Assembly (NCBI RefSeq): GCF_019139675.1
Contig: NZ_CP077077.1
Coordinates: 3,596,001 to 3,660,000, forward strand
Origin: Pseudomonas maumuensis
GTDB taxonomy: Bacteria; Pseudomonadota; Gammaproteobacteria; Pseudomonadales; Pseudomonadaceae
Direction of reading: 5' to 3'
Length of the DNA stretch: 64,000 nucleotides
The notes under the pieces were generated by a model. The model was not told where the DNA came from. It searched no databases and saw only the letters and a list, made by a program, of their open reading frames with translations. This document shows positions 1 to 64,000 of this stretch, one piece after another (the first letter of the stretch is position 1; every line of letters starts with the position of its first letter). A program made the position numbers and the translations under genes.

Positions 1-819
1 TCCATGCACATGGACAGCCTCCGAGGGCAAGGGGGATGGGGTGGTTTCGGCTGTGCGGCTTGCCCGCCGAAGGGTCTTGAGGATTTCGATACGCAGCGCG
101 CCCAGCTCCTCGACCCGATGCGCGCGGGGCTGCGGCAGGTCGATGTGCCACTGGCCGAGGGTGCGCGCCGGGTGGTTGCCCAGTAGCAGCACGCGATCGG
201 ACAGCAGCAAGGCTTCGTCGATATCGTGGGTGATCAGCACGGCGGCAGTATTGTGGGTGGCGATCAGTTGCAGCAGCAGTTGCTGCATGTCGGCGCGGGT
301 CACCTCGTCCAGCGCGCCGAACGGCTCGTCCAGCAACAGCACCTCGGGCTGGCGCGCCAGGCAGCGGGCCAGCGCGGTGCGCTGGGCCATGCCGCCGGAC
401 AACTGCGCCGGGTACTGCCCGCGGGCATGGGCCAGGCCCACCGCGTCGATGGCGTGGTCGATGCGTGTGCGCCGCTCGGCCGCCGCCAGCTTGGGCTGGC
501 GGGCAAAGTCGAGGCCGAAGGCGACGTTCTTCTCCAGGCTCAGCCAGGGCAGCAGGCTCGGGTCCTGGAACGCCACCGCCAGGCGCGGGTGCGGCCCCTG
601 CAGCGGCTCGCCGCGCAGCTGCACGCTGCCGCCACGGGGCTGCTGCAGCCCGGCCAGCACGCGCAACAGGCTGGACTTGCCGACCCCGCTGGGGCCAAGG
701 ATGGTCACCACCTCGCCCGGCGCCAGCGCCAGGTCGAACTGCTCCAGCACCGCCTGCCAGCCACCGTCGCGCGGGTAGCCCAGGCTGATGTCACGGGCTT
801 CGAGCAGCACCTCGGTCAT
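1..819 (-). CDS. ABC importer ATPase, SsuB/TauB-like (3' end cut by window)
   Basis: This is the ATP-hydrolysing subunit of a sulfonate/taurine/nitrate-type ABC importer, acting on the cytoplasmic side of the inner membrane. Visible motifs are Walker A GPSGVGKSS (residues 42-50), Q-loop FQD (84-86), signature LSGGMAQR (140-147), Walker B VLLLDEP (160-166) and the H-loop THD (197-199). The 273 codons in the window already match the usual family length, so only a few residues should be missing. The ATG overlaps the stop of the upstream acyl-CoA-dehydrogenase-like gene (ATGA), so the two are translationally coupled. The substrate cannot be read from an ATPase; the flavoprotein partner suggests organosulfur use (inference). 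Confidence 0.88.
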   Translation of the reverse strand, partial: MTEVLLEARDISLGYPRDGGWQAVLEQFDLALAPGEVVTILGPSGVGKSSLLRVLAGLQQPRGGSVQLRGEPLQGPHPRLAVAFQDPSLLPWLSLEKNVAFGLDFARQPKLAAAERRTRIDHAIDAVGLAHARGQYPAQLSGGMAQRTALARCLARQPEVLLLDEPFGALDEVTRADMQQLLLQLIATHNTAAVLITHDIDEALLLSDRVLLLGNHPARTLGQWHIDLPQPRAHRVEELGALRIEILKTLRRASRTAETTPSPLPSEAVHVHG

Positions 820-1880
820 GCGCTGGCCGCCTGGCGTTGCAGTTCGGCGCGCAGCTGCACCAGGCTCGGGGTGACGATCGGCACGAACGCCGACTCGCGC
901 CATCGCCGGGCGAAACCTTCGCCATAGGCCGTGAGATAAGCCTTGCCACCGCTGGCCTGAAGCTCCAGTTGCACAGCGTCGGCGGCGCATTCGGCGAGGG
1001 TGATGCGCAACTTGAACAAGGCGGCCGGTTGGCCCTGGAAGCGCCCGTCGAGCAGGCCCTGCTTGAGCTCGCCGACGGTATTCTCCAGGCGCTCCTTGAG
1101 CACCTGGCGAGCCTCTTCGAGGAACGAGCCACGGCCTTGCAGATGCTCCTGCACTTCATCCAACGCTCGCCGGGCCAGACCGATGGCCATGCCGCACTGC
1201 AGCGCCAGGAACGCCGGGCGCACCTTGGGCAGGAACTCGCGGGCGTTGTCATGCAGCAGCCAGTCGCGGGCCAGCGGCACCTGGTGGAACGCCAGCGCCG
1301 CAGTATTGCTCGACTGTAGGCCCATCAGTTGCAAGTCCTCGGAGCGCTCCAGGCCCGCTGCATTCGAGGGAATGGCGACCACGAACGGTGCGCCGCCAAC
1401 GTCATCCTCGATGGCCGCCGCCACCACGAAGCCGCACTTGCGCAGATTGGTGACCCAATGCAGACGGCCTTCCAGGCTCCAGCCGTCGACCGCAGGGCGA
1501 CCACGCACCTGCAAGGCTTCGATGCCGGAAAGGAACTTCATGGCGTTGGACAGGCCAGTAGCACCGGCCAGCTCGCCCTTGAGCAGGTCGGGCATCAGCC
1601 GCTCGCACAGTGCCCGGTTGGGGCTTTGCAGCAGGTATTCGATGAAGGCGCGCTGGCCCCAGCAGACGAACGCCGCGGCCAGCGAACGGCTGGCGATGGC
1701 GGCGATGGCCTCGACCGCCTCGCTGACGTCGCCGCCCGTGCCGCCCAGGGCCGGGTCGACGCCGATGCGCAGCAACTGCGACTCGGCGATCTGCGCAAGC
1801 ACCAGGTGCGGATCGCACTGGCCCTGGTCGATGGCCTCGGCATTGGCATCCAGCCATTGTCGAAATGCATGGTCAAGCAT
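816..1880 (-). CDS. Acyl-CoA dehydrogenase-like flavoprotein (SfnB/DszC-like)
   Basis: A 354-residue protein with the acyl-CoA dehydrogenase fold: an N-terminal helical part with the segment GVDPALGGTGGD, a central beta domain (about residues 105-205) and a C-terminal four-helix part ending near ELQRQAASA. Members encoded beside SsuB-type transporters are usually flavin-dependent desulfurisation or monooxygenase-type enzymes rather than fatty-acid beta-oxidation enzymes. A good ribosome site (AAGGAG, nine bases upstream) supports the ATG at 1880. Its stop overlaps the ATPase start, so it forms an operon with it and probably with the AhpD-like gene upstream. The exact substrate is unknown. Confidence 0.75.
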   Translation of the reverse strand: MLDHAFRQWLDANAEAIDQGQCDPHLVLAQIAESQLLRIGVDPALGGTGGDVSEAVEAIAAIASRSLAAAFVCWGQRAFIEYLLQSPNRALCERLMPDLLKGELAGATGLSNAMKFLSGIEALQVRGRPAVDGWSLEGRLHWVTNLRKCGFVVAAAIEDDVGGAPFVVAIPSNAAGLERSEDLQLMGLQSSNTAALAFHQVPLARDWLLHDNAREFLPKVRPAFLALQCGMAIGLARRALDEVQEHLQGRGSFLEEARQVLKERLENTVGELKQGLLDGRFQGQPAALFKLRITLAECAADAVQLELQASGGKAYLTAYGEGFARRWRESAFVPIVTPSLVQLRAELQRQAASA

Positions 1881-1928
1881 GTCCCTAACTCCTTGTGAAA
1901 CGCCGGACGCGCCGGCATCGGGCCTCGG

Positions 1929-2489
1929 TCAGGCCGAAGGCTGCCAGCGGTATTTGCCGAGCTCGTCGTTGAGCGGCGTCTGGGCGAACACATTAGCAAA
2001 GTTGCACAGGGTTGCGAGGCTGATACCGAGAATCACTTCCAGCGCGTTGCCTTCGCTGAAACCGGCGTCACGGAAGGCCTGGTAGGTGGCGTCGCCGACG
2101 TTGCCGCGGGTGGCGATCACTTCACGGGCGAAGGCGGCCAGGGTCTCGTAGCGAGCGTCGGGCAACTCGCCGCGGGCGCGCAGGGCATCGACCACTTCCT
2201 GGGGCAGCTTGGCCTTGTTCAGCGCCACCGCAGTGTGGCCGGCGACGCAGAAATCGCAGCCGTGCTGGGTGGCGGCGATCAGCTGCACCACTTCGCGCTC
2301 GGCCAGGGTCAGCTCGGACTTGCCGTTGAGCGCCGAGACGGTGACGTAGGTTTCCAGCGCCGCCGGGGCATTGGCCAGGATGCCCAGCAGGTTGGGAATG
2401 AAGCCTGAGTTCTTCTGTGCGTTCTCGAGGAACGGGCGGGCGGCTTCCGGAGCGGTCTGCAGGCTGTGTAGAGTGATGCGCGCGGACAT
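1929..2489 (-). CDS. Carboxymuconolactone decarboxylase/AhpD-family protein
   Basis: A 186-residue protein of the peroxidase-related AhpD/CMD family. The redox motif is clear: HGCDFCVAGH holds the CxxC pair and the following His typical of AhpD-like disulfide reductases. The preceding ELTLAEREVVQLIAAT segment is the family's conserved helix. I chose the ATG at 2489 because GGAG lies eight bases upstream; an in-frame extension to 2588 has no such site and would run through the divergent promoter region. It heads the operon with the acyl-CoA-dehydrogenase-like and ABC genes, and is divergent from the AraC regulator at 2592. A role in detoxifying peroxides or carbonyl products of that pathway is inference. 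Confidence 0.85.
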   Translation of the reverse strand: MSARITLHSLQTAPEAARPFLENAQKNSGFIPNLLGILANAPAALETYVTVSALNGKSELTLAEREVVQLIAATQHGCDFCVAGHTAVALNKAKLPQEVVDALRARGELPDARYETLAAFAREVIATRGNVGDATYQAFRDAGFSEGNALEVILGISLATLCNFANVFAQTPLNDELGKYRWQPSA

Positions 2490-2506
2490 GGAGTGGTCTC
2501 CTTTGA

Positions 2507-2520
2507 TGTAGGTCGCTACA
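2507..2520. promoter_or_regulatory. Short palindrome in the divergent AhpD/AraC promoter region
   Basis: TGTAG-GTCG-CTACA is a perfect five-base inverted repeat with a four-base spacer, 18 bases upstream of the AhpD-family start and about 70 bases from the AraC gene. Its position suits an operator, but the arms are short and chance cannot be excluded. Confidence 0.25.
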
Positions 2521-2591
2521 GTCTGTTGGTTATAAGAAGTAGCATCCATATTCATCAGTCGCCTTTCCTTGCTCCAGAGTCCTTGCATTAG

Positions 2592-3506
2592 ATGATTTCT
2601 TCCAGCCCCCTCGTCGATTGGTTATTAGAGAGCCTGGAGCTCGACGCCAGCCTGTTCCATGTGGGCCGCTACTGCGGCGGCTGGCACGCCAGCACCCAAG
2701 GCCTGGGCCGGGCCAGTTTCCACCTGGTGGTGCAGGGCCACTGCTGGCTGCACATCGACGGCCAGGCGCAGCCTGTGCGCCTGGAGAGCGGCGATGCGGT
2801 GTTCCTCTTGCGTGACCTGACCTATCGATTGTCCGGCGACGAGGATGCCGCCGATGCCTGTGCCCAGCCGCGCCGGAGCATGCAGGCGCTGGACCTCGAA
2901 GCCAGCGATGGCGTGGGGCTGGTGTGCGGGTTCTTCCATTTCCAGTCCGGGTTGTCGTCGCTGATCGTCGACGGCCTGGCGGACTGGATCCTGCTGCGCG
3001 CGAGCGATCCTGCCGGCAGCGCGGCGCGGGCACTGTTCGGGCTGATCCTCGAGGAGTGCCGGCGCCCGCAGCCGTCCCAAGCGCTGCTCGAACGCCTGAC
3101 CCACCTGTTGTTCCTCTATGTGCTGCGCCAGCAGGTGCATGACGGCCAGTCGTGGGGCGGGCTGATCGCCCTCGCCCGGCAACCGGCCTTCGCCGGCTTG
3201 CTCGAACGCTTGATCGAGGAGCCTGGCCAGGCCTGGACTCTGGAGGCCATGGCGGCCTGCGCGGGGTTGTCGCGCTCGGCGTTCTTCAAGCGCTTCAACG
3301 AGCTGGCCGGACAATCCCCCGGGCAGGTGCTGCTGGCGCTGCGCATGCGCCATGCCTGCCAGTTGCTCAAGGCCGGCAATACCGTCGAGCAGGTAGGCGC
3401 GCAGGCCGGGTATCAGTCGGTGGCGGCATTCACCCGAGCCTTCGCCAAGGCCGTCGGGGTGCAGCCAGGGGCGTACCGCAAGCAGCACGAAGGGCGCGCT
3501 GGGTAA
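2592..3506 (+). CDS. AraC-family transcriptional regulator (cupin N-domain)
   Basis: A 304-residue AraC/XylS-type activator. The N-terminal half (about 10-190) is a cupin-like ligand domain (HLVVQGHCWLHIDGQ, LESGDAVFLLRDL). The C-terminal half carries two helix-turn-helix motifs: EAMAACAGLSRSAFFKRF and VEQVGAQAGYQSVAAFTRAF, followed by the usual GVQPGAYRK end. The gene is divergent from the AhpD-family/acyl-CoA-dehydrogenase/ABC operon with only 102 bases between the starts, so it most likely controls that operon (inference from position). Length and domain order are normal for the family. Confidence 0.9.
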   Translation: MISSSPLVDWLLESLELDASLFHVGRYCGGWHASTQGLGRASFHLVVQGHCWLHIDGQAQPVRLESGDAVFLLRDLTYRLSGDEDAADACAQPRRSMQALDLEASDGVGLVCGFFHFQSGLSSLIVDGLADWILLRASDPAGSAARALFGLILEECRRPQPSQALLERLTHLLFLYVLRQQVHDGQSWGGLIALARQPAFAGLLERLIEEPGQAWTLEAMAACAGLSRSAFFKRFNELAGQSPGQVLLALRMRHACQLLKAGNTVEQVGAQAGYQSVAAFTRAFAKAVGVQPGAYRKQHEGRAG

Positions 3507-3513
3507 CGGCCTT

Positions 3514-4393
3514 TCAACGCCGCCGCTGCATCCAGGCAGCCCCCAGCCCGCTGAGGCAGATCACCGCGATACCGACCAGGCTGGTACTGTCCGGCACCTG
3601 CGCGAACACCACCAGGCCCAGCAACCCGGCGAACACGATCTGGCAATAGCTGAACGGCGCCAGCAACGCCGGCGCGGCATGGCGGAACGCCTGGGTCAGC
3701 AGCAAGTGCGCGGTCATCCCGCAGCCGCCCAGCGCCAGCATCAGCGGTACATGCGGCCACTGCGGCGTCTGCCAGAAGAACGGCACCAGCGCCGTCATGA
3801 TCAGGGTGTTGCACACGCCCGCGTAGAAGTTGCTGGTGGTCGGGCTGTCATGGGCCGCCAGCTTGCGCGTCAGCAACTGACTAGAAGCAAAAACCCAAGG
3901 CCGAACCGAAGGGGAACAGGATCGCCGGGGTGAACATCGCCCCACCCGGATGCACCACCACCAGTACCCCGATGAAGCCCATCACCACCGCCAGCCACTG
4001 CCCCAGGGTCACCCGCTCCTTGAGCAGCGGCACCGACAATGCGGTGACCAGCACCGGGGCGAGGAAGTTGACCGAGGTCGCCTCCGCCAGCGGCAGGTAC
4101 TGCAGCCCGGCGGTGAACAGCAGGCTGGTGCTGAGCAGGCTCAGCGCCCGCAAGGTCTGCAGCAATGGCCGGCGGGTGCGCAAAACCGCCAGTCCAGCCT
4201 TGGGCAGGAAGATCCCGGCCATCAGCAAGGTATGCACCAGGTAACGGACCCACACCACCATGACGACCGGGTAGATCCCGCCGAGGAATTTCGACAAACC
4301 GTCGTGGCTGGCGAACAGGAAGGTGGCCACCACCACCAGGGCGATGCCGCGCAGCGGCTGGTTGACTCCGGACAGCGGTGTACTGGAACTCAT
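3514..4393 (-). pseudogene. EamA/DMT-family exporter, disrupted by a +1 frameshift
   Basis: Two adjacent frames together encode one complete ten-helix EamA exporter of about 292 residues. The first part runs from ATG 4393 (MSSSTPLSGVNQPL...) to a TAG at 3881-3883, ending FGSALGFCF. The second part continues in another frame from about 3890 (ASSQLLTRKLAAHDSP...) to the TGA at 3514. On the coding strand the break lies in a run of five T (3889-3893 of the + strand); removing one T gives an uninterrupted GFASSQLL junction. It is either a genuine recent frameshift, phase variation or slippage at a short homopolymer, or an assembly error. It is convergent with the AraC gene. The substrate is unknown; the family exports amino acids and other metabolites. 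Confidence 0.85.
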
Positions 4394-4548
4394 GGGGCTC
4401 TCGGGCGATTGCCCCGGCATGGCGCCCGGGCATGGGCGGATTCTAGAAGAGAACCTTCGGGAGGAACAAAGCATTGTGGTCCAACCGGTACATTCCGTTC
4501 GCTGATCGAACCGATTTCCCCAGGCACCGCGCCCAAAAGCCACAGCTT

Positions 4549-5049
4549 TCAGTGCCGCTGCGAGGTCACCAGGAAGTTACGCAACGCCGGCTCGTCATCC
4601 AGGGCGATCTCCCGTACCGGTCGTGGCAGGTCGGCCAGCACCGCCTGGCAGAACGCCAGGGCCGGAACATCCCCGCCGTAGCACCGCACCAACCAGTCGC
4701 CTTGTCCCTCGCACAGCGTGCGCCGCGCTACCGCCAGGCCCACGCCCTGGCGGCGATATTTCTTGAGCACGAACAGGTCGGCCAGCTCCCAGGCGTCGAT
4801 GCCGGGTAGTTCACTGCGCTCGATGAGCATGAAGCCGGCGATGAAACCGTCCACCAGTATCAGGCTGGCGCTCCAGCCCGGGGTTTGCCAATAGCGGGTG
4901 AAGTGCGGCTCGTGGAGGTAGAAGCGCCCATCCGCCTCGACATCTTCCTGCTCCCAGTCAGAGGACTCGTAGGCGTAGAACTGGTAGAGGTTGCGTACCA
5001 GGTCGGCATGCTCGGGGCCGGTCTGCAGCAATTCGACAGGGAGGGTCAT
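4549..5049 (-). CDS. GNAT-family N-acetyltransferase
   Basis: A 166-residue GCN5-related acetyltransferase. The acetyl-CoA-binding motif A is seen as LADLFVLKKYRRQGVGLAVARR (the R/QxxGxG/A part is RRQGVG), after the beta-strand segment GFMLIERSEL. I prefer the ATG at 5049 (MTLPVELLQ), where homology-like sequence begins; an upstream in-frame start at 5127 would add 26 residues of low-complexity, Arg-rich sequence. It stands alone between the broken EamA gene and ridA. The substrate cannot be deduced. Confidence 0.8.
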   Translation of the reverse strand: MTLPVELLQTGPEHADLVRNLYQFYAYESSDWEQEDVEADGRFYLHEPHFTRYWQTPGWSASLILVDGFIAGFMLIERSELPGIDAWELADLFVLKKYRRQGVGLAVARRTLCEGQGDWLVRCYGGDVPALAFCQAVLADLPRPVREIALDDEPALRNFLVTSQRH

Positions 5050-5166
5050 GGAACAGGCTCGATGAATGCGGGAGCGCGAGTCTACCTGGGCGCTCAGGCG
5101 TTTGCAGCGGGGCGGCGATGCATCCATCCTCGCGGCTCGTCGCCACGACGATGGATGCGGGTTTTG

Positions 5167-5586
5167 TCACGCCTGCGGCAGGGCTGCCACCGCGTCCACT
5201 TCCACCAGCATGCCGTCCAGCGCCAGGCGCGGTACCGGGATCAAGGTGCAGGTCGGGGTCATTCTGCCGCCCCAGGCACGCTCGGCCTCGGCCACCCACT
5301 GGCGCAGCCGCGCCTCGGAATGGTCGACCACCAGCAGGGTGAGCTTGCACACATGCTCCAGCGTTGCCCCACGGGAGGCCAGGGCGATCTTCAGGTTCAT
5401 CAAGGCTTGGCGCGCCTGTTCGTCGAAGCGTGCCGACAGCTTGCCTTGCAAGTCCTCGCCGCCCTGACCGGCGATATACAGCAGGCGGCTGCCGGCGCGG
5501 ACCTCGGCGACATGGGAATAGGCATTGCCACTGGGATCGTAGAGGCCTTCGGGGTTGCTCAGGGCAAAGGCGGCTGGCTGGGTCAT
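5167..5586 (-). CDS. RidA/YjgF-family protein
   Basis: A 139-residue RidA-superfamily protein, a group that hydrolyses reactive enamine/imine intermediates or related compounds in the cytosol. The characteristic C-terminal block PTCTLIPVPRLALDGMLVEVDAVAALP is present, and so is the YIAGQGGED strand near the N-terminus. PTCTLIPVPRLA keeps the substrate-binding Arg typical of archetypal RidA. The ATG at 5586 has GGAG eight bases upstream. The sequence resembles the RidA sub-branches (Rid1-Rid7) rather than canonical RidA in its N-terminal region, so the exact substrate is open. Confidence 0.85.
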   Translation of the reverse strand: MTQPAAFALSNPEGLYDPSGNAYSHVAEVRAGSRLLYIAGQGGEDLQGKLSARFDEQARQALMNLKIALASRGATLEHVCKLTLLVVDHSEARLRQWVAEAERAWGGRMTPTCTLIPVPRLALDGMLVEVDAVAALPQA

Positions 5587-5676
5587 GGTATCGCTCCATC
5601 GATGGAAAGAGCGGCCAAGTATCAAACCTCAGGTTAGGTCGAGGTCAAGCCCCGCCTGCCACGCCTTGGGCGGCAC

Positions 5677-5889
5677 CTATTTTTCCTGCAACACCGCCCT
5701 GCCCTTCACTGCCCGCGGCCCGCGCCAGGCCCAGAACAACAAGCCCGGAATCGGCGCATAGACGACGAACACCACCCACAGCATCTTGCGTTCGGCGCGC
5801 CGGTCGCTGCCGATGATGTGCCAGATGGCCCAGATTTCCAGGAGGATGACGACGAGCGCGACAACGAACCAGATTGTTCCGATTTCCAT
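5677..5889 (-). CDS. Small membrane protein, PLDc_N (phospholipase D N-terminal-like) family
   Basis: A 70-residue protein with two hydrophobic helices: one at about 5-26 (IWFVVALVVILLEIWAIWHI) and one at about 35-56 (MLWVVFVVYAPIPGLLFWAW). The pattern, with the pair VVYAPIPGLLFW, is that of the PLDc_N domain found alone in many bacteria or ahead of cardiolipin synthases. No catalytic HKD motif is present, so it is not a phospholipase by itself. It is divergent from the sirtuin gene, with about 126 bases between the starts. Function unknown. Confidence 0.75.
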   Translation of the reverse strand: MEIGTIWFVVALVVILLEIWAIWHIIGSDRRAERKMLWVVFVVYAPIPGLLFWAWRGPRAVKGRAVLQEK

Positions 5890-6015
5890 GAGTCTTCTCC
5901 TATTGGCTGTACTGGCTTGGGTTGTCGCACGCGCCGAGGGTTCACTCGGATCTTGTCCGGCCCGCGACCCGCTGGCACAGTGGCCAACCACCCTGCACCG
6001 CCCCCGGGAGCCCTC

Positions 6016-6765
6016 ATGCCATTCGATCCGACCCTGCTCGCCCAGGCGCGCCACGTGGTGGTGTTCACCGGTGCCGGGGTGTCCGCGGAAAGTGGCATCG
6101 CCACGTTTCGCGACAAGCTGACCGGCCTGTGGGCGCGCTTCGACCCGGCGCAACTGGCCAGCGCCGAGGGTTTTCGCGCCGACCCGGCGCTGGTCTGGGG
6201 CTGGTACCAGATGCGCCGCGCCGGGATCGCCAAGGCCACGCCCAACCCTGGCCACCTGGCGATCGCCGCGCTGGCGGCGCATGTGCCGCAGTTGACCCTG
6301 ATAACGCAGAACGTCGACGACCTGCACGAACGCGCCGGCAGCCACGCCGTGCTGCACCTGCATGGCCGGCTGGACGCCTTTCGCTGCCTGGACTGCGCGC
6401 GCCCGGCGGATGAGCCCGTGGCACTGCCCGAGGCGGCCGCTCACGGCTGCCGTATCGAACCACCGCGCTGCGCTTGCTGCGCCGGGCCGCTGCGCCCCGG
6501 TGTGGTGTGGTTTGGCGAGATGTTGCCCGAGGCGGTGCTGGAGCAGGCATTCGCCGCCGCGCGGCAGTGCGATGTACTGCTGTCGGTAGGCACCTCAGGC
6601 CTGGTACAGCCGGCGGCCTCGATACCTCGCATGGCACTGGCGGCGGGGGCGACGGTGGTGCATGTCAATCCGCAGCCGGTGCCCTGCGAGCACCCACGGG
6701 CGTTCATGCTGGCCGGCAAGGCGGGTGAAGTGCTGCCGCAACTGCTGCGTCAGGCCTTCGCCTGA
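6016..6765 (+). CDS. NAD-dependent protein deacylase, sirtuin class III (CobB-like)
   Basis: A 249-residue Sir2 enzyme that removes acyl groups from lysines, using NAD+ and releasing nicotinamide. Motifs: GAGVSAESGIATFR (19-32), TQNVDDLHERAG with the catalytic loop, HLHG containing the catalytic His, and the zinc cysteines as CLDC and CACC. The substrate-pocket pair Tyr64-x-x-Arg67 (in WYQMRR) is the class III signature that in SIRT5 and E. coli CobB recognises succinyl/malonyl lysine. Desuccinylase activity is therefore likely in addition to deacetylation. The gene is monocistronic and convergent with the next gene, with one base between the stops. Confidence 0.92.
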   Translation: MPFDPTLLAQARHVVVFTGAGVSAESGIATFRDKLTGLWARFDPAQLASAEGFRADPALVWGWYQMRRAGIAKATPNPGHLAIAALAAHVPQLTLITQNVDDLHERAGSHAVLHLHGRLDAFRCLDCARPADEPVALPEAAAHGCRIEPPRCACCAGPLRPGVVWFGEMLPEAVLEQAFAAARQCDVLLSVGTSGLVQPAASIPRMALAAGATVVHVNPQPVPCEHPRAFMLAGKAGEVLPQLLRQAFA

Positions 6766-6766
6766 G

Positions 6767-7234
6767 CTAGCGGCCAGCCTGGTCCAAGGCGGTTTTCAGG
6801 GCATCGGCATCGGCATAGCTGTTGCGCGCTACCACCACGCCATGCTCCAGCGCCAGCCACAGCACCTTGCCTTCGTCCCCGGCATAGCGACTGGCGACCC
6901 GGCCTTCGCGGTCGAGCAGTACCCGGTAGCTGTAGTCGCGCATGGCCGGGATGGCGAACAGCTTGCTGATCAGCGCCGGCATGCGCTGGATATCCGCGAC
7001 GAACACGGCATGCCGCGCCTCCAGGTAGCCTTTGGACTGCTCGCCCAGGGCCGCCTTGACCAGCTTGGCGCCGTCCATGTCGCGGGCGACCAACAGAATC
7101 CGGGTATCGGCCCCCAGGCTGTAGGGCTGGTCGTACTGATCGAGCAGTGTCCAGGGCGCGAGGGTTTCGCCGGGCTGCGCGGCGTGGGCCACGAGCGCAA
7201 GCAGGCTGAGCAGAAGTGCAGCGGCGTATTTCAT
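6767..7234 (-). CDS. Exported thioredoxin-fold-like protein without cysteines
   Basis: A 155-residue protein with a Sec signal peptide (MKYAAALLLSLLALVAHA, cleavage near residue 18). The mature part looks thioredoxin-like: GETLAPWTLLDQYDQPYSL resembles the N-terminus of peroxiredoxin/TlpA proteins, and YRVLLDREGRVASRY resembles the strand before the cis-Pro loop. It has no cysteine at all, so it cannot be a thiol oxidoreductase. Homologues are sometimes labelled FAD/FMN-containing dehydrogenase, which nothing in the sequence supports. It is probably periplasmic; function unknown. Confidence 0.65.
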   Translation of the reverse strand: MKYAAALLLSLLALVAHAAQPGETLAPWTLLDQYDQPYSLGADTRILLVARDMDGAKLVKAALGEQSKGYLEARHAVFVADIQRMPALISKLFAIPAMRDYSYRVLLDREGRVASRYAGDEGKVLWLALEHGVVVARNSYADADALKTALDQAGR

Positions 7235-7295
7235 GAGATGCAGGTCCGAATCGTGAGGGTCGCCAGCATAGCCCAAGCCACCGCCCTTGACAGGC

Positions 7296-7910
7296 TCAAC
7301 GCAACTGCCCGGCAATCAGCCCCACGGCAATCAGGATCATCACCCCGCCGGACAAGCGCCCCACGGCCTGCGCCGCGGCAGGCCGGGTGCGCAGCACGGC
7401 CTTGGCGCCGTAGCCGACCATCAGGTAGATCACCAGCGAACTGCCCAGGTGCATCAACCCCAGCAGCAGGATCTGCAGCGGCAACGGCCAGTTCGACTGC
7501 GGGTCGGTGAACTGCGGCAGCAAGGCCAGGAACAGCAGGAACACCTTGGGGTTGAGACCGCTGACGCACAGGCCCTTGAATGCCCAACGCGACCCAGAGT
7601 CCTGCCCACCGCCCGCTCCCGCCTCGGGCACGGCCGGGCTCAGCAGCAGGTTGGCGCCCAGCCACAACAGGTACACGCACCCCGCCAGGGTCAGCAAGGT
7701 CAACGCCAACGGGTGCCCGGCAATCAGGCTGCCGACTCCGGCAGCGACCACCAGGGTGACGAGCAGATGCCCCGACAACATGCCCACCACCGCCGGCACG
7801 ACCCAGCGCCCGCGCATGCCGGCCGAGATGGCGTAGGCCCAATCGGCCCCGGGGGTGATCACGAACAGCAGGGAAACGGCCCAGAACGCCGTCAGTACAC
7901 TCATGGCCAT
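7296..7910 (-). CDS. LysE/RhtB-family amino-acid exporter
   Basis: A 204-residue inner-membrane exporter of the LysE superfamily with about six hydrophobic helices. The family signature near the N-terminus is present as FVITPGADWAYAISAGMRG, and GLNPKVFLLFLALLPQF is the second conserved block. The ATG at 7910 (MAMSVLT) is chosen because GGAAGG lies just upstream. The divergent partner at 8023 is an Lrp/AsnC regulator, the classical arrangement for amino-acid-induced exporters. The substrate is probably an amino acid but its identity is not readable. Confidence 0.88.
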   Translation of the reverse strand: MAMSVLTAFWAVSLLFVITPGADWAYAISAGMRGRWVVPAVVGMLSGHLLVTLVVAAGVGSLIAGHPLALTLLTLAGCVYLLWLGANLLLSPAVPEAGAGGGQDSGSRWAFKGLCVSGLNPKVFLLFLALLPQFTDPQSNWPLPLQILLLGLMHLGSSLVIYLMVGYGAKAVLRTRPAAAQAVGRLSGGVMILIAVGLIAGQLR

Positions 7911-7940
7911 TTCGAGCCTTCCTTTCACACAGGTTTCGGT

Positions 7941-7979
7941 GAAAGAAAGACTACGGATATCGCCCAGGGATTTTCTTTC
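7941..7979. promoter_or_regulatory. Inverted repeat between lysE-like and lrp-like genes
   Basis: GAAAGAAA at 7941-7948 and its exact complement TTTCTTTC at 7972-7979 lie 31 bases apart (three helical turns) in the divergent promoter region. Lrp/AsnC proteins bind phased, dyad-symmetric AT-rich sites, so this may be the operator. No footprint evidence is available. Confidence 0.35.
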
Positions 7980-8022
7980 GTATATTCCCCGGAACAAGCC
8001 AAACAATGGAAGAATCTTCCCC

Positions 8023-8475
8023 GTGGACCGAACCGATCGAAAGATCCTTGCCGAGCTGCAAAAAGACGGTCGCCTATCGGTGACCGAACTGGCCGAGCGC
8101 GTGGGCTTGAGCCTGTCGCCCTGTCACCGGCGCCTCAAGGCGCTGGAGGACGCAGGCGCCATTCTCGGTTATCACGCCCGCCTGGCCCCGGCGGCCCTGG
8201 GCCTGAACTTCGCCGCGCTGGTGTTCGTGACCTTGCGTGAGGTGACCCGCCAGCCAGTAGCAGACTTCGAGGCGGCGCTGGCGGAGATCCCGCAGATCGT
8301 CGAGGCCCAGCGCCTGTTCGGCGACCCCGACTACCTGCTGCACGTGGTGGCCAAGGATTTGCCGGCCTTCCAGAAGCTGTACGACGAGCAACTGACCAGC
8401 ATTCCCAATGTGAAGCGCCTCAGTTCGACGCTGGTGATGAAGGAAGTGATTCAGGACCGGCTGCTACCGATGTGA
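8023..8475 (+). CDS. Lrp/AsnC-family transcriptional regulator
   Basis: A 150-residue Lrp-type regulator. The N-terminal helix-turn-helix is typical (DRKILAELQKDGRLSVTELAERVGLSLSPCHRRLKALEDAG, about 5-45), followed by the RAM ligand-binding domain with the conserved GDPDYLLHVVAKDLPAFQKLY block. Translation starts at GTG 8023; the region has no suitable in-frame ATG closer than 7855, which lies inside the divergent exporter. It is divergent from the LysE-type exporter and most likely controls it in response to an amino acid (inference). Confidence 0.9.
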   Translation: MDRTDRKILAELQKDGRLSVTELAERVGLSLSPCHRRLKALEDAGAILGYHARLAPAALGLNFAALVFVTLREVTRQPVADFEAALAEIPQIVEAQRLFGDPDYLLHVVAKDLPAFQKLYDEQLTSIPNVKRLSSTLVMKEVIQDRLLPM

Positions 8476-8500
8476 CCCTGGGCCACTGTCCGGACGCGCC

Positions 8501-8851
8501 CTACAGGCAGGTGGCGGCTGCCGCGCGCCGGCGCAGGGCCATGCCGTCGTTCTTCTGCGCGTAGTAGTCCACCCGCGTGCCGCCGGCCTGGGCGTAGACG
8601 TCGACGAACGACTCGGCTTCACGGGTATAAACCGTGAAACCGCCTTGCTTACGGGCCTCCAGGTAGCCGCTGGCGTCGACCCCGAAGGTGTTCTCTTCCT
8701 GCCAGCTGAACTGAATGCACTGGGCCACCAGATCCGGTGTCTTGTGCGAATCCAACTGCGCGGTGGGTGCGCCGCCGCGCGCCGCTTCCATGGTCGACGA
8801 TGCACAGCCCGCCAGCAGCAGCGCCACGGTGATCGGCAGAATTGCTCGCAT
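8501..8851 (-). CDS. Small predicted lipoprotein of unknown function
   Basis: A 116-residue protein with a lipoprotein signal peptide: MRAILPITVALLLAGCAS, lipobox LAGC with Cys16. The mature part contains QFSWQEENTFGVDASGYL and FTVYTREAESFVDVYAQAGGTRVDYYAQ, which look like a small beta-rich domain. It carries no domain I recognise. It is convergent with the Lrp gene and divergent from the His/Asp-rich lipoprotein gene at 9030. Confidence 0.7.
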   Translation of the reverse strand: MRAILPITVALLLAGCASSTMEAARGGAPTAQLDSHKTPDLVAQCIQFSWQEENTFGVDASGYLEARKQGGFTVYTREAESFVDVYAQAGGTRVDYYAQKNDGMALRRRAAAATCL

Positions 8852-9029
8852 GTTCCATCCTCGGGACAAAAAAAAGAAGGTGACTCTAGCATTGCCCAGG
8901 CACCAGGTGAATCGCCGTCGCCGTTCATCGCCGCCGCAATAAAATCTTGCGCGACAAAGAACCAAATCGATCGCCTCGTGTCTCAGGAGGTACCGCGTAA
9001 ACCCTTGCGGATCAAGGACCTATAACGTG

Positions 9030-9209
9030 ATGAAACGCCTTGCAAGCCTTTCCATGGTCGCCACCCTGCTGCTGCTCGGCGGCTGCTACAGCAACCATTA
9101 CCACGACGATGACGATGGCTGGCGCGACCGTGATCGTGGCCACCGTCACCACCATCGCCATGACCGCGACGATGACGACCGCCAGTACCGTGACCGCTAC
9201 TACCGCTGA
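9030..9209 (+). CDS. Tiny His/Asp-rich lipoprotein
   Basis: A 59-residue protein. MKRLASLSMVATLLLLGGC is a lipoprotein signal peptide with lipobox LGGC, so the mature form is only about 40 residues. It is almost entirely His, Asp and Arg (HYHDDDD, HRHHHRHDRDDDD, RQYRDRYYR). Such composition suggests metal-ion or polyanion binding at the outer membrane, but this is inference. The ATG at 9030 directly follows an in-frame GTG at 9027. The glycine-zipper gene follows 73 bases downstream on the same strand and may be co-transcribed. Confidence 0.7.
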   Translation: MKRLASLSMVATLLLLGGCYSNHYHDDDDGWRDRDRGHRHHHRHDRDDDDRQYRDRYYR

Positions 9210-9282
9210 AGCGTCCTTGCAACCCTGACTCGCCGCGAACGCGCGGCAATCTACCCCTGATGACTCCCCTGAGGTTCATAAC

Positions 9283-9663
9283 ATGCGTCTGACTCTGCCT
9301 TCCCTCGCCCTCGGCCTGCTGCTCTGCCAGGGTGCTTTCGCCGGTGACGGCACCGCGGCCATCGGCGGCGGCCTGGGTGGCGCCCTCGGCAATGTCGTGG
9401 GCAAACAGATCGGCGGCAGCACCGGTGCGGCCATCGGCGCCGGCCTCGGTGGCGCGGCCGGTAGCGCGGTGGGCGCGCGCAAGGGCAACCGTACCGAAGC
9501 GGCCATCGGCGGCGGCCTGGGCTCGGCAGGCGGTTCGCTGATCGGCGGCAAGCTCGGCGGCTCCAACGGTTCGACCATCGGTGCTGGCCTGGGCGGCGCG
9601 GCCGGTGGCGCCATCGGCAACCACATGGGCGACAACAACCGCAAGCACAAGCGTCGTCACTGA
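9283..9663 (+). CDS. Glycine-zipper domain envelope protein
   Basis: A 126-residue exported protein with a signal peptide (MRLTLPSLALGLLLCQGAFA, cleavage near 20). The mature chain is made of glycine-zipper repeats, for example AAIGGGLGGALGNVVGKQIGG, then GAAIGAGLGGAAGSAVGARKG and two similar units up to about residue 115. The tail is basic (NNRKHKRRH). Glycine-zipper helices pack in membranes; related proteins are SlyB/OsmB/RcnB-neighbour-like envelope-stress proteins. No lipobox is seen. It is followed by a REP pair. Confidence 0.8.
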   Translation: MRLTLPSLALGLLLCQGAFAGDGTAAIGGGLGGALGNVVGKQIGGSTGAAIGAGLGGAAGSAVGARKGNRTEAAIGGGLGSAGGSLIGGKLGGSNGSTIGAGLGGAAGGAIGNHMGDNNRKHKRRH

Positions 9664-9685
9664 TTCCCCCGTGCTCCCGTAACAG

Positions 9686-9758
9686 CGGGCTTGCCCCGCG
9701 ATAGTGCCCGAACAGGTGCCTTGCACACCTGAGCCGACGCCATCGCGGGGCAAGCCCG
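9686..9758. repeat. REP-type inverted pair (BIME-like) 1
   Basis: CGGGCTTGCCCCGCGAT at 9686-9702 is exactly inverted at 9742-9758, with a 39-base spacer. The same core recurs at 27124-27192. It fits the chromosomal REP elements of Pseudomonas, which are intergenic and may act in transcript stability or termination. It lies between the glycine-zipper gene and the SLC13 carrier gene. Confidence 0.75.
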
Positions 9759-9882
9759 TTGTGCGTATTGTCCGACGCCTCCCGGCAAAACATTGCAGCA
9801 CGTCAACGACGCCATCGCGTCAAGCTGCCACACTAGGGCCATCGCCTTTCGTGCCCCTGATGTGAAGGAACACCCCCTCCCC

Positions 9883-11712
9883 ATGAACCATGAGCTGCTC
9901 TGGGTCCTTGGCCTGCTCGCCGTCGTCGTCGTCCTGTTCATCCTCAATCGCCCGCGTATGGACGTGGTCGCCCTGCTGGTGATCGTCGCCCTGCCGCTGT
10001 CGGGCATCCTCACCGTGGAGCAGGCCATGGCCGGCTTCAGCGACCCCAACGTGGTACTGATCGCCGCCCTGTTCGTGATCGGCGAAGGGCTGGTGCGCAC
10101 CGGTATCGCCTATCGCATCGGCGAATGGATGAGCGAACGCGCCGGCAACAGCGAAGCGCGCCTGCTGGTGCTGCTGATGGTGGCCGTGGCCGGCCTGGGC
10201 TCGGTGATGAGTTCCACCGGTGTGGTGGCGATTTTCATCCCGGTGGTGTTGAGTATTGCCACGCGCCTGCAGCTTTCGCCCAGCCGGCTGATGATGCCGT
10301 TGAGCTTCGCCGGCCTGATCAGCGGCATGCTGAGCCTGGTAGCGACACCGCCGAATGTGGTGGTGCATAGCGAACTGGTGCGCCACGGCGAGAGCGGCTT
10401 CGGCTTCTTCAGTTTCACCCCCTTCGGCCTGGTGGTGCTGGTGCTCGGCATCGGCTACATGCTGCTGACCCGCCACTGGCTCAACGGCGAGGTGCGCAAG
10501 GATGGTCGGATCGAGAGCCGCCGCACCTTGCTCGACCTGGTGCTGGACTACAAACTCAATGGCCGCGAGCGGCGCTTGCGCATCCGTCCCCATTCGCCAC
10601 TGATCGGTCACACCCTTGGCGAGCTGGAGCTGCGCACCCGCCACGGCGCCAACGTGATCGGCATCGAGCGTCAACACAAGTTCACCACCCGAGTGATCGG
10701 CGCCGACTCGGGTACCCTGCTGCTGCAGGGCGACGTGCTGTTGCTCGATCTGTTCGCCAACCGCGACGACCTGCGCAGTCTTTGCCAGGCCATGCTGCTC
10801 GAACCTCTGCACTTCAAGGCCGCCTACTTCATCGACCAGTCCCAGGAGCTGGGCATGGCGGAAATTTCGCTGCCCCCCGGTTCGCAGCTGATCGGCAAGA
10901 GCATCCTCGAACTGGCCTTCCGTACCCGCTACGACCTCAACGTGGTCGGCCTGCGCCGTGACCAGCAAGGCATCGAGGGGCAACTGGTGGAAGAAAAACT
11001 GCGCCTGGGCGACACCCTGCTGGTGGTCGGACCGTGGAAGGCGGTGCGCCAGTTGCAAAGCAAGCCGCGCGACTTCCTGGTGCTGAGCCTGCCGGCGGAA
11101 GTCGACCAGGTGGCGCCGGCGCGGGCCCGGGCACCTTACGCGCTGATCAGCCTGGCGGTGATGGTCGGGCTGATGGTCAGCGGCCTGGTCCCCAACGTCA
11201 TCGCCGCGCTGATCGGCTGCCTGTTGATGGGTGCAGGACGCTGCATCGACATGAACAGCGCCTACCGCGCGATCCACTGGCAGAGCCTGGTGCTGATCGT
11301 CGGCATGCTGCCCTTTGCCCTGGCCCTGCAAAAGACCGGCGGCATCGACCTGGCCGTCGCTGCGCTGGTCGGTGCGCTCGGCGACGCCGGCCCCAGGGTG
11401 ATCCTCGGCTGCCTGTTCGCCGTCACGGCACTGATCGGGCTGTTCATCTCCAATACCGCGACCGCGGTGCTGATGGCCCCGGTGGCGGTGAGCACCGCGC
11501 AGCAGCTGGGCATGTCGCCCTACCCGTTCGCCATGACCGTGGCCCTGGCGGCGTCGGCGGCGTTCATGACGCCGGTGTCGTCGCCGGTCAACACCCTGGT
11601 GCTGGGGCCCGGTCAGTACCGCTTCGCCGACTTCGTCAAAATCGGCGTGCCGTTCACCTTGCTGGTGATGCTGGTGACCGTGCTGATGGTGCCGTGGGTG
11701 TTCGGGCTGTAG
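9883..11712 (+). CDS. SLC13-family permease with two TrkA-C (RCK_C) domains
   Basis: A 609-residue inner-membrane carrier of the DASS/SLC13 type (sodium-coupled di/tricarboxylate or sulfate). About five helices come first, including [21 protein letters not shown], which is like the SNT motif region. Two TrkA-C domains follow at about 215-285 and 300-375 ([20 protein letters not shown] and [20 protein letters not shown]). The second transport half contains the conserved [15 protein letters not shown] and [13 protein letters not shown] 9883 has AAGGA upstream; an in-frame extension to 9793 would run into the REP unit. The ligand is not readable; TrkA-C domains suggest gating by a small cytosolic ligand. 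Confidence 0.85.
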
Positions 11713-11842
11713 TCGTCGGCACGATCCGGGCGGTTCGCAGCGAATTGACATCAATTGACCACTTGAAAGACACTGACACGACATCGTCCCAGGTGCCCAC
11801 AGCCGTTTTCCTGGATTCTGTTTTCGCTTGCCGGTCGAGCCC

Positions 11843-13246
11843 ATGGTGTCTCCAGTCCCGTCGCGCCTGCTGCCCCCCCTGATCCTGTTCGGCTTGACCC
11901 TGGCGCTGACCCTGGGCGGCATTCTCGCCCGCCCGATCGAATCACTGTCGCTGTTCTGGCCGGTGAACGCGGTGCTCGCCGGCGTACTGCTGCGCAACCC
12001 ACGCCAGGCCACCCCTGGCGGCTTCGCCCTGGTCTACCTGGCCATGATCGGCGCCGACCTGGCCTGTGGCAGCGCCTGGCGCCCGGCCTTGTGGTTCAAC
12101 CTGTGCAACCTCGGCGCCATCGTCACCATCTGGTACCTGATGGCCCGGCTGCCGCGCGTGCATCGTCGCCTGCGCACCCCGCACGGCACCCTGTGCCTGT
12201 TCGGCGCCTGCGCCGTCGGCGCGATGGTCGCCGCAAGCCTGGCCTGCGTGATGGCCGCGCCCTGGTTCGAACAATCACTGCGCGCCACCTGGCTGGCCTG
12301 GTTCAGCGAACAGTTCTCCACCAGCGTGTTGGTCCTGCCGGTGCTGCTCACCGCGCCCTCGCCCCGGGCCCTGACCCGCCCCGGTAGTGCCAGCCAGCCA
12401 GTACGCCTGGCGCCGCTGCTGGTGCTGCTGGCTTCGTTGAGCGTCAGCATCCTCTTCGGTGGGCCCGGCGCCATCGCCTTCCCGATTGCCGCGCTGCTGT
12501 GGTGCGCGCTCAGCTACTCGCCCTTTCTCGTCTCGCTGCTGGCCCTCTGCGCGGGCAGCACGTTGATCGTCGCGGTGGCGCAGAACCTGATGCACTTCAA
12601 CATCCCGCAGAGCGAATCAGGGGTCACCACCTTGATGTCGGCGCGCCTGGGCATCGCCATGCTGGTGCTCGGCCCGCTGGTGCTGGCCTGCGTCAGCAGC
12701 GCCAACCGCAGCCTGATGGCGCGCCTGGCGCACCAGGCGACCATCGACCACCTGACCGGCACCCTCAGCCGCAGCGCGTTCATCCGCCGCGCCCACGCCT
12801 TGCTCGACAACCGCCAGCAAGCGCCGCTGACCTTGATGATGCTCGACATCGACCACTTCAAGACCATCAACGACCAGCATGGCCACGCGATCGGCGACCA
12901 GGTGCTGCGCCAATTCGCCATGACCCTGCAGGATCAGTTGCACGACGGTGAGCTGTTCGCCCGCCTGGGTGGCGAGGAGTTCGTCATCGTCGTGCCGGGG
13001 TTGGCGCCGGAGCTGGCCAGGTTCACCGCAGAACGCCTGCGCCGGGCGGTGCAGGACCAACACATCGCGCAGGCCGGGCAGCCGCTGCGGATCACCGTGA
13101 GCATCGGCGTCAGCGGCTGCGCCGCCGACACCCCGGCGCCCAGCCTCGACGAGCTGCTGGCCAGCGCCGACCAGGCGCTCTACCGGGCCAAGGCCCAGGG
13201 CCGCAACCGCGTCGAACAGGCCGAGGGGCAGCGCCAGGTCATGTGA
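11843..13246 (+). CDS. Membrane diguanylate cyclase (MASE1-like sensor + GGDEF)
   Basis: A 467-residue protein. The first about 290 residues form eight to ten hydrophobic helices with the look of a MASE1 sensor (ESLSLFWPVNAVLAGVLLRNP near 33-53). A GGDEF domain follows at about 300-460, with the intact active site GGEEF at 376-380 and the Mg-binding DIDHFKTIND at 335-344. The allosteric I-site RxxD is absent (HDGE occupies its place), so product inhibition may be weak. The protein should make c-di-GMP from GTP. Its stop is one base from the convergent TSUP gene's stop. The ATG at 11843 is preferred to an upstream TTG at 11828. Confidence 0.85.
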   Translation: MVSPVPSRLLPPLILFGLTLALTLGGILARPIESLSLFWPVNAVLAGVLLRNPRQATPGGFALVYLAMIGADLACGSAWRPALWFNLCNLGAIVTIWYLMARLPRVHRRLRTPHGTLCLFGACAVGAMVAASLACVMAAPWFEQSLRATWLAWFSEQFSTSVLVLPVLLTAPSPRALTRPGSASQPVRLAPLLVLLASLSVSILFGGPGAIAFPIAALLWCALSYSPFLVSLLALCAGSTLIVAVAQNLMHFNIPQSESGVTTLMSARLGIAMLVLGPLVLACVSSANRSLMARLAHQATIDHLTGTLSRSAFIRRAHALLDNRQQAPLTLMMLDIDHFKTINDQHGHAIGDQVLRQFAMTLQDQLHDGELFARLGGEEFVIVVPGLAPELARFTAERLRRAVQDQHIAQAGQPLRITVSIGVSGCAADTPAPSLDELLASADQALYRAKAQGRNRVEQAEGQRQVM

Positions 13247-13247
13247 G

Positions 13248-14009
13248 TCAAGTGGCCAGCAGGTCCCAGCTCAGCTTGGCGATCAGCACACACAGCAACA
13301 CCAGGAACAGCCCCCGCACGAAACCCACGCCCTTGCGCACCGCCAGCCAGGTGCCGGTCAGCGCGCCGAGAATGTTGAACAGCGCCATCGGCAGCGCGAT
13401 GGCCCACAGCACATTGCCCGACGGGATGAAGAACACCAGTGCGGCCAGGTTGGTGGCGATGTTGACCAGCTTCGCCGAGGCCGAGGCATGCAGGAAGTCC
13501 AGGGCGAAGAAGCGGATGAACAGGAAGATCAGGAAACTCCCGGTGCCCGGCCCGAACAGCCCATCATAGAAGCCGATGGCGCCACCGATCAGCACCGCCA
13601 GGCACTGCTCCTTGCGGCCAATGCCCCGCGGTTTGTGCATGGTGCCGAAGTCCTTCTTGCAGAAGGTGTAGACGGCCATCAGCACGATCAGCACCAGCAC
13701 CAACGGGCGCATCACGCTCGCCGGCACCAACGACACGGTGGCCGCGCCGAAAAACGACATCACGAAGGCGCTCAGCGCCGCCGGCACGATCAACCCCCAG
13801 TCCAGCTTGACCTTGCGAATGAATGAACGCGCCGCGAACGTGGTGCCGCACACCGAGGCCAGCTTGTTGCTACCCAGCAGCGCCGCCGGCTGGGCATTGG
13901 GCAGCACATTGAACAGCGCCGGAATCTGGATCAGCCCGCCGCCGCCCACGGCAGCGTCGATCAGGCCAGCGGCGAAGGCAAACAGCGAAAGCAGGGCAAT
14001 ATCCATCAT
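13248..14009 (-). CDS. TSUP-family (TauE/SafE) anion exporter
   Basis: A 253-residue inner-membrane protein of the TauE/SafE family, whose members move sulfite, sulfoacetate or other organic anions. The duplicated motif is visible: GLIDAAVGGGGLIQIPAL near the N-terminus and GAIGFYDGLFGPGTGSFLIF around the middle. About eight hydrophobic helices are present. The start may be ATG 14009 or the adjacent ATG 14006. It is divergent from the LysR gene at 14112, which may regulate it (inference from position). Confidence 0.85.
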   Translation of the reverse strand: MMDIALLSLFAFAAGLIDAAVGGGGLIQIPALFNVLPNAQPAALLGSNKLASVCGTTFAARSFIRKVKLDWGLIVPAALSAFVMSFFGAATVSLVPASVMRPLVLVLIVLMAVYTFCKKDFGTMHKPRGIGRKEQCLAVLIGGAIGFYDGLFGPGTGSFLIFLFIRFFALDFLHASASAKLVNIATNLAALVFFIPSGNVLWAIALPMALFNILGALTGTWLAVRKGVGFVRGLFLVLLCVLIAKLSWDLLAT

Positions 14010-14081
14010 CTCGAGGGTCCAGGCGGCACAAAACAGGCTGTCAGACTAATCAAAGCGACGCGCTTGTGTTGAAATGCCATA

Positions 14082-14096
14082 TTGCAAAAACTGCAA
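14082..14096. promoter_or_regulatory. Candidate LysR operator
   Basis: TTGCA-AAAAC-TGCAA is a perfect interrupted dyad 15 bases upstream of the LysR start and about 75 bases from the divergent TSUP gene. It has the size and symmetry of a LysR-type recognition site. Short arms keep the confidence low. Confidence 0.4.
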
Positions 14097-14111
14097 CGAG
14101 GAGTCCCTCGC

Positions 14112-15029
14112 ATGGCCTTGGACATGCTGCGTGAAATTCAGGCGTTCGTCAGCGTTGCGCACAAGCGCAGCTTCGTCAGCGCCGCCCGTTCACTGGGTCG
14201 TTCGCCCAGCGCTGTGACACGTGCCGTGCAGGCTTTGGAAGATAACAGCGGCGCCAAGCTGTTCAACCGCAGCGCCAACGCCGTGTCATTGACCGAGGCC
14301 GGGGAGCGCCTGCTACCCCACGCCGAACGCTTGCTGGATGTGCAACGCGACGCTGCCGATGAGTTAGCCGCGCTGACTGGCGACGCCCAGGGCTGGATAC
14401 GCCTAGCCGCGCCCGAGGTGCTGGCCCAGCAGGTGCTGCCGGGGGTACTGGCAGCCTTCTCCCAGCGCCACCCCCGCGTCACCCTCGACGTGCAGTACAG
14501 CGACCAGGCCGTGGATCCGTTGCAGGGCAAACTGGATTTCGTGATCCGCGGTGCCTTCCCGCAGTCCAGCGAACTGATCGGCTACCCGCTGTGGCGTTAT
14601 CGCCGTCACCTGTACGCCAGCCCCCAGTACCTGGCGCAGGCCGGCATGCCCCAGGAGCTGGAGGACCTGGAACGGCATGCGCTGATCCTGCACACGGCGC
14701 CGCGCATTCTCAAGGCCTGGCATTTCAGCAAGGACGGGCGCATCTCCAGCCTGCGCCCACGCCCGCGCCTACGGCTGGGTTCTGGGGTGGCGGTACTGCA
14801 AAGCACCTTGGCGGGCGCGGGCATCGCGCGGTTGGCCGATTGGCTCGGGGAACCGCAGGTGCGTGCCGGGCACCTGGTGCGGGTGTGCCCCGATTACCAC
14901 CTGACATCCAGCAACGGGCACGACCCGCAAATGCATGCCGTCTACCCCGCCGGCGACCTGCCAGCAAGGGCTCGCGAGCTGCTGCAGGCCCTGCGCGAAG
15001 CCCGTCCGCACCCAGGGGAGCAGCCCTGA
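14112..15029 (+). CDS. LysR-family transcriptional regulator
   Basis: A 305-residue LysR regulator. The winged helix-turn-helix is at about 1-60 (IQAFVSVAHKRSFVSAARSLGRSPSAVTRAVQALE) and the periplasmic-binding-like effector domain at about 90-295. ATG 14112 has AGGAG about ten bases upstream. The effector domain resembles the CrgA-like branch, with DFVIRGAFPQSSELIGYPL. It is divergent from the TSUP exporter, its likely target. A terminator-like stem overlaps its stop codon. Confidence 0.9.
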   Translation: MALDMLREIQAFVSVAHKRSFVSAARSLGRSPSAVTRAVQALEDNSGAKLFNRSANAVSLTEAGERLLPHAERLLDVQRDAADELAALTGDAQGWIRLAAPEVLAQQVLPGVLAAFSQRHPRVTLDVQYSDQAVDPLQGKLDFVIRGAFPQSSELIGYPLWRYRRHLYASPQYLAQAGMPQELEDLERHALILHTAPRILKAWHFSKDGRISSLRPRPRLRLGSGVAVLQSTLAGAGIARLADWLGEPQVRAGHLVRVCPDYHLTSSNGHDPQMHAVYPAGDLPARARELLQALREARPHPGEQP

Positions 15030-15041
15030 GCAGGGCTGCTC
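15018..15041 (+). terminator. Terminator-like hairpin after the LysR gene
   Basis: GAGCAGCCCTG (15018-15028) pairs exactly with CAGGGCTGCTC (15031-15041) and is followed by AATTT. The left arm includes the LysR stop codon. The stem is strong, but the T tract is short. Confidence 0.6.
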
Positions 15042-15150
15042 AATTTATGCTCAATCTGGCAGAGAACCCATCAATACTGGCCTGTAGCGTTTTATCCACA
15101 GACCTACCCACGTTTTTTGTGGACAGTTTCCGCAAGCCTTGAAGGAAAAA

Positions 15151-15342
15151 TTACAACCGCAGCAAGGCCACGTTGGCCAGCTTGACCAACTCGATCCATT
15201 CGCTTGCGCTGATCACACCGGAACGCTCCAACTCTTCGGCACGGCGCAGTGCCTGATCGTAGTCCTCTTCGTGGAGGATGCCCTCGCCGAGAAAACGACC
15301 GCGCCACTCCAGCATTGCTGCAGTGCCTTTCTTGCATTCCAT
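15151..15342 (-). CDS. Small conserved-looking hypothetical protein
   Basis: A 63-residue acidic-helical protein (MECKKGTAAMLEWRGRFLGEG...), with a central EEDYDQALRRAEELERSG helix and a C-terminal WIELVKLANVALLRL helix. The regular heptad-like pattern and coding-like codon use support a real gene. An in-frame TTG at 15360 would add six residues; the ATG at 15342 is simpler. No signal peptide, membrane segment or known domain is visible. Confidence 0.55.
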   Translation of the reverse strand: MECKKGTAAMLEWRGRFLGEGILHEEDYDQALRRAEELERSGVISASEWIELVKLANVALLRL

Positions 15343-15548
15343 AGTGTGTATTGTCTCCAAGGCAAGTGAATGGCCCGTGTGCCCGGGCCCTGGGATTGGG
15401 GGCGCGAGATTACACGAGCGACTTGCACTTGAGAACGACTTGCAGCTACCGCTTGTCTAGACGACCGCGGCGTGGGGCGGGAAAACCTGAAGGGACGGGT
15501 CTGGCCCGCCATTGCGCCAGACGGGCCGAAACAGGCAAAAGAGGCGGC

Positions 15549-15632
15549 TCAGCTTGGCGGAATGGTGCCCAGCAGGCCAATCATGATAGTCAGCAGCAGA
15601 AAACCACCCAGAAACAGCGCGAGCTTGCCCAT
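15549..15632 (-). CDS. 27-residue membrane mini-protein
   Basis: A short open frame with ATG at 15632 and TGA at 15549-15551. The peptide begins MGKLALFLGGFLLL and continues through a Thr-Ile-Met-Ile-Gly stretch to the end LGTIPPS. Nearly the whole chain is one hydrophobic helix. A GAGG ribosome site lies five bases upstream of the ATG, unusually good for a spurious frame. The topology resembles small single-helix regulators of membrane complexes, but no partner gene is adjacent. It lies about 200 bases from its nearest neighbours on each side. Confidence 0.5.
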   Translation of the reverse strand: MGKLALFLGGFLLLTIMIGLLGTIPPS

Positions 15633-15826
15633 CGGAACCTCTACAGTGTGATGACATAACGGCGGGGCCGGCCGCTGCGGTCGTGCAGCGGGGCAGCCTG
15701 CCCAGCGCACCCCGAATTGGAAGGCTGGGCCTGGGCTTATTGTCCGGCGGCGGCTGATACGGTTACAGATGCAGGTTCGTGGAAAAAAAGCGGATCAGAT
15801 GGGCCCGCAAGCCCGAGAACGTTGCG

Positions 15827-16180
15827 CTACGCCAGCACGCGCAGCTTGGCCAGCGGCACCCAGCCGAGCTCGCCATTGCTCACCCGACGGCACCAGACCC
15901 AACCGTTCAAGGGACGCAAGCTATCGAGTTGCTGGCCGGGATCGACGTCCAGTTCATGGGCCGAGTAGGCCTCCAGCGCCCGGCCCCGCCCCACCCCGAG
16001 GCGCTCGATGAACTGGGCAGGCACCCAACCCGGCTCTTGGCCCTGGCAACTGCACAAGTACCAATCCTGCCATTGCTCGTCGCCCTCATAGCGCTGGCCG
16101 ATGTCCAACGGCGTGCCTCGGGCGAAGGTAATGGGCGCAGGGTATTCGCTGCGGTGTGTCTCGATCACGACGTACTTCAC
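15827..16180 (-). CDS. Protein with two SH3-like domains
   Basis: A 117-residue protein with two tandem SH3-like units: about 15-62 (GQRYEGDEQWQDWYLCSCQGQEPGWVPAQFIE) and 70-115 (AHELDVDPGQQLDSL...WCRRVSNGELGWVPLAKLRVL). The repeated GWVP at the end of each unit is the usual SH3_2-type ALYPF..GWVP ending. There is no signal peptide, so it is cytosolic. The ribosome site GGGAGAGG lies directly upstream of the ATG at 16180. Partner unknown. Confidence 0.75.
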   Translation of the reverse strand: MKYVVIETHRSEYPAPITFARGTPLDIGQRYEGDEQWQDWYLCSCQGQEPGWVPAQFIERLGVGRGRALEAYSAHELDVDPGQQLDSLRPLNGWVWCRRVSNGELGWVPLAKLRVLA

Positions 16181-16227
16181 ATGCCTCTCCCTGGCTGCGA
16201 AAAGCGTCGATGCTAGTCGAAGGTCGC

Positions 16228-16719
16228 CTACAGCACCATGACCATTTCATGCCAGGCCATGCCGCCATGGTCGGAAGCCGACGGGCGCACGTAGGCGTAG
16301 CCCATCTTCGCGTACAGCGCGACATGGCGCTCCTTGCACATCAGGTGGATGGTCGCCTTGCCGCGCTCGCGCATCTGCTCGACGAAACGCGCCATCAACC
16401 GGCTGGCATGGCCCAGGCCCTGATACGCAGGGTCGAGCACCACCGACATGATCACCACGTTGGGCGCATGTGGATCATGCCCGACCAACTCCTTGAAGGC
16501 CTCGTCCGACATCACCACGTCGTCGGCACAGCCACTGTTGATGAAGCCGATCACCTGGCTGTCGACCTCCAGCACCAGGAACCCCTCCGGGTACTGGGCG
16601 ATGCGCGTAGCGATCTTCTCTCGGGTGGCGGCTTCGTCGCCTTCGTAGGCGCAGGTTTCGATCTGATAGCAGCGGTCTACGTCGCTGGACGTGGCCTGAC
16701 GGAATATCGGTGTGCTCAT
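16228..16719 (-). CDS. GNAT-family N-acetyltransferase (arylalkylamine-type branch)
   Basis: A 163-residue GNAT enzyme. Motif A is seen as VVIMSVVLDPAYQGLGHASRLMARFVEQ, with QGLGHA at the pyrophosphate loop, and motif B as LMCKERHVALYAKMGYAYVRPS. The C-terminal HGGMAWHEMVMVL is typical of the arylalkylamine N-acetyltransferase-like branch. The substrate is unknown. It is followed downstream by the SH3-like gene on the same strand, 47 bases away. Confidence 0.85.
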   Translation of the reverse strand: MSTPIFRQATSSDVDRCYQIETCAYEGDEAATREKIATRIAQYPEGFLVLEVDSQVIGFINSGCADDVVMSDEAFKELVGHDPHAPNVVIMSVVLDPAYQGLGHASRLMARFVEQMRERGKATIHLMCKERHVALYAKMGYAYVRPSASDHGGMAWHEMVMVL

Positions 16720-16816
16720 GGGGTGGATCCGGATAGCGGGAACAGGGGCGCCATACTAGTGTGGCGTTTCACAAAACACGACCACGATTCGCAGCGGTTC
16801 GCGCCCCTGCCCTCAC

Positions 16817-17521
16817 TCAGACCGAACGGGTAATGCCGCCATCGACACGCAGGTTCTGCCCGGTGATGTAACCCGCTCCCTCGGAGGCGAGGAAGCTGAC
16901 AGTGGCCGCGATCTCCTCGGCCTTGCCATACCGCTGCATGGGAATCCGGCTACGGAACTCCTCCTTCTCCGGCAAGCTGTCGATGAAGCCCGGCAGCACG
17001 TTGTTCATGCGGATGTTATCGGCGGCATAACGGTCGGCGAACAACTTGGTGAAGGCTGCCAGCCCGGCGCGGAACACGCCGGAGGTCGGGAACGCCGGGT
17101 CCGGCTCGAAGGTGGCGAAGGTCGAGATATTGATGATGGCGCCGCTGTTCTGCCGCTGCATGATCGGCGTCACCAGGCGGGTCGGGCGCACCACATTGAG
17201 AAAGTACACCTCCATGCCCCGGTGCCAGTCCTCGTCGCTAATCTCGAGGACCGGCGCACGCGGGCCATGTCCGGCGCTGTTGACCAGCACATCGACACGC
17301 CCCCACCGCTGCATCACGGTATCGACCAGACGCTGCAGGTCTTCTACCGACTGGTTGGAGCCCGTCACACCGATGCCGCCGAGCTCGGCCGCCAAAGCCT
17401 CGCCCTTGCCGGACGACGACAGGATCGCCACCCTGAAACCATCGGCAGCCAGCCGCCGCGCGGCCTGCGCCCCCATGCCACTGCCACCTGCGGTGATGAT
17501 TGCGACTTTCTGAGAAGACAT
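16817..17521 (-). CDS. SDR-fold protein with a substituted active site
   Basis: A 234-residue short-chain dehydrogenase/reductase fold protein. The cofactor motif TAGGSGMG (10-17) and NSAG (81-84) are normal, and Ser133 sits where the catalytic Ser belongs. The usual YxxxK is replaced: SGVFRAGL (147-154) has Ser147 in the Tyr position and Arg151 in the Lys position. The C-terminus GYITGQNLRVDGGITRSV is standard. It may bind NAD(P)(H) yet lack ordinary reductase chemistry. The ATG at 17521 gives the usual SDR N-terminus; an upstream extension to 17602 reaches into the divergent LysR promoter. Confidence 0.85.
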   Translation of the reverse strand: MSSQKVAIITAGGSGMGAQAARRLAADGFRVAILSSSGKGEALAAELGGIGVTGSNQSVEDLQRLVDTVMQRWGRVDVLVNSAGHGPRAPVLEISDEDWHRGMEVYFLNVVRPTRLVTPIMQRQNSGAIINISTFATFEPDPAFPTSGVFRAGLAAFTKLFADRYAADNIRMNNVLPGFIDSLPEKEEFRSRIPMQRYGKAEEIAATVSFLASEGAGYITGQNLRVDGGITRSV

Positions 17522-17624
17522 CTGCTGCTCCTTACGGGAGTTGATCAAGTCAGCCCATGAAGCCAGAATCCGCCTGCCCGCACCAATCACAAATACTGCC
17601 ATCAGCCTGCAGGAAATCTACTGG

Positions 17625-18530
17625 ATGAGCGCGCCCAAGCGACGCAACGCCCCCGCTATCATCAACCACCTGGTGGCCTTCGAGGCCGCTGCCCGCCTGG
17701 GCAGCTTCCGCGCCGCCGCCGATGAACTGCACGTCACCCCGGGCGCGGTCGCCCAACAGGTGCGCACCCTCGAGAGCAAGCTCGGCCGCTCGTTGTTCGA
17801 GCGGCTGGCACGAGGACTACGGCCCAACCGGGATGGCGCCGATTACCTGGCCCGCGTGCGCCTGGCCCTGGACATCGTCGAGGACGCCACCTGCGAACTG
17901 CTGGAGCGCGACAACCCGCGCGACACCCAACAGGTCCTGCTCAGCACCACCCCCGCCTTCGCCAGCCGCTGGCTGATCCCGCGCCTGGGGCAACTGGCGC
18001 AGGCGCATCCACAACTGGCCGTGATGATCGATGCGTCCGACAGCACCCGCCCCCTTAGCGGTAAAGGCGCGGTGGACCTCGCCGTGCGCTGGGGCGTACC
18101 GCCCTTCGCCGAGGCCTACGCCCGCCCCTTGCTGCCCGGCATCGCCGTGCCGGTGTGCGCACCGGCGCTGCGCGGCGAGCAGCCTTGGCGGCGCGCCACC
18201 GACCTGGCCCAGCAGCCACTGATCTCCGACAGCCACAACAACTGGAAGCGCTGGTTCGATCACTACGCCCTGCCGGGCACGCGCTTCAATGGCCCGGTGT
18301 TCTCCCAGACCATTCTCGCCATCGAGGCCGCCGAGCAAGGCATGGGCATCGCCCTGGTACCACGCCTGCTGGTGGACAACGCGCTGAAGGCCGGCACCCT
18401 GGTGCTGGCCCTGGATGGCCATGAACTGCGTAGCGATGCCGGCTTCCACCTGCTCGCCAGCCAGGCGCCGCAGGCTGGATCAGTGGTTGAACAGGTCATC
18501 GACTGGTTGCAATCGCAGGCACGTGAGTAG
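17625..18530 (+). CDS. LysR-family regulator (GcvA-like)
   Basis: A 301-residue LysR regulator. The helix-turn-helix is at about 12-70 (HLVAFEAAARLGSFRAAADELHVTPGAVAQQVRTLE), close to the GcvA/AmpR branch by the sequence SFRAAADELHVTPGAVAQQVR. The effector domain spans about 95-295. It is divergent from the atypical SDR gene with about 103 bases between the starts, so that gene is its likely target (inference). Confidence 0.9.
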   Translation: MSAPKRRNAPAIINHLVAFEAAARLGSFRAAADELHVTPGAVAQQVRTLESKLGRSLFERLARGLRPNRDGADYLARVRLALDIVEDATCELLERDNPRDTQQVLLSTTPAFASRWLIPRLGQLAQAHPQLAVMIDASDSTRPLSGKGAVDLAVRWGVPPFAEAYARPLLPGIAVPVCAPALRGEQPWRRATDLAQQPLISDSHNNWKRWFDHYALPGTRFNGPVFSQTILAIEAAEQGMGIALVPRLLVDNALKAGTLVLALDGHELRSDAGFHLLASQAPQAGSVVEQVIDWLQSQARE

Positions 18531-18825
18531 CGGCATTTGCAACAAATCGTTTCAGCGAAGCGGGGTGGGTGCTGGGGGGCTGGCTGACTGTTCGCTGCGG
18601 GTGTTTTCTCGGCAGGCGTTGCGCGACAAGGCTTGTCGAGAAAATCTCGGAAGAATGCAGAAACATTAACCGAGAACATCTTGTAAGCAGCATCCTTTGT
18701 TGCTGTAGGACGTTTCGACGGTACTGACTTCCAGTGTATGAATAATCAGTATTGAAGGGCAGATTGAGCTGATACCGTCGAGCCTTCCTACAACGGCAAG
18801 GATGCCCACGGCCTGTGAGAACGAC

Positions 18826-19011
18826 ATGGACAACTACGACAGCTCGGCGCTTGGATTGCAGAAATGCCTGCTCAACCTGCGCCGAGATCATGCGCGGATG
18901 AAGGCGGCGGGAGACCTGGAACGAGCGGCGGTACTGGCGCAGCTGATCGAACGGATGGAACAAGGGCTGCAGAAGGCTTCCCAAGGGAGGCCGCCGCAAA
19001 CGCTGCAATGA
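18826..19011 (+). CDS. Small helical hypothetical protein
   Basis: A 61-residue protein (MDNYDSSALGLQKCLLNLRRDHARM...), mostly one amphipathic helix pair with LERAAVLAQLIERMEQGLQKA. GAGA lies about five bases before ATG 18826; an in-frame ATG at 18802 would add eight residues but has its purine tract too close. No membrane segment or known domain. The 295 bases upstream (18531-18825) hold nothing else that I can recognise. Confidence 0.5.
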   Translation: MDNYDSSALGLQKCLLNLRRDHARMKAAGDLERAAVLAQLIERMEQGLQKASQGRPPQTLQ

Positions 19012-19183
19012 CGTGTTCTCGCGGTTACCCGTTGCTTGTTCACGGTGTCCGAATCCCTACTGAACGAACCAAGCCCCGTACGCGATACCGCCATGGCCAC
19101 ACTGGCCTGCTGGCGGCCGATCCGAAAGCATTCCCACACAACCTGAAGCTCAAGCCGAACCACGCCAAGGCAAGGCTTGGCCA

Positions 19184-19621
19184 TCAGCAGCCCTTGGGCA
19201 CTTCCTGCGCCGAGACCGGCACATCGAAGACCTTGTCGAAGCCCCACTGGAACACGAACGCGTAGACGAAGAAGAACACGAACAACGCCAGGTTGGTCAC
19301 CAGCGCCGCCCACAGACCGATATCCAGCCAGTAAGCCACCAGCGGCAGCAGGATCAGCACCAGCCCACCCTCGAAACCCAAGGCATGCAGCAGGCGCCGC
19401 AGGAAGGTGCGGCTGCGCTGGTGCTGACGCGCCTCCCAGCGCTCGAACGCCCAGTTGTAGGCCATGTTCCAGCTCATGGCGATGCCGGACATGAGGATCG
19501 ACAGCACCGTCGACTGGGCCATGCCCGCGCCAAACGCCAGCTCCAGTGCCGGTGCCACGCAGGCCACGGCGATGGCCTCGTAAAGGATGGCCTGGACGAC
19601 CTTGCGCGCCTTGCCTTGCAT
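19184..19621 (-). CDS. PACE-family efflux transporter (AceI-like)
   Basis: A 145-residue, four-helix inner-membrane pump of the proteobacterial antimicrobial compound efflux family, which exports chlorhexidine, acriflavine and short-chain diamines. The tandem BTP domains are visible. The conserved first-helix glutamate is Glu15 (KVVQAILYEAIAV), the residue needed for proton coupling in AceI. WNMAYNWAFERWEA in the loop after helix 2 is also characteristic. A TetR-like dyad lies 73 bases upstream of the start. It has no adjacent regulator gene on its side. Confidence 0.88.
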   Translation of the reverse strand: MQGKARKVVQAILYEAIAVACVAPALELAFGAGMAQSTVLSILMSGIAMSWNMAYNWAFERWEARQHQRSRTFLRRLLHALGFEGGLVLILLPLVAYWLDIGLWAALVTNLALFVFFFVYAFVFQWGFDKVFDVPVSAQEVPKGC

Positions 19622-19936
19622 GTTCAACTCCCTGAAGAAAAGACCTGCAAAGCTACAAGAAGAAAGCTGCAAGCAAAAGTCAGAAATACTTTATTGACTG
19701 ACCGTTCAATCAAGAAAAGTTAGCATAAACGTTTCCGCACCACCCCTCCCTGGCGCTCGGCAGCCCCTTCACGCCGACACGACCCCCTCTCCGTGGCACT
19801 TCAGCAAAGGCCTGCACCGCACCGTCCGGGGCGCGCCGCGCAGTGGACAACCCCACGATCGGCTGCTTGTATCTATGACTGCAAGCGGCGACAAGTCGTA
19901 CAACTTCGTCCAGGGAATCGAACGAGGAACTACACG
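19622..19936. other. 315-base intergenic region between PACE and wecB-like genes
   Basis: This divergent region should contain the promoters of both flanking units. The left third is AT-rich and includes the dyad at 19694-19713. I see no convincing open frame, terminator or -35/-10 pair for the polysaccharide genes. An open frame running into wecB from 19793 lacks a ribosome site and is not counted as coding. Confidence 0.6.
19694..19713. promoter_or_regulatory. Candidate TetR-type operator before the PACE gene
   Basis: TTGACTGACCGTTCAATCAA is an imperfect dyad (TTGA...TCAA outer arms, TGAC/GTTCA inner arms) of the size and sequence style bound by TetR/AcrR-family repressors. It lies upstream of the PACE pump, whose homologues are inducible. 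The matching repressor is not in the immediate neighbourhood. Confidence 0.4.
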
Positions 19937-21091
19937 ATGGCTTACACCGTGATGATGGTTTTCGGTACCCGCCCCGAAGCGATCAAGATGGCCCCGTTGG
20001 CCCGCGTCCTGCGCGACTGGCCCGAGGTCGACCTGCAGATCTGCTCCACCGGCCAGCACCGCGAAATGCTCGAACAAGTTCTCACCGCCTTTGGCCTCGA
20101 GGTCGACCAGGACCTGCAGGTGATGACCCAGAACCAGACCCTCAACGGCCTGGCCCGCGACCTGCTGGACAAGCTCGACCAAGCCTATGAACAGGTCAAG
20201 CCCGATATCGTCCTGGTCCACGGCGACACCACCACCAGCTTCATCGCCTCGCTGGCCGCCTTCCACCGCCACATTCCCATCGGCCACGTCGAGGCCGGCC
20301 TGCGCACCGGCAACCTGCAGCAGCCCTGGCCCGAGGAGGCCAACCGGCGCTTGACCGGCGTACTCGCCGACTTGCACTTCACCCCCACCCGCGACTCCGA
20401 CGCCAACCTGATCCGCGAAGGCGTGCCGCCCGAGCACATCGAGGTCACCGGCAACACGGTGATCGACGCCCTGTTGTGGATGCGCGACAAGCTGAACAAG
20501 GACAACTGGCGTCCCGCCGCCGATTCCCCGCTCAATGTGCTGCGCGACGACCAGCGCATGGTGCTGATCACCGGCCACCGCCGAGAGAACTTCGGTAGTG
20601 GCTTCGAACGCATCTGCCTGGCCCTGGCCGAGCTGGCCCTGCGCTACCCGGACGTGCAGTTCCTCTACCCGGTGCATCTCAACCCACAGGTCCAGCACGC
20701 GGTGTACAGCGTGCTCTCGGGCCGCGACAACATCCACCTGGTCGCGCCCCAGGACTACCCGCACTTCGTCTGGCTGATGAACCGCGCCCACATCATCCTC
20801 ACCGACTCCGGTGGCGTGCAGGAAGAGGCCCCGGCGCTGGGCAAGCCGGTGCTGGTGCTGCGCAAGGTCACCGAGCGCCCCGCGGTGCTCAAGGGCGGCA
20901 CGGTCAAGCTGGTCGGCACGCTCACCGAGCGCATCGTCCAGGAGACCAGCCAGCTGCTCGATGACCCGGTTGCCTATGAGCGCATGGCCCAGGTCTACAC
21001 CCCCTTCGGCGACGGCCACGCCAGCGAGCGCATTGCCGAACGCCTGAGCCGCTGGTTCGCCGAGCAATCCGCCGCACGGGACAACGCATGA
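19937..21091 (+). CDS. wecB: UDP-N-acetylglucosamine 2-epimerase (non-hydrolysing, WecB/NfrC-like)
   Basis: A 384-residue cytosolic enzyme that interconverts UDP-GlcNAc and UDP-ManNAc. Signature segments: FGTRPEAIKMAPLARVL (9-25), VLVHGDTTTSF, GHVEAGLRTG, PWPEEANRRL, ITGHRRENFG and LTDSGGVQEEAPALGKPVLVLR. Its stop overlaps the start of the NfrB-like synthase (ATGA), so it is dedicated to that system. In E. coli the same enzyme is called NfrC because its loss blocks phage N4 adsorption; it feeds ManNAc into the NfrB glycan. ATG 19937 has GAGGAA upstream. The symbol is by function; a paralogue elsewhere in the genome is possible. Confidence 0.92.
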   Translation: MAYTVMMVFGTRPEAIKMAPLARVLRDWPEVDLQICSTGQHREMLEQVLTAFGLEVDQDLQVMTQNQTLNGLARDLLDKLDQAYEQVKPDIVLVHGDTTTSFIASLAAFHRHIPIGHVEAGLRTGNLQQPWPEEANRRLTGVLADLHFTPTRDSDANLIREGVPPEHIEVTGNTVIDALLWMRDKLNKDNWRPAADSPLNVLRDDQRMVLITGHRRENFGSGFERICLALAELALRYPDVQFLYPVHLNPQVQHAVYSVLSGRDNIHLVAPQDYPHFVWLMNRAHIILTDSGGVQEEAPALGKPVLVLRKVTERPAVLKGGTVKLVGTLTERIVQETSQLLDDPVAYERMAQVYTPFGDGHASERIAERLSRWFAEQSAARDNA

Positions 21092-23262
21092 GCCTGGCCT
21101 TCATCGATTTCCTCACTTACGTCCTGTTCGGCCTGAAGATCCTTGCCATCGTCCTGGCGACCTTGATGTTCCTGCTGGGCCTGGACGATCTGTTCATCGA
21201 CCTGTGCTACTGGGGCCGCAAGCTGATCCGACGTTTCCGCATCTACGACAAGTTCGACAAGGCCGACGAAAAGCGCCTGTTCGAAGTGCCGGAAAAGCCC
21301 CTGGCAATCATGGTGCCGGCCTGGAACGAGGTCGGCGTGGTCGGCGAGATGGCGCGCCTGGCCGCCTCGACCATCGACTACGAGAACTACCAGATATTCG
21401 TCGGCACCTACCCCAACGACCCGCAGACCCAGGCTGACGTCGACGCCGTGTGCCTGCACTACCCCAACGTGCATAAGGTGGTCTGCGCCCGCCCCGGACC
21501 CACCAGCAAGGCCGACTGCCTGAACAACATCATCGATGCCATCCTGCGCTTCCAACAGGACGCGCGTATCGAGTTCGCCGGGTTCATCCTGCATGACGCC
21601 GAAGACGTCATCTCGCCCATGGAATTGCGCCTGTTCAACTACCTGCTGCCGAACAAGGACATGATCCAGATCCCGGTGTATCCCTATGCACCGGAGTGGA
21701 AGGGCTTCACCGCCGGCCACTATGTCGACGAGTTCGCCGAGAACCACGGCAAGGACGTCATCGTCCGCGAGGCGCTCACCGGCCAGGTGCCCAGCGCCGG
21801 GGTCGGCACCTGCTTCAGCCGCCGGGCGATCAGCGCGCTGCTGGAGGACGGCGACGGCATCGCCTTCGATGTACAGAGCCTCACCGAGGACTACGACATC
21901 GGCTTCCGCCTCAAGCAGAAAGGCATGAAGTGCATCTTCGCCCGCTATTCCATCACCGATCCTGCGCTGGCCCTCAAGCAGGAGTGGCGCCCCGGCATGA
22001 GCCGCGAGTTCGCCCAGGTGATCTGCGTACGCGAGCATTTCCCCCGTGACTGGCAGCACGCCATCCGCCAGAAATCGCGGTGGATCGTCGGCATCGTGTT
22101 CCAGGGCACCAGCAACCTCGGCTGGAGCCGCAAAGGCGCGCTCAACTACTTCCTCTGGCGCGACCGCCGCGGGCTGTTCGCCTATCTGTTGAGCTTCCTG
22201 GTCAACCTGTTGCTGCTGGTACTGCTGGCCATGTGGCTGGTCACGGTGATCGCGCCGGAGTCGTGGCGGTTCATGTCGATCCTAAGCGACAGCACGCTGC
22301 TCAGCACCTTGCTGTGGCTCAACGGCCTGCTACTGTTCAACCGCCTGTTCCAGCGGTTCTGGTTCGTCACCCGCTACTACGGCGTCTTCGAAGGCCTGCT
22401 CTCGGCACCACGGATGATGTGGAGCAACTTCGTCAACTTCTTCGCCAACCTGCGCGCCCTGCGTCAGGTGATGGAGATGGGCGATTCGCGGCGGGTGGCC
22501 TGGGACAAGACCACCCACGAGTTCCCTGCCCTCGCCGCGCCGGCACGCACCCCGCTGGGCCATCGCCTGGTGGACAAAGGCCTGATCAGCGAAGAACAGC
22601 TGGAGCAGGCCATCACCAGCCCGGTAAGGCGGCGCCTCGGGCGCGAGCTGCTGCTGCGCGGCTGGCTCACCAGCGAACAGCTGGTCGAGACCCTGGCCGA
22701 GCAACTGGACCTGCCCTGGGCACCGCTCAATCCGTTCAAGATCGCCCCGGCGCTGATCGCCAAGCTGCCGCGCAAGCTCGCCACCCACTACGGCGTGCTG
22801 CCGGTGGACGAAGACGGCGACACCCTGGTGCTGGCCAGCGAAAGCCCGGTCAGCCAGGTCTCGCTGGGGGTCATCAGCCGCCAGCTCAAACGCCCGGTGC
22901 GTACACGCCTGGCGCCGCAGGGGCGCGTGACCCTGGGCCTGCGCTACCACTACCCGAGCCCTTGGCAGAAACCCGAAACCCGCGAAATGCTCGAGGTACT
23001 CGAACGCCACCAGGACGATGCCGCGCTGCTGGAGAGCGTCGGCACCCACCAGGTGATGCTTGGTTCGCTGCTGCAGGTGCGCGGCATGGTACCGGTGGCC
23101 CTGTTCAACCAGGCCCTGATCGACTTCAACCCTGAGCAGCAGAGCCTGGGCGAGCACCTGATCGCCCGCGGCATCATCACCGAGGAGGTGTTGCAGCAAG
23201 CCCTCGCCGAGCAGGCCAGCGAACAGCAGGCCGCCTACGACCTGACCCGGGAGGTGGCATGA
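21088..23262 (+). CDS. nfrB: NfrB-like family 2 glycosyltransferase with two MshEN c-di-GMP modules
   Basis: A 724-residue inner-membrane polysaccharide synthase resembling E. coli NfrB (phage N4 adsorption protein B). A hydrophobic helix at about 12-35 precedes a GT-2 domain (70-340) with D170-A-E-D173, T266-E-D-Y-D270 and the processivity motif QKSRW (328-332). Two further membrane spans lie at about 362-385 and 403-425. The C-terminal third holds two pairs of 24-residue MshEN motifs: 489-512 plus 516-539, and 657-680 plus 686-709. Each has the RLGxxLxxxG...L pattern (for example RLGRELLLRGWLTSEQL) that binds c-di-GMP in MshE. It overlaps wecB before it and nfrA after it by four bases each. 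Confidence 0.9.
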   Translation: MSLAFIDFLTYVLFGLKILAIVLATLMFLLGLDDLFIDLCYWGRKLIRRFRIYDKFDKADEKRLFEVPEKPLAIMVPAWNEVGVVGEMARLAASTIDYENYQIFVGTYPNDPQTQADVDAVCLHYPNVHKVVCARPGPTSKADCLNNIIDAILRFQQDARIEFAGFILHDAEDVISPMELRLFNYLLPNKDMIQIPVYPYAPEWKGFTAGHYVDEFAENHGKDVIVREALTGQVPSAGVGTCFSRRAISALLEDGDGIAFDVQSLTEDYDIGFRLKQKGMKCIFARYSITDPALALKQEWRPGMSREFAQVICVREHFPRDWQHAIRQKSRWIVGIVFQGTSNLGWSRKGALNYFLWRDRRGLFAYLLSFLVNLLLLVLLAMWLVTVIAPESWRFMSILSDSTLLSTLLWLNGLLLFNRLFQRFWFVTRYYGVFEGLLSAPRMMWSNFVNFFANLRALRQVMEMGDSRRVAWDKTTHEFPALAAPARTPLGHRLVDKGLISEEQLEQAITSPVRRRLGRELLLRGWLTSEQLVETLAEQLDLPWAPLNPFKIAPALIAKLPRKLATHYGVLPVDEDGDTLVLASESPVSQVSLGVISRQLKRPVRTRLAPQGRVTLGLRYHYPSPWQKPETREMLEVLERHQDDAALLESVGTHQVMLGSLLQVRGMVPVALFNQALIDFNPEQQSLGEHLIARGIITEEVLQQALAEQASEQQAAYDLTREVA

Positions 23263-26261
23263 CGCCCCGTCTTTCCCTGACCATCGTCAGCCTGTTGCTG
23301 TGTTCTTCCGCCCTGGCCGCGCCGACCAAGCCGATGACCGACTTCCAGCGCTTCACCAGCTACCCCTTCATGGAGCGTGGCTATCGGGAAGCGCAGAAGG
23401 ACAACTGGGCCGAGGTCGAGCGCCTGACCCGCCATGTGCTGGGGCGCGTACCGAACAACAACGAGGCCCGCGCCCTGCTGGCCGAAGCCCTGGCCCATCA
23501 ACGGCGCTACAAGGAAGCCCAGGCCATCGCCGAAGACCTCGACGACAATCCCGAACACGCCGACGCCCTGCTGGAACTGCGCCTGACCTGGATCGAACAC
23601 GACCCGCCGGCCGCAAGCCAAGTGGAGGCCTGGCTCGCCGACAGCCAGGGCCAGCAGCGCGTACGCCTGTGGCAGGCCTACAGCGTCAGCCTGGCCAAGT
23701 TCGGTGGCGCGGCCAAGGCCCTGGAATGGCTCAACCAGTTGCCGGTACGCGACGATGGCATGGTGCTGCGCATGACCCGCGCCAACTTCGCCGAGCGACT
23801 ACGCAACTGGGGAGAGACCATCGACCAGCTGCAACCCCTGGCCGAGAAGGGCCAACTGCCACCCGAGGATTGGCAGCGCCTGGCCAATGCCTATATTCAG
23901 CAGGTCGATGAAAAGGGCCTGAACAAACTCCTGGCCAGCGCACCGTCCCAGGAAGCGGCGACCCACGCCCGCCTGGCCATGGCCAACCGCGCCATCGCCA
24001 TGGGCCACAACCAGCAGGCCGAGCGTTGGCTGCAGAGCCTGCCCGCCGGGCAACTGCAGCATCCCGAACAGCGCCAGCAACTGTGGGAACTGGCCCGTGA
24101 AGGCGATGACGCACCGCTGGTGCGCCAGCTGAGCAACGAACTGCATCGCCCCTGCTTGGAGACCGTCGACTGGCTGTCCCACAAGGACCTGAAGCTGGCC
24201 CGCGAACAGCTCGGCCAGTGCCAGGCCAGCGAAAATCCGCGCAGCTATGCCATCCTCAGGCAGCGCCTGTACGGCGAGCCCGCTCAGCCACCGCAGCCAC
24301 GCACGGCGGCGCAGTGGGAGCAACGCTACCGACAGACCGGCGATCTTACCGCCCTGGAACAAGCCAGCTTCATGCTGCTCGAAAGCGGCCAGAGCGAGCG
24401 CGCCCGGCAGCTGCTCGACAACGCCTACGACCGTCGCCAAGGCAGGCTGACGCCTTCGCTGCTGCAACGCCTGGGCAACCTCTATGCGCGCAACGACGGT
24501 CCGCTGGACGGTCCACGCATGCTTGCCCTGGTGCCACGGGTCGATGCCGCCACCCGTGGCCAGCTACTGGCCCGCCTGGCCGAAGCCGGCCAATGCGAGG
24601 CCGTGCGCAAGGCCATCCCGGCCACCCCGGTCGAAGCCGGGCAGTATCGCGCCCTGGGGCGCTGCGCCACGCCTGATCAGCCAGGCGAAGCGGTGGTCTA
24701 CTACCAAGCCGCCGAACGCCTGAGCGATAGCGGCAGTCGCCTGCCTTTGGCCTACGCCCTGGAAGCCTCCGGCGACTCCCAGGCGGCGCTGCCGATCTGG
24801 AACAGCCTGCCGGCCAGCGCCTGGACCGACAATGCGCGCCTGACCGCCGCCCGTGGCGCGCTGAACGCCGGTGACGCCAACGCCGCCCGCCGCCACTGGG
24901 ATGCGGCAGCGCACCAGAGTGCCGACGACTGGGCGCTGGGCGCCGCCATTGCCCAGCGCCAGGGCGACCCGCAGCAGGCCCTGGCTTTCCAGCGCGAAGC
25001 GCTGCGTCATGCCCCGCGCGCCGATCACTACTACGCAGCCGCCGGCACCGCCCAGCAGGCCGGCGACAGCGCCCAGAGCAGCGCCTGGCTGGCCGAGGCC
25101 GTGCGCCTGGCGCCGGACCAGCCGCGTTACCGCGCCGACTATGGCATGCGCCTGGCGGGTTCGGCGGACAAGCAGCAACGCCGCCAGTCCATACCCTACC
25201 TGGAGCGCGCCACCCGCGACTTCCCCGAGGACTACCGCCTGGGCGAGACCCTGGCCCTGCGCTACGACGAGGTCGAGGACAGTGCCTCGGCCCGCCGCGA
25301 GCTGCGCCGGGTCCTAGACGTGGAGCGCAACCTGGTCGACGGCGACGACGAGTACGGCAGCCTGGAGGCGCGCAAGTACCGCCAGCGCCGCGCCCATGAA
25401 GCCCTGTCGCGCCGCGACAGCATCACCCTGGCCAGCACCTGGTCGCCCGCCGGCACCTCGACCAACGACAAATTCCTCGACAACGGCGAACGCAGCGGCA
25501 GCTCGCGCCGCGCCCGCTCGCAGAACGTGCAGCTGGCGATGTGGGACCACGCCCTGGGCGAGGAGCCCAGCCGCAATGGCAGCACCCTGTCGGTCTACGG
25601 CCGCGTGCTGTTCGGTGGCCAGAGCCGCACCGACTACGCGCAGAGCATGGGCACCGGTGTAGGCCTGCGCTACAAGCCGCTCGGCCAGGCCAACCTCAAC
25701 CTGTACGCCGAGCTGTACCACCAGCGCCAGATCGACAGCACGCACTACAGCGGCCTGAGCCTGGGCGAGCTGCTCAGCCCGGCCAAGGTCGGCGGCAACT
25801 GGGGCGACCTGCGTCACAACGCCGAATCGAGCAACGACCTGCTGCTGCGCGCCACTGCTTCGTTCCTGGATCAGGGCAAGTACCGCAACGACTGGCGTAT
25901 CGACGAGGACGACTGGGACGAGCGCTTCCTCTACCTCGACGCCGCCTGGTGGACCCGTGCCGGCGACCATGCCTGGCTGTCGCGCTTCCAGCAGGGCCAT
26001 GCGTGGAAACTGCCCAGCCAGTCGCCGCAGACGATCATGCCCTACGGCTTCCTCGAGTTTTCCAGCCAGGACCCGAGCAACGACTGGCGCCAGGACGCCC
26101 GCGCCGGGGTCGGCGTGCGCTGGCAGTGGTGGTTCGACGACGACCGCTACAACGCCTACCGCGGCTCGCTGAAAGTACGCGCCGAGTACCAGCAGGCACT
26201 GGGCGGCAACCTCTACGAACGCGGCAACGGCGTGCTGCTGGGTGTGGAGATGAACTTCTGA
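23259..26261 (+). CDS. nfrA: NfrA-like outer-membrane exporter/phage receptor with TPR domain
   Basis: A 1000-residue protein, close in length to E. coli NfrA (about 990). It has a signal peptide (MTPRLSLTIVSLLLCSSALA). A long periplasmic TPR-like superhelix spans about 35-700 (for example NNEARALLAEALAHQRRYKEAQAIAEDL, PLAYALEASGDSQAALPIWNSL). The C-terminal part (about 730-1000) is aromatic-rich alternating strand sequence ending in VEMNF, a terminal Phe suited to BAM insertion. The predicted role is passage of the NfrB-made glycan across the outer membrane; in E. coli NfrA is also needed for phage N4 adsorption. It overlaps nfrB by four bases, and the next gene's ATG overlaps its stop. Confidence 0.88.
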   Translation: MTPRLSLTIVSLLLCSSALAAPTKPMTDFQRFTSYPFMERGYREAQKDNWAEVERLTRHVLGRVPNNNEARALLAEALAHQRRYKEAQAIAEDLDDNPEHADALLELRLTWIEHDPPAASQVEAWLADSQGQQRVRLWQAYSVSLAKFGGAAKALEWLNQLPVRDDGMVLRMTRANFAERLRNWGETIDQLQPLAEKGQLPPEDWQRLANAYIQQVDEKGLNKLLASAPSQEAATHARLAMANRAIAMGHNQQAERWLQSLPAGQLQHPEQRQQLWELAREGDDAPLVRQLSNELHRPCLETVDWLSHKDLKLAREQLGQCQASENPRSYAILRQRLYGEPAQPPQPRTAAQWEQRYRQTGDLTALEQASFMLLESGQSERARQLLDNAYDRRQGRLTPSLLQRLGNLYARNDGPLDGPRMLALVPRVDAATRGQLLARLAEAGQCEAVRKAIPATPVEAGQYRALGRCATPDQPGEAVVYYQAAERLSDSGSRLPLAYALEASGDSQAALPIWNSLPASAWTDNARLTAARGALNAGDANAARRHWDAAAHQSADDWALGAAIAQRQGDPQQALAFQREALRHAPRADHYYAAAGTAQQAGDSAQSSAWLAEAVRLAPDQPRYRADYGMRLAGSADKQQRRQSIPYLERATRDFPEDYRLGETLALRYDEVEDSASARRELRRVLDVERNLVDGDDEYGSLEARKYRQRRAHEALSRRDSITLASTWSPAGTSTNDKFLDNGERSGSSRRARSQNVQLAMWDHALGEEPSRNGSTLSVYGRVLFGGQSRTDYAQSMGTGVGLRYKPLGQANLNLYAELYHQRQIDSTHYSGLSLGELLSPAKVGGNWGDLRHNAESSNDLLLRATASFLDQGKYRNDWRIDEDDWDERFLYLDAAWWTRAGDHAWLSRFQQGHAWKLPSQSPQTIMPYGFLEFSSQDPSNDWRQDARAGVGVRWQWWFDDDRYNAYRGSLKVRAEYQQALGGNLYERGNGVLLGVEMNF

Positions 26262-27100
26262 TGCGTAGCTTCCTGGCGCTCTGCCTGCTGGTCCTGTGGC
26301 TACCCGCCCAGGCCGACCAGCGCCTGTTCTACCAGCCGCTCAACCGTGACGCGAACGTCACCCCGGCGCAGTGGCAAAACCTGTGGCGAGCCACCGTGGC
26401 CCAGGGCGGCAAGACCCTGATCGTGCAGTGGAGCGCCTACGGCGACAGCGACTTCGGCGGCGCCCGGGGCTGGCTCGCCGACAGCCTGCGCGAGGCGCGG
26501 GCCCAAGGTCTGGAACTGGTGCTGGGCCTGTACATGGATCCGGCCTACTACCAGCGCCTCGAACAGCTCGACGGCGAAGGCCTGAACAGTTATTTCAAGG
26601 CGCAACTGGGGCGCTCGCTCACCCAGTACCAACAGCTCAAGGCCGAATGGGCGCTGCCGGTGGCCGGCTGGTACCTGCCCATGGAACTGGACGACCTGCA
26701 CTTTCGCGACCCGGCCAGGCGCGATGCGCTGCACACGCAACTGCAGGCTTTCAACCGGCAACTGGACAAACCCCTGCATATCAGCGCGTTCAGCGCCGGC
26801 CAGCTGTCGCCGCGGGTCAATGGTGCGTGGCTGGAGCAGTTGGCCAGCCTTGGCCTGAACGTCTGGTGGCAGGACGGCGCCGGCACGGGCCGCCTGACGC
26901 CGCTGGTACGCCAAGGCTATGAACAGGCCCTGCCCTGCCGGGTGGGTATCGTGCGCGAAGCATTTCGCCAGGTCAGCAAGCCTGGCCAACCGTTCCGCGC
27001 CGAACCTGCGCAGCCAGCGCTGAGCGGAGGCTGCCACGCCGAAGCCGTGTTCGCCCTGCGCTATCGGCCCTGGGCCAGAGGGACGCTTTCCAGGGATTGA
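26261..27100 (+). CDS. DUF4434-like periplasmic protein of the Nfr locus
   Basis: A 279-residue exported protein with a signal peptide (MRSFLALCLLVLWLPAQA). The mature part resembles DUF4434, a TIM-barrel, glycoside-hydrolase-like fold: WQNLWRATVAQGGKTLIVQWSAYGD, then LELVLGLYMDPAYYQRL, GWYLPMELDDLHF with the acidic pair ELDD, and LGLNVWWQDGAGTG. The likely acidic catalytic residues are the Glu/Asp in PMELDD and the Asp in WWQDG (inference). The start ATG overlaps the nfrA stop (TGATG), so it is part of the operon. E. coli ybcH occupies the same place beside nfrA. It may trim or modify the glycan. Confidence 0.72.
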   Translation: MRSFLALCLLVLWLPAQADQRLFYQPLNRDANVTPAQWQNLWRATVAQGGKTLIVQWSAYGDSDFGGARGWLADSLREARAQGLELVLGLYMDPAYYQRLEQLDGEGLNSYFKAQLGRSLTQYQQLKAEWALPVAGWYLPMELDDLHFRDPARRDALHTQLQAFNRQLDKPLHISAFSAGQLSPRVNGAWLEQLASLGLNVWWQDGAGTGRLTPLVRQGYEQALPCRVGIVREAFRQVSKPGQPFRAEPAQPALSGGCHAEAVFALRYRPWARGTLSRD

Positions 27101-27123
27101 AACCAGCCGCCTGAACGAATCCC

Positions 27124-27192
27124 ATCGTGGGGCAAGCCCGCGCCCATGAATACCAGCACCCAACCCTTTTGGGAGCGGGCTTGCCCCGCGAT
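27124..27192. repeat. REP-type inverted pair (BIME-like) 2
   Basis: ATCGTGGGGCAAGCCCGC at 27124-27141 and GCGGGCTTGCCCCGCGAT at 27175-27192 are inverted copies with one mismatch. They share the core of the pair at 9686-9758. The pair separates the DUF4434-like gene from the diguanylate cyclase gene, and could process or attenuate the long upstream transcript. Confidence 0.75.
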
Positions 27193-27235
27193 AGGGCCGG
27201 CAAAAACAGCACAATCGCCGAGGGCATCCTCCAGC

Positions 27236-28324
27236 ATGTACAAAACCCTCGAAGCCCACATCCGCCAACAGGACGTCCCCGCCGCCCTGCGCGCCGAGTT
27301 CCGCCAGCACGAATTCGAGGCCATGCGCCGCTTCTGCCTGCTGATCTTCTGCATCGGCATCGCCATCTGGCTGGTCTTCGACCTGATCGTCAGCTACCTC
27401 GGCGGCCAGGGCTTCACCTGGCTATCCGGGGTGTTCATCGCCCTGCTGTGCAGCCTCACCGTGGTCCTCGGCTTCACCCGCAGGAGCCAGCATTTCGACG
27501 TGCTCAACCTGCTGTTCGTGGCGGTGATCACCCTGGCCATGCGCCTGGTGATCGAGGGCATCCCCATCGCCCTGCGCCCGGTATGGCTGGTGCTCGGGGT
27601 CTCCACCGTGCTGTACAGCGTGTCGGTGCTGCCGGTACGGCGCTGGTCGTTCTTCTGCGCCATGGGCGTCACCTGGATCATGCTCAATCCCTTCTTCCAC
27701 ACTCGTATCGAAGCCCTCGAGCTCGAAGGCGCGATGCTGATCAGCTACGCGGTATGCCTCAGCGGCCTGGTGATCTACAGCTACCTGCGCATCCGCCAGG
27801 CCAAGATGCACAACTTCTACCTGACCAAGGTGCTGCTGGAGCAGGCCTATATCGACGCGCTGACCGACATCCCTAACCGTCGCTCGTTCATGGCCAAGGC
27901 CGAACAGCAGCTGCAACAGGCCGGCGAGCAGTACCTGGCGATGATCGACATCGACAACTTCAAGCAGGTCAACGACCGCTTCGGCCATGACATCGGCGAC
28001 GAGGTACTCAAGCGCGTGGCGGCGCACATCAAGGCGGCGATGATCGGCTACGAGATCGCCCGGCTGGGCGGCGAGGAGTTCGCGATCTTCTTCCAGGGGC
28101 TGGACGAGGCCGGCGCCGAACAACAGGTAGCGGCGCTGTGCCGGCGAGTGCGCGAGGACCTCGGGGCGCACCCGGTGACCATCAGCATCGGCCTGGCCCG
28201 GGTCGACTGCGGCGATACCTTGAGCATGGCGCTGATCCGGGCGGACCAGGCGCTGTACGAGGCCAAGCACACGGGCAAGGACCGTTTCGTCCGGTGGACT
28301 AACCGGCTGGCAAGCGAATCCTGA
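27236..28324 (+). CDS. Membrane diguanylate cyclase next to the Nfr locus
   Basis: A 362-residue protein. Six hydrophobic helices lie at about 33-185, then a GGDEF domain at about 200-360. Active-site motifs: DALTDIPNRR (208-216), DIDNFKQVNDRFGHDIGDE (238-256) and GGEEF (278-282). There is no RxxD inhibitory site before GGEEF (MIGY in its place). The predicted activity is synthesis of c-di-GMP from GTP at the inner membrane. Position and orientation make it the likely local activator of the c-di-GMP-binding NfrB-like synthase (inference). ATG 27236 follows the REP pair. Its end overlaps the convergent sensor kinase by 26 bases. Confidence 0.87.
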   Translation: MYKTLEAHIRQQDVPAALRAEFRQHEFEAMRRFCLLIFCIGIAIWLVFDLIVSYLGGQGFTWLSGVFIALLCSLTVVLGFTRRSQHFDVLNLLFVAVITLAMRLVIEGIPIALRPVWLVLGVSTVLYSVSVLPVRRWSFFCAMGVTWIMLNPFFHTRIEALELEGAMLISYAVCLSGLVIYSYLRIRQAKMHNFYLTKVLLEQAYIDALTDIPNRRSFMAKAEQQLQQAGEQYLAMIDIDNFKQVNDRFGHDIGDEVLKRVAAHIKAAMIGYEIARLGGEEFAIFFQGLDEAGAEQQVAALCRRVREDLGAHPVTISIGLARVDCGDTLSMALIRADQALYEAKHTGKDRFVRWTNRLASES

Positions 28325-29597
28325 ACTGCGCCCCACCCAACGCCGATTGCGCCACCGTCAGAGTGCCGCCTTGCCCTTCGATGGCCCGCCGGCTGATCGC
28401 CAGCCCCAGCCCGAACCCGCCGGTATTGCGATCACGGCTGCGATCCAGGCGGTAGAACGGCTGGAAGATCCGCTCACGCTCCTCGGCCGGGATGCCAATG
28501 CCGTCGTCCTCGACCGTCACCAGGCAGGCGCCGTCTTCTTCCAGGCGCAAGCGCAACAGCAAGCTTTCGTCGCAGTAGCGCATGGCATTGCGCACCAGGT
28601 TCTGCACCGCACGCGCGGTCAGCCGCGGATCGAGGACAAAACGCGGCAAGTCTGTCTCGCAGCGCACTTCCCACTGGATGCCACGGTCGTCGAGTTCTTC
28701 GGCGAAACCACCGAGCACGCTGTCCACCAGCTCGAGCAACGACACCTCGACGCGCTCGCGGGCCTGGTCGGCGCTTTCCAGGCGGCTGTAGGACAGCAGC
28801 TCGAGCACCAGCTCGTCCAGCTCGCGCACATGGCCCACCAGCCCCAGCAGGCGTTTGCGGCTGGCCGGCGGCACCTCGTCGAACAGCAGCACCAGGCCGA
28901 AGTCCAGGCGGGTCAACGGCGTGCGCAGCTCGTGGGACACCGCGTTGAGCAGCTCGCGCTGCTGGTTGACGTGGCGCTCCAGGTCGCTGGCCATGGTGTC
29001 GAACACTCCGGCCAGCTCGCCGATGTTCGAGCGCGGCGAGATATGCGTGCGCTCGGACATCTCGCCGCGCCCCAGGCGCCGGGCAGTGTCCTTCAGGCGC
29101 TCGAGGTCGCGCCAGTGCGGCCATACCCACAGCAGCAGGCAGCCGAGCATGGCCGCGCCGATCAGCACGGTCACGCCCCAGGACAGCACGTTGATGTCCA
29201 GCGGATCGTCCGGCGAGTGCAGGCGTACCAGCCAGTCCTGGCCCAGCGGCGCCAGCGCCGTTTCGTAATAGCCCCAGTCGGCCATGCGCACCACATACAG
29301 GCCATGCTCGAGCCGGGCCTTTTCCTCGCTGCTCAGCTCGGCGTCGTCCATGCGCAGCAAGCGCACCTCCAACGGCTTGAACGCCGCGGCCAGCTCCTTC
29401 TCCACCGTCGGCCACTGCTCCCGCGGCGCCTGCTGGAACTGGCGCACGATCAGGGTCTGCACACCCTTGGCCTGGTCGAGGTTGTAGGCCATGAAGCGAT
29501 CGTGAAACAAGCCGACGATGGTGTCGGGAATCAGCGCGATCGCCCCGGCGTAGGCGACGATGATCACCAGGTACAACCGCACCAGGATCTTCAGCAT
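28299..29597 (-). CDS. Sensor histidine kinase (RstB-like)
   Basis: A 432-residue inner-membrane kinase. Membrane helix at about 4-26, periplasmic domain 30-135, second helix 138-160, HAMP (about 160-212), H-box NAVSHELRTPL with phospho-accepting His222, N-box NLVRNAMRY, and G boxes DDGIGIP and GGFGLGLAIS. The overall layout resembles E. coli RstB. The gene begins six bases after the stop of the response-regulator gene, so the two form an operon. The divergent RND pump is a likely target. The signal is not known. Confidence 0.9.
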   Translation of the reverse strand: MLKILVRLYLVIIVAYAGAIALIPDTIVGLFHDRFMAYNLDQAKGVQTLIVRQFQQAPREQWPTVEKELAAAFKPLEVRLLRMDDAELSSEEKARLEHGLYVVRMADWGYYETALAPLGQDWLVRLHSPDDPLDINVLSWGVTVLIGAAMLGCLLLWVWPHWRDLERLKDTARRLGRGEMSERTHISPRSNIGELAGVFDTMASDLERHVNQQRELLNAVSHELRTPLTRLDFGLVLLFDEVPPASRKRLLGLVGHVRELDELVLELLSYSRLESADQARERVEVSLLELVDSVLGGFAEELDDRGIQWEVRCETDLPRFVLDPRLTARAVQNLVRNAMRYCDESLLLRLRLEEDGACLVTVEDDGIGIPAEERERIFQPFYRLDRSRDRNTGGFGLGLAISRRAIEGQGGTLTVAQSALGGAQFRIRLPAG

Positions 29598-29603
29598 GGC
29601 GTA

Positions 29604-30305
29604 TCAGTACTCCCACTCGACGCGGCTGAACAGGTAGCCCTTGCCCCACACGGTCTTGATCTTGCGCGCTTCGCCGGCGCTGTCGTCGAAACGTCGGCGC
29701 AGCTTGGAGATGGCCACGTCCACCGAGCGGTCGGTGCCGTTGAACTCGATGCCGCGCAGTTGCTGCAAGATACGGTCGCGGCTCATCACCTCGCCGGCGT
29801 TGCGTGCCAGCACCACCAGCAGGTTGTATTCGCCGCTGGACAGCTCCACCTCTTCGCCACGCCAGTTGACGGTGCGCTCGGCCAGGTTGATGCGCAACCC
29901 GCCGACCTGGATCAGGTCGCTATCCAGGCGCGGCTCGTTGACGCTGCTGCGGCGCAGCAGCGTGCGTACCCTGGCCAGCAGCACGCGGGGCTCGCACGGC
30001 TTGGTGACGTAGTCGTCGGCGCCCATCTCCAGCCCCAGCACCTGGTCGTGGCTGTCGTCGCGGGCGGTCAGCATGAGGATCGGCAGGCTCTGGGTCTCTT
30101 GGCGGAGTTGGCGGCATACCTGCAGGCCGTCCAGGCCCGGCAGCATCAGGTCGAGGATCACCAGGTCGGGTTTCTGCCGGCGGAATTCGTCCAGCACATG
30201 GTCGCCACGGGCAATCACCCGGACATGGAAATCGTTGCGTTGCAGGTAGCTGGCGATCAGTTCGGACAACGCGCTGTCGTCTTCGACCAGGAGAATGTTC
30301 GGCAT
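29604..30305 (-). CDS. OmpR-family response regulator (RstA-like)
   Basis: A 233-residue response regulator. The receiver domain (1-120) has the acidic pair ED (8-9), phospho-acceptor Asp52 and Lys in YVTKP. The winged-helix DNA-binding domain (about 135-230) ends KIKTVWGKGYLFS. It is divergent from the RND pump operon, 158 bases apart, with a tandem repeat in between that fits an OmpR-type binding site. It probably controls the pump in response to the partner kinase. Confidence 0.92.
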   Translation of the reverse strand: MPNILLVEDDSALSELIASYLQRNDFHVRVIARGDHVLDEFRRQKPDLVILDLMLPGLDGLQVCRQLRQETQSLPILMLTARDDSHDQVLGLEMGADDYVTKPCEPRVLLARVRTLLRRSSVNEPRLDSDLIQVGGLRINLAERTVNWRGEEVELSSGEYNLLVVLARNAGEVMSRDRILQQLRGIEFNGTDRSVDVAISKLRRRFDDSAGEARKIKTVWGKGYLFSRVEWEY

Positions 30306-30371
30306 AAGGGGATTTGACGAAAGATTGAAGTAAGGCAGGATATAGAATCCCGGGCGGGCCACCGCCGATTG

Positions 30372-30388
30372 TTCACACTTTTTCACAC
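30372..30388. promoter_or_regulatory. Tandem repeat TTCACAC-TTT-TTCACAC, candidate OmpR-family site
   Basis: Two identical heptamers at 30372-30378 and 30382-30388 repeat with a ten-base period. Head-to-tail half-sites about one helical turn apart are the usual target of OmpR/PhoB-type regulators. It lies between the response regulator and the RND operon, which fits autoregulation and pump control. Confidence 0.45.
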
Positions 30389-30463
30389 ACGCCCAACACA
30401 GCTTAACAGCCGCCACCCGAACGGCTGCTTTAGCATACGCTGGATCAAACTTGGAAGATCCGT

Positions 30464-31639
30464 ATGTCCACGCTCCGTGCTTTGCGCCTGCGCCCTCTGG
30501 CGCTGTTGGCGCTGATGACCCTTTCCCTGGCCGCTTGCAACGACGCCGCCGAACCGGAAGAAAAGGCCCCACCTTCGCAGGTGCGGGTCGAAACCCTCGC
30601 CGTGCAGCCGCTGGCCATCAGCACCGAGCTCAGCGGCCGCATCCTCGCTCCGCGTACCGCCGAGGTGCGTGCCCGGGTGGCCGGGGTGGTGCTCAAGCGG
30701 GTATACCGCGAAGGCAGCGACGTGAAACAGGGCGATGTGCTGTTCCTGATCGATCCGGCGCCGTTCAAGGCCGACTTCGACAGCGCCCGCGCCACCCTGG
30801 CCAAGGCCGAGGCGACGCTGTACCAGGCCCGCCTGCAGGAGCAGCGCTACCGCGAACTGGTCGACGACAAGGCCGTCAGCCGCCAGGAGTACGACAACGC
30901 CCGCGCCGCCTTCCTCCAGGCTGACGCGGCGGTCGGCGAAGCCAAGGCGGCGCTGGAACGCGCGCGCCTGAACCTGGGCTATGCCACCGTCACCGCACCG
31001 ATCTCCGGACGCATCGGCCGCGCCCTGGTGACCGAGGGCGCGCTGGTCGGCCAGAGCGAGACCACGCCGCTGGCCACCATCCAGCAGTTGAACCCGATCC
31101 ACGCCGACGTCACCCAGTCGACCCGCGAACTCAACGCCCTGCGCCGCTCGCTGCGTGCCGGCGAGCTGCAGCAGGTGGGCCGCGACCAGGTCAAGGCCAC
31201 GCTGATCCAGGACGATGGCAGCGCCTACCCGCTGGCCGGCAAGCTGTTGTTCTCCGATATCAGCGTCGACCCGAGCACCAACCAGATCACCCTGCGCAGC
31301 GAGTTCCCCAACCCGGACCTCGACCTGCTGCCCGGCAGCTATGTGCGCGTGCGCCTGGACCAGGCCGTGCAACCCCAGGGCATCAGCGTGCCGCAACGCG
31401 CCATCCTGCGTGACAGCGCCGGTGTGCCCAAGGTGCTGCTGGTCGACCACCAGGACCGCATCAGCGAACGCCAGGTGACCCTGGGCAGCGCCCAGGGCGA
31501 CCGCTGGATCGTCAGCGAGGGCCTGGCCCCGGGTGACCGCGTGGTGGTCGAGGGCCTGCAACACGTCAAGGCCGGCGACCAGGTGCAAGTCGACGAACAA
31601 CCAGGCGCCACCGCAGTCGCCCAACACAACGGCCAATGA
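30464..31639 (+). CDS. RND efflux periplasmic adaptor (membrane fusion lipoprotein)
   Basis: A 391-residue adaptor of a resistance-nodulation-division pump. Lipoprotein signal with lipobox LAAC (Cys25), then barrel-sandwich/lipoyl parts (VRARVAGVVLKRVYREGSDVKQGDVLFLIDP, NLGYATVTAPISGRIGRALVTEGALVG), an alpha-hairpin (about 105-160) and a beta-barrel domain toward the C-terminus. It is anchored in the inner membrane and links the pump to an outer-membrane channel. It precedes the pump gene by 11 bases. No outer-membrane channel gene follows in this operon. Confidence 0.9.
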   Translation: MSTLRALRLRPLALLALMTLSLAACNDAAEPEEKAPPSQVRVETLAVQPLAISTELSGRILAPRTAEVRARVAGVVLKRVYREGSDVKQGDVLFLIDPAPFKADFDSARATLAKAEATLYQARLQEQRYRELVDDKAVSRQEYDNARAAFLQADAAVGEAKAALERARLNLGYATVTAPISGRIGRALVTEGALVGQSETTPLATIQQLNPIHADVTQSTRELNALRRSLRAGELQQVGRDQVKATLIQDDGSAYPLAGKLLFSDISVDPSTNQITLRSEFPNPDLDLLPGSYVRVRLDQAVQPQGISVPQRAILRDSAGVPKVLLVDHQDRISERQVTLGSAQGDRWIVSEGLAPGDRVVVEGLQHVKAGDQVQVDEQPGATAVAQHNGQ

Positions 31640-31650
31640 GGGCCTGATCC

Positions 31651-34600
31651 ATGCCGCAGTTCTTCATCGACCGCCCGGTGTTCGCCTGGGTGGTCGCCCT
31701 GTTCATCCTCCTGGTCGGCGCCCTGGCCATCCCGCAACTGCCAGTGGCCCAGTATCCCGACGTGGCTCCGCCGCAGGTGGAAATCTACGCCGTCTACCCC
31801 GGCGCCTCGGCGGCGACCATGGACGAAAGCGTGGTCAGCATCATCGAGCAGGAGCTCAACGGTGCCGACAACCTGCTGTATTTCGAATCGCAGAGCAGCC
31901 TGGGCAGCGCCACCATCACCGCCAGCTTCCAGCCCGGCACCAACCCGGACATGGCCCAGGTGGACGTGCAGAACCGCCTCAAGGTGATCGAGTCGCGCCT
32001 GCCGCGCCCGGTCACACAGCAAGGTCTGCAGGTGGAGAAGGTGTCCACCGGTTTCCTGTTGCTGGCCACCCTCACCTCCGAGGACGGCAGCCTCGACGAG
32101 ATCGCCCTGTCGGACATCCTCGCGCGCAACGTGATGAACGAGATCCGTCGCCTCAAGGGCGTCGGCAAGGCGCAGCTGTATGGCTCCGAACGGGCCATGC
32201 GCATCTGGATCGACCCGGCCAAGCTGGTCGGCTTCAACCTCACGCCCAACGACGTGACCGAGGCCATCGCCGCGCAGAACGCCCAGGTCGCCCCCGGCAG
32301 CATCGGCGACCTGCCGAGCCGACCGACCCAGGAGATCACCGCCAACGTGGTGGTCAAGGGCCAGCTGAGCACCCCCGAGGAGTTCGCCGCCATCGTCCTG
32401 CGCGCCAACACCGACGGCTCCACGGTCACTGTCGGTGACGTGGCCCGGGTCGAGATCGGCGCCCAGGAATACCAGTACGGCACCCGCCTCAATGGCAAGG
32501 CCACCAGCGCCTTCAGTGTCAAGCTGTCGCCCGGCGCCAACGCCATGGAAACCGCGACCCTGGTCAAGCAGAAGCTCGACGAGCTGGCGCGCTACTTCCC
32601 GGCCGGGGTGAAGTACGACATCCCCTACGACACCTCGCCCTTCGTCAAGGTCTCGATCAAGCAGGTGATCAACACCTTGCTCGAGGCCATGGTGCTGGTG
32701 TTCGCGGTGATGTTCCTGTTCCTGCAGAACTTCCGTTACACGCTGATTCCGACCCTGGTGGTGCCAGTGGCGTTGATGGGCACCTTCGCGGTGATGAACG
32801 TGCTGGGTTTCTCGGTCAACGTACTGACCCTGTTCGGCATGGTGCTGGCCATCGGCATCCTGGTGGACGACGCCATCGTCGTGGTGGAAAACGTCGAGCG
32901 GATCATGGCCGAGGAAGGCCTGCCGCCCAAGGAAGCCACGCGCAAGGCCATGGGCCAGATCAGCGGCGCCATCGTCGGCATCACTCTGGTGCTGGTGGCG
33001 GTATTCCTGCCGATGGCCTTCATGCAAGGTTCGGTGGGGGTGATCTACCAGCAGTTCTCGGTGTCGATGGCGGTGTCGATCCTGTTCTCGGCGTTCCTCG
33101 CCCTGAGCCTGACCCCGGCCCTGTGCGCCACCCTGCTCAAGCCGCTGGAGAAAGGCGAGCATCATGAGCGCAAGGGCTTCTTCGGCTGGTTCAACCGCCG
33201 CTTCGAAGGCATGAGCAACGGCTACCAGCGCTGGGTGACCCACGCCCTGGCCCGCAGCGGTCGCTACCTGCTGGTGTACGCCGCGCTGGTCGGCGTGCTG
33301 GTATACGGCTTCAGCCAACTGCCCACCGCCTTCCTGCCCACCGAGGACCAGGGCTACACCATCACCGACATCCAGCTGCCGCCGGGCGCCAGCCAGGCAC
33401 GCACCATCGAGGTCGGGCAGCAGATCGAGGCGCACAACGCCGAAGAGCCCGGCGTGGCCAACACCACGCTGATCCTCGGTTTCAGCTTCTCCGGCAGCGG
33501 GCAGAACGCGGCGCTGGCCTTCACCACGCTCAAGGACTGGTCCGAGCGCGGTGGCGACGACAGCGCGCAGTCGATCGCCGAGCGCGCCACCATGGCCTTC
33601 ACCCAGCTCAAGGACGCCATCGCCTACGCGGTGCTGCCGCCGCCGGTGGACGGCCTGGGCGAGTCGACCGGTTTCGAGTTCCGCCTGCAGGACCGCGGCG
33701 GCATGGGCCACGCGGGGCTGATGGAAGCCCGCGACCAACTGCTGGACGCGGCGCGCAAGAGCAAGGTGCTGGTCAACGTGCGCGAAGCCTCGCTGGCGGA
33801 GAGCCCGCAGGTCGAGCTGGAAGTGGACCGCCGCCAGGCCAACGCCCTGGGCGTGTCGTTTGCCGATATCGGCGCGGTGCTCGACACCGCGGTGGGCTCG
33901 AACTACGTCAACGACTTCCCCAACCAGGGCCGCATGCAGCGGGTGGTGGTGCAGGCCGAAGGCGACCAGCGTAGCCAGGTCGAAGACCTGCTGAAGATCC
34001 ATGTGCGCAACAGCAGCGGCAAGATGGTGCCCCTGGGCGCCTTCGTCAGCGCCCGCTGGCAGTCCGGCCCGGTGCAGCTGACCCGCTACAACGGCTACCC
34101 GGCGGTGTCGATTTCCGGCGAGCCGGCGGCCGGCTACAGTTCGGGCGAGGCCATGGCCGAGATCGAGCGCCTGGTGGCGCAGCTGCCGGCAGGTGCCGGC
34201 CTGGAGTGGACCGGCCTGTCGCTGCAGGAACGCCTGTCCGGTAGCCAGGCGCCACTGCTGATGGCGCTGTCGCTGCTGGTGGTGTTCCTGTGCCTGGCCG
34301 CGCTGTACGAAAGCTGGTCGATCCCCACCGCGGTGCTGCTGGTGGTACCGCTGGGCGTGCTCGGCGCGGTGCTCGCGGTGACCCTGCGCGGCCTGCCCAA
34401 CGACGTGTTCTTCAAGGTCGGCCTGATCACCCTGATCGGCCTGTCGGCGAAGAACGCCATCCTCATCATCGAGTTCGCCAAGGATCTGGTGGACCAGGGC
34501 GTCGATGCGGCGGACGCGGCGATCCAGGCCGCGCGTCTGCGCCTGCGCCCAATCGTGATGACCTCGCTGGCGTTCATCCTCGGCGTGGTGCCGCTGGCCA

Positions 34601-34773
34601 TCGCCAGCGGCGCCAGCTCGGCCAGCCAGCAAGCCATCGGCACCGGGGTGATCGGCGGCATGCTCAGCGCCACCTTCGCCGTGGTGTTCGTGCCGGTGTT
34701 CTTCGTGGTGGTGATGCGCCTGGCCGGGCGTGGCAAGGCCAAGGCAGCGCAGGTGGCCACCCACCAGGCCTGA
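31651..34773 (+). CDS. RND multidrug efflux pump (HAE1-type), system 1
   Basis: A 1040-residue proton-driven pump with twelve membrane helices and two large periplasmic loops. The proton-relay acids are Asp406-Asp407 in [15 protein letters not shown], and the second-half motif GLITLIGLSAKNAILIIEFAKDL contains the conserved relay Lys. Length and architecture are normal for AcrB/MexB relatives. It forms an operon with the adaptor gene and ends at a terminator (34799-34833). Homologues in P. putida lie beside mobA, as here. The drug range cannot be predicted. Confidence 0.93.
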   Translation: MPQFFIDRPVFAWVVALFILLVGALAIPQLPVAQYPDVAPPQVEIYAVYPGASAATMDESVVSIIEQELNGADNLLYFESQSSLGSATITASFQPGTNPDMAQVDVQNRLKVIESRLPRPVTQQGLQVEKVSTGFLLLATLTSEDGSLDEIALSDILARNVMNEIRRLKGVGKAQLYGSERAMRIWIDPAKLVGFNLTPNDVTEAIAAQNAQVAPGSIGDLPSRPTQEITANVVVKGQLSTPEEFAAIVLRANTDGSTVTVGDVARVEIGAQEYQYGTRLNGKATSAFSVKLSPGANAMETATLVKQKLDELARYFPAGVKYDIPYDTSPFVKVSIKQVINTLLEAMVLVFAVMFLFLQNFRYTLIPTLVVPVALMGTFAVMNVLGFSVNVLTLFGMVLAIGILVDDAIVVVENVERIMAEEGLPPKEATRKAMGQISGAIVGITLVLVAVFLPMAFMQGSVGVIYQQFSVSMAVSILFSAFLALSLTPALCATLLKPLEKGEHHERKGFFGWFNRRFEGMSNGYQRWVTHALARSGRYLLVYAALVGVLVYGFSQLPTAFLPTEDQGYTITDIQLPPGASQARTIEVGQQIEAHNAEEPGVANTTLILGFSFSGSGQNAALAFTTLKDWSERGGDDSAQSIAERATMAFTQLKDAIAYAVLPPPVDGLGESTGFEFRLQDRGGMGHAGLMEARDQLLDAARKSKVLVNVREASLAESPQVELEVDRRQANALGVSFADIGAVLDTAVGSNYVNDFPNQGRMQRVVVQAEGDQRSQVEDLLKIHVRNSSGKMVPLGAFVSARWQSGPVQLTRYNGYPAVSISGEPAAGYSSGEAMAEIERLVAQLPAGAGLEWTGLSLQERLSGSQAPLLMALSLLVVFLCLAALYESWSIPTAVLLVVPLGVLGAVLAVTLRGLPNDVFFKVGLITLIGLSAKNAILIIEFAKDLVDQGVDAADAAIQAARLRLRPIVMTSLAFILGVVPLAIASGASSASQQAIGTGVIGGMLSATFAVVFVPVFFVVVMRLAGRGKAKAAQVATHQA

Positions 34774-34798
34774 CTGGACAAGCCCTGCGGTAAATGGG

Positions 34799-34833
34799 AG
34801 GGTTCCCGGCATCGACTGCCCGGAACCCTTTTT
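34799..34833 (+). terminator. Rho-independent terminator after RND system 1, overlapping the mobA leader
   Basis: AGGGTTCC (34799-34806) pairs with GGAACCCT (34822-34829), followed by a T run to 34833. The 3' arm contains GGAA at the right distance (nine bases) to serve as the mobA ribosome site, so the mobA ATG at 34835 follows immediately. Confidence 0.75.
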
Positions 34834-34834
34834 C

Positions 34835-35410
34835 ATGCCCGACGTTCTTCCCCCCTGCTCCATCCTTATTCTTGCCGGCGGCCGTGGCCAGCGCATGGGC
34901 GGGCGCGACAAGGGGCTGCTGCCCTGGCGCGGCGAGCCGTTGGTGGCGCATGTGCAACGCGCCGTGCGGGCGCTGAGCGATGACCTGGTGATCTCCTGCA
35001 ACCGCAACCAGGCGGCCTACGCGACCTACGCCGACCAGCTCGTCACGGACGCCGAGGCGGACTTTCCCGGCCCGCTGGCTGGCGTGATCAGCGGACTCAA
35101 GGTGGCGCAACACGACTGGGTGGTGCTGCTGGCCTGCGATGCGCCGCGTATCGACCGGGCGCTGGTCGAGGACCTGCTGCGGCTGGCGGTGGCGCATGAC
35201 AGCGCGGCCATGGTACGCCAGGGGGGATATTGGCAACCGATGTTCAGCGTCCTGCCCCGGCGTGTGCTGCCCCTGCTGGAACAGGCCTGGCAGGCGGGCG
35301 AGCGGAGTTTGCAGAAGGCCTTGCTGCAGGCGAATGTGCAGGGGTTGGCGTGTGCCGAGAACGATGCGCGGTTGAGCAACTTCAACAGCCCGGACTTGCT
35401 ATCGGGTTGA
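34835..35410 (+). CDS. mobA: Molybdenum cofactor guanylyltransferase MobA
   Basis: A 191-residue cytosolic enzyme that attaches GMP to molybdopterin to make the MGD cofactor. The nucleotide-binding signature LAGGRGQRMGGRDKGLLPW (13-31) is clear, as are the acidic substrate sites in LLACDAPRID and FPGPLAGVISGL. Length is normal. ATG 34835 follows the terminator of the pump operon directly. Any mobA transcript starting upstream must therefore read through or restart. Synteny with the RND pump matches P. putida. Confidence 0.93.
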   Translation: MPDVLPPCSILILAGGRGQRMGGRDKGLLPWRGEPLVAHVQRAVRALSDDLVISCNRNQAAYATYADQLVTDAEADFPGPLAGVISGLKVAQHDWVVLLACDAPRIDRALVEDLLRLAVAHDSAAMVRQGGYWQPMFSVLPRRVLPLLEQAWQAGERSLQKALLQANVQGLACAENDARLSNFNSPDLLSG

Positions 35411-35540
35411 ATTTTATCGCGGGTCCGAGCCAGGCAATGCATATCGACTGTAGGCGAAAAATCAGTTTTCGCACAAAAAACAAATGCTGGAAAGCACTTC
35501 AACCAAGCTCATGCATGCTATGACCTGGTAATTCTGCTAG

Positions 35541-35569
35541 TTGCGCATTGGATGCGATCGGTTTTACAT
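35541..35569 (+). promoter_or_regulatory. Candidate sigma-70 promoter for the protease-like gene
   Basis: TTGCGC (35541-35546) and TTACAT (35564-35569) with a 17-base spacer lie about 27 bases before the ATG at 35597. Both are moderate matches to the consensus. The GGAG ribosome site follows at a suitable distance. Confidence 0.35.
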
Positions 35570-35596
35570 CAAATCTCCACAACTGGAGTACAGCCG

Positions 35597-36832
35597 ATGT
35601 CGAACCCATCAAAGCAACTCTATGAGTTCCCCCAGAGAGAAAATAATCAATCACTTCGTGATCGCCTTACTTCCAAGGAGTGGCAGTTCTATATCGAGCG
35701 ATTCCCTGAGCTTGCCGCAGGCGATACGCATGTCATCAAGGTCAATGCCGACATCGTCTCTGCGCACACCCAGGAAATTTTCCTCTCGCTACCGGACAGA
35801 AAAGTCCTAACGTTCGGACTGGACCGTTTTTCTCAAAAGCCAGGAGGCCGACCTTACTGGCATGGATCCATGCGGCCGGATCGTACCTCCGGCTTAACCT
35901 CACCCAAGGAACTAGCACTAGCCTCCCTCAACAATATTTTTCTAAGCCGATATGAAAACCGACTTAGAGGCGAGATCTATGTAGCGGGCCAGCTATATCG
36001 TCTGGAATTTCTTGGAAACGATACTCAAGTATTGTTCAGCGTCAGCAATCCCGCCAAAATAGGGTGTACACCTATTGAAGACCCTGCACCTGCGGAGGCG
36101 GAGGCGGTGCCAAAGCAATACCCCTCTCATGCTGACAGTAGTAAAATCGGGGTTCTCCACCTAATTGCACCGTCTATATGGCAAAACTATGAGAGTGATT
36201 TCGTCGACGAGTTAGACGAGGCATTCAAGGATAGCCTGGAGAGAAGCAACGGGGTTTTAGGAGTCAGCAAGATCGATATGACCTATGAGTACGCCGGCGT
36301 CCGTAAATTTACGTTCACAGAGGACTATAAAAATACCGACCTGCTAAAGCGCCTCACAGACACCACAACAGCCATCGGCAGACAGATAGATGACGCGCGC
36401 TATGACCTAAGCGCTCATTTAGTGCTTGTCTCACGATGGCAAACCCCCCTGGAGGACCCACCGCATAGGCCCTTCCAAGACGCCAGACAGTCGACCGCCT
36501 TTGCAGTTGTCGGCTTCTCACCTGACTCCATAACCGTGAACCACCAACTTGGCCACCTAATGGGGGCACGGCATGAGTGGAAGCCGGGGCCAGTACTGGA
36601 GCCAGGTTATCAATTCGCCTATGAATTTGATTTCATGGGAGAAAATCTTATAACGTTAATGGGAAAAATTGTTGCGGACGAGGATCGCCCCACATACTTC
36701 GTTATCTATTTTTCCAACCCCAGGTTGGATATTTTCGGCACCCCAGTGGGAACTGTCGAGCACCACGATGTCGCTCGCCGTTTCAATGAGCGAAGATTTG
36801 AGGTGGAAGCCTGGTATCCAAGGAAGAAGTGA
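35597..36832 (+). CDS. Reprolysin-like (M72/M12-type) metalloprotease homologue with substituted catalytic Glu
   Basis: A 411-residue protein. Residues 45-160 resemble the propeptide-like N-domain of bacterial reprolysin-like proteases (LPDRKVLTFGLDRF, RPYWHGSM, RGEIYVAGQLYRLEFLG) and end at the only cysteine, Cys157. The catalytic domain (about 180-411) has H316-Q-L-G-H320-L-M-G-A-R-H326: the three zinc His and Gly of HExxHxxGxxH are kept, but Glu317 is Gln (codon CAA, 36545-36547). Met355 fits the Met-turn, and YFSNPRLDIFGTPVGT is the family's C-terminal block. There is no signal peptide or T1SS repeat. The gene is visibly AT-richer than its neighbours (29 of 60 bases GC at 35941-36000), suggesting transfer. 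Function unknown; probably non-proteolytic. Confidence 0.75.
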   Translation: MSNPSKQLYEFPQRENNQSLRDRLTSKEWQFYIERFPELAAGDTHVIKVNADIVSAHTQEIFLSLPDRKVLTFGLDRFSQKPGGRPYWHGSMRPDRTSGLTSPKELALASLNNIFLSRYENRLRGEIYVAGQLYRLEFLGNDTQVLFSVSNPAKIGCTPIEDPAPAEAEAVPKQYPSHADSSKIGVLHLIAPSIWQNYESDFVDELDEAFKDSLERSNGVLGVSKIDMTYEYAGVRKFTFTEDYKNTDLLKRLTDTTTAIGRQIDDARYDLSAHLVLVSRWQTPLEDPPHRPFQDARQSTAFAVVGFSPDSITVNHQLGHLMGARHEWKPGPVLEPGYQFAYEFDFMGENLITLMGKIVADEDRPTYFVIYFSNPRLDIFGTPVGTVEHHDVARRFNERRFEVEAWYPRKK

Positions 36833-36872
36833 TAACGCTCCGCGCTCAAACGCGCCGCCACGGTAGATGAAG

Positions 36873-36907
36873 AAAAAAATGGCCTCGGAGCACACGCCTC
36901 CGAGGCC
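36873..36907 (-). terminator. Rho-independent terminator of the second RND operon
   Basis: GGCCTCGGAG (36881-36890) and CTCCGAGGCC (36898-36907) form a perfect ten-base stem with a seven-base loop. On the - strand it is followed by a T-rich run (complement of 36873-36880). It lies just after the outer-membrane channel gene. Confidence 0.85.
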
Positions 36908-36940
36908 AAGCGGTTGGACTTCCCAACCAAAGGAGGCATT

Positions 36941-38344
36941 TCAACCTTGGGCCGGCCAGCCACCGCCCAAGGCACGGAACAGATCGACCAGGGCCAGCTG
37001 GCGCTGGGTGCTGGCCTCGATGAACGCCGCTTCATTGACATAACCGTTGCGCTGCGCATCCAGGTAACGCAGGTGGTTGTCCACCCCGCCCTCATAGCGC
37101 GCCTTGGCCAGCGCCACGGTCGCCCGGCTGGTGTCGGCCAGGGCACGCCGCGCGGCTTCCTCGCGGCGCAAGGTATCGGTGGCGGCCAGGGCGTCGGCCA
37201 CTTCGCGGAAGGCGCTCTGGATCGTGCCTTCGTAAGCGGCCACCGCCGAATCCTTGCGCGCCTCGGCCAGGCTCAGCCCGGCCTTGTTGCGCCCGGCGTC
37301 GAACAGCGGCAGCGACAGTTGCGGCATGAACGTCCAGCTACGCGAGCCGCCGTCGAACAACCCGGACATCTGCGCGCTGGAGGTGCCGAAACTGCCGGTC
37401 AGGCTGATCCGCGGGAAGAACGCCGCCCGCGCCGCGCCGATATCGGCATTGCGCGCCCGCAGCCGGTGCTCGGCGGCGAGGATGTCCGGGCGGCGCTCGA
37501 TCAGCGCCGACGGCGCGCCTGGGGCGATGTCCTGCAGGACCATCGGCGCCTCTGCCCGTTCGGCCGGAATCGACTTGGCCGCCTCGGCACTGCCCAGCAG
37601 CAGCACCAGGGCGTTGTAGGCCTGGCGCTGCTCGCGCACGATGCCTTCCAGCTCGGCCCGTGACTGCTCGACCAGCCCCAGCGCTTCCTGATGGTCCAGC
37701 GCCGTGGCCGTGCCGGCGCCTCGCCGCTGGCCGACCAGGGCCAGCGAGTCCTCGCGGCTGGCCAGGGTCTGGCGAGTCAGCGTCAGGCGCCGTTCAGCAC
37801 CGTCCAGGGTCAGGTAGGCCTGGCTGACATCAGCGATCAGCGCGATGCGCGCGGCACGGCCGACTTCCTCGGTGGACAGGTACTGCTCCAGCGCCGCATC
37901 GCTCAGGCTCTTGACCCGACCGAACAGGTCCACTTCGTACTCTGGCAGCGACAGCCCCACCTGGTAACTGCTGCTGACCCCTTCCCTGCCGCTGTTCGAC
38001 AGGTCCGCCGGCAGGTGCTGGCGGTTACCAGAGGCACCGGCGTTCAGGCCTGGTACCCGATCGGCCCGCTGGATACGGTATTGCGCTCGGGCCTGCTCGA
38101 TATCGAGCAGGGTCTGACGCAGGGACCGGTTGTTGTTCAGTGCCGTGGTGACCAGCTGGCGCAAGGCCGGATCGACGATGAAGGCCTGCCAGTCCAGCTG
38201 CTCCACCGACTTGCCATGATGGCCGGCGGCATCGCCCCAGGCAGCCGCCACCGGCGCCTCCGGGCGCTGGTAGGTCGGTGCCAGGGAGCAGCCGACCAGG
38301 GTAACGGCCAGCGCGAACGGGAGTACACATTTACCCATGACCAT
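36941..38344 (-). CDS. Outer-membrane efflux channel lipoprotein (OprM/TtgC-like)
   Basis: A 467-residue TolC/OprM-type channel. The signal peptide has lipobox LVGC, then the usual SLAPTYQRPEAPVAAAW start of the OprM branch. Two repeats of the channel-forming part are seen, with YEVDLFGRV in the first and ARAAFFPRISLTGSFG in the second. It ends RALGGGWPAQ, as TtgC and OprM do. The start overlaps the pump's stop (TGATG) at 38344; an alternative ATG two codons later (38338) is possible. It completes the second tripartite pump and may also serve system 1, which lacks its own channel. Confidence 0.9.
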   Translation of the reverse strand: MVMGKCVLPFALAVTLVGCSLAPTYQRPEAPVAAAWGDAAGHHGKSVEQLDWQAFIVDPALRQLVTTALNNNRSLRQTLLDIEQARAQYRIQRADRVPGLNAGASGNRQHLPADLSNSGREGVSSSYQVGLSLPEYEVDLFGRVKSLSDAALEQYLSTEEVGRAARIALIADVSQAYLTLDGAERRLTLTRQTLASREDSLALVGQRRGAGTATALDHQEALGLVEQSRAELEGIVREQRQAYNALVLLLGSAEAAKSIPAERAEAPMVLQDIAPGAPSALIERRPDILAAEHRLRARNADIGAARAAFFPRISLTGSFGTSSAQMSGLFDGGSRSWTFMPQLSLPLFDAGRNKAGLSLAEARKDSAVAAYEGTIQSAFREVADALAATDTLRREEAARRALADTSRATVALAKARYEGGVDNHLRYLDAQRNGYVNEAAFIEASTQRQLALVDLFRALGGGWPAQG

Positions 38345-41300
38345 CACTTCGCCACCTCGACAGCGTGTTGCACAGGGGCCGGCTTGCGCTTTAGCAGCTT
38401 CAGCACCCAGACGAAACAGATCGGCACGAACACCACGCCCAACAGGGTGGCGCTGAGCATGCCGCCAATCACCCCGGTACCGATGGCGCGCTGGCTCGCC
38501 GCGCCGGCGCCGGTGGCGATGGCCAGGGGCACCACGCCGAGGATGAAGGCCATGGAGGTCATCACGATCGGGCGGAAGCGCAGGCGCGCGGCCTCGATGG
38601 CGGCGTCGCTCAAGCTGTAACCCTTCTCCCACAGTTCCTTGGCGAACTCGACGATCAGGATGGCGTTCTTCGCCGCCAGGCCAATGATGGTGATCAGGCC
38701 GACCTTGAAGTACACATCGTTGGGCATGCCGGTGAGCAGCACCGCCCAGACCGCGCCCAAGGCGCCGATCGGCACGATCAGCATCACTGTCAGCGGAATG
38801 GCCCAGCTTTCATACAGCGCCACCAGCAGCAGGAACACCACCAGGATGGCCAGGGCGAACAGACCGGCGGCCTGGCCGCTGGAGACCTTCTCCTGGTAGG
38901 ACAGGCCGGTCCAGGCATAGCCGATCCCCGGTGGCAGCTCGCTGACCAGACGCTCCATCTCGGCCATCGCCTGGCCGGTGCTGTAGCCGGGCGCGGCGTC
39001 ACCGGCGATGCGAATCGACGGGTAGCCGTTGTAGCGCACCAGTTGCACCGGGCCCTCTTCCCACCGGGTGGTGACGAAGGCACTGAACGGTACCTGCTCG
39101 CCCTGGGCGTTCGGCGCATAGAGGCGCAGCACGCTTTCCGGGGTCATGCGCTCGCCCTGCTCGGCCTGCACCACCACGCGCTGCTGGCGCCCGGCATTGG
39201 TGAAGTCGTTGATCACCGCCGAACCGAAGGCGGTGGCCAGGGTGCTGTTGATGGTCTCGAAACTCACGCCCAGGGCGCGGGCTTTCTCGCGGTCGATCTG
39301 CACGCGCAGCTGCGGCGCCTCGGCCAGGCCCTCCATCATCGCGTAGAGGATCACCGGGTTGCCGTTGGCACGGGCCAGCAGTTGGTCACGGGCAGCCAGC
39401 AGCGCCTCACGCCCCAGGCCGCCACGGTCCATCAAGCGCAGGGCGAAACCGCCGGAGTTGCCCAGGCCGTCGATCGGTGGCGGCATGACCGCGGTGATGG
39501 TGCCGTCGCCATTGGCCGCGAACTGGGCGTTGATGGCTGCGGTTTCCGCCTCTGCCGACTGCTCCTTGCCGCGCACGGACCAGTCCTTGTAGGTGGGGAA
39601 CGCCAGCGCGGCGTTGTCGCCCTGGCCCGAGAAGCTGAAGCCGCTGACGATGAACGAGCTGGCCAACGCGTCGCGCGACATCAGGTACTTTTCCAGTGCC
39701 TCGGCGGTGTGGTCGGTGCGTACCCGGCTGGCGCCGGGCGGCAGCTGCACGTCGACGATGCTGTAGCCCAGGTCTTCCGCTGGCACGAAGGCCTCCGGCA
39801 GGCGCAGGTAGGAGTAGCCAAGCACCACCAGGATACCGACGTAGGCGAGCATCCAGCGCCCGGCACGGGCCACCAGGGCGCTGTTCATCACCGAGTAGCG
39901 CTCGGTGACGCGGGCAAAGGCGCGGTTGAAGGCACCGAAAAAGCCGCCCTTTTCATGGTGGCCATGGGGCACCGGCTTGAGCAGGGTGGCGCACAGTGCC
40001 GGGGTGAAGGTCAGGGCGAGGAAGCCGGAGAACAGGATCGACACCGCCAGCGATACGGAAAACTGCTGATAGATCACCCCGACCGATCCGGACATGAATG
40101 CCAACGGCAGGAACACCGCCGCCAGCACCAATGTGATGCCGATGATCGCCCCGGACACCTGCCCCATCGCCTTGATGGTGGCCTCCACTGGCGACAAGCC
40201 TTCCTCGGCCATCAACCGCTCGACGTTCTCCACCACCACGATGGCGTCGTCCACCAGGATACCGATGGCCAGCACCATGCCGAACATGGTCATCATGTTC
40301 ACCGAAAAACCGAGCAGCTTCATGACCATCAGCGTACCCAGCAGGCACACCGGCACCACGATCGACGGGATCAGGGTGTAGCGCACGTTCTGCAGGAACA
40401 GGAACATCACCAGGAACACCAGCACCATGGCTTCGATCAAGGTGTGGATGACCTTCTCGATGGCCACATCGACGAAGCGCGAGGTGTCGTATGGCACCGA
40501 ATATTCAACACCTTCCGGGAAGAACTGCGACAGCTCGGCCAGGCGTTCCTTGACCAGCGTCGCGGTCTGGATGGCATTGGCGCCAGGTGCCAGCTGCACG
40601 GCGCCGGCCACGGCCGGTTTGCCATCCAGGCGCGAGGACAGGTTGTAGTTCTCGCTACCGATGGCCATGCGCGCCACATCGCCCAGGCGTACGCTGGAGC
40701 CGTCCGGGTTGGCGCGCAGGACGATGGCGGCGAACGCCTCCGGCGTTTCCAGGGTGCCTTGCACAGCCAGCGTCGCGGTCAGTTCCTGCTCGCTGGCCCC
40801 CGGCGTGCTGCCGAAGCTGCCGGCAGGCACCTGGACGTTCTGGCCACGGATGGCGTTGTTGATGTCGTCGATGGACAGGCCGTAGCCCACCAGTTTCTGC
40901 GGGTCGACCCAGACCCGCATGGCCGCTTCCGAAGAGAAGAACTGCAGCTTGCCCACACCCGGTACGCGCAACAGCTCGTTGTTGATGTTGCGTGCGGCAT
41001 AGTCGGCCAAGGCCGTGGTATCACCGCGATCACCGGCCTTGCTGGTCAAGGCGTAGATCAGCAGGAAGCCGGAGCTGGCCTGCTCGACCTTGAGCCCCTG
41101 GGTCAGCACCGCCTGGGGCATGCGCGCCTCGGCCTTCTTCAGGCGGTTCTGCACATCGACCTGGGCCATGTCCGGCTGGGTGCCGGGCTCGAACGTCACC
41201 AGCACCTCGGCCACGCCGTTGGAGTTGTTGGTGGACTCGTAGTACAGCAGGCCCTTGGCGCCGTTGAGCGACTCCTCGATGATGCTGGTCACCGACTCCA

Positions 41301-41472
41301 CCAGCACCTTGGCCGAGGCGCCCGGGTAGGAGGCGGTGATGGAGATCTGTGGCGGCGCCACGCTGGGGTACTGGGCCACCGGCAGCGCCGGGATCACCAG
41401 CAGGCCGGCCAGGGAAATGAACAACGCCACGACCCAGGCGAAGTTCGGCCGATTGATGAAGAACTTGGACAT
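38344..41472 (-). CDS. RND multidrug efflux pump (HAE1-type), system 2
   Basis: A 1042-residue AcrB-like pump with twelve predicted helices and two periplasmic loops. The acid pair of the proton relay is in [15 protein letters not shown], and the second-half relay Lys is in [18 protein letters not shown]. Conserved start [19 protein letters not shown]. It lies 15 bases after the adaptor and overlaps the channel gene. It is similar in style to system 1 but clearly a separate paralogue (for example [19 protein letters not shown]). Substrates unknown. Confidence 0.93.
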
Positions 41473-41487
41473 CTCGCTACCCTCGCC

Positions 41488-42630
41488 TTAACGCGCTGCG
41501 GCTTGTTGAGCCTGCGCCGGTACCACCGGCATGCCAGGGGCAAGGCCGGCGGGGCTGCCGACGATGACCTGGTCACCGGCGCGCAACCCTTCGGTGATCT
41601 GCCAGCGCGAGCCGTGCATCCCGCCGGTGCGCACGCTACGCGCCTCGGCCAGGTTGCCGGTGCCGACCACCAGCACCCGCGCCTCGCCGTCGCTACCGCG
41701 CTGCACCGCGCGCTGCGGCACCAGGATCGCCTGCTGGTCGGTGCCCTGCGGGGTGCGCACGCGCACGTACATGCCCGGCAGCAGGATGCCGTCGGCATTG
41801 TCAAAGCGACCGCGCAAGGTGACCTGGCCGGTGCCACGGTCGACCGCCACGTCGGTGAACATCAGCGCGCCCTGGCGCTGGTAGTCGGTGCCTTCCACCT
41901 GGGCCGTCAGCGCCTTGTCGTCGCCAGCGCCGAGCGCGCCGTCCTTGAGGGCCTGACGCAGACGCAGGGCTTCGGCGGCGGACTGGGTGAAGTCGACGTA
42001 GATCGGATCGAGCTGCTGGATGCGCGCCATCAAGGTGGCGTCGCCCTGCCCGACCAAGGCGCCTTCGGTGGCCAGGGCGCGGCCGATGCGGCCAGAGATC
42101 GGCGCGGTGACCGTGGCATAGCCCAGGTTCAGGCGCGCGGTCTGCACGTCGGCCTGGGCCGAGCGCACGGCCGCCTGGGCGCTGCGCAACTCGGCGCTGG
42201 CTGTGTCGAAGTCCTGCTGGCTGACCGCCTCGATCTTGACCAGCGGCTCATAGCGCTTGACCCGTGCCTGGGCCTCCTGCTGCACCGCCTGGGCCCGCGC
42301 AAGGTCGGCCTCGACGCGCGCCAGGGCGGCCTTGAACGGTGCCGGGTCGATCTGGAACAGCACATCGCCGGCCTTGACGTCGGCGCCTTCCTCGAAACGC
42401 TTGTGCAGGACAATGCCGGCCACCCGGGCACGCACCTCGGCCACCCGCATCGGCTCGACCCGGCCCGGCAGGGTCGAGGCCAGGGCCAGTTGCTCACTGG
42501 CCAGCGTCACGGTCTCCACCGGAAATGCCATTTCAGTCGCGGCCTGCTGTTCTTCAGCCGCTCCGCAGCCGGCCAGTGCCACCGCCACTGCCAGCCAGCT
42601 GGCCATCCCTATTGCACGCAAATTGCTCAT
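41488..42630 (-). CDS. RND efflux periplasmic adaptor, system 2
   Basis: A 380-residue membrane fusion lipoprotein (lipobox LAGC, Cys22 region). The barrel-sandwich halves are VRARVAGIVLHKRFEEGADVKAGDVLFQIDP and NLGYATVTAPISGRIGRALATEG, with an alpha-hairpin between them. It heads the adaptor-pump-channel operon, preceded by a plausible promoter. It is divergent from the Rieske-FAD gene. Unlike many such operons, no TetR or LysR repressor is encoded next to it. Confidence 0.9.
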   Translation of the reverse strand: MSNLRAIGMASWLAVAVALAGCGAAEEQQAATEMAFPVETVTLASEQLALASTLPGRVEPMRVAEVRARVAGIVLHKRFEEGADVKAGDVLFQIDPAPFKAALARVEADLARAQAVQQEAQARVKRYEPLVKIEAVSQQDFDTASAELRSAQAAVRSAQADVQTARLNLGYATVTAPISGRIGRALATEGALVGQGDATLMARIQQLDPIYVDFTQSAAEALRLRQALKDGALGAGDDKALTAQVEGTDYQRQGALMFTDVAVDRGTGQVTLRGRFDNADGILLPGMYVRVRTPQGTDQQAILVPQRAVQRGSDGEARVLVVGTGNLAEARSVRTGGMHGSRWQITEGLRAGDQVIVGSPAGLAPGMPVVPAQAQQAAAR

Positions 42631-42665
42631 GAACTCACCCGAGCCGTTAACTAAAATTGGCGCGA

Positions 42666-42694
42666 ATGGTACTTACACATTTGATTTGAGTCAA
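42666..42694 (-). promoter_or_regulatory. Candidate sigma-70 promoter of RND system 2
   Basis: On the - strand, TTGACT (42694-42689) and TACCAT (42671-42666) are separated by 17 bases, about 36 bases before the adaptor start. The surrounding sequence is AT-rich and holds repeated CAAATGA/CAAATG-like elements that could be operator half-sites. Confidence 0.4.
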
Positions 42695-42810
42695 TTTAGT
42701 CTCATTTGAAGTTTTTGTGAAAAGTTGTAATCAGCACCTCCGATCGTCGGCTGACCGCAGCCCGGGCCCATGGTGGGCGTCAAATGAACACATCCCCTGA
42801 GGAGTTCCCC

Positions 42811-44346
42811 ATGACCTTCCATGCCGTGGCCAGCCTCGACCAACTCGAAGAACACCGTCCCCTGCGCGTCCAGGCCGGCACCGAAGACATCGTCCTGGTG
42901 CGCCAGGGTGAGCGGGTGCGTGCCTACCAGGCCAACTGCCCGCATGAGGGCGCACCACTGGAACAAGGCGCGGTCTGTGGTGGATTGCTGATCTGCCCCT
43001 GGCACAAGGCCGCCTTTGCCGTGGACGAGGGCGCCGTGTGCGAGCCCCCGGCGCTGACCGGCCTGCGCCGGCATGCCGTGGAGGTCAGGGACGGCCAGGT
43101 ATGGGTAGACGACCAGCCACTGCCCGAGGCCGATGCGCCGCGCCACCGCGACGCACGCACCTTCGTCGTGGTGGGCGCCGGCGCCGCCGGGGCGGCCGCC
43201 ATCGCCACCTTGCTCGACCATGGTTTTGCCGGCCGCCTGTTGTGGATCGACCAGGAACAGCCGAACGCCTACGATCGCACCGCCCTGAGCAAGTTCGTCA
43301 TCGCCGGGCAGATGCCGGTGGACGAAGTAGCCTCACTGCTCGCGCCAGTCGACCTGCGCCGAGGCCAACTGCAGCGCATTCACGGCAAGGTACGCGCGCT
43401 GGATGCCGGCAAGCGCCTGATCAGCCTGGCCGACGGCCAGCAGTTGAAGTACGACGCCGCCCTGCTGGCCACCGGCGGCAAGCCCAGCCGCCCCCAGCTT
43501 CCCGGCGTGCAATTGCCCGGCATCTGCGTGCTGCGCTCGCGCACCGATGCCGCCCAGTTGCTCGACCTGGCCGAGCCAGGCCAGCCGGTGGTGATCGTCG
43601 GTGACGGTTTCATCGGCCTGGAGGCCGCCAGCGCCCTGCGCAAGTACGGCTTGCAGGTGCATGTAGTCACACGCCGTGCCATCCCGCTGGCCCGGCAATT
43701 GGGCGAGCGCATCGGCCAGGCCCTGCGCGAGCTGCATGAGTGCAAGGGTGTGCAGTTCCACGGGCCGACCGAGGTGCTCGGCTTCGACGGTCATGAGCGC
43801 GTCGAGGCCGTGCTGCTGGCCAACGGCGAGCGCCTGGAAACCGCGCTGGTGCTGCTGGGCACCGGCGTCACCCCGGCCACCCGCTTCGTCCTGGGCCTGC
43901 CCCTGGCCGAAGACCACTCGCTCACGGTGGACGCGCACCTGCAGGCCGCCGACGGCCTGTGGGCAGCCGGCGATATCGCCACCTTCCCCCTGGCCGGTCG
44001 CCCGGTGCGCATCGAGCATTGGCGCCTGGCCCAACAGCACGGCGTGATCGCCGCCGCCAACATGCTCGGCGAGCGGCGCCGCTACGACGATGTGCCGTTC
44101 TTCTGGACCTACCACCACGGGTACACCTATGAAGTGCTCGGGCATGCCAGCGGCTGGAACCGCATCGAGTACGTCGGCACGCCGGAACAGGGCGACTTCA
44201 TCGCCCTGCAATGCCTGGACGATCAGGTCGAAGCGGTGGTCGCCAAGGGCTATTCACGGGCCATGGCCGTGCTGTCGCAGCGCATGAAGCGGCCGCTGTC
44301 GAGCCGCGAGGCGCGTGAGCTGATCGATGCATGGCCGGAGCGATGA
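42811..44346 (+). CDS. Rieske-FAD oxidoreductase fusion (AIFM3-like)
   Basis: A 511-residue protein. The N-terminal Rieske [2Fe-2S] domain (1-105) has ligands Cys43-His45 and Cys62-His65 (CPHEG, CPWHK). An FAD/NAD-dependent pyridine-nucleotide disulfide-type reductase follows (115-400; VVVGAGAAGAAAI, VIVGDGFIGLEAASAL, GLWAAGDIA), then a C-terminal reductase dimer-like domain. It probably acts as a ferredoxin-type electron-transfer reductase. AGGAG lies six bases before ATG 42811, making that start better than an in-frame ATG at 42784. It is divergent from RND system 2 and precedes an aldo/keto reductase. Confidence 0.85.
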   Translation: MTFHAVASLDQLEEHRPLRVQAGTEDIVLVRQGERVRAYQANCPHEGAPLEQGAVCGGLLICPWHKAAFAVDEGAVCEPPALTGLRRHAVEVRDGQVWVDDQPLPEADAPRHRDARTFVVVGAGAAGAAAIATLLDHGFAGRLLWIDQEQPNAYDRTALSKFVIAGQMPVDEVASLLAPVDLRRGQLQRIHGKVRALDAGKRLISLADGQQLKYDAALLATGGKPSRPQLPGVQLPGICVLRSRTDAAQLLDLAEPGQPVVIVGDGFIGLEAASALRKYGLQVHVVTRRAIPLARQLGERIGQALRELHECKGVQFHGPTEVLGFDGHERVEAVLLANGERLETALVLLGTGVTPATRFVLGLPLAEDHSLTVDAHLQAADGLWAAGDIATFPLAGRPVRIEHWRLAQQHGVIAAANMLGERRRYDDVPFFWTYHHGYTYEVLGHASGWNRIEYVGTPEQGDFIALQCLDDQVEAVVAKGYSRAMAVLSQRMKRPLSSREARELIDAWPER

Positions 44347-44455
44347 GCCATTCGCCAGCCCCTGGAAACGGCACCTGGCCCGCACTTTCAAAGCAGGGCG
44401 GAACTGTGTAAAAGAGGGGAACCCCTCTCGCGGCACCAGAAAAGGATTATCTGCA

Positions 44456-45463
44456 ATGATCTACCGCCCCCTCGGCCATTCTGGCCTGCAAGTCTCGGCA
44501 CTCACCCTCGGCAGCATGATGTTCGGGGAACAGACCAGTACCGAAGACTCGCTGCGGATCATCGACAAGGCCTGGGACCAGGGCATCAACTTCGTCGACA
44601 CCGCCGATGTCTACAATGGCGGGCGCTCCGAGGAGATCGTCGGCGAGGCGGTGGCGCGCAACCGTCACGAGTGGATCATCGCCTCCAAGGCCGGCTATGG
44701 CCCGGTCGATGGCCTGCCGAACCGCAGCGGCCTGTCGCGCAAGCATCTGTTCAATGCCATCGAGGCCACCCTCACGCGCATGGGCACCGACTACCTGGAC
44801 ATCTACTACCTGCACCGCGAGGACCATTCGGTACCGCTGGAAGAGACGGTGCGCGCCATCGGCGACCTGCTGGCACAAGGCAAGATCCGCTACTGGGGCG
44901 TGTCCAACTTCCGCGGCTGGCGCATCGCCGAGATCTGCAACGTGGCGCAAAGGCTCGGCGTGGCCAAGCCGGTGGTCAGCCAGCCGCTGTACAACATCGT
45001 CAACCGCCAGGCCGAGCCCGAGCAACTGACCGCCGCCGCCTACCATGGCCTGGGCGTGGTGCCGTTCAGCCCGTTGGCCCGTGGCGTGCTCAGCGGTAAG
45101 TACGCGCCAGGCTCCACTCCCGACGAAGGCAGCCGTGCTGGGCGCCAGGACAAGCGCATCATGGAGGTGGAATGGCGCCAGGAATCGCTGACCATCGCCC
45201 AGAAGATCCATGCCTATACCGAGGCCAAGGGCGTGGGCATCGTCGAGTTCGCCATCGCCTGGGTGCTGAACAACCGCCTGGTCAGCTCGGCCATCGTCGG
45301 GCCGCGCACCGAGGCGCAGTGGGACACCTATGCCGGCGCGCTGGAGGTGAAGGTCACGGCGGAGGACGAAGCTTTCATCGATTCGCTGGTGACGCCGGGC
45401 CATGCCTCGACCCCAGGCTTCAACGATGTCGCCCACTTCGTCAGCGGGCGCCTGGCGCGCTGA
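44456..45463 (+). CDS. Aldo/keto reductase
   Basis: A 335-residue NADPH-dependent TIM-barrel reductase of the potassium-channel-beta-like/YajO branch. The catalytic tetrad is intact: Asp48, Tyr53, Lys78, His120 (FVDTADVYN, IASKAGY, YYLHRED). The cofactor segment SNFRGWRI and C-terminal VSSAIVGPRTEAQW are typical. ATG 44456 has AAGGA upstream. It is followed by a hairpin at 45473-45494. The natural aldehyde or ketone substrate is unknown. Confidence 0.9.
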   Translation: MIYRPLGHSGLQVSALTLGSMMFGEQTSTEDSLRIIDKAWDQGINFVDTADVYNGGRSEEIVGEAVARNRHEWIIASKAGYGPVDGLPNRSGLSRKHLFNAIEATLTRMGTDYLDIYYLHREDHSVPLEETVRAIGDLLAQGKIRYWGVSNFRGWRIAEICNVAQRLGVAKPVVSQPLYNIVNRQAEPEQLTAAAYHGLGVVPFSPLARGVLSGKYAPGSTPDEGSRAGRQDKRIMEVEWRQESLTIAQKIHAYTEAKGVGIVEFAIAWVLNNRLVSSAIVGPRTEAQWDTYAGALEVKVTAEDEAFIDSLVTPGHASTPGFNDVAHFVSGRLAR

Positions 45464-45472
45464 ACGGGCTTC

Positions 45473-45494
45473 GGGAGCGGGCAAGCCCGCTCCC
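45473..45494. terminator. Perfect GC-rich hairpin after the aldo/keto reductase gene
   Basis: GGGAGCGGGC (45473-45482) and GCCCGCTCCC (45485-45494) are an exact ten-base inverted repeat around AA. There is no T tract, so it may be a terminator, an RNA stabiliser or a single REP unit. Confidence 0.5.
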
Positions 45495-45566
45495 TCAGCT
45501 GTGCCCATGGTGGCCCGCCCCGATTACTGGCATTGTGTGTCTTTCCCAGCGCAAAGGACGCGCTCC

Positions 45567-46199
45567 ATGGCCCTGCACCTCTGGTTGACCTTTTCCTTCG
45601 CCTACCTGCTCACCTCGCTGATCCCCGGCCCAAATGTGCTGCTCACCGTACGCAATGCATTGCGCTACGGCCCTTCCGGCATGGGCATGACCCTGTTCGG
45701 CAACCTCACCGCGCAACTGCTGACGATCACCGCCGTGGCCATGGGCGTGGGCGCCCTGCTGATCTCGCTGCCCACGGCGTTCCTGGTGCTGAAGCTGGCC
45801 GGCGCCGCTTACCTGATCTACCTCGGCCTGCGCCAGTTGCTGGGTAAAGGAGCCCCCATCGCCCCAACGGCGCAGCTGGCCGCGACGCCGCCCCAGACGC
45901 AATGGCGGATCGCCGTGGAAGCCTTCCTGGTCTCGGCGAGCAACCCCAAGACCCTGGTGTTCTTCTGCGCCTTCCTGCCACAGTTCCTCGAGCCCGGGCG
46001 GCCGATCTTCGGCCAGTTCGCGGCCATGTACCTGAGCGGCTCGCTGATCGTCTGCCTGGTGCATTCCTTCTACTGCTTCACCGCCTGGCGCTTCGGCCTG
46101 CGCCTGAAGGCTTCGCCCCTGGCGGCCTGGTTCAAGCGAGCCAGCGGCGCGCTGTTCATCGGCCTGGGCGTGCGTCTGCTCAACACCCGGGCGGTGTAG
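45567..46199 (+). CDS. LysE/RhtB-family exporter
   Basis: A 210-residue inner-membrane exporter with about six helices. The signature LIPGPNVLLTVRNALRYGPSGM is the classic RhtB/LysE start, and SASNPKTLVFFCAFLPQF is the second conserved block. AAAGGA lies before ATG 45567. It follows the reductase on the same strand but beyond the hairpin at 45473, so it is probably transcribed separately. The substrate, presumably an amino acid or a derivative, is unknown. Confidence 0.88.
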   Translation: MALHLWLTFSFAYLLTSLIPGPNVLLTVRNALRYGPSGMGMTLFGNLTAQLLTITAVAMGVGALLISLPTAFLVLKLAGAAYLIYLGLRQLLGKGAPIAPTAQLAATPPQTQWRIAVEAFLVSASNPKTLVFFCAFLPQFLEPGRPIFGQFAAMYLSGSLIVCLVHSFYCFTAWRFGLRLKASPLAAWFKRASGALFIGLGVRLLNTRAV

Positions 46200-46202
46200 G
46201 CC

Positions 46203-47390
46203 TCACTCGCTCGCCAGCATGGCCAGGGTGGCGATCATCGCCAGCACGGCGAACCCGCAGGCTACGTAGCCCAGGGCCCCCAGACCCAGCGCCTGGATTG
46301 CCACGCCGCCCAACGCCGCACCAGCGGCGATACCGGCGTTGGCCGCCGAAACGTTCAAGGTTCCGGCCAGGGCCTGGGCCTTGGCGCCGGCCTGCATCAC
46401 CCGCACCTGGCAGACCGGGAACAGCGCCGTGTAGGCGATGCCCCATAGCACTAGCGCGCCACCCAACAGCCACGCCGTGTCGATCAACGGGGTGACCGCG
46501 CCCATGCCCAGCGCCAGCATCGCCAACAGCAGCAGGGTTGCCCGCAGCGGGCTGCGATCGACGATGCGCCCGGCCAGGCCGTTGCCGAGCATACCGACCA
46601 CGCCGAAGCCCATCAGCCACCAACCCACTTCGCCGGTCGGCACGGCGGCCAGCTGTTCGAGCGTCTCGGCCAGGTAGGTGTAGGCAGTGAACATGGCAGT
46701 GAACACCAGCGCCGAGAGCAGCACATGGGCGATGAAACGGCGGTCCTTGAGGATCACCGTCTGCCGCTCCCCCGGCGCACGGGCGGGTGCCGCCGGCACA
46801 GTCGGCAGCCACGCCCACATCAACAGCGCCACCAGCAGGCACAGCCCGGCGAGCAAGGCGAAACTGCCACGCCAGCCGACCAGCCCGGCAGCCAGCGTGC
46901 CCAATGGGATGCCGAAGACAAATGCGGCGGTGATGCCCAGGTACACCCGAGACACCGCCCAGCCCTCGCGCCCCGCCCCGGCCAATTGCCCGGCGCTTTC
47001 GCTGGCGGTGCCCCAATACACCGGCAAGGCCAGCGCGGCGATGAAGCGTGCCAATGCCAGCACCCAGATGTTCGTCGCCAGCGCCGACAGCGCGTTGGAC
47101 GCGGCGAACACCAGCAGGATGGCGATGAACAGTCCCTTGCGCGGCATCGCCGACAGCCAGGCGGTGAGCGGCGGCCCGAACAGCATCACGGTCACGGCGA
47201 ACAGCGTGACCAACTGGCCCGCGCCCGCGACGGACAGGCCAAGGTCGCGGGCCAGCGCCGGCAGCAGGCCGAGAATCAGAAATTCGGTGGTCAGTACCGC
47301 GAAGCCGCCGATGGCGAACAGTCCAATGGACAGCCCCGTACGCGGCGTCGGGCGCGTGAGGGTGGCGTGGGTCAAGCTGGGGGTGGACAT
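46203..47390 (-). CDS. MFS exporter (AraJ/YdhP-like, DHA1 family)
   Basis: A 395-residue major-facilitator transporter with twelve predicted helices. The loop 2-3 motif is RKG-like (LSAMPRKGLFI), and motif C is near GTASESAGQLAG/GIPLGTLAAGLVGWRGSF. The branch resembles AraJ/YdhP exporters of sugars, purine nucleosides or drugs. It is divergent from a LysR gene at 47502, its probable regulator. It is convergent with the LysE gene, three bases apart. Confidence 0.88.
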   Translation of the reverse strand: MSTPSLTHATLTRPTPRTGLSIGLFAIGGFAVLTTEFLILGLLPALARDLGLSVAGAGQLVTLFAVTVMLFGPPLTAWLSAMPRKGLFIAILLVFAASNALSALATNIWVLALARFIAALALPVYWGTASESAGQLAGAGREGWAVSRVYLGITAAFVFGIPLGTLAAGLVGWRGSFALLAGLCLLVALLMWAWLPTVPAAPARAPGERQTVILKDRRFIAHVLLSALVFTAMFTAYTYLAETLEQLAAVPTGEVGWWLMGFGVVGMLGNGLAGRIVDRSPLRATLLLLAMLALGMGAVTPLIDTAWLLGGALVLWGIAYTALFPVCQVRVMQAGAKAQALAGTLNVSAANAGIAAGAALGGVAIQALGLGALGYVACGFAVLAMIATLAMLASE

Positions 47391-47501
47391 CGACTGCGAT
47401 CCTTGATGAATGGCAGGCCAGCTTAATCTGGAATATGGCTCCGATTACTGGTACTTATTCCCTTATCAAGTGAATCTAGTTCAGCAATCGAAGGCCTTGC
47501 C

Positions 47502-48422
47502 ATGTCTGCCTCGGAACGCCTCAAGGACATCGACTTCTTCGTCAGCGTGGCCAACGCTGGCAGCTTCATCGCCGCCGCCGAACGCATGAACCTCACCAGC
47601 TCCGCCGTGAGCAAGGGCATCGCGCGCCTGGAGAAGCGCCTGCAGGTGCGCCTGTTCGAACGCACCACCCGGCGCCTGGCCCTGACCGACAGCGGCGCCG
47701 ACTACTACCGCACCTGCACCCGCGTGCTGGCGGACATCGAGGAAGCCGAACTGGCCCTCAACGATGAACACAAGACGCCCTGCGGCAAGCTGCGCATCGA
47801 CCTGCCGGCCACCTTCGGCCGTCTGCACGGGCTCCCCGCCGTACTGGACTTCGCCGCGCGGCATCCACGGCTGCAACCGCACATCACCCTCTCCGACCGC
47901 TTCGTCGATCTGGTCGAGGACGGCATCGACATCGTCGTGCGCATCGGCGGACCGCAGGCCTGGCAGCCGGGCATCGAGCACCGTTACCTGGGCAGCCAGC
48001 GCCTGGTGTTCTGCGCCGCCCCCGCCTACCTGGCCCGCCACGGCACGCCCCATGACCTGCAGCAACTGCAGGCCCAGGGCTGCGTACTCTATGCCTGCGC
48101 AGACGGCAGCACGCCGGCCCTGCACTTTGCCGGCGCCCGCCCGGGCCTGACGCAGCTGCGCGGCATGCCCGGGCGCCTGGCCATCGGCGATGCCGAAGGG
48201 CAAGCGCTGGCGGTCAGCGCCGGGCACGGCATCGCCCAGTTGCCGACCTGGCTGGTCCAGCGCCAGCTCGATGAAGGGACGCTGCAGCAGGTACTACCGG
48301 CGTACGCGATGGAAGGATTGCCGATAAACCTGGCCTGGCGCCGCAACCGCGGACACCTACCCAAGGTGAGCGCGATGGTCCAGGCCCTGGCCGAGCGCCT
48401 GGGGCCGCTGATTCAGGGCTGA
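47502..48422 (+). CDS. LysR-family regulator (divergent from MFS exporter)
   Basis: A 306-residue LysR regulator. The helix-turn-helix at about 8-65 reads DFFVSVANAGSFIAAAERMNLTSSAVSKGIARLE, followed by a CrgA-type effector domain (DLVEDGIDIVVRIGGP). The divergent position 111 bases from the MFS exporter suggests it controls that gene. It is convergent with nfsB. Confidence 0.9.
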   Translation: MSASERLKDIDFFVSVANAGSFIAAAERMNLTSSAVSKGIARLEKRLQVRLFERTTRRLALTDSGADYYRTCTRVLADIEEAELALNDEHKTPCGKLRIDLPATFGRLHGLPAVLDFAARHPRLQPHITLSDRFVDLVEDGIDIVVRIGGPQAWQPGIEHRYLGSQRLVFCAAPAYLARHGTPHDLQQLQAQGCVLYACADGSTPALHFAGARPGLTQLRGMPGRLAIGDAEGQALAVSAGHGIAQLPTWLVQRQLDEGTLQQVLPAYAMEGLPINLAWRRNRGHLPKVSAMVQALAERLGPLIQG

Positions 48423-48448
48423 CCCAGCTCAAGCGCCACTGCCGATAC

Positions 48449-49102
48449 TCACAGGAAGGTAAATACCTGCCCCGCCGCCAACCGCGACTTGCTCAGCCCG
48501 GCGTTGAAATCCTCCTCGCTGCGGTAGCCCAGGCTGAGCAGCACCACGCTGGTGTAGCCCTGCTCGCGCAGGCCCAGTTCGGCATCCAGGGCCTTGGCAT
48601 CGAAGCCTTCGATCGGCGTGGCGTCCAGGCCGTGGGCGGCGGCGCCGAGCAGCGCGGTGCCCAGGGCCAGGTAGACCTGCTTCTCCATCCAGTGCTGCAA
48701 GTCCTTGAAGTCATGGCGGTGCAGGTCGACATAACCGCGGCGGGTCTGGTCCTGGACATCGCGGGCCTGCTCAGTGCGGAAGCGGCCATCGGCGGCCTCT
48801 TGCGCCAGCACCGCCTGCAGATGGGCTTCGGTGATGTTGGTACGGGCGGCGAACACGATCACATGGGAGGCATCGCGCAGCTTCGGGCTGTTGTAGGCGA
48901 ATCGCGCATCGGTGGCCTTGGCCAGGCGCGCCTTGCCTTCGGCGCTGTCGGCCACGACGAAGTGCCAGGGCTGCGAATTGACCGAGGACGGGCTGTGGCG
49001 CAACTGCTCGAGCAACGCGTCGATGGTGGCCTGGGGGATTTTGCGGCTGGCGTCGTAGGCCTTGGTGGTGTAACGGCGTTTGGCGAGGGCAACGGTGTCC
49101 AT
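48449..49102 (-). CDS. nfsB: Oxygen-insensitive NAD(P)H nitroreductase (NfsB-like)
   Basis: A 217-residue FMN-dependent nitroreductase and dihydropteridine reductase-like enzyme. Landmarks are KRRYTTKAYDASRKIP (FMN phosphate site), LRHSPSSVNSQPWHFVVADS and the C-terminal TSVVLLSLGYRSEEDFNAGLSKSRL. It reduces nitroaromatics and quinones with two electrons. GAGGAA lies nine bases before ATG 49102. It is divergent from a LysR gene at 49206. Confidence 0.9.
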   Translation of the reverse strand: MDTVALAKRRYTTKAYDASRKIPQATIDALLEQLRHSPSSVNSQPWHFVVADSAEGKARLAKATDARFAYNSPKLRDASHVIVFAARTNITEAHLQAVLAQEAADGRFRTEQARDVQDQTRRGYVDLHRHDFKDLQHWMEKQVYLALGTALLGAAAHGLDATPIEGFDAKALDAELGLREQGYTSVVLLSLGYRSEEDFNAGLSKSRLAAGQVFTFL

Positions 49103-49205
49103 CTAGGGCAATTCCTCAAGGGTTCGTGAATGAATGGCATCTTATCTTCCCGACCGCAAAGAAAAACCAGCACAATGCAGCAACACTTTCATCCCCGGAG
49201 TGAAA

Positions 49206-50126
49206 ATGCTGCGCATCAACGACCTCGAACTGTTCGCCCGTGCCAGCGCCTTGGGCAGCTTCACAGCCGCGGCCCACGAGGCCGACCTGCTGCCCGGCCA
49301 GGTGGCCGCGGCGATCAAGCGCCTGGAGCGCGAGCTCGATGTGCGGCTGTTCGCCCGCACCACCCGCAGCCTGCGCCTGACCGCCGAAGGCGAGCTGTAC
49401 CTACCCACCGCCCAGCGCGTGATCGATGCCCTGCGCCAGGGCCGCGAGGACCTGCATGGCAGCCACAGCTGCCTGCGCGGTGTGTTGCAAGTGGCGGCGC
49501 CCTCGGACATGGGCCGCAACCTGCTGCGGCCCTGGCTCAGTGCATTTCGCCGCGAGCACCCGGGGCTGGGCCTGCGCTTCTTCCTCTCCGACCAGTTGGC
49601 CGACCTGTACCGCGACCCGGTGGATGTCGCCATCCGCTACGGCCAGAACGAGGACGCCAACTACATCGCCCTGCCCCTGGCGCCATGGAATCGCCGGGTG
49701 CTGGCGGCCTCTCCGGACTACCTGGCGCGCCATGGCCGCCCGCTGACCCCCGAGGACCTGCAGCAACACGACTGCCTGCTGTACCTGCAGCAAAGCCGGG
49801 TGTACGACAAATGGCGCCTGGGCAACCGCACCGTGCAGGTGCGCGGGCCGTTGTTCAGTGACGATGCCGACGTGGTGCGACGCTGGGCGCTGGAAGGCGA
49901 AGGCATCGTCTACAAGTCGTGGCTGGATGTCAGCGCCGATGTCGCCGCCGGCGAGCTGGAGCTGCTGCTGCCCGAATACCCCGGCGAGCTGACCCCAGTG
50001 ACCCTGGTGTGCCCGCACCGCAAGCAGCTCACCCCCGCCGTTGCCCAGTTGCACCTGTGGCTGCGCGAACGTTTCGCCGCACTGCGCCCGGACGACATGT
50101 TGCAGCCGGTGTCGCCGGGCGTATAG
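49206..50126 (+). CDS. LysR-family regulator (divergent from nfsB)
   Basis: A 306-residue CrgA-type LysR regulator. Helix-turn-helix at about 5-60 (LELFARASALGSFTAAAHEADLLPGQVAAAIKRLE), effector domain with DLYRDPVDVAIRYGQNED. It is divergent from nfsB and is the likely controller of that gene. The ATG at 49206 starts the family-conserved sequence; an in-frame extension to 49134 would be non-homologous. The LysE-type gene starts 34 bases downstream. Confidence 0.9.
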   Translation: MLRINDLELFARASALGSFTAAAHEADLLPGQVAAAIKRLERELDVRLFARTTRSLRLTAEGELYLPTAQRVIDALRQGREDLHGSHSCLRGVLQVAAPSDMGRNLLRPWLSAFRREHPGLGLRFFLSDQLADLYRDPVDVAIRYGQNEDANYIALPLAPWNRRVLAASPDYLARHGRPLTPEDLQQHDCLLYLQQSRVYDKWRLGNRTVQVRGPLFSDDADVVRRWALEGEGIVYKSWLDVSADVAAGELELLLPEYPGELTPVTLVCPHRKQLTPAVAQLHLWLRERFAALRPDDMLQPVSPGV

Positions 50127-50160
50127 TGCATCCACCCCCGACCGCAAGGAGCTGTCATTC

Positions 50161-50775
50161 ATGCCGAGCCTGGAATTTCTCGTCACCGCGCTGATCATCG
50201 TGCTGATCCCCGGCAGCGGAGTCATCCTCACCGTATCGAGCGCCCTGGTGGCCGGGCGACGCGCCTGCCTGTGGACCGCCACCGGCTGCACCCTGGGCAT
50301 CGTCCCACACCTGCTGGCCTCGGTGCTGGGGCTCTCGGCGCTGCTGCACACCAGCGCCCTGGCCTTCCAAGGCCTCAAGTTCGCCGGCGTCGCCTACCTG
50401 CTGTACCTGGCCTACGCCACCTGGCGCGACCGTGCGGCCTTCGCCGTGGACGCGCACGCCACCCCCGCCGCCGCCAGCCAACTGGTGATCAAAGCCTGCC
50501 TGCTGAATATCCTCAACCCCAAGCTGACGCTGTTCTTCCTCGCCTTCCTGCCGCAGTTCATCGTCCCGCAGGCCGGCTCCGCGACCGTGCAGATGCTCAG
50601 CCTCAGCGCTGTGTTCATGGCCATGACCTTCGTCGTCTTCGTCCTCTATGGCCTGCTCGCCCACCTGTTCCGCCGCGCCGTGATCGACTCGCCGAAGGTG
50701 CAGGCCTGGTTGCGCCGCGGCTTCGCCGCCTCATTCGCCGGGCTTGGCCTCAACCTGGCACTGGCGCAGCGCTGA
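50161..50775 (+). CDS. LysE/RhtB-family exporter
   Basis: A 204-residue six-helix exporter. It has VLIPGSGVILTVSSALVAGRRA in the signature position, with Ser instead of the usual Asn/Asp, and NILNPKLTLFFLAFLPQFI as second block. It directly follows the LysR gene and may be co-transcribed with it. Substrate unknown. Confidence 0.87.
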   Translation: MPSLEFLVTALIIVLIPGSGVILTVSSALVAGRRACLWTATGCTLGIVPHLLASVLGLSALLHTSALAFQGLKFAGVAYLLYLAYATWRDRAAFAVDAHATPAAASQLVIKACLLNILNPKLTLFFLAFLPQFIVPQAGSATVQMLSLSAVFMAMTFVVFVLYGLLAHLFRRAVIDSPKVQAWLRRGFAASFAGLGLNLALAQR

Positions 50776-50853
50776 AGGCTGCACAATCGTTCTAAACGCC
50801 CGGGCCGTTTGTGCGTTAAGGTCATCCATCGACCACCCACACGGCCCGCCCCC

Positions 50854-51684
50854 ATGAGCAACTGGATCGACCTCAGACAGGACGCCGACACCGGCATCGA
50901 GTCGGTCCGCGCCCATTTCACCGGCCACGCCTACGACCCGCACTGGCACGACAGCTTCCTGGTCGGGGTGACCGAACAGGGTGTGCAGCAGTTCAACTGC
51001 CGCCGCGAGCGCCACTGCAGCACGCCCGGCCAGGTGTTCGTGCTCGAGCCAGGCGACCTGCATGACGGCCATGCGCCGACCGTGGAAGGCTTTACCTATT
51101 CGACCCTGTACCTGGACGCCAACTGGCTGGAAACCGAGCTGCGCGCCCTGTTCGAGCACGCCCCCTCAGGCGCCCTGCCCAGCTTCGGCACCCTGCTGCA
51201 CCAGGATCCGCGCCTGGCCGGCGCCACCGCCCGGGCCTTCGAGGCGGTGCATCACGGCGACCTGCGCATCGTCCGCCAGACCGCCCTGGACGACCTGCTG
51301 GCCGGCCTCACCGGCCATCTGCACTGGCGCAAACGCCTGGACCCCGATCCACGCCTGCCGCTCAGTGCGCAACTGGCCCGCGACTACCTGCACGCGCACC
51401 TGGACCAGGACATCGGCCTGGCCGAACTGGCACAGGTCTGCGGCGTCGATCGCTTCCGCCTGACCCGGGCGTTCAAGGCAGCCTTCGGCCTGGCGCCGCA
51501 TGCCTATCTGATCCAGCTGCGCCTGGCCCGCGCGCGGCGGCTGCTGGCCCTGGGCGAAACGCCGGCCAGCGTCGCCACCGCCCTGGGCTTCGCCGACCAG
51601 AGCCACCTGGGCCGCTGGTTCCGCCGCGCCTACCGGCTGACCCCGGCGGACTACCGCAAGCGCTGCTCAAACCTTCCAGACTGA
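50854..51684 (+). CDS. AraC-family regulator
   Basis: A 276-residue AraC regulator of the subgroup with an N-terminal AraC-binding cupin (HWHDSFLVGVTEQGVQQFNCRR, FVLEPGDLHDGHA) and the C-terminal double helix-turn-helix (AELAQVCGVDRFRLTRAFKAAFG and ALGFADQSHLGRWFRRAYRLTPADYRK). Members of this subgroup commonly sit beside and control LysE-type exporters, as here with the gene 50 bases downstream. Confidence 0.9.
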   Translation: MSNWIDLRQDADTGIESVRAHFTGHAYDPHWHDSFLVGVTEQGVQQFNCRRERHCSTPGQVFVLEPGDLHDGHAPTVEGFTYSTLYLDANWLETELRALFEHAPSGALPSFGTLLHQDPRLAGATARAFEAVHHGDLRIVRQTALDDLLAGLTGHLHWRKRLDPDPRLPLSAQLARDYLHAHLDQDIGLAELAQVCGVDRFRLTRAFKAAFGLAPHAYLIQLRLARARRLLALGETPASVATALGFADQSHLGRWFRRAYRLTPADYRKRCSNLPD

Positions 51685-51733
51685 ACACGCGCTGGCCGCG
51701 ACCATGGTGCTTCGATCACACGGAGCCATGACC

Positions 51734-52318
51734 ATGTCGCACTCGCTGTTGCCCTTCATCCTGTTTGCCCTGGCCGCCAGCATCAGCCCCGGCCCGACCA
51801 ACCTGTTGATCCTCGCCCACGGTGCCCGGCGCGGCTTGCGCGCCAGCCTGGCACCGATAGTGGCGGCCTGCTGCGCGGCGGCGGCGGTGGTGTGGCTGGT
51901 GGGAATGGGGCTGGGCTCATTGCTGCTGCGCTACCCCTTGGCGCAAATGGCCATGAGCTGGGCCGGCGCCCTGTGGCTCAGCTGGCTGGCCTGGAAGATG
52001 CTGCGCAGCGCCGGTGCGCCTTTGCTGGCGGGCAGCAAGGGCGGCCTCGATCCGTTGAGCGCCGCCACCCTGCAGGTGGTCAACCCCAAGGTTTGGGTGA
52101 CGGCGGTGGCGATGGTCGGGCTGTTCGCCACCCCGGCACTGCCGATGGGCTGGCTGGCCCTGGTGTTCCTGCTGGTTGCCCTGCCCAGCATGACCGCCTG
52201 GGCATTGATGGGCATCGGCAGTACACGCTGGTTGCGCTCGCCGCGGGCCTTGCGCCTGTTCAACCAGGCTCTGGCGGGGTTGCTGCTGGTGTCGGCCTGG
52301 TCGGCCTTGCTGGTATGA
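51734..52318 (+). CDS. LysE/RhtB-family exporter
   Basis: A 194-residue LysE superfamily protein, slightly short. The signature is AASISPGPTNLLILAHGARRGLR, and VVNPKVWVTAVAMVGLF is the second block. GGAG is eight bases before the ATG at 51734 but only two bases before an in-frame ATG at 51728, so I favour 51734. It is probably in the same transcript as the AraC gene upstream, its likely regulator. Confidence 0.87.
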   Translation: MSHSLLPFILFALAASISPGPTNLLILAHGARRGLRASLAPIVAACCAAAAVVWLVGMGLGSLLLRYPLAQMAMSWAGALWLSWLAWKMLRSAGAPLLAGSKGGLDPLSAATLQVVNPKVWVTAVAMVGLFATPALPMGWLALVFLLVALPSMTAWALMGIGSTRWLRSPRALRLFNQALAGLLLVSAWSALLV

Positions 52319-52325
52319 GCGCCGC

Positions 52326-53219
52326 TCAGGTGCGCCCGGCGCTGGCGGTGCGCAGGCGTATCCCCAGGCGCGGGCCGAACACGTTGATCAACAGGCCCAG
52401 CATCACCAGCAGCGCGCCCCAGCCTTGCGCCTCGCTCAGGCGCTCGCCCAGCAACAGCGCCGCGGAGCTCAGGCCCACCACCGGCACCAGCAGCGAGAAC
52501 GGCGCCACCTTGCCCGCCGGGTGGCGCGACAACAGTTTGCTCCACAGGCTGTAGCCGACCATGGTGGCGACGAACGCCAGGTACGCCAGGGCCAGCACCG
52601 AACTCCAGCCGATGTTGGCCAGGGCATGGCCAATGCGCTCGGGGCCTTCCAGCCACCACGACAGTGCCAGGAACGGCAGCGGCGGAATCAGCCCGCCCCA
52701 GATCACCAGGGCGACCAGGTCCACCTGGCCGAAACGCCGGGTGATGATGTTGCCCATGCCCCACATGGCGCCACCGCACAGGGTCAGCAGCAGCGCGACC
52801 AGCGGCACGTGGCCGCTGTCTTCGCTGCCGATCACCGCCAGGCCGCTGGCGGCCACCAGCAGGCCGAGCACACTGGCCAGGCGCAGCCGCTCGCCAAGAA
52901 ACATGGCGGCGAAGCCCAGGGTGAAGAACGCCTGAGACTGCAGTACCAGCGAGGCCAGCCCAGGCGGCATGCCACTGGCCATGGCCTGGAAAAGGAAGGC
53001 GAACTGGCCCAGGGAAATGGTTGCGCCATAGGCGATCAGCCAGCGCCACGGCAGGTTCGGGCGCTTGATCAGGAACACCGCCGGGAAGGCCACCAGGAGG
53101 AAACGCAGGGCTCCAAGCAGCATCGGCGGCAGGCCGTCAAGCCCCACCTTGATGACCACGAAGTTGACGCCCCAGGCGATGATCACCACCAGGGCGATCA
53201 GCAGGTCCTTGAGTGGCAT
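52326..53219 (-). CDS. EamA/DMT-family exporter
   Basis: A 297-residue ten-helix exporter with two EamA repeats (about 5-135 and 145-285), for example FLFQAMASGMPPGLASLVLQSQAFFTLGFAA. It resembles the E. coli EamA branch that exports O-acetylserine and cysteine. The ATG at 53219 has AAGGA nine bases upstream; an ATG at 53228 would sit directly on that tract. It is convergent with the LysE gene and divergent from the NCS1 permease. The substrate is uncertain. Confidence 0.87.
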   Translation of the reverse strand: MPLKDLLIALVVIIAWGVNFVVIKVGLDGLPPMLLGALRFLLVAFPAVFLIKRPNLPWRWLIAYGATISLGQFAFLFQAMASGMPPGLASLVLQSQAFFTLGFAAMFLGERLRLASVLGLLVAASGLAVIGSEDSGHVPLVALLLTLCGGAMWGMGNIITRRFGQVDLVALVIWGGLIPPLPFLALSWWLEGPERIGHALANIGWSSVLALAYLAFVATMVGYSLWSKLLSRHPAGKVAPFSLLVPVVGLSSAALLLGERLSEAQGWGALLVMLGLLINVFGPRLGIRLRTASAGRT

Positions 53220-53384
53220 TGCAGGCATTCCTTCTTCAAGCTTGTTATAGACATATTTGGTTACAGCATACGGGCATCACGTCGCCGCGGACCAGCACAG
53301 TTGCGTACCAGCCTTGTGTAACAGTCGGCTGTGATGGCCGGCGAACGCCCGGAGAACCCTGCGCAAGCTTCACTTGACCAGACT

Positions 53385-53394
53385 TGTATATACA
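53385..53394. promoter_or_regulatory. Palindrome TGTATATACA before the NCS1 permease
   Basis: A perfect ten-base palindrome (in context CTTGTATATACATGC) lies 85 bases before the permease start. GntR-family repressors bind sites of this TTGTATA-TACAA style. It may also simply be part of a promoter -10 region. No regulator gene is adjacent. Confidence 0.35.
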
Positions 53395-53479
53395 TGCTCA
53401 TATCGGGCTTCGGCCATCCGCCCTGCGTCCCGCCGATGGCCGCCGCCTTTCACAAAAACAACGAAGCGGAGCCTCCCCG

Positions 53480-54877
53480 ATGTCCAGCAAACCCGTGATC
53501 GAGCGCCGCTCGATCGACTACATCCCCGAGTCTGAGCGCCATGGACGCGTCTACAGCCAATTCACCCTGTGGCTGGGAGCCAACCTGCAGATTACCGCGA
53601 TCGTCACCGGCGCCCTGGCCGTGGTGCTGGGCGGCGACGTGTTCTGGTCGTTGATCGGCCTTTTGCTCGGGCAACTGGTCGGCGGCGCGGTGATGGCCCT
53701 GCATGCCGCCCAAGGTCCGCGTCTGGGGCTGCCGCAGATGATTTCCAGCCGCGTGCAGTTCGGCGTGTACGGCGCGGCCATCCCCATGGCCCTGGTGTGC
53801 CTGATGTACCTGGGCTTTACCGCCACCGGCACGGTGCTGTCCGGCCAGGCCATCGGCCAGTTGCTGAGCATCAGCGACAGCGCCGGCATCCTCATCTTCG
53901 CCGGGGTGATCGTGCTGGCGACCCTGGCCGGCTACCGGGTGATCCACTGGATCGGCCGGGTGGCCAGCGTGCTGGGGATCATCGCCTTCGTCTACCTGTT
54001 CAGCCGCATCCTGATGCTGGCCGATATCGGCCAGTTGCTCGACAACCGCCACTTCAGCTGGGCCAGCTTCCTGCTCGCGGTGTCGCTGGCCGCCTCCTGG
54101 CAGATCGCCTTCGGCCCTTATGTGGCCGACTACTCGCGCTACCTGCCCAGCCACACCTCGCCACTCAAGACCTTCCTCGCCGCCGGCCTGGGTTCGGTGC
54201 TCGGCGCCCAGGCCTCGATGATCCTCGGCGTGTTCGCCGCGGCCATCGCCGGTGGCCAGTTCTCCGGCCGCGAGGTGGCCTATATCGTCGGCCTGGGCGG
54301 TGCCGGTACCACGGCGGCGCTGCTGTACTTCTGCATCGCCTTCGGCAAGGTGACCATCTCGACCCTAAACAGCTACGGCAGCTTCATGTGCATCGCCACG
54401 ATCATCAGCGGCTTCCGTGGCCACCTGCAGATCAGCCGCGTGCAGCGCCTGGTGTTCGTGCTCGGCATCGTCGGCGCGGCGACCCTGGTCGCGCTGCTCG
54501 GGCAGCACTCGTTCCTCAGCGCGTTCAAGTCGTTCATCCTGTTCCTGCTGACCTTCTTCGTGCCCTGGAGCGCGGTGAACCTGGTGGACTACTACTTCAT
54601 CACCAAGGAACGCTATGACATTCCGGCACTGGCCGACCCGGATGGCCGCTACGGACGCTGGAACTGGCCAGGCATCGGCGTGTACACCTTCGGCGTGCTG
54701 GTGCAGATGCCGTTCATCGACACCAAGCTGTACACCGGGCCCATGGTCGCGCACCTGGGCGGCGTGGACGTGTCGTGGCTGATCGGCCTGGTGGTACCCA
54801 GCGTGCTGTATTACTGCGTGGCGCGCCGTCGGGCGGCCCAGGCACCGGCAAGCATCATCGTGCCGCAGACCCATTGA
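53480..54877 (+). CDS. NCS1-family nucleobase permease (CodB/purine-cytosine permease type)
   Basis: A 465-residue inner-membrane carrier with twelve hydrophobic helices. It belongs to the cytosine/purines, uracil, thiamine, allantoin family (RSIDYIPESERHGRVYSQFTLWLGANLQ at the N-terminus, SRVQFGVYGAAIP in helix 3, FGPYVADYSRYLP around the centre). This last block is the nucleobase-binding region of NCS1 carriers. The precise base or hydantoin transported is not readable. GGAG is nine bases before ATG 53480. A strong hairpin follows the stop. Confidence 0.88.
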   Translation: MSSKPVIERRSIDYIPESERHGRVYSQFTLWLGANLQITAIVTGALAVVLGGDVFWSLIGLLLGQLVGGAVMALHAAQGPRLGLPQMISSRVQFGVYGAAIPMALVCLMYLGFTATGTVLSGQAIGQLLSISDSAGILIFAGVIVLATLAGYRVIHWIGRVASVLGIIAFVYLFSRILMLADIGQLLDNRHFSWASFLLAVSLAASWQIAFGPYVADYSRYLPSHTSPLKTFLAAGLGSVLGAQASMILGVFAAAIAGGQFSGREVAYIVGLGGAGTTAALLYFCIAFGKVTISTLNSYGSFMCIATIISGFRGHLQISRVQRLVFVLGIVGAATLVALLGQHSFLSAFKSFILFLLTFFVPWSAVNLVDYYFITKERYDIPALADPDGRYGRWNWPGIGVYTFGVLVQMPFIDTKLYTGPMVAHLGGVDVSWLIGLVVPSVLYYCVARRRAAQAPASIIVPQTH

Positions 54878-54891
54878 GCTGAACACCCTCA

Positions 54892-54924
54892 AGCCTGGGA
54901 GCGGCGCAGCACCGCTCCCAGGCT
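54892..54924 (+). terminator. Strong hairpin after the NCS1 permease gene
   Basis: AGCCTGGGAGCGG (54892-54904) pairs exactly with CCGCTCCCAGGCT (54912-54924) around a seven-base loop. The T tract is absent, but stem strength and position support transcription termination. Confidence 0.65.
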
Positions 54925-55008
54925 GCATCAGGCCAAAACAGCGCTGTCATCTTTCAGTCAGATCTCTGTCGTAATCTGCGGTGCAACTCTGTGCCACAGG
55001 TCTCCGGC

Positions 55009-56316
55009 ATGCCTCGCCTGCTTCCCCTACTGCTGTGCCTGCTTGCAAGCCTGGCTTGCGCCGAGCCCGCGCAACTGCGTATCCAGGGCTCCAACACCAT
55101 CGGCGCGGCGCTTGGCCCAGCCTTGGTGCGGGGTCTGTTGCAAGCGCAGGGCGCGAGCGCCATCGAACGCCAGCCTGGTACCTCCGCCAACGAGACCACG
55201 CTTCACGCTGTTGATCGCAACGGCCTGCCCTTGCGCATCGACATCGCCGCCCACGGCACCAGCACCGGCTTCGCCGCGTTGGCCCGGGGCGAAGCGGACC
55301 TGGCCGCGGCCTCGCGACCGATCAGTGACAGCGAGGTGCAACAGTTGCAGGCCCTGGGCAACCTGCGCGGCGCGGGCTCGGAGCAGGTCATCGCCCTGGA
55401 TGGCGTGGCGGTGATCACCCATCCGGACAACCCCCTCGCGCAACTGACCACCGCGCAATTGGCGCAGGTGTTTGCCGGGCAGTTGCAGCGCTGGGAACAG
55501 CTGGGCGTGCCGGGCGGGGCGATCCACCTGTATGCCCGCGATGACCGCTCCGGCACCTTCGAGACCTTCAAGGCCCTGGTGCTTGCCCCGCACAACCAGG
55601 CGCTGGCCCCACAGGCACGCCGCTTCGAGTCCGCCGATGCGCTGGCCGCCCAGGTCATGGCCGACCGCCAGGCCATCGGCTTCAGTGGCCTGGGCACGGT
55701 CCACCAGGCCAAGGTGCTGGCGGTGGCCGAGGGTGACGCGCCTGCCCTGCTCCCCAGCCGCGCCTTGGTGGCCAGCGAAGACTACCCGCTGTCGCGTCGC
55801 CTGTTCTTCTACCTGCCCGCCCACGCCACGCCCCAGGCCAAGGCCCTGGCGGAGTTCGCCCAAAGTCCCGCCGGACAGGCGATCGTCGCCGACCAGGGGT
55901 TCGTCTCCCAGCAGATCAAGCCACAGCCGGTAGCGGCCCAGGCCGACATGCCGCCGCGCTACCGGGCACTGGCCAACGAAGCGCAACGCCTGAGCGTCAA
56001 CTTCCGCTTTCAGGAAGGCAGCGCCAGCCTCGACAACAAGGCCCTGCGCGATGTGCAACGGGTCGGCGACTACCTGCGCCAGGCCGGCAAGCTGCAGGGC
56101 AAAGTGGTGCTGGTGGGTTTCGGCGACCCCAAGGAGACGCCGGGGCGCGCCGCCCTGCTGTCGCGGCTGCGGGCCATGGCAGTGCGTCGCGAACTGGCCC
56201 GGGCCGGGGTGCAGGCCAAGGACGTGACGGGCATGGGCGACGAACTGCCAGTGGCCGACAACGACCAGGAACAGGGACGTCTGCGCAACCGCCGGGTCGA
56301 GGTCTGGGTGTACTGA
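55009..56316 (+). CDS. PstS-like phosphate-binding domain fused to an OmpA domain
   Basis: A 435-residue exported protein. A signal peptide (MPRLLPLLLCLLASLACA) is followed by a periplasmic-binding domain of the PstS type (about 24-305; LRIQGSNTIGAALGPALV, HGTSTGFAALARGEADLAAASRPIS, YARDDRSGTFETFK). A C-terminal OmpA-like domain (about 325-435) ends QEQGRLRNRRVEVWV, with the NxRRVEV peptidoglycan-binding motif. It may hold a phosphate-like ligand at the cell wall instead of feeding an ABC importer, as no permease is nearby (inference). It is convergent with the sensor kinase gene. Confidence 0.85.
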   Translation: MPRLLPLLLCLLASLACAEPAQLRIQGSNTIGAALGPALVRGLLQAQGASAIERQPGTSANETTLHAVDRNGLPLRIDIAAHGTSTGFAALARGEADLAAASRPISDSEVQQLQALGNLRGAGSEQVIALDGVAVITHPDNPLAQLTTAQLAQVFAGQLQRWEQLGVPGGAIHLYARDDRSGTFETFKALVLAPHNQALAPQARRFESADALAAQVMADRQAIGFSGLGTVHQAKVLAVAEGDAPALLPSRALVASEDYPLSRRLFFYLPAHATPQAKALAEFAQSPAGQAIVADQGFVSQQIKPQPVAAQADMPPRYRALANEAQRLSVNFRFQEGSASLDNKALRDVQRVGDYLRQAGKLQGKVVLVGFGDPKETPGRAALLSRLRAMAVRRELARAGVQAKDVTGMGDELPVADNDQEQGRLRNRRVEVWVY

Positions 56317-56321
56317 CCCGC

Positions 56322-57656
56322 TCAACGCCCGTCGGGCAATTCGACCCGAGCCACCAGTCCGCCGCCGTTGCGATTGCGCAGGGTCAGCTCGCCGCCTTGT
56401 TCGCGCACGCTGGCACGGGCCGCCGAGAGCCCGAGGCCAACGCCGCCGGTGTCGCGGTTGCGCGACCCCTCCAGCCGGTAGAACGGGTCGAACACCCGCA
56501 GCAGAGCCTCTTCGGGAATGCCCGGCCCGCGGTCGCAGACTTCGATGACGATCAGGTGCGCGGTATGGCTCAGGGTGATATGCGGGTCACGGGCATACTT
56601 CATGGCATTTTCCAGCAGGTTGACGATCACCCGCTTGGTCGCCAGCGGGCGGCCGTCATGCACCAGGTGCGCCGGCCCCTTGAAGGTGACGGCGAGCTGC
56701 TGGTCGCGGTAGTCGTCGACCAGGGTCTGCAACAGCTCCGACAGGTCGTAGGCCGTGCGCTGCTCAAGCTGCGTGCCTTCGCGGAAGAACGCCAGGGCCT
56801 CGTTGATCATGCTCTGCATCTCTTCCACATCGCGGATCAGCTTGTGCTTGTGGTCCAGGTCCGCCATGAACTCGCTGCGCAGGCGCAGGCGTGTCAGCGG
56901 GGCGCGCAGATCGTGGGAGATGGCCGCCAGCATGTGGGTACGCTCGCGAATGAAGTGCTGGATCTGCGCCTGCATGGTGTTGAAGGCGATGATCGCCTGG
57001 CGGATCTCCTCGGGCCCTTCGATGTCGATGGGAGGGGCCTGCAGGTCGCCACCGAAACGTCGCGCCGCGCTGGCAAAACGCTGCAAGGGCGCGGCCAGCT
57101 GGCGGGTGGCGAGCCAGGCCACCAACAAGGTCGCCACCAGCCCCAGGCCGATGACCACCGCTAGGCGCGCCGTTACGCTCAGGCCCCAGCTGCGCTCCGG
57201 CGGCACGAACAACAACCAGCTGTCATCAGCCAGGGCGACCAGCGCCACGTAGTGGGCCTCGGGGCTGCCCTTGGGCCAGTCGTCGGGGTTGTAGACCTCG
57301 ATGACGCGTGCCGGCCCCAGCAACTGCCCCATCGCCGGCACCTGGCCGGAGGTAAGCTGCACGCCAGGACCGGGCAGGCCGAAATCGCTGCGCTGGGTGC
57401 TCCAGGTCACCTCCAGGGTCGGCGTGCTCGCTGCCTGGGCCAGTTGGCTGCGCAGCGCCGGCGGTGCGCGCTCGATCACCCGCGTGGTCACGGCGATCTG
57501 CTCGAGCAGCCCGGTGCGGTCGATGGGTGGGCGCGCCCAGCTACCCGCCAGTTGGACGAACAAGGCGTTGAACGCCAGCGAAGCCAGCAACGCGACGAAG
57601 ATGGTCAGGGCGATCCGTTTGCGCAAGGTATCGCGGCCCAGCAGGCGACGAATCAT
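56322..57656 (-). CDS. Sensor histidine kinase (EnvZ-like)
   Basis: A 444-residue inner-membrane kinase. Helix at about 14-36, periplasmic domain 37-158, second helix 163-186, HAMP to about 240. The H-box AAISHDLRAPL has His248, the N-box is NLLENAMKYA and the G boxes are DRGPGIP and GGVGLGLS. It overlaps the response regulator gene by four bases (ATGA), so it is transcribed after it. It is convergent with the PstS-OmpA gene, five bases apart. The signal is unknown. Confidence 0.9.
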   Translation of the reverse strand: MIRRLLGRDTLRKRIALTIFVALLASLAFNALFVQLAGSWARPPIDRTGLLEQIAVTTRVIERAPPALRSQLAQAASTPTLEVTWSTQRSDFGLPGPGVQLTSGQVPAMGQLLGPARVIEVYNPDDWPKGSPEAHYVALVALADDSWLLFVPPERSWGLSVTARLAVVIGLGLVATLLVAWLATRQLAAPLQRFASAARRFGGDLQAPPIDIEGPEEIRQAIIAFNTMQAQIQHFIRERTHMLAAISHDLRAPLTRLRLRSEFMADLDHKHKLIRDVEEMQSMINEALAFFREGTQLEQRTAYDLSELLQTLVDDYRDQQLAVTFKGPAHLVHDGRPLATKRVIVNLLENAMKYARDPHITLSHTAHLIVIEVCDRGPGIPEEALLRVFDPFYRLEGSRNRDTGGVGLGLSAARASVREQGGELTLRNRNGGGLVARVELPDGR

Positions 57657-58360
57657 GAGCGAGTGACCTTGGCGCTGAACAGGTAACCGCCATTGCGCAC
57701 GGTGCGGATCAGGTCCGGGCGCTTGCTGTCGGGCTCGATCTTGCGCCGCAGCCGGCTGACCTGCACATCGATGCTGCGGTCGTAGGCGTCATGGCCCTGG
57801 CCACGGGTCAGGTCGATCAATTGCTCGCGGGTGAGGATGCGCTGGGGATGTTCGAGAAACACCACCAGCAGGTCGAACTCGGCGCCGGACAGCGGGATCA
57901 TCACCTGCTCGGGCGAACGCAGCTCGCGGCAGGTGACGTCCAGGTGCCAGCCGGCGAAACCGATCACCGGCCTGGCCGCCTCGCCGCGCGGGGCCTGCTC
58001 GCCGGCGCGACGTTGCACGGCACGCAGGCGGGCCAGCAGTTCGCGCGGGTCGAAAGGCTTGGTCAGGTAGTCGTCGGCGCCCAGTTCCAGGCCGATGATG
58101 CGGTCGCTCAGCTCGGCCATGGCGGTAAGCATGATGACCGGCACCCCGACCTGCGCACGCAGTTTCTGGCACAGGCTCAGGCCGCCTTCGCCCGGCAGCA
58201 TCAGGTCAAGGATGATCGCGTCCGGGCACTGGCGCTCGATGGCCGCCCACATCGCCTGGCCTTCGGCGGCCAGGTCCACCTCGTAGCCCTGCTGGACGAA
58301 GAACTGCTTCAGCAGGGCGAGGATTTCCACATCGTCATCGACGATCAGCAGTCTGCTCAC
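57653..58360 (-). CDS. OmpR-family response regulator
   Basis: A 235-residue regulator. Receiver domain 1-120 with Asp8-Asp10 acidic cluster, phospho-acceptor Asp52 and the Lys in YLTKPF; winged helix at about 135-232 ending LIRTVRNGGYLFS. GTG 58360 begins the family-conserved VSRLLIVDDD; an ATG at 58399 would add 13 residues without homology. Its stop overlaps the kinase start. Confidence 0.9.
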   Translation of the reverse strand: MSRLLIVDDDVEILALLKQFFVQQGYEVDLAAEGQAMWAAIERQCPDAIILDLMLPGEGGLSLCQKLRAQVGVPVIMLTAMAELSDRIIGLELGADDYLTKPFDPRELLARLRAVQRRAGEQAPRGEAARPVIGFAGWHLDVTCRELRSPEQVMIPLSGAEFDLLVVFLEHPQRILTREQLIDLTRGQGHDAYDRSIDVQVSRLRRKIEPDSKRPDLIRTVRNGGYLFSAKVTRS

Positions 58361-58520
58361 GGTGGTACAGGTCCGGAAAAAAGGCGTATCTAAAACCATT
58401 GCGCCGCCCGGGTCATTTATTTCAATCGAGCAACATTTCGTCACGCCCGACACGATTCGGACATCACCTGGCAAACATTGCCCTGCACCCTGCGGGCCTT
58501 CCACTCGCCGAGGGCTCCCC

Positions 58521-58859
58521 ATGAAGATAGCCGACAGCCGCAACAGTACCGATATTCAAGAAGGTTCCGCCCCCCTGATTCTCAGCCAGCGCCACACCAG
58601 CCGCGGCCAGACCGGCTCACTGATCGTGCAGCAGGAGAGCCTGGGCCTGGCGGACGACCTGGGCTACATCACCCTGCGGCGCTACTTCGAGCATTACGAC
58701 CCGGGCTGTGGCGAATGGGTCGAATACAGCCATACCGTGCCCATCCGTGAGCTGATCCACTGGCTGATGGCGCATGGCAAGTTGCAGATCCAGGCCTCGC
58801 AGGACGCGCCCCCGACCCAGGCCTGGCAGGCCGCCGCGCAAGAGGAGCGCCGCCCATGA
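58521..58859 (+). CDS. Hypothetical protein preceding a DUF3313-like lipoprotein
   Basis: A 112-residue soluble protein (MKIADSRNSTDIQ...), with a likely structured core TGSLIVQQESLGLADDLGYITLRRYFEHY and a helix IRELIHWLMAHGKLQIQ. I recognise no domain. Its stop overlaps the following lipoprotein gene (ATGA), so the two form an operon. It is divergent from the response-regulator gene, 160 bases apart, and may be a target of that system (inference). Confidence 0.6.
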   Translation: MKIADSRNSTDIQEGSAPLILSQRHTSRGQTGSLIVQQESLGLADDLGYITLRRYFEHYDPGCGEWVEYSHTVPIRELIHWLMAHGKLQIQASQDAPPTQAWQAAAQEERRP

Positions 58860-59515
58860 GTCGCCGGCATCTGCTGACGGTCATGCTGACCACCACCCTG
58901 AGCCTGTCGGCATGCAGCAGCAACAAGCCGGCACAGGCCGGGTTTCTCAAGGACTACGGCCTGCTCACCCCGCACCAGGCGCCGTCTGGCGGTACCGTGC
59001 TGAGCTGGGCCGACCCCAAGTGGCCACGGGGGCGCTATATCGAGGTCTACCTGGCGCCGAGCCGCTTCTACCCGGCACCCGAGCCGAGCCCGCGCATTCC
59101 CCAGGCTACTCTCGCCTCGATCACCCACTATTACGACGCGGTACTGCGCAAGGAAATCGGCAAGGTGATGAAGGTGGTGGACACCCCCGGCCCGAACACG
59201 CTGGTGGTCAGGCCGGCCATCACCCACATCAGCGCCGACGCACAACCCTTGCGGTTCTACGAATGGCTGCCGATCACCCTGGTCGCGGCTGGAGTGAGCA
59301 GTGCCGTGGGGCTGCGCGACCGGGACAGTGAGATCGCCACCGAATTGTCGTTCGAAGCCGGCACAGGCGGGCGAGTGGTGGGCGAGGCGATGCTCGCAGG
59401 CACTGGCGTGCCGCTTGAGAACGACCGCCAGGTGATGACGGCCGCCAACGTCAAGGCCGTGCTCGATGGTTGGGGCGTCGACCTGCGCCAGGCGTATGCG
59501 GCGCCCCTCAGATAA
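58856..59515 (+). CDS. DUF3313-like lipoprotein
   Basis: A 219-residue lipoprotein (signal MSRRHLLTVMLTTTLSLSAC, lipobox LSAC). The mature part matches the DUF3313 style: FLKDYGLLTPHQ, KWPRGRYIEVYLAPSRFYP, a helix in the middle (ASITHYYDAVLRKEIGK) and a C-terminal domain with VDTPGPNTLVVRPAITHI. Function unknown; the family is envelope-located. It is co-transcribed with the hypothetical gene before it. Confidence 0.78.
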   Translation: MSRRHLLTVMLTTTLSLSACSSNKPAQAGFLKDYGLLTPHQAPSGGTVLSWADPKWPRGRYIEVYLAPSRFYPAPEPSPRIPQATLASITHYYDAVLRKEIGKVMKVVDTPGPNTLVVRPAITHISADAQPLRFYEWLPITLVAAGVSSAVGLRDRDSEIATELSFEAGTGGRVVGEAMLAGTGVPLENDRQVMTAANVKAVLDGWGVDLRQAYAAPLR

Positions 59516-59557
59516 TGTGCCGTGCCGGTGTGTGGGCAGACTGCCTTCAAAGACCTC

Positions 59558-59639
59558 ATCGCTGGCAAGCCAGCTCCCACAGGAATAGCGCAAGACTCAA
59601 GAACTGCGCGGGCGAGGTGGGAGCTGGCTTGCCAGCGAT
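59558..59639. repeat. REP-type inverted pair (BIME-like) 3, different family from pairs 1 and 2
   Basis: The 23-base arm starting ATCGCTGGCAAGCCAGC (59558-59580) is exactly inverted at 59617-59639, with 36 bases between. The core is the common CTGGCAAGCCAGCTCCCAC type of Pseudomonas REP, distinct from the GCGGGCTTGCCCCGC type at 9686 and 27124. It lies between convergent genes. Confidence 0.8.
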
Positions 59640-59666
59640 GCGCCGCGTCAGCGGCGCGCTGTCGAC

Positions 59667-60719
59667 TCAGGCCTTCAAGGTGGCCATGTCGATGACGAAG
59701 CGGTACTTCACATCGCCGGCGATCATCCGCTCGTAGGCCTGGTTGATGTTGCGGATGTCGAGCATCTCGATATCGCAGCTGATCCCGTGCTCGGCGCAGA
59801 AGTCGAGCACCTCCTGGGTTTCGGCGATACCGCCGATCAGCGAGCCGGCCAGCACCCGGCGCTTCATCACCAGGTTGGCCGCATGCAGCGGCGGGTCGAC
59901 CGGCTCGATCAAGCCGACCAGGATATGCACACCGTCGAACCTTAACGTCTCGAGGTAGGGATTGAGGTCGTGCTGAACCGGGATGGTGTCGAGCAGGAAG
60001 TCGAACCGACCGGCTGCGGCGCGCATCTGTTCGGCGTCGGTGGACACGATCACTTCATCGGCACCCTGGCGCCGGGCCTCCTCGGCCTTGGCAGCGGAGC
60101 GGGTGAACAGCGTGACATGCGCCCCCAGGGCCTTGGCGAACTTGATGCCCATGTGGCCCAGCCCACCCATGCCCAGCACGCCGACCTTGTGCCCCGGGCC
60201 GACGCCATGGTGCTTGAGCGGCGAGTAGGTGGTGATGCCGGCGCAGAGGATCGGCGCCGCGCTGGCCAGATCGAGGCCTTGAGGCATGCGCAGGACGAAA
60301 TCCTCGCTGACCACGATGCTGCTCGAGTAGCCGCCCATGGTATTGCTGCCATCGACCCGGTCGGGGGTGGCGTAGGTCATGGTCGGGCCTTCCAGGCAGT
60401 ATTGCTCGACGCCCTGGCGGCAGGCTTCGCAGTGACGGCAGGCATCGACCATGCAGCCGACACCGACCAGATCGCCCACCTGGTAGCGGCTGACCTGCGC
60501 GCCGACCGCGGTGACCCGACCGACGATCTCGTGACCCGGCATCAGCGGGTAGACGGCGATGCCCCACTCGTTGCGGGCCTGATGGATATCGGAATGGCAC
60601 ACGCCACAGTAGAGGATCTCGATGGCGACATCGTCGGCCCGCGGGCTGCGGCGCTGGAAGCTCATGGGGGCCAGGGGGCTGGTGGGGGACTGGGCGGCGT
60701 AGCCGATAGCGGTGTACAT
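59667..60719 (-). CDS. Zinc-dependent alcohol dehydrogenase (CAD/YahK-like)
   Basis: A 350-residue medium-chain dehydrogenase that reduces or oxidises alcohols and aldehydes with NADP(H). Catalytic zinc ligands are in C41-H-S-D and G62-H-E64. Structural zinc cysteines are Cys94, Cys97, Cys100 and Cys108. The cofactor motif is GMGGLG (183-188). The C-terminal KYRFVIDMATLK is typical of the YahK/cinnamyl alcohol dehydrogenase group. It is divergent from the AraC gene at 60866, with a phased repeat between them. Confidence 0.92.
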   Translation of the reverse strand: MYTAIGYAAQSPTSPLAPMSFQRRSPRADDVAIEILYCGVCHSDIHQARNEWGIAVYPLMPGHEIVGRVTAVGAQVSRYQVGDLVGVGCMVDACRHCEACRQGVEQYCLEGPTMTYATPDRVDGSNTMGGYSSSIVVSEDFVLRMPQGLDLASAAPILCAGITTYSPLKHHGVGPGHKVGVLGMGGLGHMGIKFAKALGAHVTLFTRSAAKAEEARRQGADEVIVSTDAEQMRAAAGRFDFLLDTIPVQHDLNPYLETLRFDGVHILVGLIEPVDPPLHAANLVMKRRVLAGSLIGGIAETQEVLDFCAEHGISCDIEMLDIRNINQAYERMIAGDVKYRFVIDMATLKA

Positions 60720-60789
60720 ATGGGCCTCTCTTGCAAGTGAAACGGTTCAGGCGGCGCATTTTCCGCAGCCTGATCCAGGCCCGCCACGG

Positions 60790-60822
60790 CCGATTCTCCG
60801 GCATGCATGCCCGATTCTCCGG
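60790..60822. promoter_or_regulatory. 21-bp-period direct repeat, candidate AraC-type operator
   Basis: CCGATTCTCCGG occurs at 60790-60801 and again at 60811-60822, exactly 21 bases apart, which is two helical turns. AraC-family regulators bind such phased direct repeats. A third partial copy, CCGATTCTC (60876-60884), lies just inside the regulator gene. The repeat sits between the alcohol dehydrogenase and the AraC gene and could serve both. Confidence 0.6.
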
Positions 60823-60865
60823 ACCTGGCTGCCAACCCCTGGCGCAAGCTATCGAATCTGCGAAG

Positions 60866-61804
60866 ATGCCAATGTCCGATTCTCTGCCCGGGTTCACCAT
60901 GCACCTGACCTGCCACGTGGATGCCAATGCCACGCTTTGCTCACTGATCCGCACCCTCGCCACGCGCCCGGGGTTCGTGCCCACTGCCCTGCCCCAGGTC
61001 CAGGTGCTGACCTGGGACCATTACGTCGCCAGCAGCCCGCAGATCTACGAACCCAGCCTGATCATCGTCGCCCAGGGCAGCAAGCTGGCGCGCCTGGGCC
61101 CGCGCACCCTGGAGTACGGCGCCGGGCATTACCTGGTGCAGGCGCTGTCGGTGCCCTTCCTCTGCGAGACCTTCGCCACCCCCCAGGCGCCCCTGCTGGG
61201 TGTGGCGGTGGACATCGACCGCGCCATGCTCGGCGAGCTGGTGCAGGCCATGAACCTGGGGCCGGATGTGGCGGTCCAGGCACAGACGCCGCAGTCGATG
61301 GCCTCGGCGGCGCTGGACACGGCCATGCGCGAAAGCGTCGAACGCTTGCTGCAGTGCCTGCAGGATCCCCTGGACGCCAGGGTGCTGGGGCCGGCGCGGG
61401 TACGCGAGGTGCTCTACACCGCGCTGCGCGGCCCCCAGGCCGGCGTGCTGCGGGCGCTGGTCGAACAACAGGGGCACTTCGCCCGGATCGCCTCGGCCCT
61501 GGCCTACCTGCGCGAGCACTACGCCGAGCCGCTGGGCGTAGATGAACTGGCCAGCCGGGCGAACATGAGCGTGTCGACCTTCCATGAGCACTTCAAGCGC
61601 TGCACCGACCTTGCACCGATGCAGTACCTCAAGCGCCTGCGCCTGCTCAAGGCACAACAGATGCTGATCGGCGAAGGCCTGGGCGTGGCTCAGGTGGCGC
61701 ATCGGGTCGGCTACCAGAGCACCTCGCAATTCAGCCGCGAGTACAAGCGCCAGTTCGCCCGCAGCCCGGGCGAGGAGCAGACGTACCAGAGCCTGCCGGC
61801 TTGA
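60866..61804 (+). CDS. AraC-family regulator (AraC_N type)
   Basis: A 312-residue AraC regulator with an N-terminal AraC_N-type ligand domain (QIYEPSLIIVAQGSKLARLG, YLVQALSVPFLCETFA) and the C-terminal helix-turn-helix pair (VDELASRANMSVSTFHEHFKRC and VAHRVGYQSTSQFSREYKRQFARSPGE). The start is not certain: ATGs at 60866, 60872 and 60899 are in frame and none has a strong ribosome site. This family often regulates an adjacent dehydrogenase and is divergent from it, as here. Confidence 0.85.
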   Translation: MPMSDSLPGFTMHLTCHVDANATLCSLIRTLATRPGFVPTALPQVQVLTWDHYVASSPQIYEPSLIIVAQGSKLARLGPRTLEYGAGHYLVQALSVPFLCETFATPQAPLLGVAVDIDRAMLGELVQAMNLGPDVAVQAQTPQSMASAALDTAMRESVERLLQCLQDPLDARVLGPARVREVLYTALRGPQAGVLRALVEQQGHFARIASALAYLREHYAEPLGVDELASRANMSVSTFHEHFKRCTDLAPMQYLKRLRLLKAQQMLIGEGLGVAQVAHRVGYQSTSQFSREYKRQFARSPGEEQTYQSLPA

Positions 61805-61829
61805 TCGCCGGTCTACCCCGCGTCGGCAG

Positions 61830-62426
61830 CTACTGACGCAGGACCATCGCCACGATGGTCGCCTGCAATTCCAGCTTGGCGGCCTCGGCGGCCAATTCAC
61901 CGGCCGCCGCCGCCAGGGACAGCGCATCCGCCGCCCCCACCAGCACCCACAGGCCGGCCACGCCGATATCACCGCCCGGCGCGAACGGCGCCAAGGCCTC
62001 CCGACATTTGTCCATGAAGGGCCCGTCATAGCCGCGCTTGAGCGCCTCGAGCTCCGGCGAACCGGCCAATGCCGCGCTGACACCGGGGATCTCGCGTCCT
62101 TGGGTCGCCACACAGTCCACATAGGCCTCGGCGATCACCCAGGCCCGCCCCGGCAGGTCCACCGGGCATCCGGCCAGGGCCGTGTCGAGCATCGCCGTCT
62201 GGCGCGCGTCGTACTCCTGGTACAGCGCCAGCAACAAGCCATTGCGGGTTTCGAAGTGGTCATACACCACCGGCTTGGTCACCCCGGCTTGCTCGGCCAG
62301 GCGCCCCAGGCTAAGGGCATCGGTGCCTTCCTCACGCACCAACCGCCAGGCCACATCCAACAGTTGCCGGCGACGCTCCTCGCGGGACAGGCGTTTGCGC
62401 GGCGCGGTCTTTTCCTCGCTTGACAT
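61830..62426 (-). CDS. TetR-family repressor
   Basis: A 198-residue TetR regulator. The helix-turn-helix is at about 20-65 (RRQLLDVAWRLVREEGTDALSLGRLAEQAGVTKPVVYDHFETRNGLL), followed by an all-helical effector domain. It is divergent from the quinone reductase-like gene at 62520, with tandem repeats in the 93-base gap. Such repressors usually respond to quinones or electrophiles when paired this way (inference). Confidence 0.9.
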   Translation of the reverse strand: MSSEEKTAPRKRLSREERRRQLLDVAWRLVREEGTDALSLGRLAEQAGVTKPVVYDHFETRNGLLLALYQEYDARQTAMLDTALAGCPVDLPGRAWVIAEAYVDCVATQGREIPGVSAALAGSPELEALKRGYDGPFMDKCREALAPFAPGGDIGVAGLWVLVGAADALSLAAAAGELAAEAAKLELQATIVAMVLRQ

Positions 62427-62442
62427 CGATTACCTACCAAAA

Positions 62443-62465
62443 GTAACTTACCAATCGTAACTTAC
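62443..62465. promoter_or_regulatory. Direct repeat of GTAACTTAC, candidate TetR operator
   Basis: GTAACTTAC is repeated exactly at 62443-62451 and 62457-62465 (14-base period) in the short divergent region. Each copy is partly self-complementary (AAGTAACTTA-like), so the site could hold two repressor dimers. It overlaps the expected promoters of both genes. Confidence 0.55.
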
Positions 62466-62519
62466 TGGGAGTATATAGCGCTCCCGAGGCCCTCGCATCC
62501 CGATTCTGGAGATTCTGCC

Positions 62520-63134
62520 ATGCATGCCCTGATCGTCATCGGTCACCACGACACCGAGTCCCTTACCCATGCCCTTGCCCAACAGGTTGCCGAAGGGTTG
62601 CGCGCGGCCGGTCACACCAGCGAGTTCGCCGACCTGGCCCGGGAAGGTTTCGACCCCCGTTTCAGCCTGGCCGACCACGCCGTACACCGTCGCCTGGCGC
62701 CGCCGCCGGCCGATGTGCTGGCCGAGCAGGCGCGTATCGAACGCGCCGACACCGTGGTGCTGGTCTATCCCATCTACTGGTGGTCGCTCCCGGCCCTGCT
62801 CAAGGGCTGGGTCGAACGTGTATTCAGCAACGGCTGGGCGTTCTACCAGGCTGCGGACGGCAGCACCACCAAGCGCCTGCACGGCTTGACCGCGCACCTG
62901 ATCGGCGTTGCCGGGGCCGATGCCGGCACCTTCGAGCGCCACGGCTACGGCGAGGCCATGCGCGTGCAGATCGAGCACGGCATCTTCGATTACTGCGGCG
63001 CTCAAGTGTTGAGTTCGACGTTGCTGGACGACAGCGAAGGACAGGATCCGGCACGGCATCTGCGCGCCGCACGCGCCTTGGGGGAGGGGTTGTTCACTCG
63101 CGAGGAACGGCGCGAGCCGGCAAGCGTGGAATGA
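62520..63134 (+). CDS. NAD(P)H-dependent quinone reductase-like flavoprotein (MdaB/YwrO type)
   Basis: A 204-residue flavodoxin-fold oxidoreductase. LIVIGHHDTESLTHALAQQV at the N-terminus (flavin phosphate loop), VVLVYPIYWWSLPALLKGWVERVFSNGWAF at the isoalloxazine site, and HGLTAHLIGVAGAD are the family's landmarks. It should reduce quinones or other electrophiles with two electrons. It is divergent from the TetR gene, its likely repressor. Confidence 0.88.
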   Translation: MHALIVIGHHDTESLTHALAQQVAEGLRAAGHTSEFADLAREGFDPRFSLADHAVHRRLAPPPADVLAEQARIERADTVVLVYPIYWWSLPALLKGWVERVFSNGWAFYQAADGSTTKRLHGLTAHLIGVAGADAGTFERHGYGEAMRVQIEHGIFDYCGAQVLSSTLLDDSEGQDPARHLRAARALGEGLFTREERREPASVE

Positions 63135-63183
63135 GGGCGGGAAGGCGCGGGCCAACCCGCGCCAGGTGACAGCGTGCGGGCAA

Positions 63184-63504
63184 TCAGCCGCAGTTGACGC
63201 GGGTCACCACACCCTTGTCATCGACATTCAGGTTCAACCGCTCGGAGCGGTATTCCAGGGTGATCACATCGTGCGGCTTGAGGATGCGTGCCATCTGCGA
63301 GCCGCTGGCCTTGCGCGCCTGCTCGAGCAGCTCGGCGCTGGCCGGCTTGCCGATGGCAAAATCGGCGCCACTGGCTTCGCAGCGGCCATCGTTGCCGGCC
63401 GCGGCGGCGGGGGCACTGTTGCTGCCCGAAGAGCCACCGGTGCTGCAACCTGCGAGGACGGTAGCCACCAGCAGGGTCGCCAGGGAAGCGCGGGTACGGA
63501 ACAT
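63184..63504 (-). CDS. I78-family peptidase inhibitor-like lipoprotein
   Basis: A 106-residue lipoprotein. MFRTRASLATLLVATVLAGC is the signal with lipobox LAGC, followed by a Ser/Gly/Ala linker. The C-terminal part matches the I78 pattern: CEASGADFAIGKPASAELLEQARKAS, RILKPHDVITLEYRSERLNLNVDDKGVVTRVNCG. AGGAGG lies six bases before ATG 63504. I78 proteins inhibit serine proteases such as subtilisin-type enzymes, though many members are uncharacterised. Confidence 0.75.
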   Translation of the reverse strand: MFRTRASLATLLVATVLAGCSTGGSSGSNSAPAAAAGNDGRCEASGADFAIGKPASAELLEQARKASGSQMARILKPHDVITLEYRSERLNLNVDDKGVVTRVNCG

Positions 63505-63525
63505 GAATCCTCCTAAATCGATCCG

Positions 63526-63647
63526 GGAACTGCCTAATGCGACAGTTCCGCCAACGGTTTGTTGCAAAACCGCAAGATTCTGCCTGACTCGGCCAGGGGA
63601 TGTGAAACGCAATCGTCACCGGATTTTGCACCGAACCGCAGGTTCGG
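63526..63647. other. Intergenic dyads upstream of the I78-like gene
   Basis: The 288-base gap 63505-63792 has two inverted repeats: GGAACTG...CAGTTCC (63526-63532 and 63543-63549) and CCGAACC-GCA-GGTTCGG (63631-63647). The first lies 22 bases from the I78 start. I see no gene in the gap. The second could be a small terminator or a structured leader. Confidence 0.35.
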
Positions 63648-63792
63648 CCAAACGCAGGGCTTATGCCTAAGTCGCAGATCCGGTTGCGCAAAGGCATGAT
63701 TTACTGCAAGAAGTGGAGCATGAAACACCTCCCCTTCGAACGCCAGGACGCGGTATTCGACCTATCACCCAGGCCCAAGCGAGAACCGCCCC

Positions 63793-64000
63793 ATGAGCAG
63801 CCACAGCATCGACGCCGATATCAAGGTCAAGTGGGACGAAGGCCAGAGCGCCTACAGCCCGGGAACCCCCGAGGAGCTATTGCTGATCGCCATCGACCTG
63901 CTGGTACGCGATCGTGGCAGCGAGGCGGCGCGTAGCTTCATCGACCAGGTGTTCGAGCGCTACGCGCACCACGACACTATTTCAATCGGGCCAGGCGGGC
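63793..64000 (+). CDS. Hypothetical protein, cut by the window end
   Basis: The first 69 codons of an open frame begin MSSHSIDADIKVKWDEG. Residues 25-60 (TPEELLLIAIDLLVRDRGSEAARSFIDQVFERY) look like an amphipathic helical pair. The gene continues beyond the window. The first ATG with plausible coding sequence is 63793. I cannot name the family. Confidence 0.5.
   Translation, partial: MSSHSIDADIKVKWDEGQSAYSPGTPEELLLIAIDLLVRDRGSEAARSFIDQVFERYAHHDTISIGPGG

Follow-up and report, generated by a model that had tools for sequence, protein, structure and literature searches.

Results

Gene content and organization of the locus

The window analyzed here is a 64,000-nt stretch of the Pseudomonas maumuensis genome (assembly GCF_019139675.1, contig NZ_CP077077.1, positions 3,596,001-3,660,000), and coordinates below are window positions unless another locus is named. 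It carries wecB, nfrB, nfrA, ybcH, and a diguanylate cyclase gene, all on the plus strand, and the positions that an earlier, sequence-only reading had assigned to these five genes were confirmed. A PACE-type efflux gene (BTP domain) lies upstream of the locus, and genes for a histidine kinase, a response regulator, and an HlyD-type protein lie downstream. The features are as follows.

19842-19936, plus strand: conserved stretch preceding wecB, probably its promoter region, with GAGGA as ribosome-binding site (alignment of 18 PACE-site loci)
19937-21091, plus strand: wecB, UDP-GlcNAc 2-epimerase, putative UDP-ManNAc supply (TIGR00236, 468 bits; cut-off 210)
21088-23262, plus strand: nfrB, family-2 glycosyltransferase with a C-terminal MshEN c-di-GMP domain (NF008411, 1252 bits; cut-off 1170)
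23259-26261, plus strand: nfrA, TPR and outer-membrane C-terminal domain, exporter/phage N4 receptor homolog (NF007302, 1312 bits; cut-off 1223)
within 23259-26261, plus strand: C-terminus of nfrA, matching NfrA_C (PF13283)
26261-27100, plus strand: ybcH (DUF4434), predicted TIM barrel with a hydrophobic N-terminus; candidate glycoside hydrolase (NF007404, 410 bits; cut-off 344)
27121-27197, no strand assigned: inverted REP pair separating ybcH from the cyclase gene (long stem and genome-wide matches)
27236-28324, plus strand: membrane diguanylate cyclase, GGDEF (PF00990, 119 bits; cut-off 23.8)

All four operon proteins, WecB, NfrB, NfrA, and YbcH, passed the cut-offs of the NCBI curated equivalogs. 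The overlaps ATGA, ATGA, and TGATG that join wecB, nfrB, nfrA, and ybcH are real and recur in relatives, with a spacing of -4 between wecB and nfrB in 45 of 45 loci, -4 between nfrB and nfrA in 52 of 54, and -1 between nfrA and ybcH in 52 of 53. In the window, the cyclase gene stands outside this overlapping chain, 135 bp after ybcH and behind the inverted REP pair. The locus is a real, complete, conserved, and previously described system, and ybcH, at first taken for an addition to it, is the ordinary third gene of the E. coli nfrBA-ybcH operon.

The block upstream of wecB (19842-19936) is conserved throughout the 18 aligned PACE-site loci, and scans for sigma-70, FliA-like, and RpoN-like sites, the last run without a shuffle control, found no recognizable sigma factor motif in it. 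The single sigma-70-like site returned by a scan of the whole stretch lies elsewhere, with none upstream of wecB. Control by FliA, as in E. coli, was considered and dropped: the best match upstream of wecB scored 8/13, and scores of at least 9 were reached by 160 of 200 shuffles.

NfrB and NfrA

NfrB shares 51% identity with its E. coli counterpart, with which it aligns at the DAED, TED, and QKSRW motifs and at the PLG of the first MshEN motif. Three E. coli transferase residues, D169, D267, and W330, and two in the MshEN domain, L490 and G491, are all kept. In E. coli NfrB, changes at D169, D267, and W330 abolish N4 plating, the effect of L490A is moderate, and the change at G491 is the strongest among those made in the MshEN domain (PMC8669469). 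The C-terminus of the window protein matches both MshEN (PF05157, E = 8.7e-13) and the solved MshE domain 5htl (E = 2.4e-11), so that the MshEN domain proposed by the sequence-only reading holds at the sequence level, in line with the NF008411 assignment. The hallmarks of an Nfr/NGR system are thereby present: a GT2 synthase with DxD, TED, and QxxRW motifs and an MshEN domain, an adjoining and overlapping gene for a TPR/outer-membrane NfrA protein, and a WecB-type epimerase that is encoded in the genome and linked (468 bits with TIGR00236). At the extreme end of NfrB (window 23038-23259) we observed a second, partial MshE-type motif, which, in a scan of this part by itself, scored 30.4 bits, below the cut-off of 38.

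Distribution among Pseudomonas and named nfrB loci

In 298 Pseudomonas genomes, a sample of the genus searched at E up to 1e-60, an NfrB-like protein was found in 94, four of which have two. Full-length NfrB orthologs with 76-100% identity are present in 54 of the 298. The other NfrB-like proteins comprise a class of 36 with about 40% identity, a shorter class of 6, one partial match (G076), and one 143-residue fragment (G226), the reduction of nfrB to this length being the reason why G226 is left out of the 54. Among the 54 orthologous loci, wecB overlaps nfrB in 45, ybcH is found in 53 (it is missing in G258), and the cyclase gene is found in 47. This last count is made up of 46 genomes with the cyclase gene at the locus and of G170, in which the locus is truncated by a contig end, the cyclase gene being found on a different contig next to the same two-component genes.

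The two further synthase classes, whose annotation comes from one locus each (L112 for the 36 proteins and L092 for the 6), are found in other Pseudomonas genomes as wecB with BcsB-like, NfrB-like, NfrA-like, and AlgX-type gene(s). L112 (6274-16975) has one AlgX-type gene and a divergent DUF4434-like gene; L092 (5795-16097) has two AlgX-type genes and a shorter synthase with one MshE-type motif.

A wider set of 80 named nfrB loci, taken from an E. coli-led NfrB alignment and extending past Pseudomonas, includes several short contigs. In the fetched flanks, wecB was found in 54 of these loci (four of the matches on the opposite strand), nfrA in 78, ybcH in 72, and a GGDEF gene in 20. Those without a nearby wecB are largely enterobacterial, plus Pseudidiomarina and a few others. 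Linkage of wecB to nfrB is not unusual.

The linked epimerase

WecB is 54% identical to E. coli WecB. In a tree built by a quick method that gave long-branch warnings, the 45 linked epimerases form one clade (SH-aLRT 100) together with those of eight named Pseudomonas loci and two at nfrB-less sites; the named loci are restricted to L149-L210, and sequences with a stop or with fewer than 300 matched residues were left out, except L111. The linked Pseudomonas copies are thus set apart, on this quick tree, from the unlinked and mostly wecC-linked wecB genes. Because the operon-linked epimerases cluster in this way, the grouping with O-antigen wecB that the sequence-only reading had named as contrary to its proposal was not encountered.

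At nine loci wecB is not linked to nfrB. All nine genomes encode an unlinked WecB, which lies beside a UDP-ManNAc dehydrogenase gene in seven; no such neighbor was seen in G157 and G057. These nine proteins form a separate clade in the epimerase tree. Since the nine wecB-less loci are also one clade on the cyclase tree, we treat them as about one evolutionary event and gave up counting them as nine independent tests. An Epimerase_2 match was found in 54 of 54 nfrB genomes versus 133 of 244 others (lists matched by hand; Fisher test, 6e-13, with kinship not removed), and the linked wecB is the sole match in 22 of the 45 genomes that have it.

The window genome has a second epimerase (L111), which adjoins a gene whose best model is FnlA, below the cut-off of that model, and an RmlD-type reductase gene. 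It is 30% identical to the linked copy and is probably an enzyme of the FucNAc pathway. The idea that it renders the linked wecB redundant was dropped on the strength of this low identity and of the FnlA-like and RmlD-type neighbors. Since L111 also passes TIGR00236 (241.6 bits versus a cut-off of 210), it is from its FnlA-like neighbor and its 30% identity that we infer the linked WecB to be the source of UDP-ManNAc. An epimerase carried by the operon would tie the synthase to this precursor.

YbcH is a predicted TIM-barrel protein

The AlphaFold2 model of YbcH is a TIM barrel (pLDDT 93.9). In glycosidases of clan GH-A, the catalytic glutamates stand where strands 4 and 7 end. In the model, E142 lies in the strand 136-144 and E233 is the last residue of the strand 229-233, which are strands 4 and 7 in the numbering made for this analysis, so that the model combines the fold of the clan with glutamates on the expected strands. 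Neither residue varies in an alignment of 81 sequences, made up of the window protein and of 80 among 240 listed proteins that were hand-picked as near full length, and both are retained in a distant DUF4434-like protein of another synthase class. Based on this model, we tentatively propose, at somewhat less than even likelihood, that YbcH is a retaining glycosidase of the clan GH-A type that would use E142 and E233 to cut the NfrB-made ManNAc glycan in the periplasm; YbcH may accordingly trim the Nfr glycan.

An idle scaffold without catalytic activity, which would leave the operon devoid of a glycan-cutting step, is a comparably plausible reading that likewise falls a little short of an even chance. 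It follows PMC8669469, where E. coli YbcH is described as a putative scaffold that N4 plating does not require and on which the motility effect depends just in part, and is consistent with the absence of ybcH from one of the 54 loci. The structural searches divide between the two readings: after a shared top match, 4h41, Foldseek returned mostly aldolases and other non-glycosidase barrels, which suits a scaffold, whereas VIA-align returned largely glycosidases and some flavin reductases. Against a scaffold stand the barrel itself, the position and invariance of the two glutamates, and their retention in the distant DUF4434-like protein. By sequence, YbcH has no relatives in the PDB at E up to 1.

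In the literature searched we found no glycosidase reading of YbcH, no mention of DUF4434, and nothing relevant on YbcH and exopolysaccharide beyond PMC8669469; the word "hydrolase" is absent from the main text of that paper. If YbcH is a glycosidase, it would offer a tool to cut and identify the NGR polymer. Alginate, PNAG, and cellulose systems combine a synthase, an exporter, and a hydrolase. The Nfr system would, under the same condition, gain this layout.

The diguanylate cyclase is a frequent partner of nfr

The cyclase has a GGEEF site after about five hydrophobic segments predicted from hydropathy, and Pfam gave no named sensor domain in its N-terminal part. The inhibitory site of GGDEF cyclases is an RxxD motif with a usual place in the protein, and no RxxD stands at that place here. 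With the DgcJ equivalog NF040885, the protein scored 76.8 bits, below the cut-off of 500. The 136 nt that precede its gene fold into a long stem (-62.7 kcal/mol), and a 20-base piece of a REP arm has 110 matches in the genome with 0-1 mismatch versus none for the reversed control. The in-frame ATG at 27146, which precedes the start used here, lies between the arms of the REP pair and is an unlikely start for the cyclase.

The cyclase gene was found in 47 of 54 nfrB genomes versus 16 of 244 others (Fisher test, 2.5e-33, with kinship not removed). Two main chromosomal settings of the locus, the PACE site of the window and a site with a TerC gene, differ in how the gene is placed: its distance from ybcH ranges from 15 to 347 nt in 27 loci at the PACE site, and at the TerC site all 14 of the 14 cyclase-bearing loci show an overlap of exactly 17 nt between the two genes. 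In G162 the cyclase gene is apparently broken near its start. On the cyclase tree, from which L099 was left out owing to a stop in its sequence, some cyclase-only sequences are nested with strong support inside nfr-bearing groups, and the cyclase-only state accounts for five label changes, three of them at the PACE/kinase site and the other two at the TerC site. At six loci (L096, L098, L099, L100, L103, and L105), a member of this cyclase family was found close to an RND efflux gene and without any nfr gene.

Since the cyclase also occurs without nfr and its tree shows five label changes, it is not strictly dedicated to Nfr. We consider it a frequent partner of nfr and not a fixed part of the system. 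The sequence-only reading had seen all functions bundled at the locus: precursor enzyme, c-di-GMP-binding synthase, and exporter are indeed together and conserved, and the cyclase as a dedicated component is just partly supported. A stronger version, in which the cyclase is an independent neighbor and the system proper, wecB-nfrB-nfrA-ybcH, is fed by the general c-di-GMP pool or by another cyclase (compare DgcJ in E. coli), appears somewhat unlikely. It would account for the seven nfrB genomes without the cyclase, for the 16 genomes that have it without an intact nfrB ortholog, for its persistence at both sites where nfr is missing, for the six loci beside an RND efflux gene, and for the REP-containing gap in the window, but it sits poorly with the co-occurrence of the two genes, even if kinship contributes to that figure, and with the exact overlap at every cyclase-bearing TerC-site locus.

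Chromosomal sites and loss of the locus

A PACE gene is present in the fetched stretch of 29 of the 54 loci, 26 of which also have the kinase gene; TerC and/or solute-binding-protein genes are beside 18, and neither neighbor pair was seen in seven. In six fetched genomes, the PACE gene directly adjoins the kinase gene with no locus gene between them. Several genomes show intermediate states. With the same PACE and kinase neighbors, G089 (L088, 5821-8161) keeps wecB and the cyclase gene and lacks nfrB-nfrA-ybcH. Beside PACE and/or kinase genes, the cyclase gene alone remains in G193 and G076, and wecB alone in G015. The remnant in G226 (L087, 6001-7464), which likewise adjoins one or both of these neighbors, consists of the first 143 residues of nfrB, ybcH from residue 15, and a 3' piece of the cyclase gene. 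In four genomes, the TerC site holds the cyclase gene but no nfr genes. These partial states and the cyclase tree fit repeated loss, the tree alone not fixing the direction of change.

The portability suggested by the sequence-only reading is weakly supported because the locus is found repeatedly at two chromosomal sites and the partial remnants suggest loss. It is improbable that the operon represents a capsule cassette that is mobile and was acquired recently: its patchy presence (54 of 298 genomes), the six loci where PACE and kinase genes meet without it, and the existence of two main sites plus seven loci with neither pair of neighbors would suit such a cassette, but in the window the genes that directly flank it encode a PACE efflux protein and a two-component pair and are not mobility genes, the same neighbors recur across wide divergence, and the remnants in G089, G015, G193, and G226 argue for loss. 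The natural partial states (wecB with cyclase, cyclase only, wecB only, and shortened nfrB) provide strains in which to ask whether phage pressure removes the glycan and, likewise, what the cyclase does alone.

Discussion

The locus, whose gene content, order, overlaps, family membership, catalytic and c-di-GMP motifs, conservation, and predicted YbcH fold were seen directly, is very probably a Pseudomonas version of the known Nfr/NGR system for synthase-dependent exopolysaccharide production. We propose that WecB would convert UDP-GlcNAc to UDP-ManNAc and that, by analogy with the E. coli work from which substrate, c-di-GMP activation, and export are taken over, NfrB would polymerize ManNAc under c-di-GMP control and NfrA would let the glycan pass through the outer membrane. 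For this activation the residues are conserved, and the biochemistry is that of the E. coli protein. YbcH, as a periplasmic TIM-barrel protein, would probably trim or clear the glycan, possibly by hydrolysis. The downstream cyclase could raise c-di-GMP close to NfrB and thus may act locally; the genes may be cotranscribed, and the glycan may serve as a phage receptor in this host.

The functional part of the sequence-only reading was mostly right, and its claim that the locus had not been described is wrong. The arrangement is already known from work published in 2021. Junkermeier and Hengge (PMC8669469) noted that wecB is directly linked to nfrB in species without a wecB of another pathway, with Pseudomonas soli SJ10 as an example, and that a GGDEF gene is associated with the nfr operon "in most pseudomonads," where it may add a fourth gene to nfrBA-ybcH. 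Sellner et al. (PMC8669472) proposed the ManNAc glycan NGR and reported nfrA-nfrB-wecB clusters in Achromobacter. Neither paper, in the portions available, settled the chemistry of the glycan that phage N4 uses as receptor. Beyond them, a literature search (NfrB, Pseudomonas, wecB, or exopolysaccharide) found by title no paper centered on the pseudomonad nfr locus; a study of the Pseudomonas aeruginosa phage Ab09 (PMC6467409) merely cites the E. coli Nfr work, in the portions available.

The E. coli K-12 system, nfrBA-ybcH with wecB (nfrC) and dgcJ, which provides the NGR glycan and phage N4 receptor (PMC8669469 and PMC8669472), shares with the window locus the order nfrB-nfrA-ybcH, the catalytic and MshEN residues of NfrB, and a WecB that is 54% identical. 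In contrast to E. coli, both wecB and a cyclase gene are adjacent in the window, and this cyclase is not DgcJ and has no Pfam sensor domain. The closest likeness is to the nfr loci of Pseudomonas soli SJ10 and other pseudomonads, where wecB is directly linked to nfrB and a GGDEF gene is linked in most cases, and from which the available portions of PMC8669469 establish no difference. Extended nfr clusters with BcsB-like and acetyltransferase genes, described in Achromobacter (PMC8669472) and Simplicispira (PMC8669469), likewise combine wecB with NfrB-like and NfrA-like genes; unlike them, the window locus has no BcsB/AlgX gene, and clusters of that extended kind occur in other Pseudomonas genomes, as at L112 and L092.
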